Source: Komagataeibacter melaceti (lineage in GTDB: Bacteria; Pseudomonadota; Alphaproteobacteria; Acetobacterales; Acetobacteraceae). From it: a DNA stretch of 40,092 nt. The stretch spans positions 1 through 40,092 of the forward strand of contig NZ_QUWV01000083.1 in NCBI RefSeq assembly GCF_003403295.1, given 5' to 3'. Of the stretch, positions 1 to 40,092 are shown one piece after another (the first letter of the stretch is position 1; each line of letters begins with the position of its first letter). A model generated the notes under the pieces. It had not been told where the DNA came from, made no database searches, and was given only the letters and a program-made list of their open reading frames with translations. Both the position numbers and the translations under genes were made by a program.

Positions 1-81
1 CGGTAGCCCGCCTGCACGACATGATCGCGCAGGCCTGCACAGTGCAGGCCTGCGCGATCATGTCGTGCAGGCGGGCTACCG
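1..81. repeat. Perfect foldback palindrome at the window edge
   Basis: Bases 1-40 are the exact reverse complement of bases 42-81, with a single unpaired base at 41. The left arm ends exactly at base 1, so the palindrome runs off the sequence. The right arm is ordinary coding sequence of the arfB-like gene and the left arm is its mirror. This is typical of a chimeric snap-back at a contig end. A natural inverted repeat or hairpin end is possible but less likely, because the palindrome is perfect and lies inside a conserved gene. Confidence 0.93.
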
Positions 82-331
82 CGTCCTCACGGTTGCGGAT
101 CTGGCTGCGAAAGCGCCGGGCGGTCAGCACGATCACGCCATCGCCCGTCATCCGGCTGCCTGCAATCTCCACCAGCCTGCGTTTCATGCGCTGTGACAGG
201 GTGGGGGAATTGCGGGCGTCAAAGCGTAGCTGGGCGGCGGTCGCGACCTTGTTGACGTTCTGCCCGCCCGGTCCTGAAGCCAGGATGTAGGTCACATGTA
301 ATTCATCATCGGGGATGGTGGGCGTGGACAT
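41..331 (-). CDS. arfB: Peptidyl-tRNA hydrolase ArfB-like (class I release factor family), 3' truncated
   Basis: The readable part is about 97 residues from the ATG at 331-329. It contains the release-factor signature GPGGQNVNK near residues 20-28, where GGQ is the peptidyl-tRNA hydrolysis motif. The arrangement, GGQ very near the N terminus with no codon-recognition domain, is that of ArfB/YaeJ, which rescues stalled ribosomes by entering the empty A site. The family is usually about 140 residues, with a basic C-terminal tail that binds the mRNA channel. That tail is missing because the sequence turns back on itself at base 41. Codons read through bases 1-40 are an artefact of the foldback and should not be counted. 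The gene is divergent from the small gene at 466. Family assignment is firm; the orthologue name is likely. Confidence 0.85.
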
Positions 332-465
332 GGCGGTTTACGGTCCTGAGCGGAGGGCGTTCCATCGGGAACGGAGGGGCCGCCCTGCATGGACGGCATT
401 GCTGCGCTGGCTGTTTGCTATCACCATGCCTGCCCGGTGATGACAAGAGCGGAGTTGTGACAATC

Positions 466-750
466 ATGAACGATCAGGCCATGACGGACCAGTTGCGCAA
501 GGCCCTTGCGCAGGCAGCGGGCGATGCGGCGCAGGCCAAGGTCATGCCCGTGGTCAAGATGATTGCGGCGCAGCAGCTTGTGGTCATGGACCTCATGCAG
601 ATGCTGGTGGATGCGGATGTCCTGAAAGCCGATGAGATCGCGGCCCGCATGCGCCATCATATCGAACATACGGACACGAAGGATATGGCGGCCCGAACCC
701 TGTTTGAACAGGTGCGTTCACGCTTCGCCTCCGCTGTCAAAACGTCCTGA
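466..750 (+). CDS. Small hypothetical protein
   Basis: This encodes 94 residues. I chose the ATG at 466 because GGAG (451-454) lies 11 bases upstream; an earlier in-frame start at 415 has no such site. The protein is almost entirely helical in character, with a stretch rich in Met, Val and Leu (about residues 25-50) and a charged C-terminal half. There is no signal peptide, Cys cluster or catalytic motif that I recognise. It is followed after 21 bases by another small gene on the same strand and probably forms an operon with it and the gene at 1008. I do not recognise the family. Confidence 0.7.
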   Translation: MNDQAMTDQLRKALAQAAGDAAQAKVMPVVKMIAAQQLVVMDLMQMLVDADVLKADEIAARMRHHIEHTDTKDMAARTLFEQVRSRFASAVKTS

Positions 751-771
751 CAACCAAGAAAGGGACCGTCA

Positions 772-930
772 ATGGCTGACCATCCTCCCGCCCTGCGTGC
801 CGAAATCGTCGCGCTCAAGGCCGAGCTTGCCCGTGTGCGTGATGAACTGGCCATTGCCCGCAAGACCATACAGGAACTGCGGACGGAACTGCGGCGTGAG
901 CAGACACGCCCGGCCCCCCGCCGCACCTGA
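772..930 (+). CDS. Very small coiled-coil protein
   Basis: This encodes 52 residues from the ATG at 772, with AAGAAAGGGA (757-766) as a good ribosome binding site. The central region (about residues 8-43) is a heptad-like run of Ala, Leu, Glu, Arg and Lys, consistent with a short coiled coil. The C terminus is Pro/Arg rich. No function can be assigned. Its spacing from the preceding gene (21 bases) and its clean Shine-Dalgarno site argue that it is translated, although it is short enough to be missed by gene callers. Confidence 0.6.
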   Translation: MADHPPALRAEIVALKAELARVRDELAIARKTIQELRTELRREQTRPAPRRT

Positions 931-1007
931 CCGGGGGCAGGCGCCCCCGACGTAGCTGGATTTCAGGAAACCGCCTGCAAGGGCAACAGGACAAGGGAAT
1001 GGTGCAT

Positions 1008-1280
1008 ATGGACCAGGAACGAGATGCAAGCGGCCGGGTTGTCGTCTATCCCACGGTAAGCTGTGGCGCGGAGGCAGCGCAGGACGCTATTGTGGTGATG
1101 GACCTGTTCATGGCCACATCCCCCGAACATATGCCCAAGGGCGACAGGCGGGTTGTGACCGTGCTGCCACCGGAACTGGCCCTGAACCTGGCCGAGCAGC
1201 TCCGTAGCGCGGCCGAGCGTGTGCAGGCGGCGCGTGGGCGCAGGCAGGACGAAGCCACCGGCAAGCCCGCATCCGCATAA
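1008..1280 (+). CDS. Small hypothetical protein
   Basis: This encodes 90 residues. AAGGGA (993-998) lies 9 bases before the ATG at 1008, whereas the ATG at 999 is directly against it, so 1008 is the better start. The first half reads as a short beta-rich segment (residues about 10-50). The second half is a helix rich in Ala, Arg and Glu ending in a polar tail. There is no signal peptide or membrane segment, and I recognise no family. It is the last gene of the small three-gene + strand run and is followed at once by the hairpin repeat at 1305-1370, which can act as its terminator. Confidence 0.65.
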   Translation: MDQERDASGRVVVYPTVSCGAEAAQDAIVVMDLFMATSPEHMPKGDRRVVTVLPPELALNLAEQLRSAAERVQAARGRRQDEATGKPASA

Positions 1281-1304
1281 CAGCGCAACCCGCCTGAACA
1301 GATC

Positions 1305-1370
1305 AAAGTTTTTGGGTGCCGCCTTTTTTCAAAAAGGCGGTGTTCCCTGAAGTTTGTTGAAACCAGAAGC
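1305..1370. repeat. Dispersed intergenic hairpin repeat, copy A
   Basis: This 66-base block matches the copy at 20334-20408. Shared pieces are GTTTTTGGG, then a hairpin of CCGCCTTTTT / AAAAAGGCGG type, then TGTT..CTGAAG, then CCAGAAGC. Relative to copy B it lacks about 9 bases in the second hairpin arm. It sits between the convergent genes ending at 1280 and 1377. Confidence 0.75.
1319..1340. terminator. Bidirectional stem-loop terminator within repeat copy A
   Basis: CCGCCTTTTT (1319-1328) pairs perfectly with AAAAAGGCGG (1331-1340) across a 2-base loop. The T-run and A-run inside the stem give a U-tract in either direction, so it can end transcription of both converging units. Confidence 0.6.
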
Positions 1371-1376
1371 CCCCGC

Positions 1377-2291
1377 TTATGAACGCTGGCGCATGCCGCC
1401 ATAGCGGATGTTGAGCTGTGCCGCCCCGCCCGTCAGCGTCGGCACGGTTATGGTGTGATGCAGGGCGGCGCGCATGGTCTTCTGTGACGCCATATGCACG
1501 ATCCCGACCGGCGCGTGGGGAAAGAACAGGTTGGCCAGCTTGCCGGTGGTCTCATCCAGCAGCCAGGGGCCGATATAGTTGTGGCTGTTGTCCAGAAACG
1601 TAACGGGTGCGCCATCAATATACACCGCCAGCGCGATACAGAGCTGGTCCTGCGTAAACGCCATGCCGCGGCGGGGCAGGATACGGGCCTGCCAGCGCCG
1701 CAGCAGCGGCCAGATCGGTGCGTCACGATGCAGGCAGAATACCCCCGCGTTCAGGAGTGGCTTGGCCCCGATCTGCTTGCGTATGCTGAATGGCAGGCGG
1801 GCGCGGGTGGCGTTTTTGTACAGGAACGAGCGGATCTGCATCCAGCCGGGACAGATCCAGCGCACCCCCAGCAGGTTGGCGATCTTGGCGCCAATTTCAG
1901 GCACGATGGCCAGCGCGCCGCCCTGTGCTGCGGCAAACATCTGCTCGACAGCGCGCCCGTCCTGCACCCATGCGTCGGCATCAATCCACAGGATCAGGTC
2001 AAAATCGGGCAGCATCTGGTCCAGCCACAGCTTGCATATGTTGATTGCAAGGCTGGGGCGGCGTTCGACTGCCCGTATCGGGGCGTAATCGGGAATGTAG
2101 GGCGATATGACCCGGATACCCTGCGCATGCAGTTGTGCCAGTTGCCCGCCGTCCATGCCGCAGTCGATCACCCCGATGGGTGTTGTGGCGTGCTCACGGA
2201 TGGAGGCGACCAGTTCCATGACCAGATCGAAATAGGCATGGTCGCATCCGGTTACGATAATCCGGCGGGGGGAGGTGTCGGGCGGGGTCAT
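1377..2291 (-). CDS. Glycosyltransferase with a DxD motif (GT8-like fold)
   Basis: This encodes 304 residues from the ATG at 2291, preceded by a weak AAGGG; upstream in-frame starts would run into the preceding gene. The segment LILWIDADAW (D104-A105-D106) is the DxD metal and nucleotide-sugar site of GT-A enzymes, following an N-terminal Rossmann-like strand (IIVTGCDHAYFDLV). A later FTQDQLCIAL segment is like the acceptor-side Asp-Gln region of GT8/GT24-type transferases. There is no signal peptide or membrane helix, so it should act on the cytoplasmic face. It is third in a minus-strand run behind a GT2 gene (46 bases away) and a larger glycosyltransferase, implying a shared role in a surface glycan. 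The acceptor and donor cannot be told from sequence. Confidence 0.72.
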   Translation of the reverse strand: MTPPDTSPRRIIVTGCDHAYFDLVMELVASIREHATTPIGVIDCGMDGGQLAQLHAQGIRVISPYIPDYAPIRAVERRPSLAINICKLWLDQMLPDFDLILWIDADAWVQDGRAVEQMFAAAQGGALAIVPEIGAKIANLLGVRWICPGWMQIRSFLYKNATRARLPFSIRKQIGAKPLLNAGVFCLHRDAPIWPLLRRWQARILPRRGMAFTQDQLCIALAVYIDGAPVTFLDNSHNYIGPWLLDETTGKLANLFFPHAPVGIVHMASQKTMRAALHHTITVPTLTGGAAQLNIRYGGMRQRS

Positions 2292-2337
2292 GGCCGCCCT
2301 TATAGTCGGAAAGCAAGGGGGCGGAAATGGCCGCCCG

Positions 2338-3141
2338 CTACCCCTTCGTGCCGGCAGGGTCAGGGCGGTAACGCGCGCTGAGTGCCGGGTGGCGGAAGGC
2401 CATGATGGCGCGCAGGCTGTCATGCGCGGCCCAGGCGTCATTGGTGGTGCGGGAATTGCCGTGGGTGCGGTAGCGGCACAGGATTTCGGGCACGTAGGCG
2501 ACCTCCAGCCCGTGATCTATGAACTTCAGCCAGAAGTCATAATCCTCCCACCCTTCGTCAATATGGCTGTAGCCATCCACCTTTTCCCATGCCTCCCGGC
2601 GGATCAGCGCCATCACGTCCACATAGTTCTCGCGCGCCATCTGGGCGGGGTCCCATATGTCGGCCGAGCCGATGCGCCGTTCATGGCCGAAATACTCGAT
2701 CTGGCTGTAGGTGGCGTCAAACCCGCCATCACAGGCCGCCATATAAAGCCGCCCGATGGCGCGGGGGTAGATGGTGTTGTCCGCGTCCATCACGAATACA
2801 AAGCTGCCGGAGGCGTGTTTGAACGCCGTGTTCCGTGCCTCGGACGGCCCCTGATTGCGGGTATGGACAATCAGCGTGCAGCGCCAGAAACGTGCGTGGT
2901 TTTCCTCCATCCATGCCGTGATGCGGGCCACGGACTCATCCCTGTCCGAGCAGTCATCCACCACGATCAGTTCAAGCGCTGCGTGGCTCTGGGTTGCGAC
3001 GGATTCTAGGGCATCCAGAATATAGCGGGCATAATTGAAATTGGTGATGCAGACGCTGATAAGGTCAGGCGCCTTCCGTCGGCGGCTTTTGAAAGTGCAG
3101 GCGGTCTGGCACGGGGCCATCCAGGGGGCGGTGATGCTCAT
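2338..3141 (-). CDS. Family 2 glycosyltransferase
   Basis: This encodes 267 residues. The chosen ATG (3141-3139) overlaps the stop of the upstream gene as ATGA, which explains the start and implies translational coupling. The GT2 pattern is complete: an N-terminal ISVCITNFNYARYI strand-helix, VVDD (residues 62-63 are the Asp pair), NQGPSEARN, FVMDADN with D119 and D121 as the DxD metal site, and an EDYDFWLKF motif near the C-terminal side (the ED acid/base region). It has no transmembrane helix, so it is cytosolic. It probably adds one sugar in the same pathway as its two neighbours. Family assignment is secure; the specific sugar is not known. Confidence 0.88.
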   Translation of the reverse strand: MSITAPWMAPCQTACTFKSRRRKAPDLISVCITNFNYARYILDALESVATQSHAALELIVVDDCSDRDESVARITAWMEENHARFWRCTLIVHTRNQGPSEARNTAFKHASGSFVFVMDADNTIYPRAIGRLYMAACDGGFDATYSQIEYFGHERRIGSADIWDPAQMARENYVDVMALIRREAWEKVDGYSHIDEGWEDYDFWLKFIDHGLEVAYVPEILCRYRTHGNSRTTNDAWAAHDSLRAIMAFRHPALSARYRPDPAGTKG

Positions 3142-4706
3142 GCTTCGGGCGTGCTCCATACATGCGCGATGAATCCGCGTATCTTCTCGCAATGCGCCTG
3201 ATTACGCGCGGGTGCGCTGATCAGCTTCAGCGCCGCGCTGCGTATGGCCTCGGCCCTGGCCCGGCCATCGGGCGTGTGCAGCAGCCATTCGATCAGGTTG
3301 GGAATGTGGCGGCCCGTTTCCTCAAGGAAATGCACGTTGGGTCGGAAGACCGGATGCGGCAGGCAGGGTTCGGACACCACCACGCTCCCGTTGGCCATGG
3401 CGCCCTTGACGATGCGGTGCCATTCAAAAAAACCGTAGTCATCGCGGTGAATGTTCAGGGTAATGCGTGAATGCCCGGCAACATGCGCGGCCAGTCGTGA
3501 CAGGAGATTGTCGCGCGGGCTGCTGTCGATGGGGTTGAGGAACTTGCGGTAGTAAAAGTAATTGCGGTACTGCGCAAAGAAGGCGGCATTACGGGCAAAG
3601 AACTTCTCGCGGTGGCTGGACGCATTGCCAAAAAAACTGATGTCGATCTGGCGATCGGCAAAGGGCGTGGCGGGATCGGGCCGTTTGCGGCACGCGGGCG
3701 GCAGGACGCGGACCATGGCATGGCGCATGTCGCCCTTTTCCAGATAGTCGCGGCCGGGGCCGATGGTGGGGGTGAAATGAATGGCGGGCAGCCCGGCGCG
3801 CCGGAAGCTTTCGGCCATCTGGTAACAGATATCAATTACCCCGGCCGCCATGAGCAGGAAGGGAATCCCCCGCTCGAACCACAGTGTCTGGGGCTGTTCG
3901 GTATTGAACATCAGGGCATCGCGGATGATGTTGCCCGTGGCCCATAGCGGCCCGCGCCCGAGGTGAAAGAACTCATGCGGGGCGACGAATATGCACAGTT
4001 CCGGCCGGTTGGCGGGGTCGGCTGTTTCATCAAGCAGCGTGCAGTTCAGTCCCGCATCCACCAGGCTGCGTTGCAGGTCGGCCGCGATTTCGTGGATGAA
4101 TACATTGCCGCCGGTATTGTAATAAACGCCAATACTGTCCGGCACGGGGCCATTTGGGGTGACAAAATGGGCGTCATCCATGCCCGTTTCCGTGCACAGC
4201 GCGCCCAGCGTTTCCGATACGCGCAGGGCGCCGAAGATGCGCCGCCCCTCCGGCACGCCATATAGCAGGGCGTGCTCGGCCATGTCGGTGGTCGCGCGGT
4301 CAATGTCACGGTTGATGTCGTGATAGGTGTGCGGATCGAAAAACGGCAACTGCTCCAGCGTTCTGGCGCCAAGGCTCAGGTCTTCCAGATGGAAGCGGGT
4401 CAGCAGGCCATGATGGGCGATATGGCAGCCTTCATGCGTCTGCAGGAAGTGCACGAAGGGGTTGCGGTTCTTCGCCCCGGCCTCCGGGTGCTGGCCCAGA
4501 TACAGGGCGGGGCGGAAATTGCGGTTGGGCTGGCGGCCTTCGCGGTAACCGTAGCGGACGTAGTGAACCAGCGGGTCGATTTCCGATCCGGCCACGTCGC
4601 GGTGCGTTGCGAGGTAGAAGTCGGCATCAAACTGGCCTGACTCCTCGATGATCCTGAGATCCTGCTGTTCGGTCGGGGTCAAGGTGAGGGGAGGGGCGGC
4701 GGGCAA
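3138..4706 (-). CDS. Large glycosyltransferase-like protein with an N-terminal polysaccharide-enzyme repeat region
   Basis: This encodes 522 residues if translation starts at the TTG at 4706, which has AAGG 8 bases upstream. The open frame extends to another TTG at 4796, but that has no ribosome binding site. Residues about 25-130 contain three units of the type YL..H.DV....DPL.HY..YG..EGR.P, a pattern common at the N terminus of large glycan-synthesis transferases. The C-terminal half has the sequence DISFFGNASSHREKFF and a terminal region resembling CgeB/GT4-like proteins, with E.HRIVKGAMANGSVVVSE as the probable donor-binding segment. It heads the three-gene glycosyltransferase run and is coupled to the next gene by a 4-base overlap. 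Donor and product are unknown. Confidence 0.72.
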   Translation of the reverse strand: MPAAPPLTLTPTEQQDLRIIEESGQFDADFYLATHRDVAGSEIDPLVHYVRYGYREGRQPNRNFRPALYLGQHPEAGAKNRNPFVHFLQTHEGCHIAHHGLLTRFHLEDLSLGARTLEQLPFFDPHTYHDINRDIDRATTDMAEHALLYGVPEGRRIFGALRVSETLGALCTETGMDDAHFVTPNGPVPDSIGVYYNTGGNVFIHEIAADLQRSLVDAGLNCTLLDETADPANRPELCIFVAPHEFFHLGRGPLWATGNIIRDALMFNTEQPQTLWFERGIPFLLMAAGVIDICYQMAESFRRAGLPAIHFTPTIGPGRDYLEKGDMRHAMVRVLPPACRKRPDPATPFADRQIDISFFGNASSHREKFFARNAAFFAQYRNYFYYRKFLNPIDSSPRDNLLSRLAAHVAGHSRITLNIHRDDYGFFEWHRIVKGAMANGSVVVSEPCLPHPVFRPNVHFLEETGRHIPNLIEWLLHTPDGRARAEAIRSAALKLISAPARNQAHCEKIRGFIAHVWSTPEA

Positions 4707-4861
4707 TGTCTTTACCTTGGCTGGAACGGGTCTGGCAAAAACGCCGGATTCATGTGCGTGACCGGACCACGCAACTATCCTGCTAGGGCAGATCAATTAA
4801 TATTTGATTATTCCGGTTGCCGGTTTCGGCCCCGTCGGGTCGGCCTGCAAAAGCCCTGTAT

Positions 4862-4889
4862 TTTACACAGATATTATCGCACATAATAT
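4862..4889 (+). promoter_or_regulatory. Candidate sigma-70 promoter for the methyltransferase gene
   Basis: TTTACA (4862-4867) and TAATAT (4884-4889) are spaced by 16 bases in the only markedly AT-rich stretch of this region (4797-4895). It lies about 90 bases before the GTG at 4978. The same AT-rich segment must also hold the promoter of the divergent glycosyltransferase run. Confidence 0.45.
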
Positions 4890-4977
4890 ATATGGCATTG
4901 GGCGGACCCGGCAGGCCTCCCCTTGTGGCGCGTGGTGGGGAATAGTGTGCAGGCACGCAACTGGCGGGGGAGCGCAG

Positions 4978-6294
4978 GTGGCCACACTGGAATGGGAGGG
5001 AAAGCACGCGGTCGCCGCCTGGCTGGAGCGGATGCGCGCGGGCACGCTACGGCCCGACCCGGCGCTGTCCTGTGGCGCGGCGGATGCGCGGGACTGGATC
5101 ATACAGGGTGACAACCTGGCCGCGCTGGCCGCGCTCATGCCCGATCTGGCGGGCCGGGTGGATATGGTGCTGACCGATCCGCCCTATAATACCGGGCGGC
5201 GGGACTGGCTGTATGATGACAGCGCCAGTGACCCCGCCGTGCTGCATTGGCTGGAGACGGTACTGGGTGCTGAAGCCCGCACCCTGTCACGACAGGACAG
5301 GTGGCTGTGCCTGATCTACCCGCGCCTGATCATGCTGCGGCGGCTGCTGGCGGAACATGGCGTGATCGCCTGCTGTATCAATGACCGTGAATACCCGCGC
5401 CTGCGGCTGCTGATGGAGGAAGTGTTCGGGCCTGAAAACTTTCTGGCCACGTTCGTCTGGGTCAATACGGGCAATATGGACAACCACAGCCGCATCAAGA
5501 CCAATCATGAATATGTGGTGGCGTTTGCGCGTGATGCGCGGCGTTTTGTGCCCGGCCGCGTGCTCGCGCCACAGGTCGGGGCGCGCAGCAAGCTGCGGCG
5601 GCCGGTCATCCGCAACACCATTGTCAAGAACGGGCCGCGCAACCCGGTATCGGACCTTGTGCTGCCCGCGGGCTTTCCGGCCAGTTTTGATACGGGCGAC
5701 ATAAGCCCCCCGGCGGCCGGGTTCTGGCCGCGTTTCACCACGCCGATCATCGTGCGCGGGGGCAGGCTGGCCCGCCCGGTCACGTTGCGCAGCGGGTGGA
5801 GTTCACGCCGCCAGTGCGCGGCCTTCATCGCGGGCGGGTTCAGGGACATTCGTGACCGGCGCGGCCTGAAAACCCGTTTTTACCTGACGCCGAGCGGTGC
5901 GGTCTTCATGGAAAAGGACCGTGATGCGCAGGCCAGCCATATCCTGACCGTGCTGGAGGGCATGGGCACCGTGCAGCAGGCCGCCGCTGGTCTGGCGCGG
6001 CAGGGCGTGCGCTTTGACTACCCCAAGCCCGTGCCGCTGGTGCGCTACCTGCTCAGTGCGCTCTGTGCCCGCCCGGATGCGCTGGTGCTGGATGCCTTTG
6101 GCGGTTCGGGCACCACAGCGCAGGCCGTGATGGACCTGAACGCAACCGATGGCGGGAGCAGACGGTTCATCGTGATGGAACTGGATGAACGGATTGCCAC
6201 GACCGTCACCCGCACCCGGCTGGCCCATGCGCTTGCACGCCACGGGCGGCCGGGGGGCGGGTTGCGCTTCTTCCGGCTGGCATCCGCTTCGTAA
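4978..6294 (+). CDS. Orphan type III-like (beta class) adenine DNA methyltransferase
   Basis: This encodes 438 residues from a GTG at 4978 with GGGGGAG just upstream; the frame is open further 5' but without a start signal. Motif IV LTDPPYNTG (DPPY at residues 67-70) comes before the SAM-binding motif I DAFGGSGTT (FGGSG at 374-378). This order defines the beta group that includes type III Mod subunits. A YPKP segment before motif I also matches Mod proteins. It should transfer a methyl group from S-adenosylmethionine to N6 of adenine. It is shorter than typical Mod proteins (about 550-650), mainly in the middle, where target recognition lies. No res helicase/endonuclease gene is within the window, so it may be a solitary epigenetic methylase or a remnant. 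It is divergent from the glycosyltransferase run. Confidence 0.85.
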   Translation: MATLEWEGKHAVAAWLERMRAGTLRPDPALSCGAADARDWIIQGDNLAALAALMPDLAGRVDMVLTDPPYNTGRRDWLYDDSASDPAVLHWLETVLGAEARTLSRQDRWLCLIYPRLIMLRRLLAEHGVIACCINDREYPRLRLLMEEVFGPENFLATFVWVNTGNMDNHSRIKTNHEYVVAFARDARRFVPGRVLAPQVGARSKLRRPVIRNTIVKNGPRNPVSDLVLPAGFPASFDTGDISPPAAGFWPRFTTPIIVRGGRLARPVTLRSGWSSRRQCAAFIAGGFRDIRDRRGLKTRFYLTPSGAVFMEKDRDAQASHILTVLEGMGTVQQAAAGLARQGVRFDYPKPVPLVRYLLSALCARPDALVLDAFGGSGTTAQAVMDLNATDGGSRRFIVMELDERIATTVTRTRLAHALARHGRPGGGLRFFRLASAS

Positions 6295-6320
6295 CGGGCG
6301 GCTCGCAGCCGTGGAATTAT

Positions 6321-7586
6321 TCAGGCAGGGGCCGCGTTCAGCCGCGCGGTGAATACCCGCACGAAATCATCCAGCTTACATTGTCCCTGCGGTCCGGACT
6401 GGCAGGCGGGCAGCGGCAGCACATCGGGTTGCGCGACGCCGGGCTGCCCGCTGCGCAGCGCGTCCAGCCCCTGATGGAAGATTACGGCCCGCACCATCCG
6501 CGTGCCATCGACCTGCCGCCATGTCTCGAAGCCCAGCGTGGTGTCGGGGCCAGTCGGGTCCGGCAGGTCGGCAAAGGACCAGTCCAGCCCGAAAATGGCC
6601 GCCAGCATGTCCAGCGTCGTGTCATGCCCGGCAAACAGGATGACCGGGGTGGTCGGCGCAATAACGCTGTGGTCCGGCAGCGTGACAGGCCGCCCTGCCG
6701 CAAGGTCGGTCATCAGGCCCGCCAGCACATGCCCGCGCGCAAGGGCAAAAGCGGGCAGGCGGCGCAGCAGGCGGCTGGCATGGGTGTGGGCGGGCATGAT
6801 GGCGTCAAGCGTGCGCCGCATGTCCGCATGCCCCCAGCCGATGGAGTCCGGCGGCATGCCCTGCGCGTATTCCAGCAGCATGTTCTCGGCCATCTCGGCG
6901 GAGAGTGACAGCCCGCCCTCCAGATGCGGGGCGTTCTTCTTCCATGTCGCCCTGTCCGGCCCGGTAAAGCATGGTGCGCCTGCCACGCATCCGGCCGGGT
7001 ACACCATGTCCTGCATCAGTGCCTGCGCGCGATTTACTTCCGCCGGGTAGTGGCTTTGGTCATCAGCCAGTTCGGCGGTCAGGCTGGTCATGATCGCGGC
7101 GCGCAGCGTGGGATCAGGCGTGCGTGGCAGGCTGTTGAACACCGGGTCGGCGGTGCCCGCGGGCAGGCTGGCATTGGTTACGGCGCAGCCAGGCAGCATG
7201 GCCTGCCCCATGATCCCGCCTGTCTGCATGGTGCGATGGGCCGCCGCGTCGGACCAGATGGCAAGCGCGCCGGGGCGACATGCCTGCCCGGGTGGAAGAA
7301 GCCCGGCCTGCCGGTAATGGGCGCCAAGTGCCGCACCCATCAGCGCCAGATCGTGCTGGCCCTGTAATGTCAGTTCCCCCGGTGCGACCGGCCATGCCGG
7401 CCAGATGCGACGGGTCGCGGCATTGATCCGGGCCAGTGGCTGGGTGGGACTGCGCACGCCATGGCGCGCGACCAGCACCACGCGCTCCAGCACGGCAGGC
7501 GCGGGCGTGGCACTGGCAGGGCGCGGGATGGCGGACGGCAAAAGCGCCGCCAGGCAGGCAATCAGGCAGGAAAGAGCGCGCGGCAT
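6321..7586 (-). CDS. Secreted histidine acid phosphatase family protein
   Basis: This encodes 421 residues from the ATG at 7586, chosen because a signal peptide follows at once (hydrophobic residues about 7-18, cleavage near PASA at about residue 26). The catalytic RHGVRSP (residues 41-47, nucleophile His42) and the proton-donor AGHDTT (His321, Asp322) are both present, as in AppA phytase and glucose-1-phosphatase. Several Cys residues fit a periplasmic disulfide-bonded enzyme. It should hydrolyse phosphomonoesters such as phytate or sugar phosphates in the periplasm. It lies near the phosphate-uptake block at 10115-13124, but I see no Pho box in front of it. Substrate is undetermined. Confidence 0.88.
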   Translation of the reverse strand: MPRALSCLIACLAALLPSAIPRPASATPAPAVLERVVLVARHGVRSPTQPLARINAATRRIWPAWPVAPGELTLQGQHDLALMGAALGAHYRQAGLLPPGQACRPGALAIWSDAAAHRTMQTGGIMGQAMLPGCAVTNASLPAGTADPVFNSLPRTPDPTLRAAIMTSLTAELADDQSHYPAEVNRAQALMQDMVYPAGCVAGAPCFTGPDRATWKKNAPHLEGGLSLSAEMAENMLLEYAQGMPPDSIGWGHADMRRTLDAIMPAHTHASRLLRRLPAFALARGHVLAGLMTDLAAGRPVTLPDHSVIAPTTPVILFAGHDTTLDMLAAIFGLDWSFADLPDPTGPDTTLGFETWRQVDGTRMVRAVIFHQGLDALRSGQPGVAQPDVLPLPACQSGPQGQCKLDDFVRVFTARLNAAPA

Positions 7587-7761
7587 ACAGGACCAGATCC
7601 GGGGCTGGGGGTGGAAGGCGGAATCCTGTTCCATGCATGGCAGGTCAGGGTGTGCTCTGCTAGGGTGACAGCGCCGGAAAAAAATGATCCCACGGGCCAG
7701 CGGCAGGGAACGCTCCGGGGTATGATGCATTTCTGGCAGGTAGGACGGGGAGAGCCGCTGG

Positions 7762-8433
7762 ATGGATCTGGCGTGGACAGACAGGCGTGCAACAGGCGTG
7801 GTGGCGTTTGTCAGGCGGCACTGGTGGGCCTGCATGGCCGTGCCGGTGCTGCTGGGGCTGGCTGGCGGGCTGATGGGTTACCTGAACTGGAACAACCACA
7901 GCGACGCGAATTTCGCCCGGCACAACATCATCATGAAACATTCGCAGGAGGAAGCGGCCTATGCCCGCCAGCTTGCGGACTATGACCAGACGGTCATAAG
8001 GAACCGCCGCGTCTTTCTGGACATTACCCGTGCGGAGTTCGACCGCCTCGCCTCACCCGAACAGAAGGCGTGGCTCCTGCAGGAATACCGCAAATTCGAT
8101 ATCAGCCGCGTCAAGGTTTATGACGGGCATGACACGCGCCCCTTCCAGCCGGCACCGTGCAATGTCGAACTGTGCTTTGTCCCGATCTTTGTCGAATCCC
8201 TGCATGATGACCCGGTCCATAACAGCAGGTACGTGCAGGTCGGCGCGCTGGAGGACATGTCGCGCACCCTGATCATGGATCAGGAGCAGTTCTGGCGGCT
8301 GCGCAAGCTGGTCATCCATGTCGATGCCATTCTGGTTGCCGCCCGCCACCAGCAGATTGCCGATTATGAACAGATGATGCAGCTCCGCGCTTCACTTGAT
8401 GCCCTGCGCTCGAGCGGGCAGAAAGTGCAGTGA
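7762..8433 (+). CDS. Membrane-anchored protein of unknown function
   Basis: This encodes 223 residues from the ATG at 7762, with GGGGAG about 10 bases upstream. One transmembrane helix covers about residues 24-41, preceded by basic residues, so the N terminus is probably cytoplasmic and about 180 residues face the periplasm. That part is mainly helical and charged, with two Cys residues close together (CNVELC) that could pair. I recognise no domain. It is divergent from the acid phosphatase gene and lies 117 bases before manC on the same strand. No function is proposed. Confidence 0.75.
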   Translation: MDLAWTDRRATGVVAFVRRHWWACMAVPVLLGLAGGLMGYLNWNNHSDANFARHNIIMKHSQEEAAYARQLADYDQTVIRNRRVFLDITRAEFDRLASPEQKAWLLQEYRKFDISRVKVYDGHDTRPFQPAPCNVELCFVPIFVESLHDDPVHNSRYVQVGALEDMSRTLIMDQEQFWRLRKLVIHVDAILVAARHQQIADYEQMMQLRASLDALRSSGQKVQ

Positions 8434-8550
8434 ACGGGAGCCAGACCATGCCGCAGACACCCCGGTCCGGCAGGATTTTATAGTAAAAAGCAAGAATACG
8501 ACCAAACTTTAAGGCGCATGACATAGCGTGTTTTTTCAGGAGTAAAACTG

Positions 8551-10005
8551 GTGGCCTCCATCATGCAAGCAGCGGCGCGGCATCCTTCCTCCCCCGTGGT
8601 TCCGGTTATCCTGTCGGGTGGAAGTGGCAGCCGGTTGTGGCCCGTTTCGCGCAGTTCCTATCCCAAGCAGTTCTGGCCACTGGTCTCGCGCCTGACAATG
8701 GTGCAGGAAACGGCGCTGCGCAGCCATGGGCCGGGTTTTTCAGCGCCTGTTGTCGTGTGCAATAACGAACACCGCTTCATCATGGCCGAACAGTTGCGTG
8801 AGGTGGGGATTACCGCGCCGCGCATCGTGCTCGAACCCATGGGCCGCAATTCGGCCCCGGCCATAGCCGTCGCCGCCCTGCTTGCCGCCGAGACCGACCC
8901 CGACGCCGTGCTGTGGGTCATGGCGGCTGATGCCGCCCTGCTCAAGCCGGAGAACGTGCCCCCCGTGCTTGATCTGGCCGTGCGGGTGGCGCGATCGGGG
9001 CGTATCGTCACATTCGGCATGGTGCCGACCAAGGCGGAAACTGGCTACGGCTATATTGAAAAGGGCGCGGAACTGCCCGGTTATGACGGGGCGTATGCGG
9101 TTGCGAAATTTGTCGAAAAACCGGATGCCGTGCGTGCGGCCAGCATGTTCGAGTCCGGTCGTTTCCTGTGGAATTCCGGCATGTTCGTGTTTACCGCCCG
9201 CACCATGCTGCAGGAGATGGAAAAATTCGAGCCCGAGATCCTGACCGCCGTAAGGGAGGCGGTGAAGGCACGGCAGACGGATTTTGATTTCGAGCGTCTG
9301 GATGCGGCGGCCTTTGCCCGTTCGCCCGATATCTCGATCGACTATGCCGTGGCGGAACGTACGGACCTCATGACCGTCATCCCCGCTGATTTCGGCTGGT
9401 TCGATGTAGGAAGCTGGGACGCGCTGTGGGAACTCAGCCCCAAGGATGGCCAGGGCAACGCGACCATAGGCGATGTGATCGTGAACAACTCCACCAACAG
9501 CTACATCCGCACCGATGGCGTGCTGACGGCGGTGGCGGGCGTGCATGACCTGCTGGTGGTGGTGAACGAGGATGCGGTGCTGGTCGCTCACCGTGACCAT
9601 GCGCAGGATGTAAAGGCCATTGTAACGGAACTGAAGCAGGCTGGGCGCAAGGAAGCGACAGCCCACCGGCGCTGCTACCGCCCATGGGGTTTTTATGAAT
9701 CCCTGATCGAGGGCACGCGCTTTCAGGTCAAGCGGATCGTGGTTGAACCGGGGCAGAAACTGTCGCTGCAGAAGCATTTCCACCGTGCCGAGCACTGGGT
9801 GGTGGTGGAAGGCACGGCGCAGGTCACGCGCAATGACGAAATCATTCTGGTGCGTGAGAACGAGAGTGTCTATCTGCCCCTCGGCTCCATTCACCGGCTG
9901 GAAAACCCCGGCCGCATTCCCCTGACGCTGATCGAGGTACAGTCCGGCCCCTATCTGGGCGAGGACGATATTGTCCGGCTGGAGGATGTGTACAGCCGCG
10001 CCTGA
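8551..10005 (+). CDS. manC: Mannose-1-phosphate guanylyltransferase / mannose-6-phosphate isomerase (bifunctional)
   Basis: This encodes 484 residues from a GTG at 8551; AGGAG (8538-8542) is 8 bases away, whereas the ATG at 8563 would be 20 away. The N-terminal domain carries LSGGSGSRLWPVSR (about residues 21-34) and FVEKPD, the nucleotidyltransferase signature that joins GTP and mannose-1-phosphate into GDP-mannose. From about residue 372 it carries the type II phosphomannose isomerase cupin (YRPWGFYE, LSLQKHFHRAEHWVVVEGTA), with the metal-binding His/Glu residues intact. The protein is cytosolic. Homologues are called ManC, CpsB, XanB or AlgA. It would feed mannose or fucose into exopolysaccharide such as acetan, or into LPS. 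The hairpin at 10039-10078 ends the unit. Confidence 0.95.
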   Translation: MASIMQAAARHPSSPVVPVILSGGSGSRLWPVSRSSYPKQFWPLVSRLTMVQETALRSHGPGFSAPVVVCNNEHRFIMAEQLREVGITAPRIVLEPMGRNSAPAIAVAALLAAETDPDAVLWVMAADAALLKPENVPPVLDLAVRVARSGRIVTFGMVPTKAETGYGYIEKGAELPGYDGAYAVAKFVEKPDAVRAASMFESGRFLWNSGMFVFTARTMLQEMEKFEPEILTAVREAVKARQTDFDFERLDAAAFARSPDISIDYAVAERTDLMTVIPADFGWFDVGSWDALWELSPKDGQGNATIGDVIVNNSTNSYIRTDGVLTAVAGVHDLLVVVNEDAVLVAHRDHAQDVKAIVTELKQAGRKEATAHRRCYRPWGFYESLIEGTRFQVKRIVVEPGQKLSLQKHFHRAEHWVVVEGTAQVTRNDEIILVRENESVYLPLGSIHRLENPGRIPLTLIEVQSGPYLGEDDIVRLEDVYSRA

Positions 10006-10038
10006 CCGGCACTGCCTGACGGAGAGTAATACAACAGG

Positions 10039-10078
10039 GGGGCACGGATGGCTGGCAGGGTCTTGCGTGCCCCTTTTT
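10039..10078 (+). terminator. Rho-independent terminator after manC
   Basis: GGGGCACG (10039-10046) pairs with CGTGCCCC (10066-10073), an 8-bp GC-rich stem with a 19-base loop, followed directly by TTTTT (10074-10078). Confidence 0.75.
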
Positions 10079-10114
10079 CATGTTCGGGACATGGCGGTAG
10101 CGTCCATGCGAAGG

Positions 10115-10154
10115 GGTTCATATTTCCTTCATAAAACTGTCATGGACATATCAT
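10115..10154 (+). promoter_or_regulatory. Tandem Pho box (PhoB-type operator) before the pstS-like gene
   Basis: Heptamers recur every 11 bases: GGTTCAT (10115), CCTTCAT (10126), CTGTCAT (10137), ATATCAT (10148), separated by 4-base mostly AT spacers. CTGTCAT with a 4-base spacer is the established PhoB half-site arrangement. The 15 bases CCTTCATAAAACTGT recur exactly in the box before the porin gene at 11338-11352. The site ends 82 bases before the chosen start. Confidence 0.82.
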
Positions 10155-10236
10155 TTTTATTTGCGGGACCAGTTATCTAGTGTCCCACCTGTCTGCCGGA
10201 TAGCCAGACATGTCTGTTTTCTTCATGTCGGAGAAC

Positions 10237-11259
10237 ATGAGTATTATGTACTTTCCTGCTCGAATCCTAACATGCGCCCTGCTGGCGGCGACCGCACTGC
10301 CGGTCATGGCGCATGCCGCCGATATTACGGGCGCAGGCTCCAGCTTCGCCGCACCCATTTACGGAGCCTGGGGGGCGGATAGCGGGCGTGCTGCCGACGT
10401 TAAGCTGAATTACCAGACCGTGGGCTCCAGCGCCGGGCAGAACCAGATTCTGGCGGGCACGGTTGATTTTGGCGCATCCGACGTGCCGATGGAAACGCAG
10501 AAGCTGGAAAACGCGCACCTGTTCCAGTTTCCTACCGTCATGGGCGGGATCGTGCCGGTCATCAACCTGCCGGGCATCGGAACCAACCAGCTCCAGCTTG
10601 ATGGCCCGACGCTGGCCGCCATCTACCGTGGCGAGATCGGGCAGTGGAATGACCCGAAAATCGCGGCACTCAATCCCGGCCTGAAACTGCCCGACACCGA
10701 CATCGCCACGGTCCACCGTGCCGATGGCTCCGGCACGACGGCGGTCTTTACCGGCTATCTCGCCCGCGTGTCGCCCGAATGGCGCGAAGGGCAGGGTGCC
10801 GGGGCTTCCATCGCATGGCCCGGCGGCATTGGCGCGCGCGGGAATGACGGCGTGGCGGCTTCCGTGCGCAATACCGAAGGGGCGATCGGCTATGTCGAAT
10901 ATGCCTTCGCCGCCAATGCGCATATGACGACCGTCAAGCTCAAGAACCATAGCGGCGCCTTTGTCGCCCCCGGCATGGACAGCTTCAGCCGCGCGGCCGA
11001 GGCCGCTGACTGGCGTGACGCCTCGCACTTCGCCGTGGACCTGCTGGACACGAACGGTGCTGGCGCGTGGCCGATCGTCTCCCCCACCTATGTGCTGGTG
11101 CCCGTGCCGACCGCCAAGGCCACGCATGGCGCGGCGGTGCGCAAGTTCTTTGGCTATGCGCTGAGCAATGGCGACGCGGCGGCCTATCGTCTTGATTACG
11201 TGCCCGTGCCCGCCAATGTGAAGGCGGACATCCTGCACCAGTGGGACAGCGCCAAATAA
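10237..11259 (+). CDS. pstS: PstS-like periplasmic phosphate-binding protein
   Basis: This encodes 340 residues from the ATG at 10237; GGAG (10230-10233) is close to it, and the ATG at 10246 is an equally possible start. The signal peptide ends near VMAHA-AD. The mature protein opens with ITGAGSSFAAPIYGAW and contains VGSSAGQNQI, FGASDVPM, HRADGSGTT and TEGAIGYVEYA, the phosphate-contacting loops of PstS proteins. It should capture inorganic phosphate in the periplasm for an ABC importer. No pstC, pstA, pstB or phoU follows; the next gene is a porin behind its own promoter, and a strong terminator lies between. The upstream Pho box implies PhoB control. Confidence 0.93.
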   Translation: MSIMYFPARILTCALLAATALPVMAHAADITGAGSSFAAPIYGAWGADSGRAADVKLNYQTVGSSAGQNQILAGTVDFGASDVPMETQKLENAHLFQFPTVMGGIVPVINLPGIGTNQLQLDGPTLAAIYRGEIGQWNDPKIAALNPGLKLPDTDIATVHRADGSGTTAVFTGYLARVSPEWREGQGAGASIAWPGGIGARGNDGVAASVRNTEGAIGYVEYAFAANAHMTTVKLKNHSGAFVAPGMDSFSRAAEAADWRDASHFAVDLLDTNGAGAWPIVSPTYVLVPVPTAKATHGAAVRKFFGYALSNGDAAAYRLDYVPVPANVKADILHQWDSAK

Positions 11260-11281
11260 CGCGTTATAACAAGTAAAGCCT

Positions 11282-11316
11282 AAATAAACCCGTCCGGATT
11301 CCGGGCGGGTTTATTT
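11282..11316. terminator. Strong stem-loop terminator after pstS
   Basis: AAATAAACCCGTCCGG (11282-11297) pairs with CCGGGCGGGTTTATTT (11301-11316) over a 3-base loop, with one G-T wobble. The A/T ends give a U-tract in both directions. Confidence 0.85.
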
Positions 11317-11326
11317 GTATATGGCG

Positions 11327-11355
11327 CTGTCATAAAACCTTCATAAAACTGTATT
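11327..11355 (+). promoter_or_regulatory. Tandem Pho box before the porin gene
   Basis: CTGTCAT (11327), CCTTCAT (11338) and CTGTATT (11349) are in exact 11-base register with AAAA spacers. It shares CCTTCATAAAACTGT with the box before pstS. It starts 10 bases after the terminator and ends 68 bases before the gene, so the porin has its own phosphate-controlled promoter. Confidence 0.85.
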
Positions 11356-11423
11356 CGAAACATAACACACAGAACATATCAGTCATTCTAAATGGACCCG
11401 TCCTTCATTACGGAATGATTAAT

Positions 11424-13124
11424 ATGATTCGCCGGTCCGCTGTATCGTTCTTTCTTGGGTCTTCAGCCATATGGGGGATATCCTTATCTCACCACGCATC
11501 CGCGGCATCCGCGCCATCCGCATCGGATGCGCAGATTCTGGCCCTGCAGCACGAAATGCAGGAAATGCGGCGCGAGATGTCAGGACAGATCAGCGTGCTG
11601 CGCCAGCGTCTTGCTCGTGCCGAAACGCATACTTCCCCCACGGCGGCCAATGCTGCGCAGGCCCGCCGCGTCGCGGCCGCCAAGGGTCAGCCCCTGCCGG
11701 ACAGCTACGCGCATGACATCCGTATCGGTGATGAAAGCGCCAATACGATGAACCTGCTGCACAAGGCCGATCTTGGCACCCCGCCGTCGGATCGTGGCGT
11801 TTCCTCATCGTGGGCTTCCTTCCGCGCGGCGACGGAGAAGGAAGAGGCGGTGCATATGGGCGGCATGATCGTGGGCTTCCCCGGCGGGCGCCCCACCATT
11901 TCCACCGAGGACGGGATGTACGCCATGTCCATCGGCCTGGCGTTCCATGAAGATATCGGCGGTTTCATGGGCATGTCGCCGCGCAGGGGCGAAAGCAAGG
12001 GCGATTTCGCGGGTCTTACGGAAAATGCCCGCCGCCTGCGTATTCCCATCTCGTTCCGTTACAAGAACTGGATCGCCAACATCACCCCGGATTTCGGCTC
12101 CAGCAGCCACGATGGTTCGGCCACGCTGTATGAAGCCAACCTTAACTACGCCGGGTTCCACAACACCATCATCACCGCCGGTTACTTCCAGCCGCGCGTG
12201 ACGGAAGAAGATTCCGAAAGCTCGAACGAATTCGAGATGATGGAACGCCCCGCCATCACCGACATGGTGCGCAACATCGCCGCCGGTGACGCCCGCATGA
12301 GCCTGGGTGCCCTGCATTATGACAAGCGCTGGTGGATTGCGGGTTACCTGACGGGCCAGAGCTATGGCGCCCGTAGCGCGGGCAATGTCTATGACAGCCA
12401 GACCGGCGCAACCTTCCGTGTCGCGGGCCGTCCGTATGTGTCAAAGGACATAGACGTGCATGTCGGCCTGTCGGCCATCAGTGCCTTCAAGATGGCCCAG
12501 ACCAATGCCGCCGGTGGTGGCGCGCGCACATCGGTTGCGATGAGCGAGGCCCCGGAAGTTGACCTGACCACGACCAAGCTGCTCAGCGCCACTGTGGGCA
12601 ATGTCGGCAGCATGTGGTCCGCCGGCCCGGAACTGGGCTTCCGGTGGAAGCGGCTTGTGCTGAAGGGTGAATACTACCACATCGGCATCACCCGCGGTGA
12701 CAACACGGCCGGTTCCGTGGGCAATGTGAGCAATGCGGGCGGCACCGTGAACTTCCAGGGTTACTATGGCGCGGCCAACTACACCCTGTTCGGCGCGCCG
12801 CGCAGCTACAACATCAAGGAAGGCGCATTCTCCGCACCGGGTGTGGATCACGCATTCGATCCCGCGCATGGTTACTGGGGTGCGCTGGAAATCTCGGGCC
12901 GTTACAGCGTGGCCGATCTGAACAGTGGGCTGGGCAACAGTGTCACGGCCGTGCGTGGCGGGCAGCAGACGGTCTGGTCCGGCGGCGTGAACTGGTATCC
13001 GAACCGCCATTTCCGCTTCATGCTTGATTTCAACCACTTCATCGTAAGCGACAACAGCGTTGCCCAGAACATCATGGGCCGCCACGGCAATTCCGTCGCC
13101 GGGCGTATTCAGGCGGCTTTCTAA
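11424..13124 (+). CDS. OprP/OprO-like outer-membrane porin, probably phosphate selective
   Basis: This encodes 566 residues from the ATG at 11424, where GGA (11412-11414) is 9 bases upstream; an ATG at 11415 is too close to that site. A signal peptide ends near HHASA (residue 27). A short coiled coil follows (about residues 36-68), as in porins with an N-terminal trimerisation or peptidoglycan-proximal stalk. The rest alternates aromatic and polar residues in beta strands (for example RIPISFRYKNWIANITPDF) and ends in Phe, the usual outer-membrane beta-barrel signal. Similar proteins are annotated OprO/OprP. The Pho box in front supports uptake of phosphate or polyphosphate rather than general diffusion. 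Substrate is inferred from context. Confidence 0.85.
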   Translation: MIRRSAVSFFLGSSAIWGISLSHHASAASAPSASDAQILALQHEMQEMRREMSGQISVLRQRLARAETHTSPTAANAAQARRVAAAKGQPLPDSYAHDIRIGDESANTMNLLHKADLGTPPSDRGVSSSWASFRAATEKEEAVHMGGMIVGFPGGRPTISTEDGMYAMSIGLAFHEDIGGFMGMSPRRGESKGDFAGLTENARRLRIPISFRYKNWIANITPDFGSSSHDGSATLYEANLNYAGFHNTIITAGYFQPRVTEEDSESSNEFEMMERPAITDMVRNIAAGDARMSLGALHYDKRWWIAGYLTGQSYGARSAGNVYDSQTGATFRVAGRPYVSKDIDVHVGLSAISAFKMAQTNAAGGGARTSVAMSEAPEVDLTTTKLLSATVGNVGSMWSAGPELGFRWKRLVLKGEYYHIGITRGDNTAGSVGNVSNAGGTVNFQGYYGAANYTLFGAPRSYNIKEGAFSAPGVDHAFDPAHGYWGALEISGRYSVADLNSGLGNSVTAVRGGQQTVWSGGVNWYPNRHFRFMLDFNHFIVSDNSVAQNIMGRHGNSVAGRIQAAF

Positions 13125-13224
13125 GCCAGTCCCAACCCCAAAAACTTTACCCCGCGCGTGGCGTCATATCCCCCGGTATGGCGCCACATTGCGTATCTGC
13201 CCCCGGTATTTCCTGCCTGTCCCG

Positions 13225-13247
13225 CATGACCGTGCCTTCCGGTCATG
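13225..13247. other. Inverted repeat between the porin and macroglobulin genes
   Basis: CATGACCG (13225-13232) and CGGTCATG (13240-13247) form a perfect 8-bp stem with a 7-base loop but no T-run. It lies in the 261-base gap 13125-13385, which also holds a weaker hairpin at about 13291-13315. It could be an operator or a factor-dependent terminator. Confidence 0.35.
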
Positions 13248-13385
13248 AAACGTGAGGGCAGGGGGCCGGTTCCTTTTTCCACCATAGATTTTCCTGTCAG
13301 TTTCCTGCCCTGACGGTGGCGGGTCTGGTCACAGGTAGCTGGCCGTGCGAGGTTTATTGCAGAATCATTGTACGGCGGAAGAATA

Positions 13386-16300
13386 ATGAACGGGTGGAAA
13401 TGGGGGACTGTTGCGGCATTACTGGCCGCGATTGTGCCATTGTCATATGGGCAGGCACAGGCCGCCGAAGATCCTTCCCCTTTCTCCTTCAGCCGGACCC
13501 GTATCAATGCGGGCGGCGAACATCCGGAAATCTGCCTGGTTTTCAATGGTGCGCTCGATGCGTCGCGCACGGATGAACTGGCCGGGCATGTCACGCTTAC
13601 CCCCGCCACCCACTTTATCCCCCGTGTCGAGGATAACCGCTTCTGCCTTGGCGGGCTTTCCTATGAGACCGCCTACCATATCGCCGTGGCCCCCGGTTTC
13701 CGTTCCGCCGCGAATGAAATGCTGGCAGCCCCGCTGACACTGTCGGCGCATTTTGGCGAACGCGCGCCCATGGTGGCGATCGGGGGGGATGGATATGTCC
13801 TCCCGCGTGATGTCTCGGGCAATGTCGTTGTCCAGACCGTCAACATGCCGGTGGTGCGCGTGCATGTCTATCACCTGTCGCAGCGCATGACGCAGGGTGT
13901 GGGCATGGGGGATTACCCGGATATCGACGTGGCGCAGACCACGATGGATAGCGGGGTCTTCCACGCACTGCTGTCCAGCAGGCTGACCGAAGTCTGGCAG
14001 GGCACGCTCGAGACGGGCGGCCAGAAAAACCGCCTGCGGGCCACGGCCTTTCCACTGGGTGCCATCACCCATGACCAGCATGATGGCCTCTATCTCATCA
14101 CGGCGGAAAGCCCCACGCCAGCCCGCCCATCCGGCACGGCTGACGGGAATGATGACCTGGCCTTTTCCGCCCCGCCGCTTGCCGTCCACTGGATCAGCCT
14201 GAGCAATATCGGACTGTCCGCCACGCGTGGCAGCGACGGGCTATGGGCCACCGCGCGGTCTTACGCCACGGCCCAGCCCATGCCGGGCGTAAAGGTCTCG
14301 CTTGTTTCCGCCGGTCAGGACGAACTGGCCACGACTACAACCAACGTGCAGGGGCAGGCCCATTTCGATGCCGGACTGCTGCGTGGAAAGCATGGCGCGG
14401 AAGCGGTGCAACTGCGCGCCAGCACGCCCGATGATTTCACCATGCTGCGGCTGAACCGGCCGTGGTTTGATTTTTCCGACCTGACACCGCAGGCAACACC
14501 TGCACCTTCCGCCCGTACCGCATTGCTGGAAACCGACCGGGGCATCTACCGCCCCGGCGAGACGGTGCAGCTCGTCGCCCTGCTGCGTGACAGGTCGGGC
14601 ATGGCCGTGCCCGACCAGCCGCTTACATTCGTCCTGCACCGCCCCGATAATACCGAAGACCGGCGCTTCATGCGGCCGGGCAACGCCGATGGCGGCTTTG
14701 TCCTGCCCCTGCCGCTGGGCCGCAGCGCGCAACTGGGGCCGTGGCGTTTGGATGTCTTTACCGACCCGACCCTGCCCCCGGTTGGCAAGGTCAATTTCCA
14801 GGTCGATGATTTCCGGCCCCAGACAATATCCATGACCATGACCGCAAGCCCCATGGTCTATCAGCCGGACAGCCCGGTGCAGGTGCATCTTTCAACGCGG
14901 TATCTCTATGGCGCGCCCGGGGCCGGACTGCATGGCGAGGGCAGCTACAGCGTCAGGGCCATGTCCACCCCGGTTCCTGCTTATGCAGGCTGGGCGTTCG
15001 GGCTGGAGAATGAAGCGGAACCCGACATCGCGGACCGGCTCGACATTCCCGATGCCGATGCGCAGGGCAACAGCACCGTCTCGCTCACGCCCGCCATTCC
15101 GGCAGGCGGCACGCGCCCGCTTGAAATCAGGATTGATGCCGGTTTTTCCGATCCCGCAGGGCGGGAGGTCATGCGGAGCCTGTCCATACCGGTGCGCCGC
15201 ACGCATGAACTGATCGGACTGCGCGCAACGCCGCCTGCGGGTACTGATGGGACCGTGGCGGTGCCCACGGATATCGTCACCATCGACCCGGATGGTCATC
15301 CCGTCGCGACAGGGGGACTACACTGGACCCTGTCACGGCTGAACCAGATCTATGACTGGACCGGCGACAGCCGGAGCGGCTGGAGCTACACGGTCCATAC
15401 GGTGGATGTGCCGGTCGACGCAGGCGATACGCGCACCGATGGCAGGGGCCTTGCCCATCTGACGCAGAGCCTTGATGCGGGACAGTACCGCCTGACGGTC
15501 AGCGACCCCGCCACGGGGGCGGCGAGTTCCACCACCATTAAAGTCGGCTGGTTCACGCAGGAGGGCAGTGACGCACCCGACCGTCTGACCGTTACGGCCC
15601 GGGATGCCCGGATTCCGCCCAACGGCACGACACAGGTGCATATTGCCGGTGGCTTCGCGGGGCGGGCGCAACTGATGATCGCGACGGATCACATCCTGTC
15701 CACCCGCGTGCTAGATGTGCCGGCACAGGGGCTGGACGTGCCTGTTACGGCGGATGCCCGATGGGGGCAGGGAGCCTATGCGCTGGTCACGCTGTACCGG
15801 CCGCTTTCCGCCCCCCACCGCCCGCATGACCCGGTTCGCGCCGTGGGGCTGGCATGGATTGGCGTGAATAACGACAGGCATCATCTCTCCATCGCCGTGC
15901 ATGCGCCGGACAAGGCGTTTCCCCGCCAGCGGCTGAACATTCCCGTGGATGTCGGTGGGGCGACGGCAGGCAGACCCATCCGGCTCACGCTGGCCGCCGT
16001 TGACCAGGGCGTTCTCAACCTGACGGATTTCCACCAGCCCGACCTGTTCCGGACCATGTTCGGCCAACAGGGGCTTGGCGTGGACATGACCGACAATTAC
16101 AGCCGCCTCCTGCTGGACAATGCAGAGCCCGGCCGCATCCGGGCGGGCGGGGATGCCGCCTTCGCGCAGGGCAGCGCACTGTCGGTCACGACGGCGCGCA
16201 CCGTCGCGCTGTTTTCAGGCGAGGTCACGCCCGATGCCCATGGCCATGGCACCGTCACGCTGGACGTGCCTGATTTTGAAGGCCAGCTACACCTGATGGC

Positions 16301-18323
16301 CACCGCCTGGACGGCGGACGGGATCGGCACGGCCACGGCGGATACCCTGATCCGCGATCCCGTCTTTCCGGACCTGACGCTGCCGCGCTTCCTTGCGCCG
16401 GGTGACAGCGCACGCTCCCTGCTCTCGATCGTGAATAATGATGGCCGCAACCAGGCCTATCACGTGGCCCTGACGGCAACGGGGGCGCTCCATTTTGGCA
16501 CGGAGGCTTCCGTTACCGCCACGCTGGCGCCCGGCGCACGCCATGACGCGCCGGTTACGCTGGTGGCCGACCATGCCGGTATCGTCCATTTCCATGCTGT
16601 GCTGACTGTGCCGGGCACATCGGCCCCGCTGGCGGTGCGTGACTGGTCGATGGAAATACGTCCGGGCCATCTGCCCTATACCCAGTCCACCTCGGCAGCG
16701 TTCGCGCCAGGGGCGAAAGTGACCATCGGGCCGGAGATGCTGGCCGGGCTGGCAAAGGGGGACGTAAAGGTCACGGCCGGTTTCTCGGCGGCGGAGGGGC
16801 TGGATACGATCGGCCTGCTTCAGGCGTTGCAGACCGCGATGTGGGGTTCATCGGAAGATCTGGCGGCGCAGGCGCGCCCGCTGCTGTATCTCGACAATCC
16901 GGCGCTGCTGGGCACGGGCGAGACACGGGCCAGCGTGCATGAAAAGGTGCAGTCCGCCATTGATACCGTTCTGGCGCGCGAGGACGGGGGCGGCACCATT
17001 GGCCAGTGGCGTCTGTATGACGGGGAAAGCCTGCCCGAGATGCAGGACTATCTGGCTGATTTCCTGACCCGCGCCCGGGCGGCAGGCTATGATGTGCCCG
17101 ATGCGGCCTACAACCTGCTGATGGACCAGATTGAAAGCCAGCAGTTGCAGGCGGGTGGCGATGATGATTCGTTTGACCGGAATTCGCGCGCCTATGCCGC
17201 CTATGTTTTTGCCCGCGCGGGGCGGCTGCGGCCGGACGCCATACAGGCGCTTGCCGCCGACCTGACCGCAGCGCGCCAGAATGGAAACACCTATCTGCTA
17301 TGGGCGGACGCGGCGGCGGAAAAGGCGCATGCCCTGCCGCTGGCCATCGGGCACGTGGCCGCCGCCCTTGCGCTGGACGACATGCCCGATCAGGCGGCGC
17401 AACTGTTCGATCAGGCCGAAAGCGCGCTGGGACCAGCCAGGACGGGACGCCCCAGCCTGCTGGATATCGGGTACTGGCGCTATGTTCGTGACCTGTCGGG
17501 GCTGGCCGCACTGGCGGCCGAGGCGCATGACGGGAACAGGGCGCGCGCGCTGATCCGGCGGTTCCTCTCCCTGCAGCTCGCGGCTTCGGAACTGGACGGG
17601 ACGGAACAGACATCCCTGCTGGATGCCGCGGCAGCGCTGGAGCGTGATGAGCCGGGGCGGCGTGTACGGGTGGGCAATACAACCAGTGCCGACCCGCTGC
17701 ACCTGCCAGCCGTGTTCCCCCTGGGCGAACAGGCACTGGCGCAGGGGATCAGCATGGAAAACATTGGTGTCAGGCCCCTCTATCGCACACTGACCGTACA
17801 CGGCACTCCGGTCGGGCCGGTCCGGCAGATCGGTAGCGGCATGGTCCTGACAGCCAGCGCGGTCAGCCTGAGCGGGGAACCCGTCGATGTGACGCATCTG
17901 GGCCAGAATGACCGCTTCATCATGCGATTTGATGGTGAGGTGGCGGATAACGATATGCATCAGATCGGTCTTGTTGACCTGCTGCCCGCCGGGTGGGAAA
18001 TCGAATCCGTGATTGGACCGGAGAACGAGGCCTACAAATTCCTGGGCCACCTGAACCGGCCGCTCAGTGCCGTCGCGCGGGATGACAGGTTCGTTGCGGT
18101 GATGCGGGTCAATGATCCGGATGCGCCGCTGCCTGATAACGAGGATGACAGCGGGGACGGGCCAAAACAGCCGCTGGACCCGCACCAGTTCCATGCCGCC
18201 TATATTGTCCGGGCCGTTACACCGGGCACTTTCGTGCGGCCCGAAACACTGGTGGAAGACCTGAACCGGCCCATAATGCTGGCGCGCACGGCGTCATCCA
18301 CCACCACGGTTACGGCACGCTGA
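13386..18323 (+). CDS. Bacterial alpha-2-macroglobulin family protein lacking the thioester motif
   Basis: This encodes 1645 residues from the ATG at 13386, preceded by GGCGGAAGA. A signal peptide (residues about 1-23, ending GQAQA) leads into macroglobulin-like beta domains. Residues around LLETDRGIYRPGETVQLVAL are the conserved MG3-MG4 motif (Y-R-P-G-E), and VGLAWIGV and RFLAPGDSA are typical later segments. At the position of the thioester CxEQ, the sequence is MWGSSED: Ser1155 and Asp1158 replace Cys and Gln. It therefore cannot form the covalent trap of YfhM and resembles thioester-less homologues such as YfaS or MagD. Family knowledge suggests periplasmic protease inhibition guarding the envelope. 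Its stop is 7 bases before pbpC, the classic partner of this family in enterobacteria. Confidence 0.92.
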   Translation: MNGWKWGTVAALLAAIVPLSYGQAQAAEDPSPFSFSRTRINAGGEHPEICLVFNGALDASRTDELAGHVTLTPATHFIPRVEDNRFCLGGLSYETAYHIAVAPGFRSAANEMLAAPLTLSAHFGERAPMVAIGGDGYVLPRDVSGNVVVQTVNMPVVRVHVYHLSQRMTQGVGMGDYPDIDVAQTTMDSGVFHALLSSRLTEVWQGTLETGGQKNRLRATAFPLGAITHDQHDGLYLITAESPTPARPSGTADGNDDLAFSAPPLAVHWISLSNIGLSATRGSDGLWATARSYATAQPMPGVKVSLVSAGQDELATTTTNVQGQAHFDAGLLRGKHGAEAVQLRASTPDDFTMLRLNRPWFDFSDLTPQATPAPSARTALLETDRGIYRPGETVQLVALLRDRSGMAVPDQPLTFVLHRPDNTEDRRFMRPGNADGGFVLPLPLGRSAQLGPWRLDVFTDPTLPPVGKVNFQVDDFRPQTISMTMTASPMVYQPDSPVQVHLSTRYLYGAPGAGLHGEGSYSVRAMSTPVPAYAGWAFGLENEAEPDIADRLDIPDADAQGNSTVSLTPAIPAGGTRPLEIRIDAGFSDPAGREVMRSLSIPVRRTHELIGLRATPPAGTDGTVAVPTDIVTIDPDGHPVATGGLHWTLSRLNQIYDWTGDSRSGWSYTVHTVDVPVDAGDTRTDGRGLAHLTQSLDAGQYRLTVSDPATGAASSTTIKVGWFTQEGSDAPDRLTVTARDARIPPNGTTQVHIAGGFAGRAQLMIATDHILSTRVLDVPAQGLDVPVTADARWGQGAYALVTLYRPLSAPHRPHDPVRAVGLAWIGVNNDRHHLSIAVHAPDKAFPRQRLNIPVDVGGATAGRPIRLTLAAVDQGVLNLTDFHQPDLFRTMFGQQGLGVDMTDNYSRLLLDNAEPGRIRAGGDAAFAQGSALSVTTARTVALFSGEVTPDAHGHGTVTLDVPDFEGQLHLMATAWTADGIGTATADTLIRDPVFPDLTLPRFLAPGDSARSLLSIVNNDGRNQAYHVALTATGALHFGTEASVTATLAPGARHDAPVTLVADHAGIVHFHAVLTVPGTSAPLAVRDWSMEIRPGHLPYTQSTSAAFAPGAKVTIGPEMLAGLAKGDVKVTAGFSAAEGLDTIGLLQALQTAMWGSSEDLAAQARPLLYLDNPALLGTGETRASVHEKVQSAIDTVLAREDGGGTIGQWRLYDGESLPEMQDYLADFLTRARAAGYDVPDAAYNLLMDQIESQQLQAGGDDDSFDRNSRAYAAYVFARAGRLRPDAIQALAADLTAARQNGNTYLLWADAAAEKAHALPLAIGHVAAALALDDMPDQAAQLFDQAESALGPARTGRPSLLDIGYWRYVRDLSGLAALAAEAHDGNRARALIRRFLSLQLAASELDGTEQTSLLDAAAALERDEPGRRVRVGNTTSADPLHLPAVFPLGEQALAQGISMENIGVRPLYRTLTVHGTPVGPVRQIGSGMVLTASAVSLSGEPVDVTHLGQNDRFIMRFDGEVADNDMHQIGLVDLLPAGWEIESVIGPENEAYKFLGHLNRPLSAVARDDRFVAVMRVNDPDAPLPDNEDDSGDGPKQPLDPHQFHAAYIVRAVTPGTFVRPETLVEDLNRPIMLARTASSTTTVTAR

Positions 18324-18330
18324 GCGGACC

Positions 18331-20316
18331 TTGCGCCGGACGCCTGCCCTTGTCCTGACACTTGGCCTGCTGGTGGCGGTGGTGCTGCCTGCGGGCATGC
18401 TGTGGATGCTGGACCGCCTGCTGCCGCCCGACCTGTCCCGCCTGCACGCATCCGCCCTGATCCTGAATGACCGGACCGGCGCACGGCTGGACGGGCGGAC
18501 CAGCGTGGATGGCATGTGGCGGCTGCCGCTTGCGGCCCCTCAGGTTGACCCGGTCTATCTGCAGATGCTGCTCCGCACCGAGGACCGGCGGTTCTACTGG
18601 CATCCGGGTGTTGATCCGCTCTCCATGGCGCGTGCCCTCGCCCAGCTTGTCATGCGCGGGCATATCGTCTCAGGTGGGTCAACACTGGCCATGCAGGCCT
18701 CCCGCCTGCTCAGCCCGCACCGGCACAGCCTGCGTGGCAAGCTGCTGGACATGGCCCGCGCCGTGCAGCTTGAATGGCGCTATGGCCGCAGGGGCGTGCT
18801 GGACATCTACCTGACCCTGACGCCGGAGGGTGGGAATATCGAGGGCGTCCGCGCGGGTTCCCTGCTGTATTTCGGACATGAACCCGATCATCTTGCACCA
18901 CAGGAAGCCGCGCTGCTGGTGGCCATTCCCCGGCATCCGACCACATTGCGCCCCGGCCGCCATAATGCACTGGCGCTGGCGGCGGCGCGTCAGGTGTTGC
19001 GTGGCACGGGGATGGGACAGGAGATGGAAAATGTCCCGTCTGGTCCCGTTCCCATGCCCCACGCGGCCCCGGCGCTGCTGGCCCATGCATGGTCCGTCGG
19101 ACTGCGCGATGTCGTGCGCACGACACTTGATGGCAGGCTGCAACGCATGCTGCGCGGCGTCGTGGCTGCTCGTGACGCGCCATTGCGGGGCACCTTCGCC
19201 GCCCTCGTCGTGCGGCGTGACGGGGGTATTGCTGCGTGGATTGGCGGCGGGGAACACCAGTGCCCGGGCTGCGCGGTCGATCTGGTCACGGCCCGGCGCT
19301 CACCCGGTTCCACCCTGAAGCCGTTCATTTACGGCATGGCGTTCGATCATGGACTGCTGACGCCGCGCACCCGGATCAGTGATGGCCGGATGAGCCTGTC
19401 AGGCTACGCCCCGCATGATTTCGACCAGAGCTTCCGGGGCGAGACAACGGTTGCGGATGCGCTCAGGCAGTCACTCAACGTGCCTGCGGTGCAGGCCCTG
19501 CGCCTGATCGGGCCGGATCGTTTCCTGTCCCGCCTTGCAGCCTGCGGTGTAGTGCCCCGGCTTCCGGGCCGGGATGTTGCACCCGGCCTTGCAATCGCGC
19601 TGGGTGGGGAAGGGATTTCGATATACGACCTCGCCACATTATATTCCGCCCTCAATCACGACGGGCAGGTGATGGCCCCGTATTTTGATGTGACCGGACG
19701 CGCGCCCGCCACCCGGCTGCTCGGCCCACGCGCGGCACAGGATGTCCGTACCATTCTGGAGGGCACGCCACCACCACCCGGCTCAGGCCAATGGAACCAT
19801 GTCGCCTTCAAGACCGGCACATCCTACGGCATGCATGATGCCTGGGCCGCGGGGGTGACCGGGCAGTGGACCATTATTGTCTGGGCAGGCCGCCCGGATG
19901 GCACGGCGGCGCCGGGTATTACGGGTCGCGCAACGGCGGCCCCGCTGCTGGCGCATATCGTCAGCCTGCTTGAACCGGACGGGAGTATTGCGGCATCCGG
20001 CGTGACACCCCACCATCAGGCCATAAGCTACCTGTCACCCGCGCTGCGTCGCCTGTCCCGGCCCGAGGGGCCGCAGATCATCATGCCCCAGGCAGGCAGC
20101 GAGATGGAGAGCCGGGCCGATGATGGCACCATGACCCCCATTGGCCTTGAGGCAGGCGGGGGAACGCCCCCTTACCAGTGGATGGTGAACGGAACGCGCC
20201 TTGATGTGCCGCCCGGAGCCGCCCCGTCATGGCTGCCCGATGGCGTGGGGTATGTCCATATTTCCGTCATGGACATGCATGGCCGCAGTGCTGCCGTTGA
20301 TGTCAGGATTCGCTGA
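18331..20316 (+). CDS. pbpC: Penicillin-binding protein 1C (bifunctional peptidoglycan synthase)
   Basis: This encodes 661 residues from a TTG at 18331, 7 bases after the macroglobulin stop, with GCGGA just upstream; no better start is in frame. A transmembrane anchor covers about residues 5-26. The glycosyltransferase (GT51) domain shows RTEDRRFYWHPGVDP (catalytic Glu84) and GGSTLAMQ. The transpeptidase has SPGSTLKP (nucleophile Ser327, Lys330), SLN (about residues 385-387) and KTGTS (494-498). The C-terminal domain after about residue 570 is the PBP1C-specific beta module. It polymerises and may crosslink glycan strands at the periplasmic face. It is somewhat shorter than the E. coli protein (about 770). 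The operon with an alpha-2-macroglobulin is conserved and suggests joint wall repair and defence. Confidence 0.95.
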   Translation: MRRTPALVLTLGLLVAVVLPAGMLWMLDRLLPPDLSRLHASALILNDRTGARLDGRTSVDGMWRLPLAAPQVDPVYLQMLLRTEDRRFYWHPGVDPLSMARALAQLVMRGHIVSGGSTLAMQASRLLSPHRHSLRGKLLDMARAVQLEWRYGRRGVLDIYLTLTPEGGNIEGVRAGSLLYFGHEPDHLAPQEAALLVAIPRHPTTLRPGRHNALALAAARQVLRGTGMGQEMENVPSGPVPMPHAAPALLAHAWSVGLRDVVRTTLDGRLQRMLRGVVAARDAPLRGTFAALVVRRDGGIAAWIGGGEHQCPGCAVDLVTARRSPGSTLKPFIYGMAFDHGLLTPRTRISDGRMSLSGYAPHDFDQSFRGETTVADALRQSLNVPAVQALRLIGPDRFLSRLAACGVVPRLPGRDVAPGLAIALGGEGISIYDLATLYSALNHDGQVMAPYFDVTGRAPATRLLGPRAAQDVRTILEGTPPPPGSGQWNHVAFKTGTSYGMHDAWAAGVTGQWTIIVWAGRPDGTAAPGITGRATAAPLLAHIVSLLEPDGSIAASGVTPHHQAISYLSPALRRLSRPEGPQIIMPQAGSEMESRADDGTMTPIGLEAGGGTPPYQWMVNGTRLDVPPGAAPSWLPDGVGYVHISVMDMHGRSAAVDVRIR

Positions 20317-20333
20317 TTGGGTAAGGACTGACA

Positions 20334-20408
20334 GGAGTTTTTGGGAGCGTCTTTTCTTTAAAAAGGCGATGTTTTCTGAAGCTTTTTGAAAAAAGCTTCA
20401 CCAGAAGC
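20334..20408. repeat. Dispersed intergenic hairpin repeat, copy B
   Basis: This second, longer copy of the element at 1305-1370 has two successive hairpins: 20348-20355 with 20361-20368, and 20378-20399. It lies between pbpC and the convergent tRNA gene. The flanks shared with copy A are GTTTTTGGG, AAAAAGGCG, TGTT..CTGAAG and CCAGAAGC. Confidence 0.75.
20378..20399. terminator. Bidirectional hairpin terminator within repeat copy B
   Basis: GAAGCTTTTT (20378-20387) pairs perfectly with AAAAAGCTTC (20390-20399). It lies 61 bases after the pbpC stop and 72 bases past the 3' end of the convergent tRNA gene, so it can serve both. Confidence 0.55.
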
Positions 20409-20471
20409 TTCCTGGAACAAGCGGGTTTTCGCCTGCCAAGGAGATGCTGTTGCGGAATATGTCGGGATTTG

Positions 20472-20777
20472 TGGTGTCCGCGGCGGGATTCGAACCCACG
20501 GCCCCAGGATTCATGCCACTTCGGCTTTCGCCGCCGCCATGGGTGCATGGCGTTCGTGGTCTGGACTGTCCCTTCACCATGGGCCACTTGCGGCCTACAG
20601 GTGCTGCCCATCCAGTCTCTACACCTTGCCGGTAAAGGAACCGGCCTTGGCTCGGGATCGGCACGGCGTTAGCCAGAGCGTTCCCCGAATTTGAGCAGAT
20701 CCGTCACGTGGTTTCCCGTCGTGACGCCCAATTGAAAACCAGGAATCCTGTGCTCTATCCGGCTGAGCTACGCGGAC
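20472..20777 (-). tRNA. tRNA-Arg(CCU), interrupted by a group I intron, CCA encoded
   Basis: On the minus strand the 5' exon (20777-20741, 37 nt) reads acceptor GTCCGCG, TA, D arm GCTC...GAGC, A, anticodon stem CAGGA, then TT and anticodon CCT. The 3' exon (20511-20472, 40 nt) reads AA, stem TCCTG, variable loop GGGCC, T arm GTGGG TTCGAAT CCCGC, acceptor CGCGGAC, A and CCA. All four stems pair (one T-G in the T stem). The spliced product is 77 nt with a normal TT-CCT-AA loop. It decodes AGG codons. The 229-nt interruption between U36 and A37 is a group I intron, so standard tRNA finders may miss this gene. The most similar established case is the tRNA-Arg(CCU) intron of Agrobacterium tumefaciens. 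Confidence 0.95.
20512..20740 (-). ncRNA. Group I (IC3-like) self-splicing intron in tRNA-Arg(CCU)
   Basis: This is a 229-nt intron without a protein-coding frame for a homing endonuclease. It begins after U36 of the anticodon and ends in G (base 20512), as group I introns require. The core is recognisable on the minus strand: AAATTCGGGGAA (20692-20681; P4 5' side), GCCGATCCCGAGCC (20662-20649; P4/P6 region), P7 strands GACTG (20617-20613) and CAGTC (20568-20564) forming the guanosine site. GGGAA (20717-20713) can pair with the exon end TTCCT, giving a U-G pair at the splice site as the probable P1 guide. A competing stem CGTCACG/CGTGACG flanks this guide. Assignment to subgroup IC3 is by likeness to bacterial tRNA introns. 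Confidence 0.92.
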
Positions 20778-20850
20778 ACACGCAGGCTTTCTAACCGAGG
20801 CCGCACGCCCCGGCAAGGTGTTTCAGGGTAGCGGCCCCATATTTCGTGGC

Positions 20851-21870
20851 CTAGCGCCGCCTGCGGTCATGCTGCGCCTGCGCACATAGCCGGGCGACAT
20901 GGCGCAGGCACAGCACGGTGTCCGGGCTGCCGGTCTGTTTGCAGGCCAGTTCCAGCGCCTGTGTTTCCTCCGCCGCGCGCAGCAGGGCGGCGGTAGTCCA
21001 TATGTTCAGGGCCTGCGCGAAACTGTCGGTCCGCTTGAAGAAGACGGGCGGGCGCAACTGCCGCATGGCGTCCGCCCGGCTCATGCCGCCATCCATTGCA
21101 ATCCGCGCGCGGCGCAGGCGGTGGATATGTGACAGCAGCACCCGTGCCAGCGCCACCGGGCTGCTGCCATCGGTGGTCAGGGCGCGTTCGGCCGCTGCAT
21201 CGGCCCCCTTGCGGTCACCCGCCATGGCGGCGAAGGCCGCGTCCTCTAGCGAAACGCCAGCGGCATCGCCCACGCAGGCCCTTACGTCCTCCAGCCCCAG
21301 CCTGCCGCCCTTTCCGGCAAACAGGGCCAGTTTCTCCACCTCGCTGCGGGTGGCGGCGCGGTCGGGTCCGGCGCGCTCGACCATCCAGCCCAGCGCATCG
21401 GGGTCTATGCCCACATCCTGTGCCGCCAGCATCTGCCGGATGGCACCTTCCAGCGCACGGCCTTCCTCGGGGTAGCAGCCGATCGCGCCGCACTGGCGGT
21501 CCTTTTCGGCAAAGGCGCGCAGCTTCGCGCGGGACGGCAGGCCCGGCGCTTCCATGATGACCAGCGTATCAGATGCCTGTGCAAGGCTGCGCTGCAGGGG
21601 GGCAAGCAGCCCGTCACCCGCCTCGCGCACCCAGATCACGCGCCGCCCCCCGCTTAGGGAAAGGGCGGTGGTTTCCTCCTCCAGCCGGTCATGTTCATCA
21701 CGGCCCAGCACCGCCACGCGGAAGGGATCGTCCAGTGCGGGGCAGATGGCTTTCGCCGCCGTTGTGGCGCGTTCACGGATCAGCCCTGCATCATCCCCAT
21801 GCAGGATGATGGCCCGCAGCGCGCCGGGTGCCTGCAACGTGGCGTTGATGGCCCGGGCGTCGATCTTCAC
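20851..21870 (-). CDS. holA: DNA polymerase III subunit delta
   Basis: This encodes 339 residues. The N-terminal region AIILHGDDAGLIRERA is the delta-subunit counterpart of the Walker A position (degenerate, as expected because delta binds no ATP). The following SLSGGRRVIWVREAGDG and the C-terminal helical collar (SHIHRLRRARIAM...VFFKRTDSFAQAL) fit HolA. Delta opens the sliding clamp within the clamp loader. The ATG overlaps the lptE stop by 4 bases (21867-21870), so the two are translationally coupled. The leuS-lptE-holA order is conserved widely in proteobacteria and supports the call. No other clamp-loader gene is in the window. Confidence 0.95.
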   Translation of the reverse strand: MKIDARAINATLQAPGALRAIILHGDDAGLIRERATTAAKAICPALDDPFRVAVLGRDEHDRLEEETTALSLSGGRRVIWVREAGDGLLAPLQRSLAQASDTLVIMEAPGLPSRAKLRAFAEKDRQCGAIGCYPEEGRALEGAIRQMLAAQDVGIDPDALGWMVERAGPDRAATRSEVEKLALFAGKGGRLGLEDVRACVGDAAGVSLEDAAFAAMAGDRKGADAAAERALTTDGSSPVALARVLLSHIHRLRRARIAMDGGMSRADAMRQLRPPVFFKRTDSFAQALNIWTTAALLRAAEETQALELACKQTGSPDTVLCLRHVARLCAQAQHDRRRR

Positions 21871-22709
21871 TGGTTTTCGTTGCCCCCGATGCTGATGCCC
21901 GAACTGCCCGCCGGTTCACTGTCCGATGTATCGGGTTCCGGGCGTCCGCGTTGGGTGGGGGCATTGTCCATCGGCACGCTGCCGGTGGAGGTGTCCATGT
22001 CCTCGTTATTCTGTTCGTTAAGCTGGGCATCGGTCCGCCCCGTGGCCAGCGCGGGCAGGCCATCGGCCCCGGGCTGCTGGGCGGGCATCTGGTTGTTGGG
22101 GTTGACGATGCTGTTGGGGTCAACATAGCGCGGCTGGTTCTGGTCCGTGGACGAACCGCTTACGGCAGGCTTGGAATGGGTGCGGAACCAGACGGCCACC
22201 TGCTGCGTGATCTGCTCGGCCATGTTCTTGGCAACGCGGGTCCGCACGTTTTCCAGGTTCAGGGTCAGGGCGAAATACTGTTCGTAGTTGTTGTTGACGC
22301 CATCCACCACCGAGGCATCGCCGCTGGCCAGAAGCTGCGGCTCGTCCGCCATGGTATAGAGACGCCAGTGGGCAAAGGCCGTGGTGCGCGTGCGGCCGCT
22401 GGTGTTGTCGGCATGGATGTCGACCGCTTCGTTCATGATGTAGGTATTGATGTGCAGGCTGTAGCCGGTCGGGTTTTCAGGCCCGTCGCCCGACAGGTCC
22501 TGCTGCAGGAACTGGCGGAGCTGCTGGCCATACCGTTCCTTGATGACCGGCACATAGACCTGTTTCAGTTCCGCCAGCACGTTCCCGACCGTGGGTTTGC
22601 CGTCGGCCCCCAGATGGGTTCCCGTCGTCTTGTACATCGGGGAAAAGCCGCACCCCGCCAGTAACAGCAGGGTGCAGAGCAGGCCGGTGTAACGGACGGG
22701 ATGCGCCAT
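21867..22709 (-). CDS. lptE: LPS-assembly lipoprotein LptE with an unusual disordered C-terminal tail
   Basis: This encodes 280 residues. A lipoprotein signal peptide ends in LLLLAGC, making Cys20 the lipidated residue. The body (about 20-177) fits LptE, which plugs the LptD barrel and delivers lipopolysaccharide to the outer leaflet. Position supports this: it starts 2 bases after leuS and overlaps holA by 4 bases, the normal leuS-lptE-holA layout. LptE is usually 165-200 residues; here residues about 178-280 form an extra tail very rich in Asn, Gln, Pro, Asp, Ser and Gly and almost without hydrophobic residues, so probably disordered. What the tail does is unknown. Confidence 0.9.
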   Translation of the reverse strand: MAHPVRYTGLLCTLLLLAGCGFSPMYKTTGTHLGADGKPTVGNVLAELKQVYVPVIKERYGQQLRQFLQQDLSGDGPENPTGYSLHINTYIMNEAVDIHADNTSGRTRTTAFAHWRLYTMADEPQLLASGDASVVDGVNNNYEQYFALTLNLENVRTRVAKNMAEQITQQVAVWFRTHSKPAVSGSSTDQNQPRYVDPNSIVNPNNQMPAQQPGADGLPALATGRTDAQLNEQNNEDMDTSTGSVPMDNAPTQRGRPEPDTSDSEPAGSSGISIGGNENQ

Positions 22710-22711
22710 CT

Positions 22712-25345
22712 TTATTTTGCAACCACGAAGTTGACGATCCGGCCCGGCACGTGGATGCGCTTGACAATCCGCGCCCCGTCCAGCAGGCGCGCCACGTTCG
22801 GTTCGGCTTCCGCCAGGGCGATGACCTTCTCGGCGGGCATGTCAGGCGGCACGGCAATGGTGCCGCGCAGCTTGCCCATGATCTGCACCGCAATGGTCAA
22901 TTCACTCGCCTTGAGCAGTTCGGGCGTGGCGGTGGGCCATGTGCGTTCGACAACCGGGCTGCCGCCGGGTTCCAGCAGCGCCATCATCGCTTCGGCCTGA
23001 TGCGGCACCATCGGCGCACACAGCAGGGAGATGACGGTGGCGGCCTCGCGGCGGGCGAAGGCCATGCCGTCTTCCCCGGCCGCCTTTTCTGCATCCGCCA
23101 GGGCGGAGGTCAGTTCATGCAGGCGCGCCACGGCCACATTGGCGCTGAAGGCTTCCAGTGCTTCGGTAACCGCCGCGATGGTGCGGTGCGTGGCCCGGCG
23201 CAGCCCGTCCGCCGCGCGGGAGAGCGTGTCGGGGCAGGGCGCGCCCGCCGGGGTCTGCTCGGCCACGGTGCGCACGATGCGGAACAGGCGCTGGAGGAAG
23301 CGGGCCGAAGCCGCAACCCCGGATTCGGTCCATTCCATGTCACGTTCCGGCGGGCTGTCGGACAGCACGAACCACCGCGCGGTATCCGCGCCGAAGCGTT
23401 CGATGATGGCGACGGGCGCCACCGTATTGCGCTTGGACTTGGACATCTTTTCCACCCGCCCGATGGTGACGGGTGCGCCGGTGTCGCGGCGGGTGGCGCT
23501 GTCGGCCTTGCGGTCAACTTCCTCGGGGTAGAGCCAGTTGCCCTCGGCGTCACGGTAGCTTTCGTGGTTGACCATGCCCTGCGTGAACAGCCCGGCAAAG
23601 GGTTCATCCACATGCAGGTGGCCCGTCTCATGCATGGCGCGGGTGAAGAAGCGCGCATAGAGCAGGTGCAGGATCGCGTGTTCGATCCCGCCGATATACT
23701 GGTCCACCGGCAGCCAGCCATCGGCGGCGGGCACCACGGTGGGGGTGGCCGCATGCGGGGCGGTGAAGCGGGCGAAATACCATGAGCTGTCCACGAACGT
23801 GTCGCAGGTATCGGTCTCGCGCAGCGCGGGCTTGCCGCAGGACGGGCAGGCGACATGCTTCCATGTCGGGTGGTGTTCCAGCGGGTTGCCGGGGCGGTCG
23901 AATGTCACGTCATCGGGCAGGACGACGGGAAGCTGGTCGTCCGGCACGGGCTGCGCGCCGCAATCGGTGCAGTGAATGACGGGAATGGGGCAGCCCCAGT
24001 AGCGCTGGCGCGAAATGCCCCAGTCGCGCAGGCGCCAGTTGACCACGCCGTGGCCAAGCCCCAGCCCTTCCAGCCGGGTGATGGCTTCCTTCTTCGCGGC
24101 ATCGGTGTCCAGCCCGTCCAGGAAGCCGGAATTGAACAGCGTGCCCTGTCCTTCGTACGGCTTGTCCGTGGTGGTGAAGGTCGCGGCCTCCGCGCCCGGC
24201 GGCAGGATGACGGTGGCGAAGGGCAGGTTGTATTTGCGCGCGAAGTCAAAGTCGCGCTGGTCGCCACACGGGCAGCCGAACACCGCGCCCGTGCCGTAAT
24301 CCATCAGCACGAAATTCGCGATCCAGACCGGGAACGAGCGGTCGGGCATGAACGGGTGCGTCACGCGCAGGCCCGTGTCGAAGCCGCGCTTTTCAGCGGT
24401 TTCAATCGCTTCCTCGGATGTGCCGAGGCGGTGACATTCGGCAATGAACTCCGCCGCCTGCGCGTTCTTTGCCGCAACCTTGGCCGCCAGCGGGTGATCG
24501 GCCGCGATGGCGAGGAAGGACATGCCGAACAGCGTGTCGGGGCGGGTGGTGAATACCTCGACCGAATCAAGGTCGGTATCGAAACCCGCGGGCGGCTCAT
24601 GCAGGCCGAAGCGCACGCGCGCGCCCTCGGAACGGCCGATCCAGCGTTCCTGCATGGTGCGGACCCGTTCGGGCCAGCGCGGCAGGGTGTTCAGGCCCTC
24701 AAGCAGTTGCGGCGCGAAGCGGGTGATGCGCAGGAACCACTGCGAGAGCTTTTTCTGCTCGATCAGCGCGCCGGAACGCCAGCCGCGCCCGTCCACCACC
24801 TGTTCATTGGCCAGAACGGTCTGGTCCACGGGGTCCCAGTTGACCCAGCTTTCGCGCCGTTCGACCAGCCCGGCCTTAAGCATGTCCACGAACAGTTTCT
24901 GCTGCTTGCCATAATAGTCCGGCAGGCAGGTCGCGATTTCGCGGTCCCAGTTGAACGAGAAGCCAAGCCGCTTGAGTGTGGCGCGCATGGCGGCGATGTT
25001 GTCCATCGTCCACTTGCCGGGGTGCACGCCACGTTCGCGCGCCGCGTTTTCCGCCGGCAGGCCGAATGCGTCCCACCCCATGGGGTGCAGCACGCTGAAA
25101 CCGCGCGCGCGCTTGTAGCGGGCCACCACGTCACCCAGCGTGTAGTTGCGCACATGGCCCATGTGGAGCTGGCCCGACGGGTAGGGAAACATTTCCAGCA
25201 CATAGTATTTGGGCCGGTCGGCGGGCGGCACGTCAGGAACATTGAAGATGCCCGAAGACGCCCAGCGTTCCTGCCACTGCGGTTCTGCCGTGTGGAAGTC
25301 ATAGGCGGGGGAGGCGCTGTCCGGTGGGGTGCTGGTTTCGGTCAT
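22712..25345 (-). CDS. leuS: Leucyl-tRNA synthetase
   Basis: This encodes 877 residues from the ATG at 25345. It is a class I synthetase with the HIGH-type motif HMGH (residues 61-64, within [15 protein letters not shown]) and KMSKSK (633-638). Between them lies the CP1 editing domain (threonine-rich region around [12 protein letters not shown]) and a zinc-like segment [10 protein letters not shown]...CPSCGKPAL. The anticodon-binding helical domain and the small C-terminal domain complete the protein at the usual length. It charges tRNA-Leu in the cytosol and edits mischarged products. It begins 102 bases after the DUF3576 gene and is the first gene of the tight leuS-lptE-holA unit. Confidence 0.98.
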
Positions 25346-25383
25346 CTTCTTCTGGTTCGGTATGCGGGTGGCGGGCGGCTATG

Positions 25384-25403
25384 GCCCGCGGGAAAGCGCG
25401 GGC
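25384..25403 (-). other. GC hairpin between the DUF3576 gene and leuS
   Basis: GCCCGCG (25384-25390) pairs perfectly with CGCGGGC (25397-25403) over a 6-base loop. No T-run follows on the minus strand, so it is not a simple terminator. It lies in the leuS leader, where it could be an RNA structure, but in DNA this GC-rich it may be chance. Confidence 0.3.
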
Positions 25404-25447
25404 GGCACGAAAGGCGGCCGCCCGGCGGGGAAAAACCGTGCGGGCGC

Positions 25448-25975
25448 TCAGTGCTGTCCGCTATCGGTCCTGAGCTGGCGCGCACGGGTCAGGATGCGCG
25501 CCGTGATGTCGGATACGGTATTGGCCGCGACCGGGGTATCAACCCACTGGTTGTCCTGAAACACCTGGCGGAACACCGATACGCGCAGCGCGTCCGAACG
25601 CAGGCTGCGCGACAGGATGAAGCAGGTGATCTTGAAGCGCTCGTCCTTGGTGGCCGGGGGGGTGTACCAGTCCGTCAGGATCACGCCCGCCACCGCATCG
25701 GCCGAGGCGAACGGCATGAAGGACAGGGTATCGAGCGCGCCGCGCCACAGGAAGGCGTTGACGCCGTTGCTTTCCAGCGGGGTGGACCCGCCATTGGCCC
25801 CGCGATCCTCCTTGAGCAGGCGATTCTGCGGTATGACCAGCCCGCTCCGGTCATGAGGCCCGGAACTGCCACAGCCAGCAAGCAGGGATACGGCCAGCAG
25901 GGCCACGCATGCGCGCGCGCGGCGGCCCGACAGGGGGGCGGCGGAGGGGGCAGGATGGAACGGGCGAAGGGTCAT
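25448..25975 (-). CDS. DUF3576 lipoprotein
   Basis: This encodes 175 residues. I chose the ATG at 25975 because AGAGG lies 5 bases upstream; the frame stays open to 26026. A lipoprotein signal ends in LLAGC, so Cys35 is probably lipidated. The body, with VNAFLWRGALDTLSFMPFASADAVAGVILTDW, is the conserved core of the alphaproteobacterial DUF3576 family, which commonly precedes leuS. No enzymatic residues are known to me. Placement before leuS-lptE suggests an outer-membrane role, but that is inference from neighbours only. Confidence 0.85.
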   Translation of the reverse strand: MTLRPFHPAPSAAPLSGRRARACVALLAVSLLAGCGSSGPHDRSGLVIPQNRLLKEDRGANGGSTPLESNGVNAFLWRGALDTLSFMPFASADAVAGVILTDWYTPPATKDERFKITCFILSRSLRSDALRVSVFRQVFQDNQWVDTPVAANTVSDITARILTRARQLRTDSGQH

Positions 25976-26199
25976 GATGCCTCTGTGGACGCCGGGGAAG
26001 GCCCCCGCATGTGGTGATCCGGCCATGCGCCAGCCCGCCGGGGGTGACCGGCGGGGCGGCGTGCGGCCTGTCGCATTGTTCCTTCTTCATATCGCGCCCC
26101 GCCAGTCCCGCCAAGTCGCACGGGCACTTTACCCTGCGTTGCGTGACAATCGGGGCATTTGGGGGCAGAAATGGCAGGGTATTTCAATTGTAACGGGAC

Positions 26200-28236
26200 A
26201 TGATGAGACACGCTGCCAGATGGTACGGAGCCGCGCTGATCGGGTGGGGCATGCTGTGGCTGGGGGGCAATGTCACGGCGTCATGCGCGGCGGGTGTTGC
26301 GGCAGCGGGTGCTGTCGCGGCCCATGGCGCGGAAATGGCCGCGCGCATGCAGCCTGCCGAACAGCAGGCCGTCGTGCAGGCCCGCCCCAGCGCGGGGGCG
26401 GATACGAACGGGCTGCTTGACTGGCCCGGCGTACCGCGCCTTGGCCTGCCGGTGCTGCGCATGCCTGATTTTTCCACCACGGCCCAGCCGGCCGATGGCA
26501 ATCCGTGCCCCATGCTGCCGTGGCTGGCGCTGGCCGCGACGTGGGACCCCGAACTGGCGCACCGCGCGGGTGTGGCCCGCGCACGTAGTGAATGGCGGCA
26601 TGGCCGTGCCGTGCTGCGCGTGGGCGGCGTTGACCTGCTGCCTTCAGGCCGCCTTCAGGCCGGGGAGGACCAGGTACTGGCGGGCACCACGGCGGGCATG
26701 ATCGGCGCGGGGTTGCTTTCGGGCCATGTGCTGCCGGTATTCGGCTCCGTGATGGGGGAGGAACAGGCCCGCGCCGATGGCGTGATGCCCGAGCGCACCC
26801 GGCAGGTGCCCGCCACCCAACTGGTCGCCCACAGCCTGCTTGGCGTGGCCATGGCGCTGGAAACCGCTCATGGCGGGGCCATACTCTGCGGGGGCATGGC
26901 GCCCTGCCAGACCGTGACGGGGCTGGAGCAGGTGGTGCATGACGGCTGGCGCTTTCCTGGCATGGTCATGGCGCTGCCCGGCGGCGCGGGGCAGGCGACG
27001 GACAACACCGCCGCACCCGCGCTCGCGGCGGTTGGCGCGGGCGTGGATCTGGAACAGGTCGGCGCGCATGAGGACGGGCATGACGTGCTGGGGGCCAGCC
27101 TGCGCCAGGCGGTGCGCGACGGCAGCCTGAAGCCCGCGCTCGTGCAGGCCATGGCCGCGCATATCCTCGCCTCCTTCTACATGGCGGGCAGCATTGACCA
27201 TCCGCCGCCATTCGCCAGCACGCGCGCGAAGGTGGACCCGGCCCCTGATGATACACTGGTGAGCGATGTGGAGGCGGAAGGCACGGTCCTGCTCCAGAAC
27301 GAAAACCGGGTTCTGCCGTTTGACCCGGCGCTTGGTCCCGTGCTGGTGCTGGCCCGTCCCGCCATGGCCCATGCCGCCGGGCTGCTGGCGGATGCGCTGC
27401 GCCATGCGGGGCTGGCCATTACCCTCAACACCGTTGCCGATGGCGCGGGCGCGCCGGGAACCCTGCCCCCCGCCGCGGCACAGGCCGCGCGCGTGCTGGT
27501 GCTGAGCGACAGCAACGATGATAACCGGATGATCACGTCCCTGGCCGATCTGGGCGGCCATGTTGCCGTGGTTCTGGGCTCGGATGATCCCGACCGGCAG
27601 ATGCCGTGGCTCGATATGGTGGACAGCGTGGTGCAGGCATGGGCGTGGCGTGATGAATATGCCCAGCCCCTCGCCGCCCTGCTGGCGGGGCAGCAGGATT
27701 TTTCCGGTCACCTGCCCCTGACGCTGACCGGCGGGTTCTACCCGCCCGGTATGGCGGATGCGGATTACCGCGCCTTTGCCAACGCGCATGTCGTGCCGCT
27801 CTTTCCCTTCGGATACGGCCTGTCCACGCGGGGGCATGTCGCGTTGGGCGACCTGCATGTAGCGCGTGAGGGGAATCACCTTACCGCCAGCTTTTCCGTG
27901 ACCAATCCGGGCAGCATGCCGGTGCGTGTCGTGCCGCAGCTTTATGTCGAGGCACCACCTGACCTGCCTGTTGCGTCGCGGCGGCTGGCGGCGTGGCGCA
28001 GCGTGGTGGTCGCGCCCGGCCGCACGCTCCGGCTGGGCATGCCGGTCAGCCTGCGCCTGCTGGGGCAGTGGGACCCGGCGGGCGGCAACTGGGCTGTGGG
28101 GGCAGGGGATTATACGCTGTCGCTCGGGTTCTCATCGGTCATGCTGGTGCGCCATGCAACGGTTCACCTGCCCGCCCTGCATGTGCCCGGCGCGCTGGAG
28201 GCCGCGCCCACGCCCGTCATCGCCACCGCGGAGTAA
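26200..28236 (+). CDS. Family 3 glycoside hydrolase homologue, probably catalytically inactive
   Basis: This encodes 678 residues from the ATG at 26200 (ATG at 26203 also possible, preceded by GGG). A signal peptide lies at the N terminus. The fold order is GH3: an N-terminal barrel-like part, AGVDLEQ and LRQAVRDGSLKPALVQAMAAHIL, then the second domain VEAEGTVLLQNENRVLPF, then LPFGYGLS-like FPFGYGLST and a fibronectin-like C-terminal domain. Where active GH3 enzymes carry the nucleophile (usually SDW), this protein has MALP (residues 257-260) with no Asp. The preceding MCSYN-like segment is LCGGMAP, and the KHF segment is also absent. It looks like an exported pseudo-beta-glucosidase, perhaps binding glycan. 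It is divergent from the DUF3576 gene. Confidence 0.82.
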   Translation: MMRHAARWYGAALIGWGMLWLGGNVTASCAAGVAAAGAVAAHGAEMAARMQPAEQQAVVQARPSAGADTNGLLDWPGVPRLGLPVLRMPDFSTTAQPADGNPCPMLPWLALAATWDPELAHRAGVARARSEWRHGRAVLRVGGVDLLPSGRLQAGEDQVLAGTTAGMIGAGLLSGHVLPVFGSVMGEEQARADGVMPERTRQVPATQLVAHSLLGVAMALETAHGGAILCGGMAPCQTVTGLEQVVHDGWRFPGMVMALPGGAGQATDNTAAPALAAVGAGVDLEQVGAHEDGHDVLGASLRQAVRDGSLKPALVQAMAAHILASFYMAGSIDHPPPFASTRAKVDPAPDDTLVSDVEAEGTVLLQNENRVLPFDPALGPVLVLARPAMAHAAGLLADALRHAGLAITLNTVADGAGAPGTLPPAAAQAARVLVLSDSNDDNRMITSLADLGGHVAVVLGSDDPDRQMPWLDMVDSVVQAWAWRDEYAQPLAALLAGQQDFSGHLPLTLTGGFYPPGMADADYRAFANAHVVPLFPFGYGLSTRGHVALGDLHVAREGNHLTASFSVTNPGSMPVRVVPQLYVEAPPDLPVASRRLAAWRSVVVAPGRTLRLGMPVSLRLLGQWDPAGGNWAVGAGDYTLSLGFSSVMLVRHATVHLPALHVPGALEAAPTPVIATAE

Positions 28237-28244
28237 CGTGGGCC

Positions 28245-29315
28245 TTACTGCCCCGGCCGGATGACGGTGCACGGCAGGCCCTGATTCCTGAGCGTGGTGC
28301 AGGCGTTCAGGGCCGCCACCTGTGAAAGCCCGGCCAGACGCGCCCGATAGATGGTGCCGCCCGCCGGGCGGGGAACCGGAATGACCATGCTGCGCGCGCC
28401 CTGCAGCGCCGAAAAATCACCCTGCCGCGCCATGGTGGTGGCGAACCGCGCCTGCCCCTCGGCCGAGAACGCGCCAACCTGAACCATCCATGCCCCGTAA
28501 TCCACGCCACCGGCGGGAACCGGCGGCGCGCTGCGGGTATCGGTGCGGCAGGTCGTGTTGCCGGGGTCGTAGGCCAGGTTGGCATCCTGCACGCAGGCCG
28601 TGCGGTGCTGCTGCTGCACGGGGGCGGGGGGATTGAGCGTGGCGTACTGGATATAGGCATGTTCACGCGGGGCGGCATGGCCGCTGGTCAGCGCGACCGG
28701 CGTGGCCGTAACAGGCTGTGACGGGCTGCCGTAAACCGCCAGCGGGCCGCTCAGCGCGACCTCGTTGCCCAGATTGGGCGTGATGATGCGCAGGTAGCGC
28801 ACCGTCTGGCTGGGCAGCGGCCGCCCGTTTTCCAGATAGTCGTTCAGTCGCAGGGTGCCCGCGTTATAGGCGGCAAGGAAGCCGGGCGCGCCATACAGGC
28901 CGTACAGAATACGGATATAGGCCGTCCCGGCCAGGATGTTGTTGTGCGGGTCGTACGGGTCGGAGCCGAGGTGGTTGCGGCGCTGCATGTCGGCATAGGT
29001 GGGGGGCATGAGCTGCATGAGCCCGATCGCCCCGCTGGCCGAGCGTGTCAGGTGGCCGTCGATATATTCATGCCCCCCCGATTCCTTCTGGATCACGGCA
29101 CGTATCCAGTCCTGCGGGACGCCAAACCGGGTGGAGGCATCGGCAATATAGGGCTGCCACGGGTCGGTGGGCGGGCCGGGCGGGCGGTAGGCGGCCTTGC
29201 CCTCGTAGTAATTTCCGTAGCGTGAGCCGCCCGAACTGGCGCAGGCGGCAAGGCCAAGCCCCACCATGCCCAGCAGCACAAGGCGCGTCACACCGCGCAG
29301 GGAGACAGGGCGCAT
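28245..29315 (-). CDS. Lytic transglycosylase lipoprotein with a C-terminal SPOR domain
   Basis: This encodes 356 residues from the ATG at 29315, just after a GGGGG run; a GTG at 29342 would overlap the upstream gene. The signal ends in GLAAC, so Cys25 is probably lipidated. The SLT domain carries the catalytic Glu78 (IQKESGG), ASGAIGLMQLMPPT and LAAYNAG, which cleave between MurNAc and GlcNAc. Residues about 280-356 (AWMVQVGAFSAEGQARF...) form a SPOR domain that binds denuded glycan at division sites. It resembles RlpA-like or septal lytic enzymes by logic though not by catalytic fold. It is last in the hemW-nucleoside hydrolase-DUF1489 run. Confidence 0.88.
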   Translation of the reverse strand: MRPVSLRGVTRLVLLGMVGLGLAACASSGGSRYGNYYEGKAAYRPPGPPTDPWQPYIADASTRFGVPQDWIRAVIQKESGGHEYIDGHLTRSASGAIGLMQLMPPTYADMQRRNHLGSDPYDPHNNILAGTAYIRILYGLYGAPGFLAAYNAGTLRLNDYLENGRPLPSQTVRYLRIITPNLGNEVALSGPLAVYGSPSQPVTATPVALTSGHAAPREHAYIQYATLNPPAPVQQQHRTACVQDANLAYDPGNTTCRTDTRSAPPVPAGGVDYGAWMVQVGAFSAEGQARFATTMARQGDFSALQGARSMVIPVPRPAGGTIYRARLAGLSQVAALNACTTLRNQGLPCTVIRPGQ

Positions 29316-29329
29316 CGCCCCCGGCATGG

Positions 29330-29773
29330 TCAGATCAGGCACAGGGCAGCCAGTTCATTACGCAGGGCTTCGGGCAGCACGTCACCACTATGGCCATTGG
29401 CGCACAGGTCGGGCGGCGCATCTTCGGGGCGGAGGTAGCGCCAGCCCTGGAACGGGCGCATGGCGCGCGGGCTGACGGGAATGATGTCCGGCGCCATCAT
29501 GACCAGCGCGCAGGCGGTCCCGTCCTCACGCGTGTCGGGCCGGATGGCGGTAATGCGCTGGCGGCACAGGATGCGCCCCGAGATGACGCGGTAGATCGAC
29601 CCGCCATCCAGAATCTCGGCCGCGCGGCGCGGATACATGCGGGTGCGGAACCACGGCATGCCCGTGGGGTCCGTGCCATCAAGGTCATCGACCGGCGGGG
29701 TCTGGAGTGACTGGCGCAGGACCAGATCCTCGATCGACCGGATACCAACCGCCAGTTTGACCATATGGAGCAT
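29330..29773 (-). CDS. DUF1489 family protein
   Basis: This encodes 147 residues from the ATG at 29773, which has GGAAAGG 8 bases upstream; a second ATG at 29764 is possible. Conserved family features are RTRMYPRRAAEILDGGSIYRVISG, the following RQ, and PRAMRPFQGWRYL. The protein is cytosolic in appearance. The function of DUF1489 is not known to me; it is widespread in Alphaproteobacteria. It starts 19 bases after the nucleoside hydrolase stop and ends 14 bases before the lytic transglycosylase start, so it is in the same transcript. Confidence 0.85.
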   Translation of the reverse strand: MLHMVKLAVGIRSIEDLVLRQSLQTPPVDDLDGTDPTGMPWFRTRMYPRRAAEILDGGSIYRVISGRILCRQRITAIRPDTREDGTACALVMMAPDIIPVSPRAMRPFQGWRYLRPEDAPPDLCANGHSGDVLPEALRNELAALCLI

Positions 29774-29792
29774 GCGCCGCGCCTTTCCGCCG

Positions 29793-30956
29793 TTACCGTG
29801 CCTGCGCGGGCAGGTCGGTCTGGGCTTCGTGCAGGAACACTTCCCGGAAGCGCGCGCTGTCAACGGAGCGGACGATATGCGCCCGGCGCATCGGGCTGTT
29901 GCGGGGGGCCAGCGCGTCCGGCACCACAAAGGCATGGCCGTAATGCGGACCACGGCTGGTGTCGATGTCCATCCGTGCATCCACCGCCGAGGTGATCAGC
30001 GTGGGATCGACCGCGACGGCGCTCGTCAGTTCATCCCACAGCGGCAGCGGGTCGTAATATTTGCCGATATAGGCGGTGAGCGGTGTCTTCTTGCTGGTGA
30101 TCTGGTCCAGGTACGCGCGTGACAGCATGAGGTCGTTCGACACGCTGCCCACCACCGTTATGGCCTTCCACGGCGCGGTCAGGGTGATGTGGGCGGCTTC
30201 GGGATCGAAGATCATATTGAAATCGGATGCGAAATCCGCATTGCCGGTAATCGAGGCCATGCTCGTGTCCAGCATGCCGCCCATGAAGACAAGCTGCTTC
30301 GCCGTCTCGGCAAAGGTCGGGTCCTGCCGGATGGCCAGCGCGATGTTGGTCAGCGGCCCGGCGGCGATGATGGTGACCGCATGCGGGTGGGCATGGACCT
30401 GTTCGATCAGGAACTGCGCAGCACTCTGCGCCACGGGGGCGAGATGGGGCGCGCCTTCCTTCATTTCAGGCACGGGGGGCTGGACATCGGGGGCCTTGTC
30501 GATGGAGCCGAGGCCACCCCACGCGCCCTTCCACGGGATGGTGCCGTACTGCTGTTCATGCACGCGCATGTCCGCTTTCGTGTTGACCAGCGGATAGACC
30601 GCGCCATCGGCCACGGGCACGTCCGTCCGGCCCACGATTTCCAGCAGGCGGCGCAGGTGGGCCGATTCCGCGTTTTCCCATCCATCCCCGCTCACCACCG
30701 TCAGCCCCAACAGATGCACATGCGGGTTGAATAGCAGCGGAATGGTGGAAAGCTGGTCGGACCCGCCGGGGCCAAGGTAGTCGTTATCCGCGATCACCAG
30801 TTCCTGCGCATCCGCCGCGGGCGCAGGCGCGGGTGCGGCGTGGACGGTGGTGGCCATGAGCATGAAGGCGCTGGCGCAGGCAGCAAGCCGGGTGGAGCGG
30901 GATACAAGGAAAGAAAACACGCGGCGAACTCCCTGTCGTGGATATGTGGACGCCAT
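29793..30956 (-). CDS. Secreted nucleoside hydrolase family protein with a modified calcium motif
   Basis: This encodes 387 residues from the ATG at 30956, with TTAGG upstream. A long signal peptide ends near TTVHA (about residue 40). Inosine-uridine-preferring nucleoside hydrolases bind Ca2+ through DTDPGxDD. Here the corresponding segment is DNDYLGPGGSD (Asp57, Asp59, Asp67), which has extra residues and only one terminal Asp. Later motifs are intact: AAGPLTNIALA, FMGGM, and FNMIFDPEAAHI, which supplies further Ca2+ ligands. It should cleave the N-glycosidic bond of nucleosides in the periplasm, releasing ribose and a base, if active. It starts 16 bases after the hemW stop. Confidence 0.85.
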   Translation of the reverse strand: MASTYPRQGVRRVFSFLVSRSTRLAACASAFMLMATTVHAAPAPAPAADAQELVIADNDYLGPGGSDQLSTIPLLFNPHVHLLGLTVVSGDGWENAESAHLRRLLEIVGRTDVPVADGAVYPLVNTKADMRVHEQQYGTIPWKGAWGGLGSIDKAPDVQPPVPEMKEGAPHLAPVAQSAAQFLIEQVHAHPHAVTIIAAGPLTNIALAIRQDPTFAETAKQLVFMGGMLDTSMASITGNADFASDFNMIFDPEAAHITLTAPWKAITVVGSVSNDLMLSRAYLDQITSKKTPLTAYIGKYYDPLPLWDELTSAVAVDPTLITSAVDARMDIDTSRGPHYGHAFVVPDALAPRNSPMRRAHIVRSVDSARFREVFLHEAQTDLPAQAR

Positions 30957-30972
30957 CGTATTGCCTAATTTC

Positions 30973-32151
30973 CTAAAGCACCAGCGCGGCAAGCAGGCTT
31001 TCCAGCCGCAGCCGCCCCGCAGGTGTCGCGGCCAATACGTGGCGGGCGGGGTCATGGGTCAGGTAGCCTTCGTCCATCGCGGCGCGCATGATGTCGGGAT
31101 CGGTGGCGTCAGCCATGGTCATGCCGGTGCGGTGGGTGAAGCGGGTGGTCGAGATGCCTTCCGCCAGCCGCAGGCCCATCAGCAGCATTTCACGCGCGCG
31201 GTCGCGGTTATCCAGCATCTCCTCGGGGTGGGCACCGGTGCCGGTGCGCTCCACGCGTTCGGCCCATGGTTCGGGCGCGCGGTGGCGGCGCGTGGCCGCG
31301 GTCACGCCGTTGCGGGTCAGCCGCCCATGTGCGCCGGGACCGATGCCCAGATAGTCGCCATAGCGCCAGTAGGTCAGGTTATGGCGGCTTTCCCCACCGG
31401 GGCGGGCGTAGTTCGAGATTTCATAGCCATACAGCCCATGCCGGGCGGCGACCTCGGCAGTCAGGTCATACAGTCTGGCCGCGTCATCGCCATCGGGCAG
31501 GCGGAACCGGCCCTGACGGTACAGCCCCTCGAACCGGGTGCCCGGCTCAATGGTGAGTTGATAGAGCGAGAGATGGTCGGACACCAGCGCCAGCGCCGCC
31601 TCAAGCTCCGCCCGCCACGCCCGCGCATCCTGCCCCGGCCGGGCGTAGATCAGGTCGAACGAGACACGCCCGAACAGCGCGCGCGCCATTTCCAGCGCTG
31701 CCACGGCCTGCTGCGCGTCATGTTCACGGCCCAGAAAGCGCAGGGCCTCAGGCTCAAGGCTCTGGATACCCATGGAGATGCGGTTGACCCCGGCATCACG
31801 AAAGGCGCGCAGCAGGCCGGTTTCCATGCTGGTGGGGTTGGCTTCGAGCGTGATTTCCACATCCGCCGTGGTGCCGAACAGCTCACGGGCATCCGTAATC
31901 AGCCCGGCCACCGTTTCCGGCGCCATGAGGGAGGGGGTGCCGCCGCCAAAGAAAATCGAGCCGATCACCGGGCGCTCGGCCCGTGTGGCGCCCATGCGCG
32001 CGGCTTCATGGGCCAGTTCACGGCGCAGGGCCGCGCCAAAGCGGGCGCGCGGGATTTCATCGCGCACATGGCTGTTGAAATCACAGTACGGGCATTTGGA
32101 CAGGCAGAACGGCCAGTGCACGTACAGCGCCAGCGGTTCCTCCCTGTCCAT
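30973..32151 (-). CDS. hemW: HemW, radical SAM heme chaperone
   Basis: This encodes 392 residues from the ATG at 32151; a GTG at 32163 is in frame but adds no family-like sequence. The radical SAM triad is Cys16-x3-Cys20-x2-Cys23 (FCLSKCPYCDFNSH). Downstream are IFFGGGTPSL, EANP and GIQSL. The HemW C-terminal domain includes YEISNYARPG, SRHNLTYW and GIGPGAHG. Unlike true HemN it lacks the N-terminal extension, and such proteins are heme-transfer chaperones rather than coproporphyrinogen dehydrogenases. It is cytosolic with a 4Fe-4S cluster. It starts 17 bases after the kup stop and precedes the nucleoside hydrolase by 16. Confidence 0.93.
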   Translation of the reverse strand: MDREEPLALYVHWPFCLSKCPYCDFNSHVRDEIPRARFGAALRRELAHEAARMGATRAERPVIGSIFFGGGTPSLMAPETVAGLITDARELFGTTADVEITLEANPTSMETGLLRAFRDAGVNRISMGIQSLEPEALRFLGREHDAQQAVAALEMARALFGRVSFDLIYARPGQDARAWRAELEAALALVSDHLSLYQLTIEPGTRFEGLYRQGRFRLPDGDDAARLYDLTAEVAARHGLYGYEISNYARPGGESRHNLTYWRYGDYLGIGPGAHGRLTRNGVTAATRRHRAPEPWAERVERTGTGAHPEEMLDNRDRAREMLLMGLRLAEGISTTRFTHRTGMTMADATDPDIMRAAMDEGYLTHDPARHVLAATPAGRLRLESLLAALVL

Positions 32152-32168
32152 GAGGGCGGCCACGGGGG

Positions 32169-34166
32169 TCAGATCGCCAGCCGCACGCCCAGTTCCACCA
32201 CGCGGTCAGGCGGGATACGGAAGAATTCCGTAGCCGGCGTGGCGTTGCGCGCCATGAGCAGGAACAGCGACATGCGCCAGCGCGACATCTTGGGCACGGA
32301 GGAACGGACCAGCAGTTCACGGCTGGTGAAGTAGGAGGCCTGCAGCGCATCGAAATCGAGGCCGCTGGCCTTCAGGTCCTCCAGCGCACGGGGCAGGTTG
32401 GGCATTTCCATGAAGCCGTAGCGCAGGATGATGCGGTAGATGTCGGGCGCGACCTCCTGCAACGCCACGCGGTGGCCGTGATCGGCTTCGGGCTGGTCCA
32501 GCGTCTGCACGGTCACGAACAGCACATGGTCGTGCAGGACCTTGTTGTGCTTGAGGTTGTGCAGCAGGCAGGCGGGCACGAAATCGGGGTTGCCGGTCAT
32601 GTAAACGGCGGTTCCCGGCACGCGGATGATGCGTGACTGCGGCAGGCGTGCCAGGAACGAATTCATGGGCATGCTGTCCTGCTTCTGCCGGTTCATGAGA
32701 AGCTGGCGGCCCTTTTTCCACGTCGTCATCATGAGTGTCAGCACGATGCCCAGCAGCACCGGCACCCAGCCGCCCTGCGGGATCTTGAGCGCGTTGGAGG
32801 CGAAGAACGTGCTGTCGAGCACGAAAAAGCCGCCAAATGTCGCGATCGCGGCCGGGCGCGACCAGTGGTACAGCCTGCGGAACACCACCAGCGCCAGCAC
32901 GCATGTGCACATGAACGTGCCCGTCACCGCGATGCCGTAGGCCGATGCCAACGCATCGGAACTGCGGAAGCTCAGTACCAGCAGCAGCGCACCGATCATG
33001 AGGAAGCGGTTGAATTCAGGCAGGTAGATCTGGCCCTCTTCCTCCGCATTGGTATGGGTCACGCGCATGCGCGGCAGGTAGCCAAGCTGGATGATCTGGC
33101 GGCACAGCGAGAACCCGCCCGAGATGCCCGCCTGGCTGGCGATGACCGTGGCCATGGTGGACAGGACGATCATGGGCACCTGCAGCCAGTGCGGGCCAAG
33201 CAGGAAGAAGGGGTTTTCCAGCGCCGTGGGCTCGTTGATGATCAGCGCGCCCTGGCCCAGGTAGTTCAGCGCCAGGCAGGGCAGCACGCAGAACAGCCAC
33301 GCATAGCGGATGGGCTGGCGGCCGAAATGCCCCATATCGGCATAAAGCGCCTCGGCCCCCGTGACCGACAGCACGACCGAGCCAAGTGCGATGAACGAAA
33401 GCCACCCGTGATAGACGATGAACTGCACCGCATAGGTGGGCGATATGGCCAGCAGCACCAGCGGGTGATGCAGGATTTCCAGCCCGCCCAGTATGCCCAG
33501 CAGGCTGAACCACACCAGCATGATCGGGCCGAATATGGTGCCGACCTTGCCCGTGCCGTAGCTCTGCACCGAAAACAGCCCCACCAGCACCAGAAGTGCG
33601 ATGGGAATGACAAGGTCATGCGCGGCGGGGAAGCTGACTTCCAGCCCTTCCACGGCAGAGAGGACGGAAATCGCGGGCGTGATCATGCCATCGCCGAAGA
33701 ACAGGCAAGCCCCCCCGATTCCCACCATGCCCAGCGCCACGCGCAGCCGGGTACTCGGCGCCACGCGCTGGGCGAGGGACATGAGCGAGATGATGCCGCC
33801 CTCGCCATTATGGTCGGCGCGCATGATCAGGATGACGTATTTCACCGTCACGATCAGCAGCAGCGACCAGATGATCAGGCTGAGAACGCCCATCACCTCC
33901 CACGGCTCGATCTTGTGGTGGCTCGATACGATCATGATGGTCGAGCGCAGGGCGTAGATCGGGCTTGTGCCGATATCGCCAAACACCACCCCCAGAACAC
34001 CCAGCAGCGCGGCGAAGCCGACCGGGTTGGCGGCGTGTTCGTGCTGGTCCGCGCCGTATTCGGTAATCTTGGAGGGCGCAGGCGTGTTCCCGGCGCTGGC
34101 GGCGTGTTCGCCGTCGGTGGGCGTCGTCGGGGATCCGGGGGCAGAAGGCCCCGTGGGTTGCGTCAT
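32169..34166 (-). CDS. kup: Kup potassium uptake transporter
   Basis: This encodes 665 residues from the ATG at 34166, with CGGAG upstream; the frame is open to a TTG at 34187. A polar N-terminal tail (about 45 residues) precedes the KUP signature [15 protein letters not shown]. The core has about twelve hydrophobic helices, including [20 protein letters not shown] and [21 protein letters not shown], then a cytosolic C-terminal domain of about 150 residues. It imports K+ with protons across the inner membrane, which is useful to an acid-producing bacterium at low pH. It heads the minus-strand run and has no visible K+-responsive leader. Confidence 0.96.
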
Positions 34167-34292
34167 GTCGTGACGGCTCCGCGGCAATAAAGACAGAAAA
34201 CCGGCATGGGATCGCGACCGGATAGTTTCGCATTACCGTCTCGCCCCATGCGCAGCAAGGGCCGTATCCGCTCAGGTGCCATTCACCCGGAT

Positions 34293-34970
34293 TCAGGGGT
34301 GGGCGGGCCGGGCCCCGAAAATCGCGCTGCCCACCCGCACCAGCGTCGCGCCGCAGGCGATGGCGGTCTCGAAATCGGCCGACATGCCCATGGACACTAC
34401 CGGCAGCCCGTGCCGCGCCGCCATGTCGGCCAGCAGGCGGAAATGCGGCGTGGGGTCCTGGTCATGCGGGGGGATGCACATAAGCCCCTTCACCGCCGCG
34501 CCAAAGCGTGCGCGGCTGTGTGTGATGAAATCTTCCGCCTCTTCCAGCCGCACGCCGGATTTCTGGCTTTCATCGCCGGTGTTGACCTGCACCAGCAGGT
34601 CGGGGAGCCTGCCCGCACGCTCCGCCGCGCGCGCGATCGCATCCGACAGGGCAGGGCGGTCGAGGCTTTCGATCATGTCCGCGATCCTGACCGCCTCCGC
34701 CGCCTTGTTGGTCTGCAACCCGCCGATGATGTGCAGCCGCAGGTCCGGCCAGCGTTCGCGCAGGGGCGGGAACTTGGCTGCCGCCTCCTGCACCCGGTTT
34801 TCCCCGAACATGCGCTGGCCCGCTTCCAGCGCCGCGATGACGCTGGCCTGGGGGTGGAATTTTGAAACGGCGACCAGTTCCACGCCGGACGGGTCGCGCC
34901 CCGCAGCCTGTGCGGCGGAGGTGATACGGGTGCGGATGCCCGCAAGGGCCTGTGCTATGGATGTTGACAT
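34293..34970 (-). CDS. yggS: YggS-type pyridoxal phosphate homeostasis protein
   Basis: This encodes 225 residues from the ATG at 34970. The PLP-binding lysine is Lys37 in LVAVSKFHP. Other family motifs are FGENRVQEA, LHIIGGLQTNK, QVNTGDESQKSGV, LMCIPP, SMGMSADFETAI and VRVGSAIFG. It is a single-domain TIM barrel of the alanine racemase N-terminal type that carries PLP and affects amino acid and keto acid balance; it is not known as an enzyme. It is divergent from rsmB, with 70 bases between the two starts. Confidence 0.95.
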   Translation of the reverse strand: MSTSIAQALAGIRTRITSAAQAAGRDPSGVELVAVSKFHPQASVIAALEAGQRMFGENRVQEAAAKFPPLRERWPDLRLHIIGGLQTNKAAEAVRIADMIESLDRPALSDAIARAAERAGRLPDLLVQVNTGDESQKSGVRLEEAEDFITHSRARFGAAVKGLMCIPPHDQDPTPHFRLLADMAARHGLPVVSMGMSADFETAIACGATLVRVGSAIFGARPAHP

Positions 34971-35040
34971 GGCTCTAGGCTTGGCATGAATACCTTCCCG
35001 GTCAAGCCCCCGCATGTCGCAGCTTTCAGGTCAGGATTAC

Positions 35041-36360
35041 ATGAAGCCTTCCCCGTCCCCCACGTCCTGCTCCCATGGCCGCCGTCCCGACCGGCGCGGG
35101 GGACGGGTCGCCCCCGACCCCACGCGCGACATCGCCTTTGATATTGTCGAGGGCGTGATCGTCCATCGCCGCATGCTCGACACGTCGCTTGAACATTCGG
35201 TCGCCGCCCGCACGGCCGAACCGCGCGACCGCGCCGCCGCCCACCGGCTGGCCGCCACCGTGCTGCGCCACATGGGCACGGCCAATGAAATCCTTGCCCC
35301 CTTCCTCAAGCGCGAACCGCCCGAGCCCGTGCGCGTGGTGCTGCTGATCGGGGTGGCGCAGCTCCTGTTCCTTGACACGCCGGCCCATGCCGCCGTGGCC
35401 ACCTCCGTCGCCCTTGCGCGCAGGCGCGGGCTGGTGCCGTTTGCCGGGCTGGTCAACGCGGTGCTGCGTCGCGTGGCGGCCGAGGGCGCGCAGGCGCTGG
35501 ACGGGCTGGACCAGCCCCGGCTCGATGTGCCGCCGTGGCTGTGGCAGTCCTGGGGGCGGCTGGCGCGGCCCATCGCCAGCACGCTGGGCCATGAGCCGCC
35601 GCTGGACCTGACCATCCGCCCCGGTGATGCGGCGCCTCCCGGTGGCGAGGTCATGCCCAATGGCAGCGTGCGCTTTGCGCCCGGCGCGGTCCGGGTGGTT
35701 GAACTGCCCGGCTTTGCCGAGGGGACGTTCTGGGTGCAGGACATGGCCGCGAGCCTGCCCGCGCGCCTGCTGGACGTGAAGGCGGGTGAACGGGTGGCCG
35801 ACCTGTGTGCCGCACCGGGTGGCAAGACCGCCCAGCTTGCCTGCGCGGGGGCGGAGGTCTTCGCCATTGAGCGCGAGGGCCGGCGCATCGAGCGCCTGCG
35901 GGCGAATCTGGCGCGGCTGGGGCTGGATGGCGTACATGTGATCCAGGCCGATGCGGCCCAGTGGCGGCCGGACGCGCCGCTTGACGCCATCCTGCTCGAT
36001 GCGCCCTGTTCGGCCACGGGCACCATCCGCCGCCACCCCGATGCCATGTGGATCAAGCGCCCGCGCGACATCGCCACCATGACACAGGGGCAGGACCGGC
36101 TGCTGGCCGCCGCGCGCGACATGCTGCGCCCCGGCGGCAGGCTGGTCTATGCCGTATGCTCCCTCCAGCCCGAGGAAGGCGAACAGCGCGCGCAGGCCGC
36201 CGCCGCCATGGGTCTCGTGCCCGATCCCTTTACGCCGGAGGAACTGGCCTTCCTGCCGCAGGCCCGCACGCCCGAGGGCTGGCTGCGCACGCATCCGGGC
36301 ATGCTGGGGGCACAGGGCGGGATGGACGGCTTCTTCGCCGCGCGTTTCCGCCGGGCCTGA
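35041..36360 (+). CDS. rsmB: 16S rRNA m5C methyltransferase RsmB
   Basis: This encodes 439 residues from the ATG at 35041, with AGGA 6 bases upstream; an ATG at 35014 has none. The N-terminal NusB-like helical domain (about residues 25-160) contains RDIAFDIVEGV and ARRRGLVPFAGLVNAVLRR. The SAM domain has DLCAAPGGKTAQL. LDAPCSATG holds Cys323 and AVCSLQPEEGE holds Cys373. The two-Cys mechanism (one nucleophile, one for release) is established for this family and intact here. It methylates C967 of 16S rRNA. It opens the + operon with rpe (62-base gap). Confidence 0.94.
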   Translation: MKPSPSPTSCSHGRRPDRRGGRVAPDPTRDIAFDIVEGVIVHRRMLDTSLEHSVAARTAEPRDRAAAHRLAATVLRHMGTANEILAPFLKREPPEPVRVVLLIGVAQLLFLDTPAHAAVATSVALARRRGLVPFAGLVNAVLRRVAAEGAQALDGLDQPRLDVPPWLWQSWGRLARPIASTLGHEPPLDLTIRPGDAAPPGGEVMPNGSVRFAPGAVRVVELPGFAEGTFWVQDMAASLPARLLDVKAGERVADLCAAPGGKTAQLACAGAEVFAIEREGRRIERLRANLARLGLDGVHVIQADAAQWRPDAPLDAILLDAPCSATGTIRRHPDAMWIKRPRDIATMTQGQDRLLAAARDMLRPGGRLVYAVCSLQPEEGEQRAQAAAAMGLVPDPFTPEELAFLPQARTPEGWLRTHPGMLGAQGGMDGFFAARFRRA

Positions 36361-36422
36361 TGCCCCGTGGCGGGGTGTCATGAAAGCTTGGCGTAAGGCA
36401 TGGATTGCTGTTAAAAACAGGC

Positions 36423-37100
36423 ATGGCTGCTCTCAAGACCCCCCTCGTCGCGCCCTCTGTCCTGTCGGCTGATTTTTCCCGCATGGCGGATGAAGTCGCC
36501 GCCGTGGAACATGCTGGCGCGGACTGGCTGCATCTGGATGTCATGGACGGGCATTTCGTGCCCAACCTGTCCATGGGGCCGCAACTGATCAAGGCGCTGC
36601 GCCCGAAATCGAAGCTGCCGTTTGACGTGCACCTGATGATCGCGCCGGTCGATCCGTATATCGAGGCCTTTGCCAAGGCGGGGGCCGACCACATCCACCT
36701 GCATGTGGAGGCCGGGCCGCATACGCACCGCTCGCTCCAGCATGTGCGCGACCACGGGGTGAAGCCCGGCGTTGCCATCTGCCCCGCCACCCCGCCCGAA
36801 GCGGTGGGGGAAGTGCTGGATCTGGTGGACATGATCCTTGTGATGACGGTCAACCCCGGTTTCGGCGGCCAGAAATTCCTGACCAGCCAGCTCCGCAAGA
36901 TCGAGACCCTGCGGCGCATGGCCGATGCGACGGGGCGTGACATCCGCATTGGCGTTGATGGCGGCATCACGCCCCAGACCGCACCGCTGGCGGTTGCCGC
37001 CGGGGCGGATGTGCTGATCGCCGGCACATCGGTGTACGGGCAGGATGACTATGCCGCCGCGATCAGGGCCCTGCGCAGCGGAGCACATGACCCGGCGTGA
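36423..37100 (+). CDS. rpe: Ribulose-phosphate 3-epimerase
   Basis: This encodes 225 residues from the ATG at 36423, with AGG directly upstream; an in-frame TTG at 36405 is less likely. The conserved SVLSADFSRM, LHLDVMDGHFVPNLSMG, DVHLMI, HLHVEA, VMTVNPGFGGQKF and VDGGI segments show a complete TIM barrel with the metal-binding His and Asp residues. It interconverts ribulose-5-phosphate and xylulose-5-phosphate in the pentose phosphate cycle, the main sugar route of acetic acid bacteria, which usually lack phosphofructokinase. It lies between rsmB and the heparinase-like gene. Confidence 0.97.
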   Translation: MAALKTPLVAPSVLSADFSRMADEVAAVEHAGADWLHLDVMDGHFVPNLSMGPQLIKALRPKSKLPFDVHLMIAPVDPYIEAFAKAGADHIHLHVEAGPHTHRSLQHVRDHGVKPGVAICPATPPEAVGEVLDLVDMILVMTVNPGFGGQKFLTSQLRKIETLRRMADATGRDIRIGVDGGITPQTAPLAVAAGADVLIAGTSVYGQDDYAAAIRALRSGAHDPA

Positions 37101-37138
37101 GCGGACGCCCGCCCGCTACTCCACGGGGGTAAGAGTTC

Positions 37139-38854
37139 ATGACGTTTAAGCGTATGACGCGTGGCGCGCGTCTGTCGTTTGCACGCCTGCCCCTGTTTGG
37201 CGGCGGCAAGCGCCTGCCCGCGGCACCCGTTCATACCATGCGTGACCTCTGGCCGGGCGACCCGGTGGCGGGCGCGCAGCTTACGCGCGGCAGCCTGACA
37301 TGGGCGGGCTATACCCACCCCGTGGGGCCGGGCCGGTGGGATGCGCCGGAATTCGAACCTGCCTTCCGCGAGGGGCTGCTGGGCTTCCGCTGGCTGCGTA
37401 ACCTGCGCGCGGTGGGCACCGACGCCGCGCGGCTGAAGGCGCGCGCGCTGGTGGATGACTGGCTGCACCACCCCGCCCAGCATCCCATCGCCCTTGACTG
37501 CGGGGTGATCGGCGCGCGGGTGGCGGCGTGGCTGGGGCATTATGATTTCTTTGCCGCCTCGGCCAGTGATTCCTTCCGCCAGCGCCTCATGGCCCGCATT
37601 CTGGTGGAGGGGCGCACCATTGCCGCCATCATGCCGCCCGAACAGCACGGGTGGCAGTCACTCACCGCGCTCAAGGGCCTGCTGGCCGTGGCGGTCGCCA
37701 TGCCGGAATATACCGGCTTCCTGACCCGCTACCGCCGCTATATCGATGCCGAGGTGGAAAGCCAGATCCTGCCCGATGGCTGGCATGTTACCCGCAGCCC
37801 GGAGGTGCAGTTGCGCGCCCTGCGCGAACTGGCGGAAATGCGGGCGATGATGCAGGCGGTGCAGCACGCCCTGCCACATTCGGTGGCGCTGGCACTGGAC
37901 AAGATGAGCCCCGTTCTGCGCGCCATGCGCCATGGGGATGGTGGTCTTGCGCTGTTCAATGGCAGCCATGAGCGCAATGCCGCGCTGATCGAGATGGTGC
38001 TGTCACAGGCCACGCGCACGCGGGTCGTGGCGCATGCCATGCCCGATGGCGGGTTCGTGCGCATGCAGGCGGCGCGCTCGCTGCTGCTGGTCGATGCCGG
38101 GGTTCCGCCGCCTACGGGCTTTGACCGCGATGCCCATGCAGGCACCCTGTCGTTCGAGTTTTCATGCGCGCGCCAGCGCCTGATCGTCAATTGCGGCGGT
38201 GGCGTGCTGCCCGCGTGGAAAGACGCCCTGCGGCAGACGGCGGCACATTCCGTCGTGGTGGTGGAGGATATGTCATCCTCCGAATTCGCGGAGGATGGCA
38301 CGGTAGCGCGCCGTCCCACGCATGTAGGCGTGGACCATGCGGTGGCGGAGGGCGCGCACTGGCTCACCCTGTCCCATGACGGTTATCATGCCTCCGCCGG
38401 GGCGACCTATTACCGCAGGCTTTACCTGAGTGCTGATGGCGAGGTGCTGCGCGGCGAGGAAACGCTGGAGGGCGAACGCGCGCTGGCCTTCGTGCTGCGC
38501 CTGCACCTGCATCCTTCGGTTACGGCGGTGGACGCGCGTGATGGCTCTGTCCTGCTGGGGGCAGGGGAGCAGCACTGGCGTTTCCGCGCGGCGGGTGGCG
38601 TCGTCACGATCGAGGAGAGCGTCTATTGCGGCGGGCAGGCCCCGCGCGGCAGCCTGCAACTGGTCGTGCGGGTGGACCCGGCCGCACGCGCGGCGGAAGA
38701 TGCCGGAACGGCGGAGCATGACGCCACCGGACAGGACGCGGCGGGAGAAGGGAAGCGCGCAGGCAGCACGGGCCTGCCCGATGCGGGGCCGGGTATGGTG
38801 CGGCAGGTGGTGCGCTGGGCGCTCCAGCGCGAAAAAATCCTGCTGCTGACATGA
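37139..38854 (+). CDS. Heparinase II/III-like protein (alphaproteobacterial rsmB-rpe neighbour)
   Basis: This encodes 571 residues from the ATG at 37139, preceded by GGGGTAAGAG. The N-terminal half is an alpha/alpha toroid-like region (about residues 60-290) with LGHYDFFAASASDSFR, LKGLLAVAVAM and ALFNGSHERN. The C-terminal beta part contains FSCARQRLIVNCGGG and DGYHASAGATYYRRLYLS, resembling heparinase II/III lyases. No obvious signal peptide is present. The real substrate is probably an endogenous uronic-acid polysaccharide, not heparin. Similar genes follow rsmB in many Alphaproteobacteria, often before purH, but here a glycosyltransferase follows with a 4-base overlap. Residues about 520-560 are a polar Ala/Gly/Asp insert. 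Confidence 0.85.
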   Translation: MTFKRMTRGARLSFARLPLFGGGKRLPAAPVHTMRDLWPGDPVAGAQLTRGSLTWAGYTHPVGPGRWDAPEFEPAFREGLLGFRWLRNLRAVGTDAARLKARALVDDWLHHPAQHPIALDCGVIGARVAAWLGHYDFFAASASDSFRQRLMARILVEGRTIAAIMPPEQHGWQSLTALKGLLAVAVAMPEYTGFLTRYRRYIDAEVESQILPDGWHVTRSPEVQLRALRELAEMRAMMQAVQHALPHSVALALDKMSPVLRAMRHGDGGLALFNGSHERNAALIEMVLSQATRTRVVAHAMPDGGFVRMQAARSLLLVDAGVPPPTGFDRDAHAGTLSFEFSCARQRLIVNCGGGVLPAWKDALRQTAAHSVVVVEDMSSSEFAEDGTVARRPTHVGVDHAVAEGAHWLTLSHDGYHASAGATYYRRLYLSADGEVLRGEETLEGERALAFVLRLHLHPSVTAVDARDGSVLLGAGEQHWRFRAAGGVVTIEESVYCGGQAPRGSLQLVVRVDPAARAAEDAGTAEHDATGQDAAGEGKRAGSTGLPDAGPGMVRQVVRWALQREKILLLT

Positions 38855-40008
38855 AGATCCTGGAAGTCACGAATGTTGACTTCTCGCTGCGCCATTTCCT
38901 TCTGCCCCTGATGGTGGCCCTGCGCGCGCAGGGCCATGACGTAACAGGCGTCTGCGCCGATGGCCCGCTGCTGGAGACAGTGCGCGCACAGGGGCTGCGG
39001 GTCGAGACCGTGCCCATGTCGCGCACGCTTTCGCCACTGGCGCAATGGCGGGCATGGCGGGCGCTGGTGCGGCTGATCCGGGCGGAAAAGCCCGATATGG
39101 TTCACGCGCACATGCCCATAAGCGGCCTGCTGGCGCGCTTTGCCGCCCGGTGGTGTGGCGTGCCGTGCATTGCCTATACCGGCCACGGTTTCCTGTTCAA
39201 CCAGCCGGGGTCATGGCTGCGGCGCGGGGTGGCGCTGGTGCTGGAGTGGCTGGCGGGGCGCGTGACCGATATCTACATGACCGTGTCGGAATCCGAGGCG
39301 CGCGATGCGCGGCGGCTGGGTATCCACCGGCAGGCCACCGCCATTGGCAACGGGCGGGACCCGGATGTTTTCCATCCCATGCCGGAGCGGCGTGCGGCCC
39401 TGCGCCAGCAGATGGGCGTGGATGGCGGGCAGGTGGTCATACTGGCCGTATCGCGGCTGGTGCGCAGCAAGGGCTATCCCGAACTGCTGGCAGCCATGCG
39501 GCTGCTGCCCCCGAACGCTGTTTTATGGGTGGTGGGCAAACGCCTGCCGGGTGATCGGGGCATGGATCTGCGGCCATGCTTTGCGCAGGCTGTGGCCGAT
39601 CTGGGGTCGCGCCTTGTTTTTCTGGGGTATCGGGAGGACGTGGCGGATCTTATGGCGGCGGCGGATATATTCGTGCTGCCCAGTCATTTCGAGGGCCTGC
39701 CGATGAGCGTGATCGAGGCCATGCTGTGCGCCCTGCCTGTCGTGGCCAGTGACATTCCCGGCCCGCGTGAGCAGGTGGTAACAGGCCGGACAGGGCTGCT
39801 GGTGCCACCGGGCCACGCCCGTGCCCTCGCCACGGCGCTTGAGACGCTGGTGCGGGATGCAGCGCTACGCCAGCGGATGGGGCAGGCAGGGCGCAGTCGT
39901 GCCTGCGCGCGTTATGCGCAGGCCACGGTGCTGGCGCGTACGCTGGCCCTGCTCATGCCAGCCCCGGCCGATGGTCCGGCAGGGGCAGTGTCGAAAATAA
40001 AGTTCTAG
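38851..40008 (+). CDS. GT4 family glycosyltransferase
   Basis: This encodes 385 residues. Its ATG overlaps the previous stop as ATGA, so translation is coupled. It has a GT-B fold: N-terminal MKILEVTNVDFSLRHFLLPL and HAHMPISGLLAR, then AVSRLVRSKGYPELL, FLGYREDVADLM and HFEGLPMSVIEAM, with the E-x7-E donor motif. It should transfer a nucleotide-activated sugar on the cytosolic face. Pairing with the heparinase-like protein suggests a joint role in one surface polysaccharide. The last residues (AVSKIKF) run up to a sequence that may be an insertion element, so the natural C terminus could be slightly altered. Confidence 0.93.
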   Translation: MKILEVTNVDFSLRHFLLPLMVALRAQGHDVTGVCADGPLLETVRAQGLRVETVPMSRTLSPLAQWRAWRALVRLIRAEKPDMVHAHMPISGLLARFAARWCGVPCIAYTGHGFLFNQPGSWLRRGVALVLEWLAGRVTDIYMTVSESEARDARRLGIHRQATAIGNGRDPDVFHPMPERRAALRQQMGVDGGQVVILAVSRLVRSKGYPELLAAMRLLPPNAVLWVVGKRLPGDRGMDLRPCFAQAVADLGSRLVFLGYREDVADLMAAADIFVLPSHFEGLPMSVIEAMLCALPVVASDIPGPREQVVTGRTGLLVPPGHARALATALETLVRDAALRQRMGQAGRSRACARYAQATVLARTLALLMPAPADGPAGAVSKIKF

Positions 40009-40092
40009 CAGCCTGTCGGATTGGGCATTTGGGGGCTGATAACGCCGCGGCTGAGCGGGCTTATGCTGCCTGAAGCCGCGCCATTCTTTTGC
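40009..40092. mobile_element. Possible edge of an insertion sequence
   Basis: After the glycosyltransferase stop, the last 84 bases hold no gene start. Read on the minus strand, one frame enters from the right edge and ends KRMARLQAA-stop (stop at about 40059), like a transposase C terminus. The sequence from about 40009 (CAGCCTGTCGGATTG) would be the element's outer end. The assembly stopping here also fits a multicopy element. No terminal repeat partner is visible, so this is tentative. Confidence 0.25.

Follow-up and report, generated by a model that had tools for sequence, protein, structure and literature searches.

A group I intron in the single tRNA-Arg(CCU) gene found in Komagataeibacter melaceti, and its kin in Acetobacteraceae

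The window, which is the whole 40,092-nucleotide stretch of Komagataeibacter melaceti DNA analysed here, carries a tRNA-Arg(CCU) gene interrupted by a group I intron, and the best explanation is that this intron is functional and is very probably spliced to give a tRNA that reads AGG. The gene, its boundaries, its single copy in the genome and a core that is both conserved and co-varying were established directly from the window, its genome and its relatives. The kind is already known, in Acetobacteraceae too, and the gene in the window is ordinary for its kind. Its recognition corrects the tRNA set of the genome, as default tools make tRNA-Arg(CCU) seem absent.

The interrupted gene and its surroundings

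Default ARAGORN found no tRNA in the whole window, and it likewise missed 19 of 19 interrupted loci of this kind. With introns allowed, the program placed a tRNA-Arg(cct) exactly at 20472-20777, with 229 bases of intron and a spliced length of 77 bases, and the check on the spliced product suggested in the first-pass annotation gave the same answer, the 77 spliced bases alone being accepted as tRNA-Arg(cct) with an encoded CCA. The gene lies on the minus strand, on which that annotation was silent, measures 306 bases including the CCA and is the sole full-length match in the genome. Its 5' exon (37 bases, 20741-20777, minus strand) ends in the anticodon CCU, and most of its columns are invariant in a 53-row alignment of relatives; the intron (229 bases, 20512-20740, minus strand), supported by ARAGORN in intron mode, a match to the Rfam model RF00028 and covariation in the 53 rows, has its final G at 20512; and the 3' exon (40 bases, 20472-20511, minus strand), placed by ARAGORN in intron mode, includes the CCA. 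The first-pass annotation had been right about where the gene lies, how long the insert is, where it is spliced out, its final G and the encoded CCA.

Upstream of the tRNA gene and on the same strand are a holA-like ORF, an ORF without a Pfam match and leuS, while a plus-strand ORF (18331-20316) contains the transglycosylase and transpeptidase domains of a penicillin-binding protein. The upstream ORF is taken for holA from reading its translation, and it has no Pfam match at 1e-5. A holA-like ORF is present in 36 of 114 loci tested and in 21 of 30 family loci (with flanks of up to 1.5 kb on either side), and a penicillin-binding protein gene in 2 of the 114.

Group I identity and core structure

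The RF00028 model matches positions 20553-20746 on the minus strand with 34.3 bits and an E-value of 4.7e-7 (601 bases searched), and over the whole genome it finds this locus alone (E 6.5e-7). The covariance-model search proposed in the first-pass annotation is significant by E-value, yet its score falls below the gathering score of 50, and an Rfam scan of the whole window at gathering thresholds reported nothing. Among fetched relatives, the gathering cut-off was reached by 3 of 20 and an E-value of 0.001 by 14 of 20. The minimum-free-energy fold of the intron, of a type that omits the P3/P7 pseudoknot, does not stand out from shuffled sequences (z -1.10; 27 of 200 shuffles fold equally well). 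Taken together, ARAGORN in intron mode, the significant though sub-threshold Rfam match and strong covariation support the first reading, in which tRNA-Arg(CCU) carries a group I intron that begins after U36 and whose last base is G.

All of P3, P4, P5, P6, P7 and P8 are formed in the window sequence, and the features that follow lie on the minus strand. The internal guide sequence AAUUGGG (20727-20733) pairs through GGG with the exon CCU to form P1, with a U.G pair at the splice site, and through AUU with the exon AAU to form P10. Behind it, the P2 hairpin (20703-20725) has a GAAA loop; its two helices, helices 2 and 3, are paired in 98.4% and 96.2% of alignment cells, respectively, with two-sided changes in six of eight pairs. 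P3 (5' strand 20693-20698, 3' strand 20604-20609) is 100% paired, and three of its six pairs have changed on both sides. The six pairs of P4 (5' strand 20683-20688, 3' strand 20652-20657) are all invariant and give no covariation evidence either way, and the five pairs of P7 (5' strand 20613-20617, 3' strand 20564-20568) are also invariant. Both core elements had been recognised in the first-pass annotation, and both hold over the 53 rows. The 5' strand of P7, 20613-20617, is presumably the guanosine site of the intron. Finally, the P9 domain (20516-20559) consists of two hairpins, one with a GAAA loop, and its helices 11-13 are 98.1-100% paired with two-sided changes in 9 of 12 pairs. Introns of subgroup IC3 are small and have GNRA loops in P2 and P9; the window intron, whose sequence shows a length of 229 nt and a GAAA loop in each of P2 and P9, may belong to IC3, the subgroup named in the first-pass annotation and one that this anatomy and the literature suggest.

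The alignment behind these figures holds the 55 resolved family genes minus two near-copies (L008 and L013), the 55 being those fetched and resolved from at least 97 interrupted family genes. Across 58 named core pairs in the 53 sequences, 98.5% of cells are standard pairs and 31 of the 58 pairs show two-sided changes. Column shuffles gave 89.5% paired cells, and none of 500 scored as high as the alignment on any of five measures; sliding the partners by 1 to 3 columns left only 29.2 to 44.5% paired, a comparison that favours the real pairing, since the window's own row served to draw the structure. P1, P4, P6 and P7 are invariant in the 53 rows and add no covariation for or against. The pairs of P1 are kept in 53/53, including the U.G at the 5' splice site. 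Of the three P10 pairs in the window, the outer two are kept in 53/53; 14 of the 53 relatives have C.A at the middle position. At the intron boundaries, a preceding U and a final intron G occur in 55/55 resolved family genes and in 70/70 resolved genes of named records. ARAGORN gave another anticodon, in another splice register, to 14 of the 55 family genes, which were reassigned by the CCU/final-G rule; under the CCT rule, 55/55 are CCU genes and their introns end in G.

Splicing and the reading of AGG

The genome has 45 tRNA matches to RF00005, and ARAGORN on the loci covering them named one Arg(tct), one Arg(ccg) and one Arg(acg). No second CCT gene was found among those loci by ARAGORN, nor a second copy by DNA search of the genome, an assembly of 248 contigs listed as 100% complete; the sole other DNA match to the gene is 24 bases inside a tRNA-Pro(ggg) locus. 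A second intact tRNA-Arg(CCU), which the first-pass annotation had named as evidence against its reading, was thus looked for in the genome and not found. That annotation had also called AGG rare, in agreement with its count in 22 window ORFs picked by length and codon-position G+C, where it occurs 39 times among 11,321 codons, 873 of which encode arginine.

In the proposed mechanism, the gene would be transcribed as a precursor in which the 229-nt group I intron sits between anticodon U36 and A37. The intron would fold into the standard core, its guide sequence pairing with the anticodon CCU as P1, and a guanosine bound in P7 would attack after the splice-site U. The freed U would then attack after the last intron G, helped by P10, and the joined tRNA-Arg(CCU) would read AGG. 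Transcription, both reaction steps and splicing free of protein are what we infer. Support for a working intron comes from the ARAGORN intron call, the E-value of the RF00028 match, the constant U and G at the intron boundaries, the covariation in 53 rows, the invariant P1, the intact exons and the lack of any second CCU gene among the searches above. It also comes from the tRNA-Arg(CCU) intron of Bartonella bacilliformis, BbgpI, which splices in vivo and in vitro according to an excerpt of its description (PMC7717549). Several points weigh against it, namely the Rfam score below cut-off, the ordinary free energy, the C.A in the middle of P10 in 14/53, the invariance of P4, P6 and P7, and a promoter scan of 20300-20900 that returned no promoter-like site. 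A terminator scan of the same interval returned one terminator-like stem, on the plus strand, and shuffles give as many.

An alternative is that the intron has degenerated and lost its splicing activity, leaving the tRNA gene a pseudogene and AGG to be read by tRNA-Arg(UCU), which could do so by wobble. The genome does hold a tRNA-Arg(UCU) gene, and the rarity of AGG would suit such a loss; however, the exons are intact and nearly invariant in 53 relatives, and the core pairs are kept, which makes this alternative very unlikely. The window intron is more probably a working ribozyme. It could be speculated that its splicing limits AGG decoding.

Distribution in Acetobacteraceae

The survey of tRNA-Arg(CCU) in related genomes that had been proposed along with the first reading found the interrupted gene in at least 97 of 249 family genomes sampled (95 as one long match and 2 as two pieces), and a pattern search found an uninterrupted CCT gene in at least 121 of the 249, two further pattern matches having been removed from this count as Arg(TCT). 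Among the matches listed, no genome was seen with both forms, and 31 of 249 fit neither. These 31 genomes lend the pseudogene alternative some ground, as the gene may be dispensable in places, yet all five genomes sampled from the genus keep the full-length interrupted gene.

Judged by eye, both forms occur in seven genera (g17, g21, g37, g50, g64, g68 and g76). This bears on another possibility, in which the intron would act as a regulator and magnesium or guanosine supply would set the splicing rate and thereby tune AGG decoding. A single CCU gene, a rare codon and the persistence of the intron in many genomes are in keeping with such a role; the many family genomes without the intron and the mixed genera fit a neutral passenger instead, and regulation appears very improbable. 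Within individual genera the intron is present in some genomes and absent from others, with the empty sites intact, which makes the family a good natural series for following how so small a ribozyme is gained and lost in a single-copy tRNA gene.

One genome (G169) contains, apart from its full interrupted gene, a 3' intron piece with the 3' exon (locus L104, around 1992-2098), where ARAGORN finds no tRNA and names only an adjoining Met tRNA.

The anticodon stem and introns in other tRNA genes

The anticodon stem is CAGGA in 55/55 resolved interrupted family genes, whereas uninterrupted family genes have CAGGA in 65/121 and CCAGA in 48/121; a Fisher test run alongside ignores relatedness and is not taken as proof. 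Outside the family, the association is not absolute, as 71 of 80 named loci listed have CAGGA and 9 have other stems, none of them CCAGA. The association could reflect shared descent. A tentative and rather doubtful proposal is that one ribozyme lineage, seated genus-wide in tRNA-Arg(CCU), also moved within the family into several other tRNA genes, read as Leu, Thr and Arg(UCU), and that it persists in Arg(CCU) only where the stem is CAGGA/UCCUG. If true, the stem restriction would imply that splicing involves the host stem, which would limit the sites open to the intron.

Related intron cores were also noted in other tRNA genes, at 14 loci of 13 family genomes (L092-L103, L107 and L108). The names ARAGORN assigns to them vary (Leu, Phe, Ser, Thr, His and SeC), and by reading they are mostly tRNA-Leu, with two Thr(GGU) and one Arg(UCU). 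In the tRNA-Leu(CAA) gene at L107 (1908-2203), the intron seems to follow C34, with a C-G pair replacing the usual U.G at the splice site.

Known systems and distribution beyond the family

The tRNA-Arg(CCU) group I introns of Alphaproteobacteria include that of Agrobacterium, and Paquin et al. reportedly described in 1999 that these introns are sporadic among alpha-purple bacteria. The intron of tRNA-Leu sits at another site than that of tRNA-Arg(CCU). Among the closest known systems is BbgpI, which interrupts the same tRNA at the same site after the anticodon CCU in a gene of 308 bases (c42404-42711), against 306 bases here, and neither gene has an annotated tRNA; BbgpI belongs to another bacterial order and has splicing data (PMC7717549). 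Within the family but in another genus, a table footnote for Gluconacetobacter diazotrophicus PAl 5 records that a group I intron homologue interrupts one tRNA (Arg), and the footnote gives no anticodon, structure or sequence (PMC4596401, excerpt). The cyanobacterial tRNA-Leu(UAA) intron (PMC4033280, excerpt) and the Azoarcus tRNA-Ile intron (PMC3984707, excerpt) are also small group I introns in a tRNA anticodon loop, in other tRNAs.

A sample of 385 genomes of the class gave 277 matches, most of which cover half of the tRNA or a piece of the core; near full-length matches outside the family occur in four genomes (G592, G298, G528 and G255). Among named genomes, a pattern scan found at least 119 stretches; the 80 loci listed come from Bartonella, Azospirillum, Gluconobacter, Komagataeibacter, Rhodobacter, Mesorhizobium and others, and include MAGs labelled as a cyanobacterium and a planctomycete. 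The first-pass annotation had placed such introns in Agrobacterium and a few other proteobacteria; the kind is indeed known, but its spread is wider than stated, being scattered in other alphaproteobacterial families. A 3' exon was found for 70 of the 80 named loci, the other 10 being left out of the identity comparison and the tree. By the CCT rule the insertion follows CCT in 69 of these 70, the last, the cyanobacterial MAG, having another anticodon stem, and the site after the anticodon CCU is the same in 55/55 resolved family genes.

Compared with 14 chosen introns, the window intron is between 71.6% (the cyanobacterial MAG) and 90.2% (Komagataeibacter melomenusus) identical, and the introns of three Bartonella records, which do not include BbgpI of B. 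bacilliformis, are 73 to 80% identical to it. In a tree of 69 intron cores, from which L132 is absent because no core matched the search pattern, the window intron groups with Komagataeibacter introns (98/93), and the Acetobacteraceae introns need at least four changes. With a bootstrap that had not yet converged, 39 of 63 inner branches are open, and vertical descent is therefore not separated from transfer between families.

Partial matches to the intron core also occur on mobile elements. At 60-80% identity, part of the core is matched by 1,272 plasmid records, mostly enterobacterial, and in two enterobacterial records examined (among L004, L112 and L113) the match adjoins an AAA ATPase gene and aac(3)-IId, beside which the core match on a Bradyrhizobium plasmid does not lie. 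For tmrB-linked introns, no mention of "group I intron" was found among the literature matches listed. Three phage records match part of the core only, including Gordonia phage Daredevil (NC_048021.1, 41865-42074), with 70.6% identity over 66% of the query.
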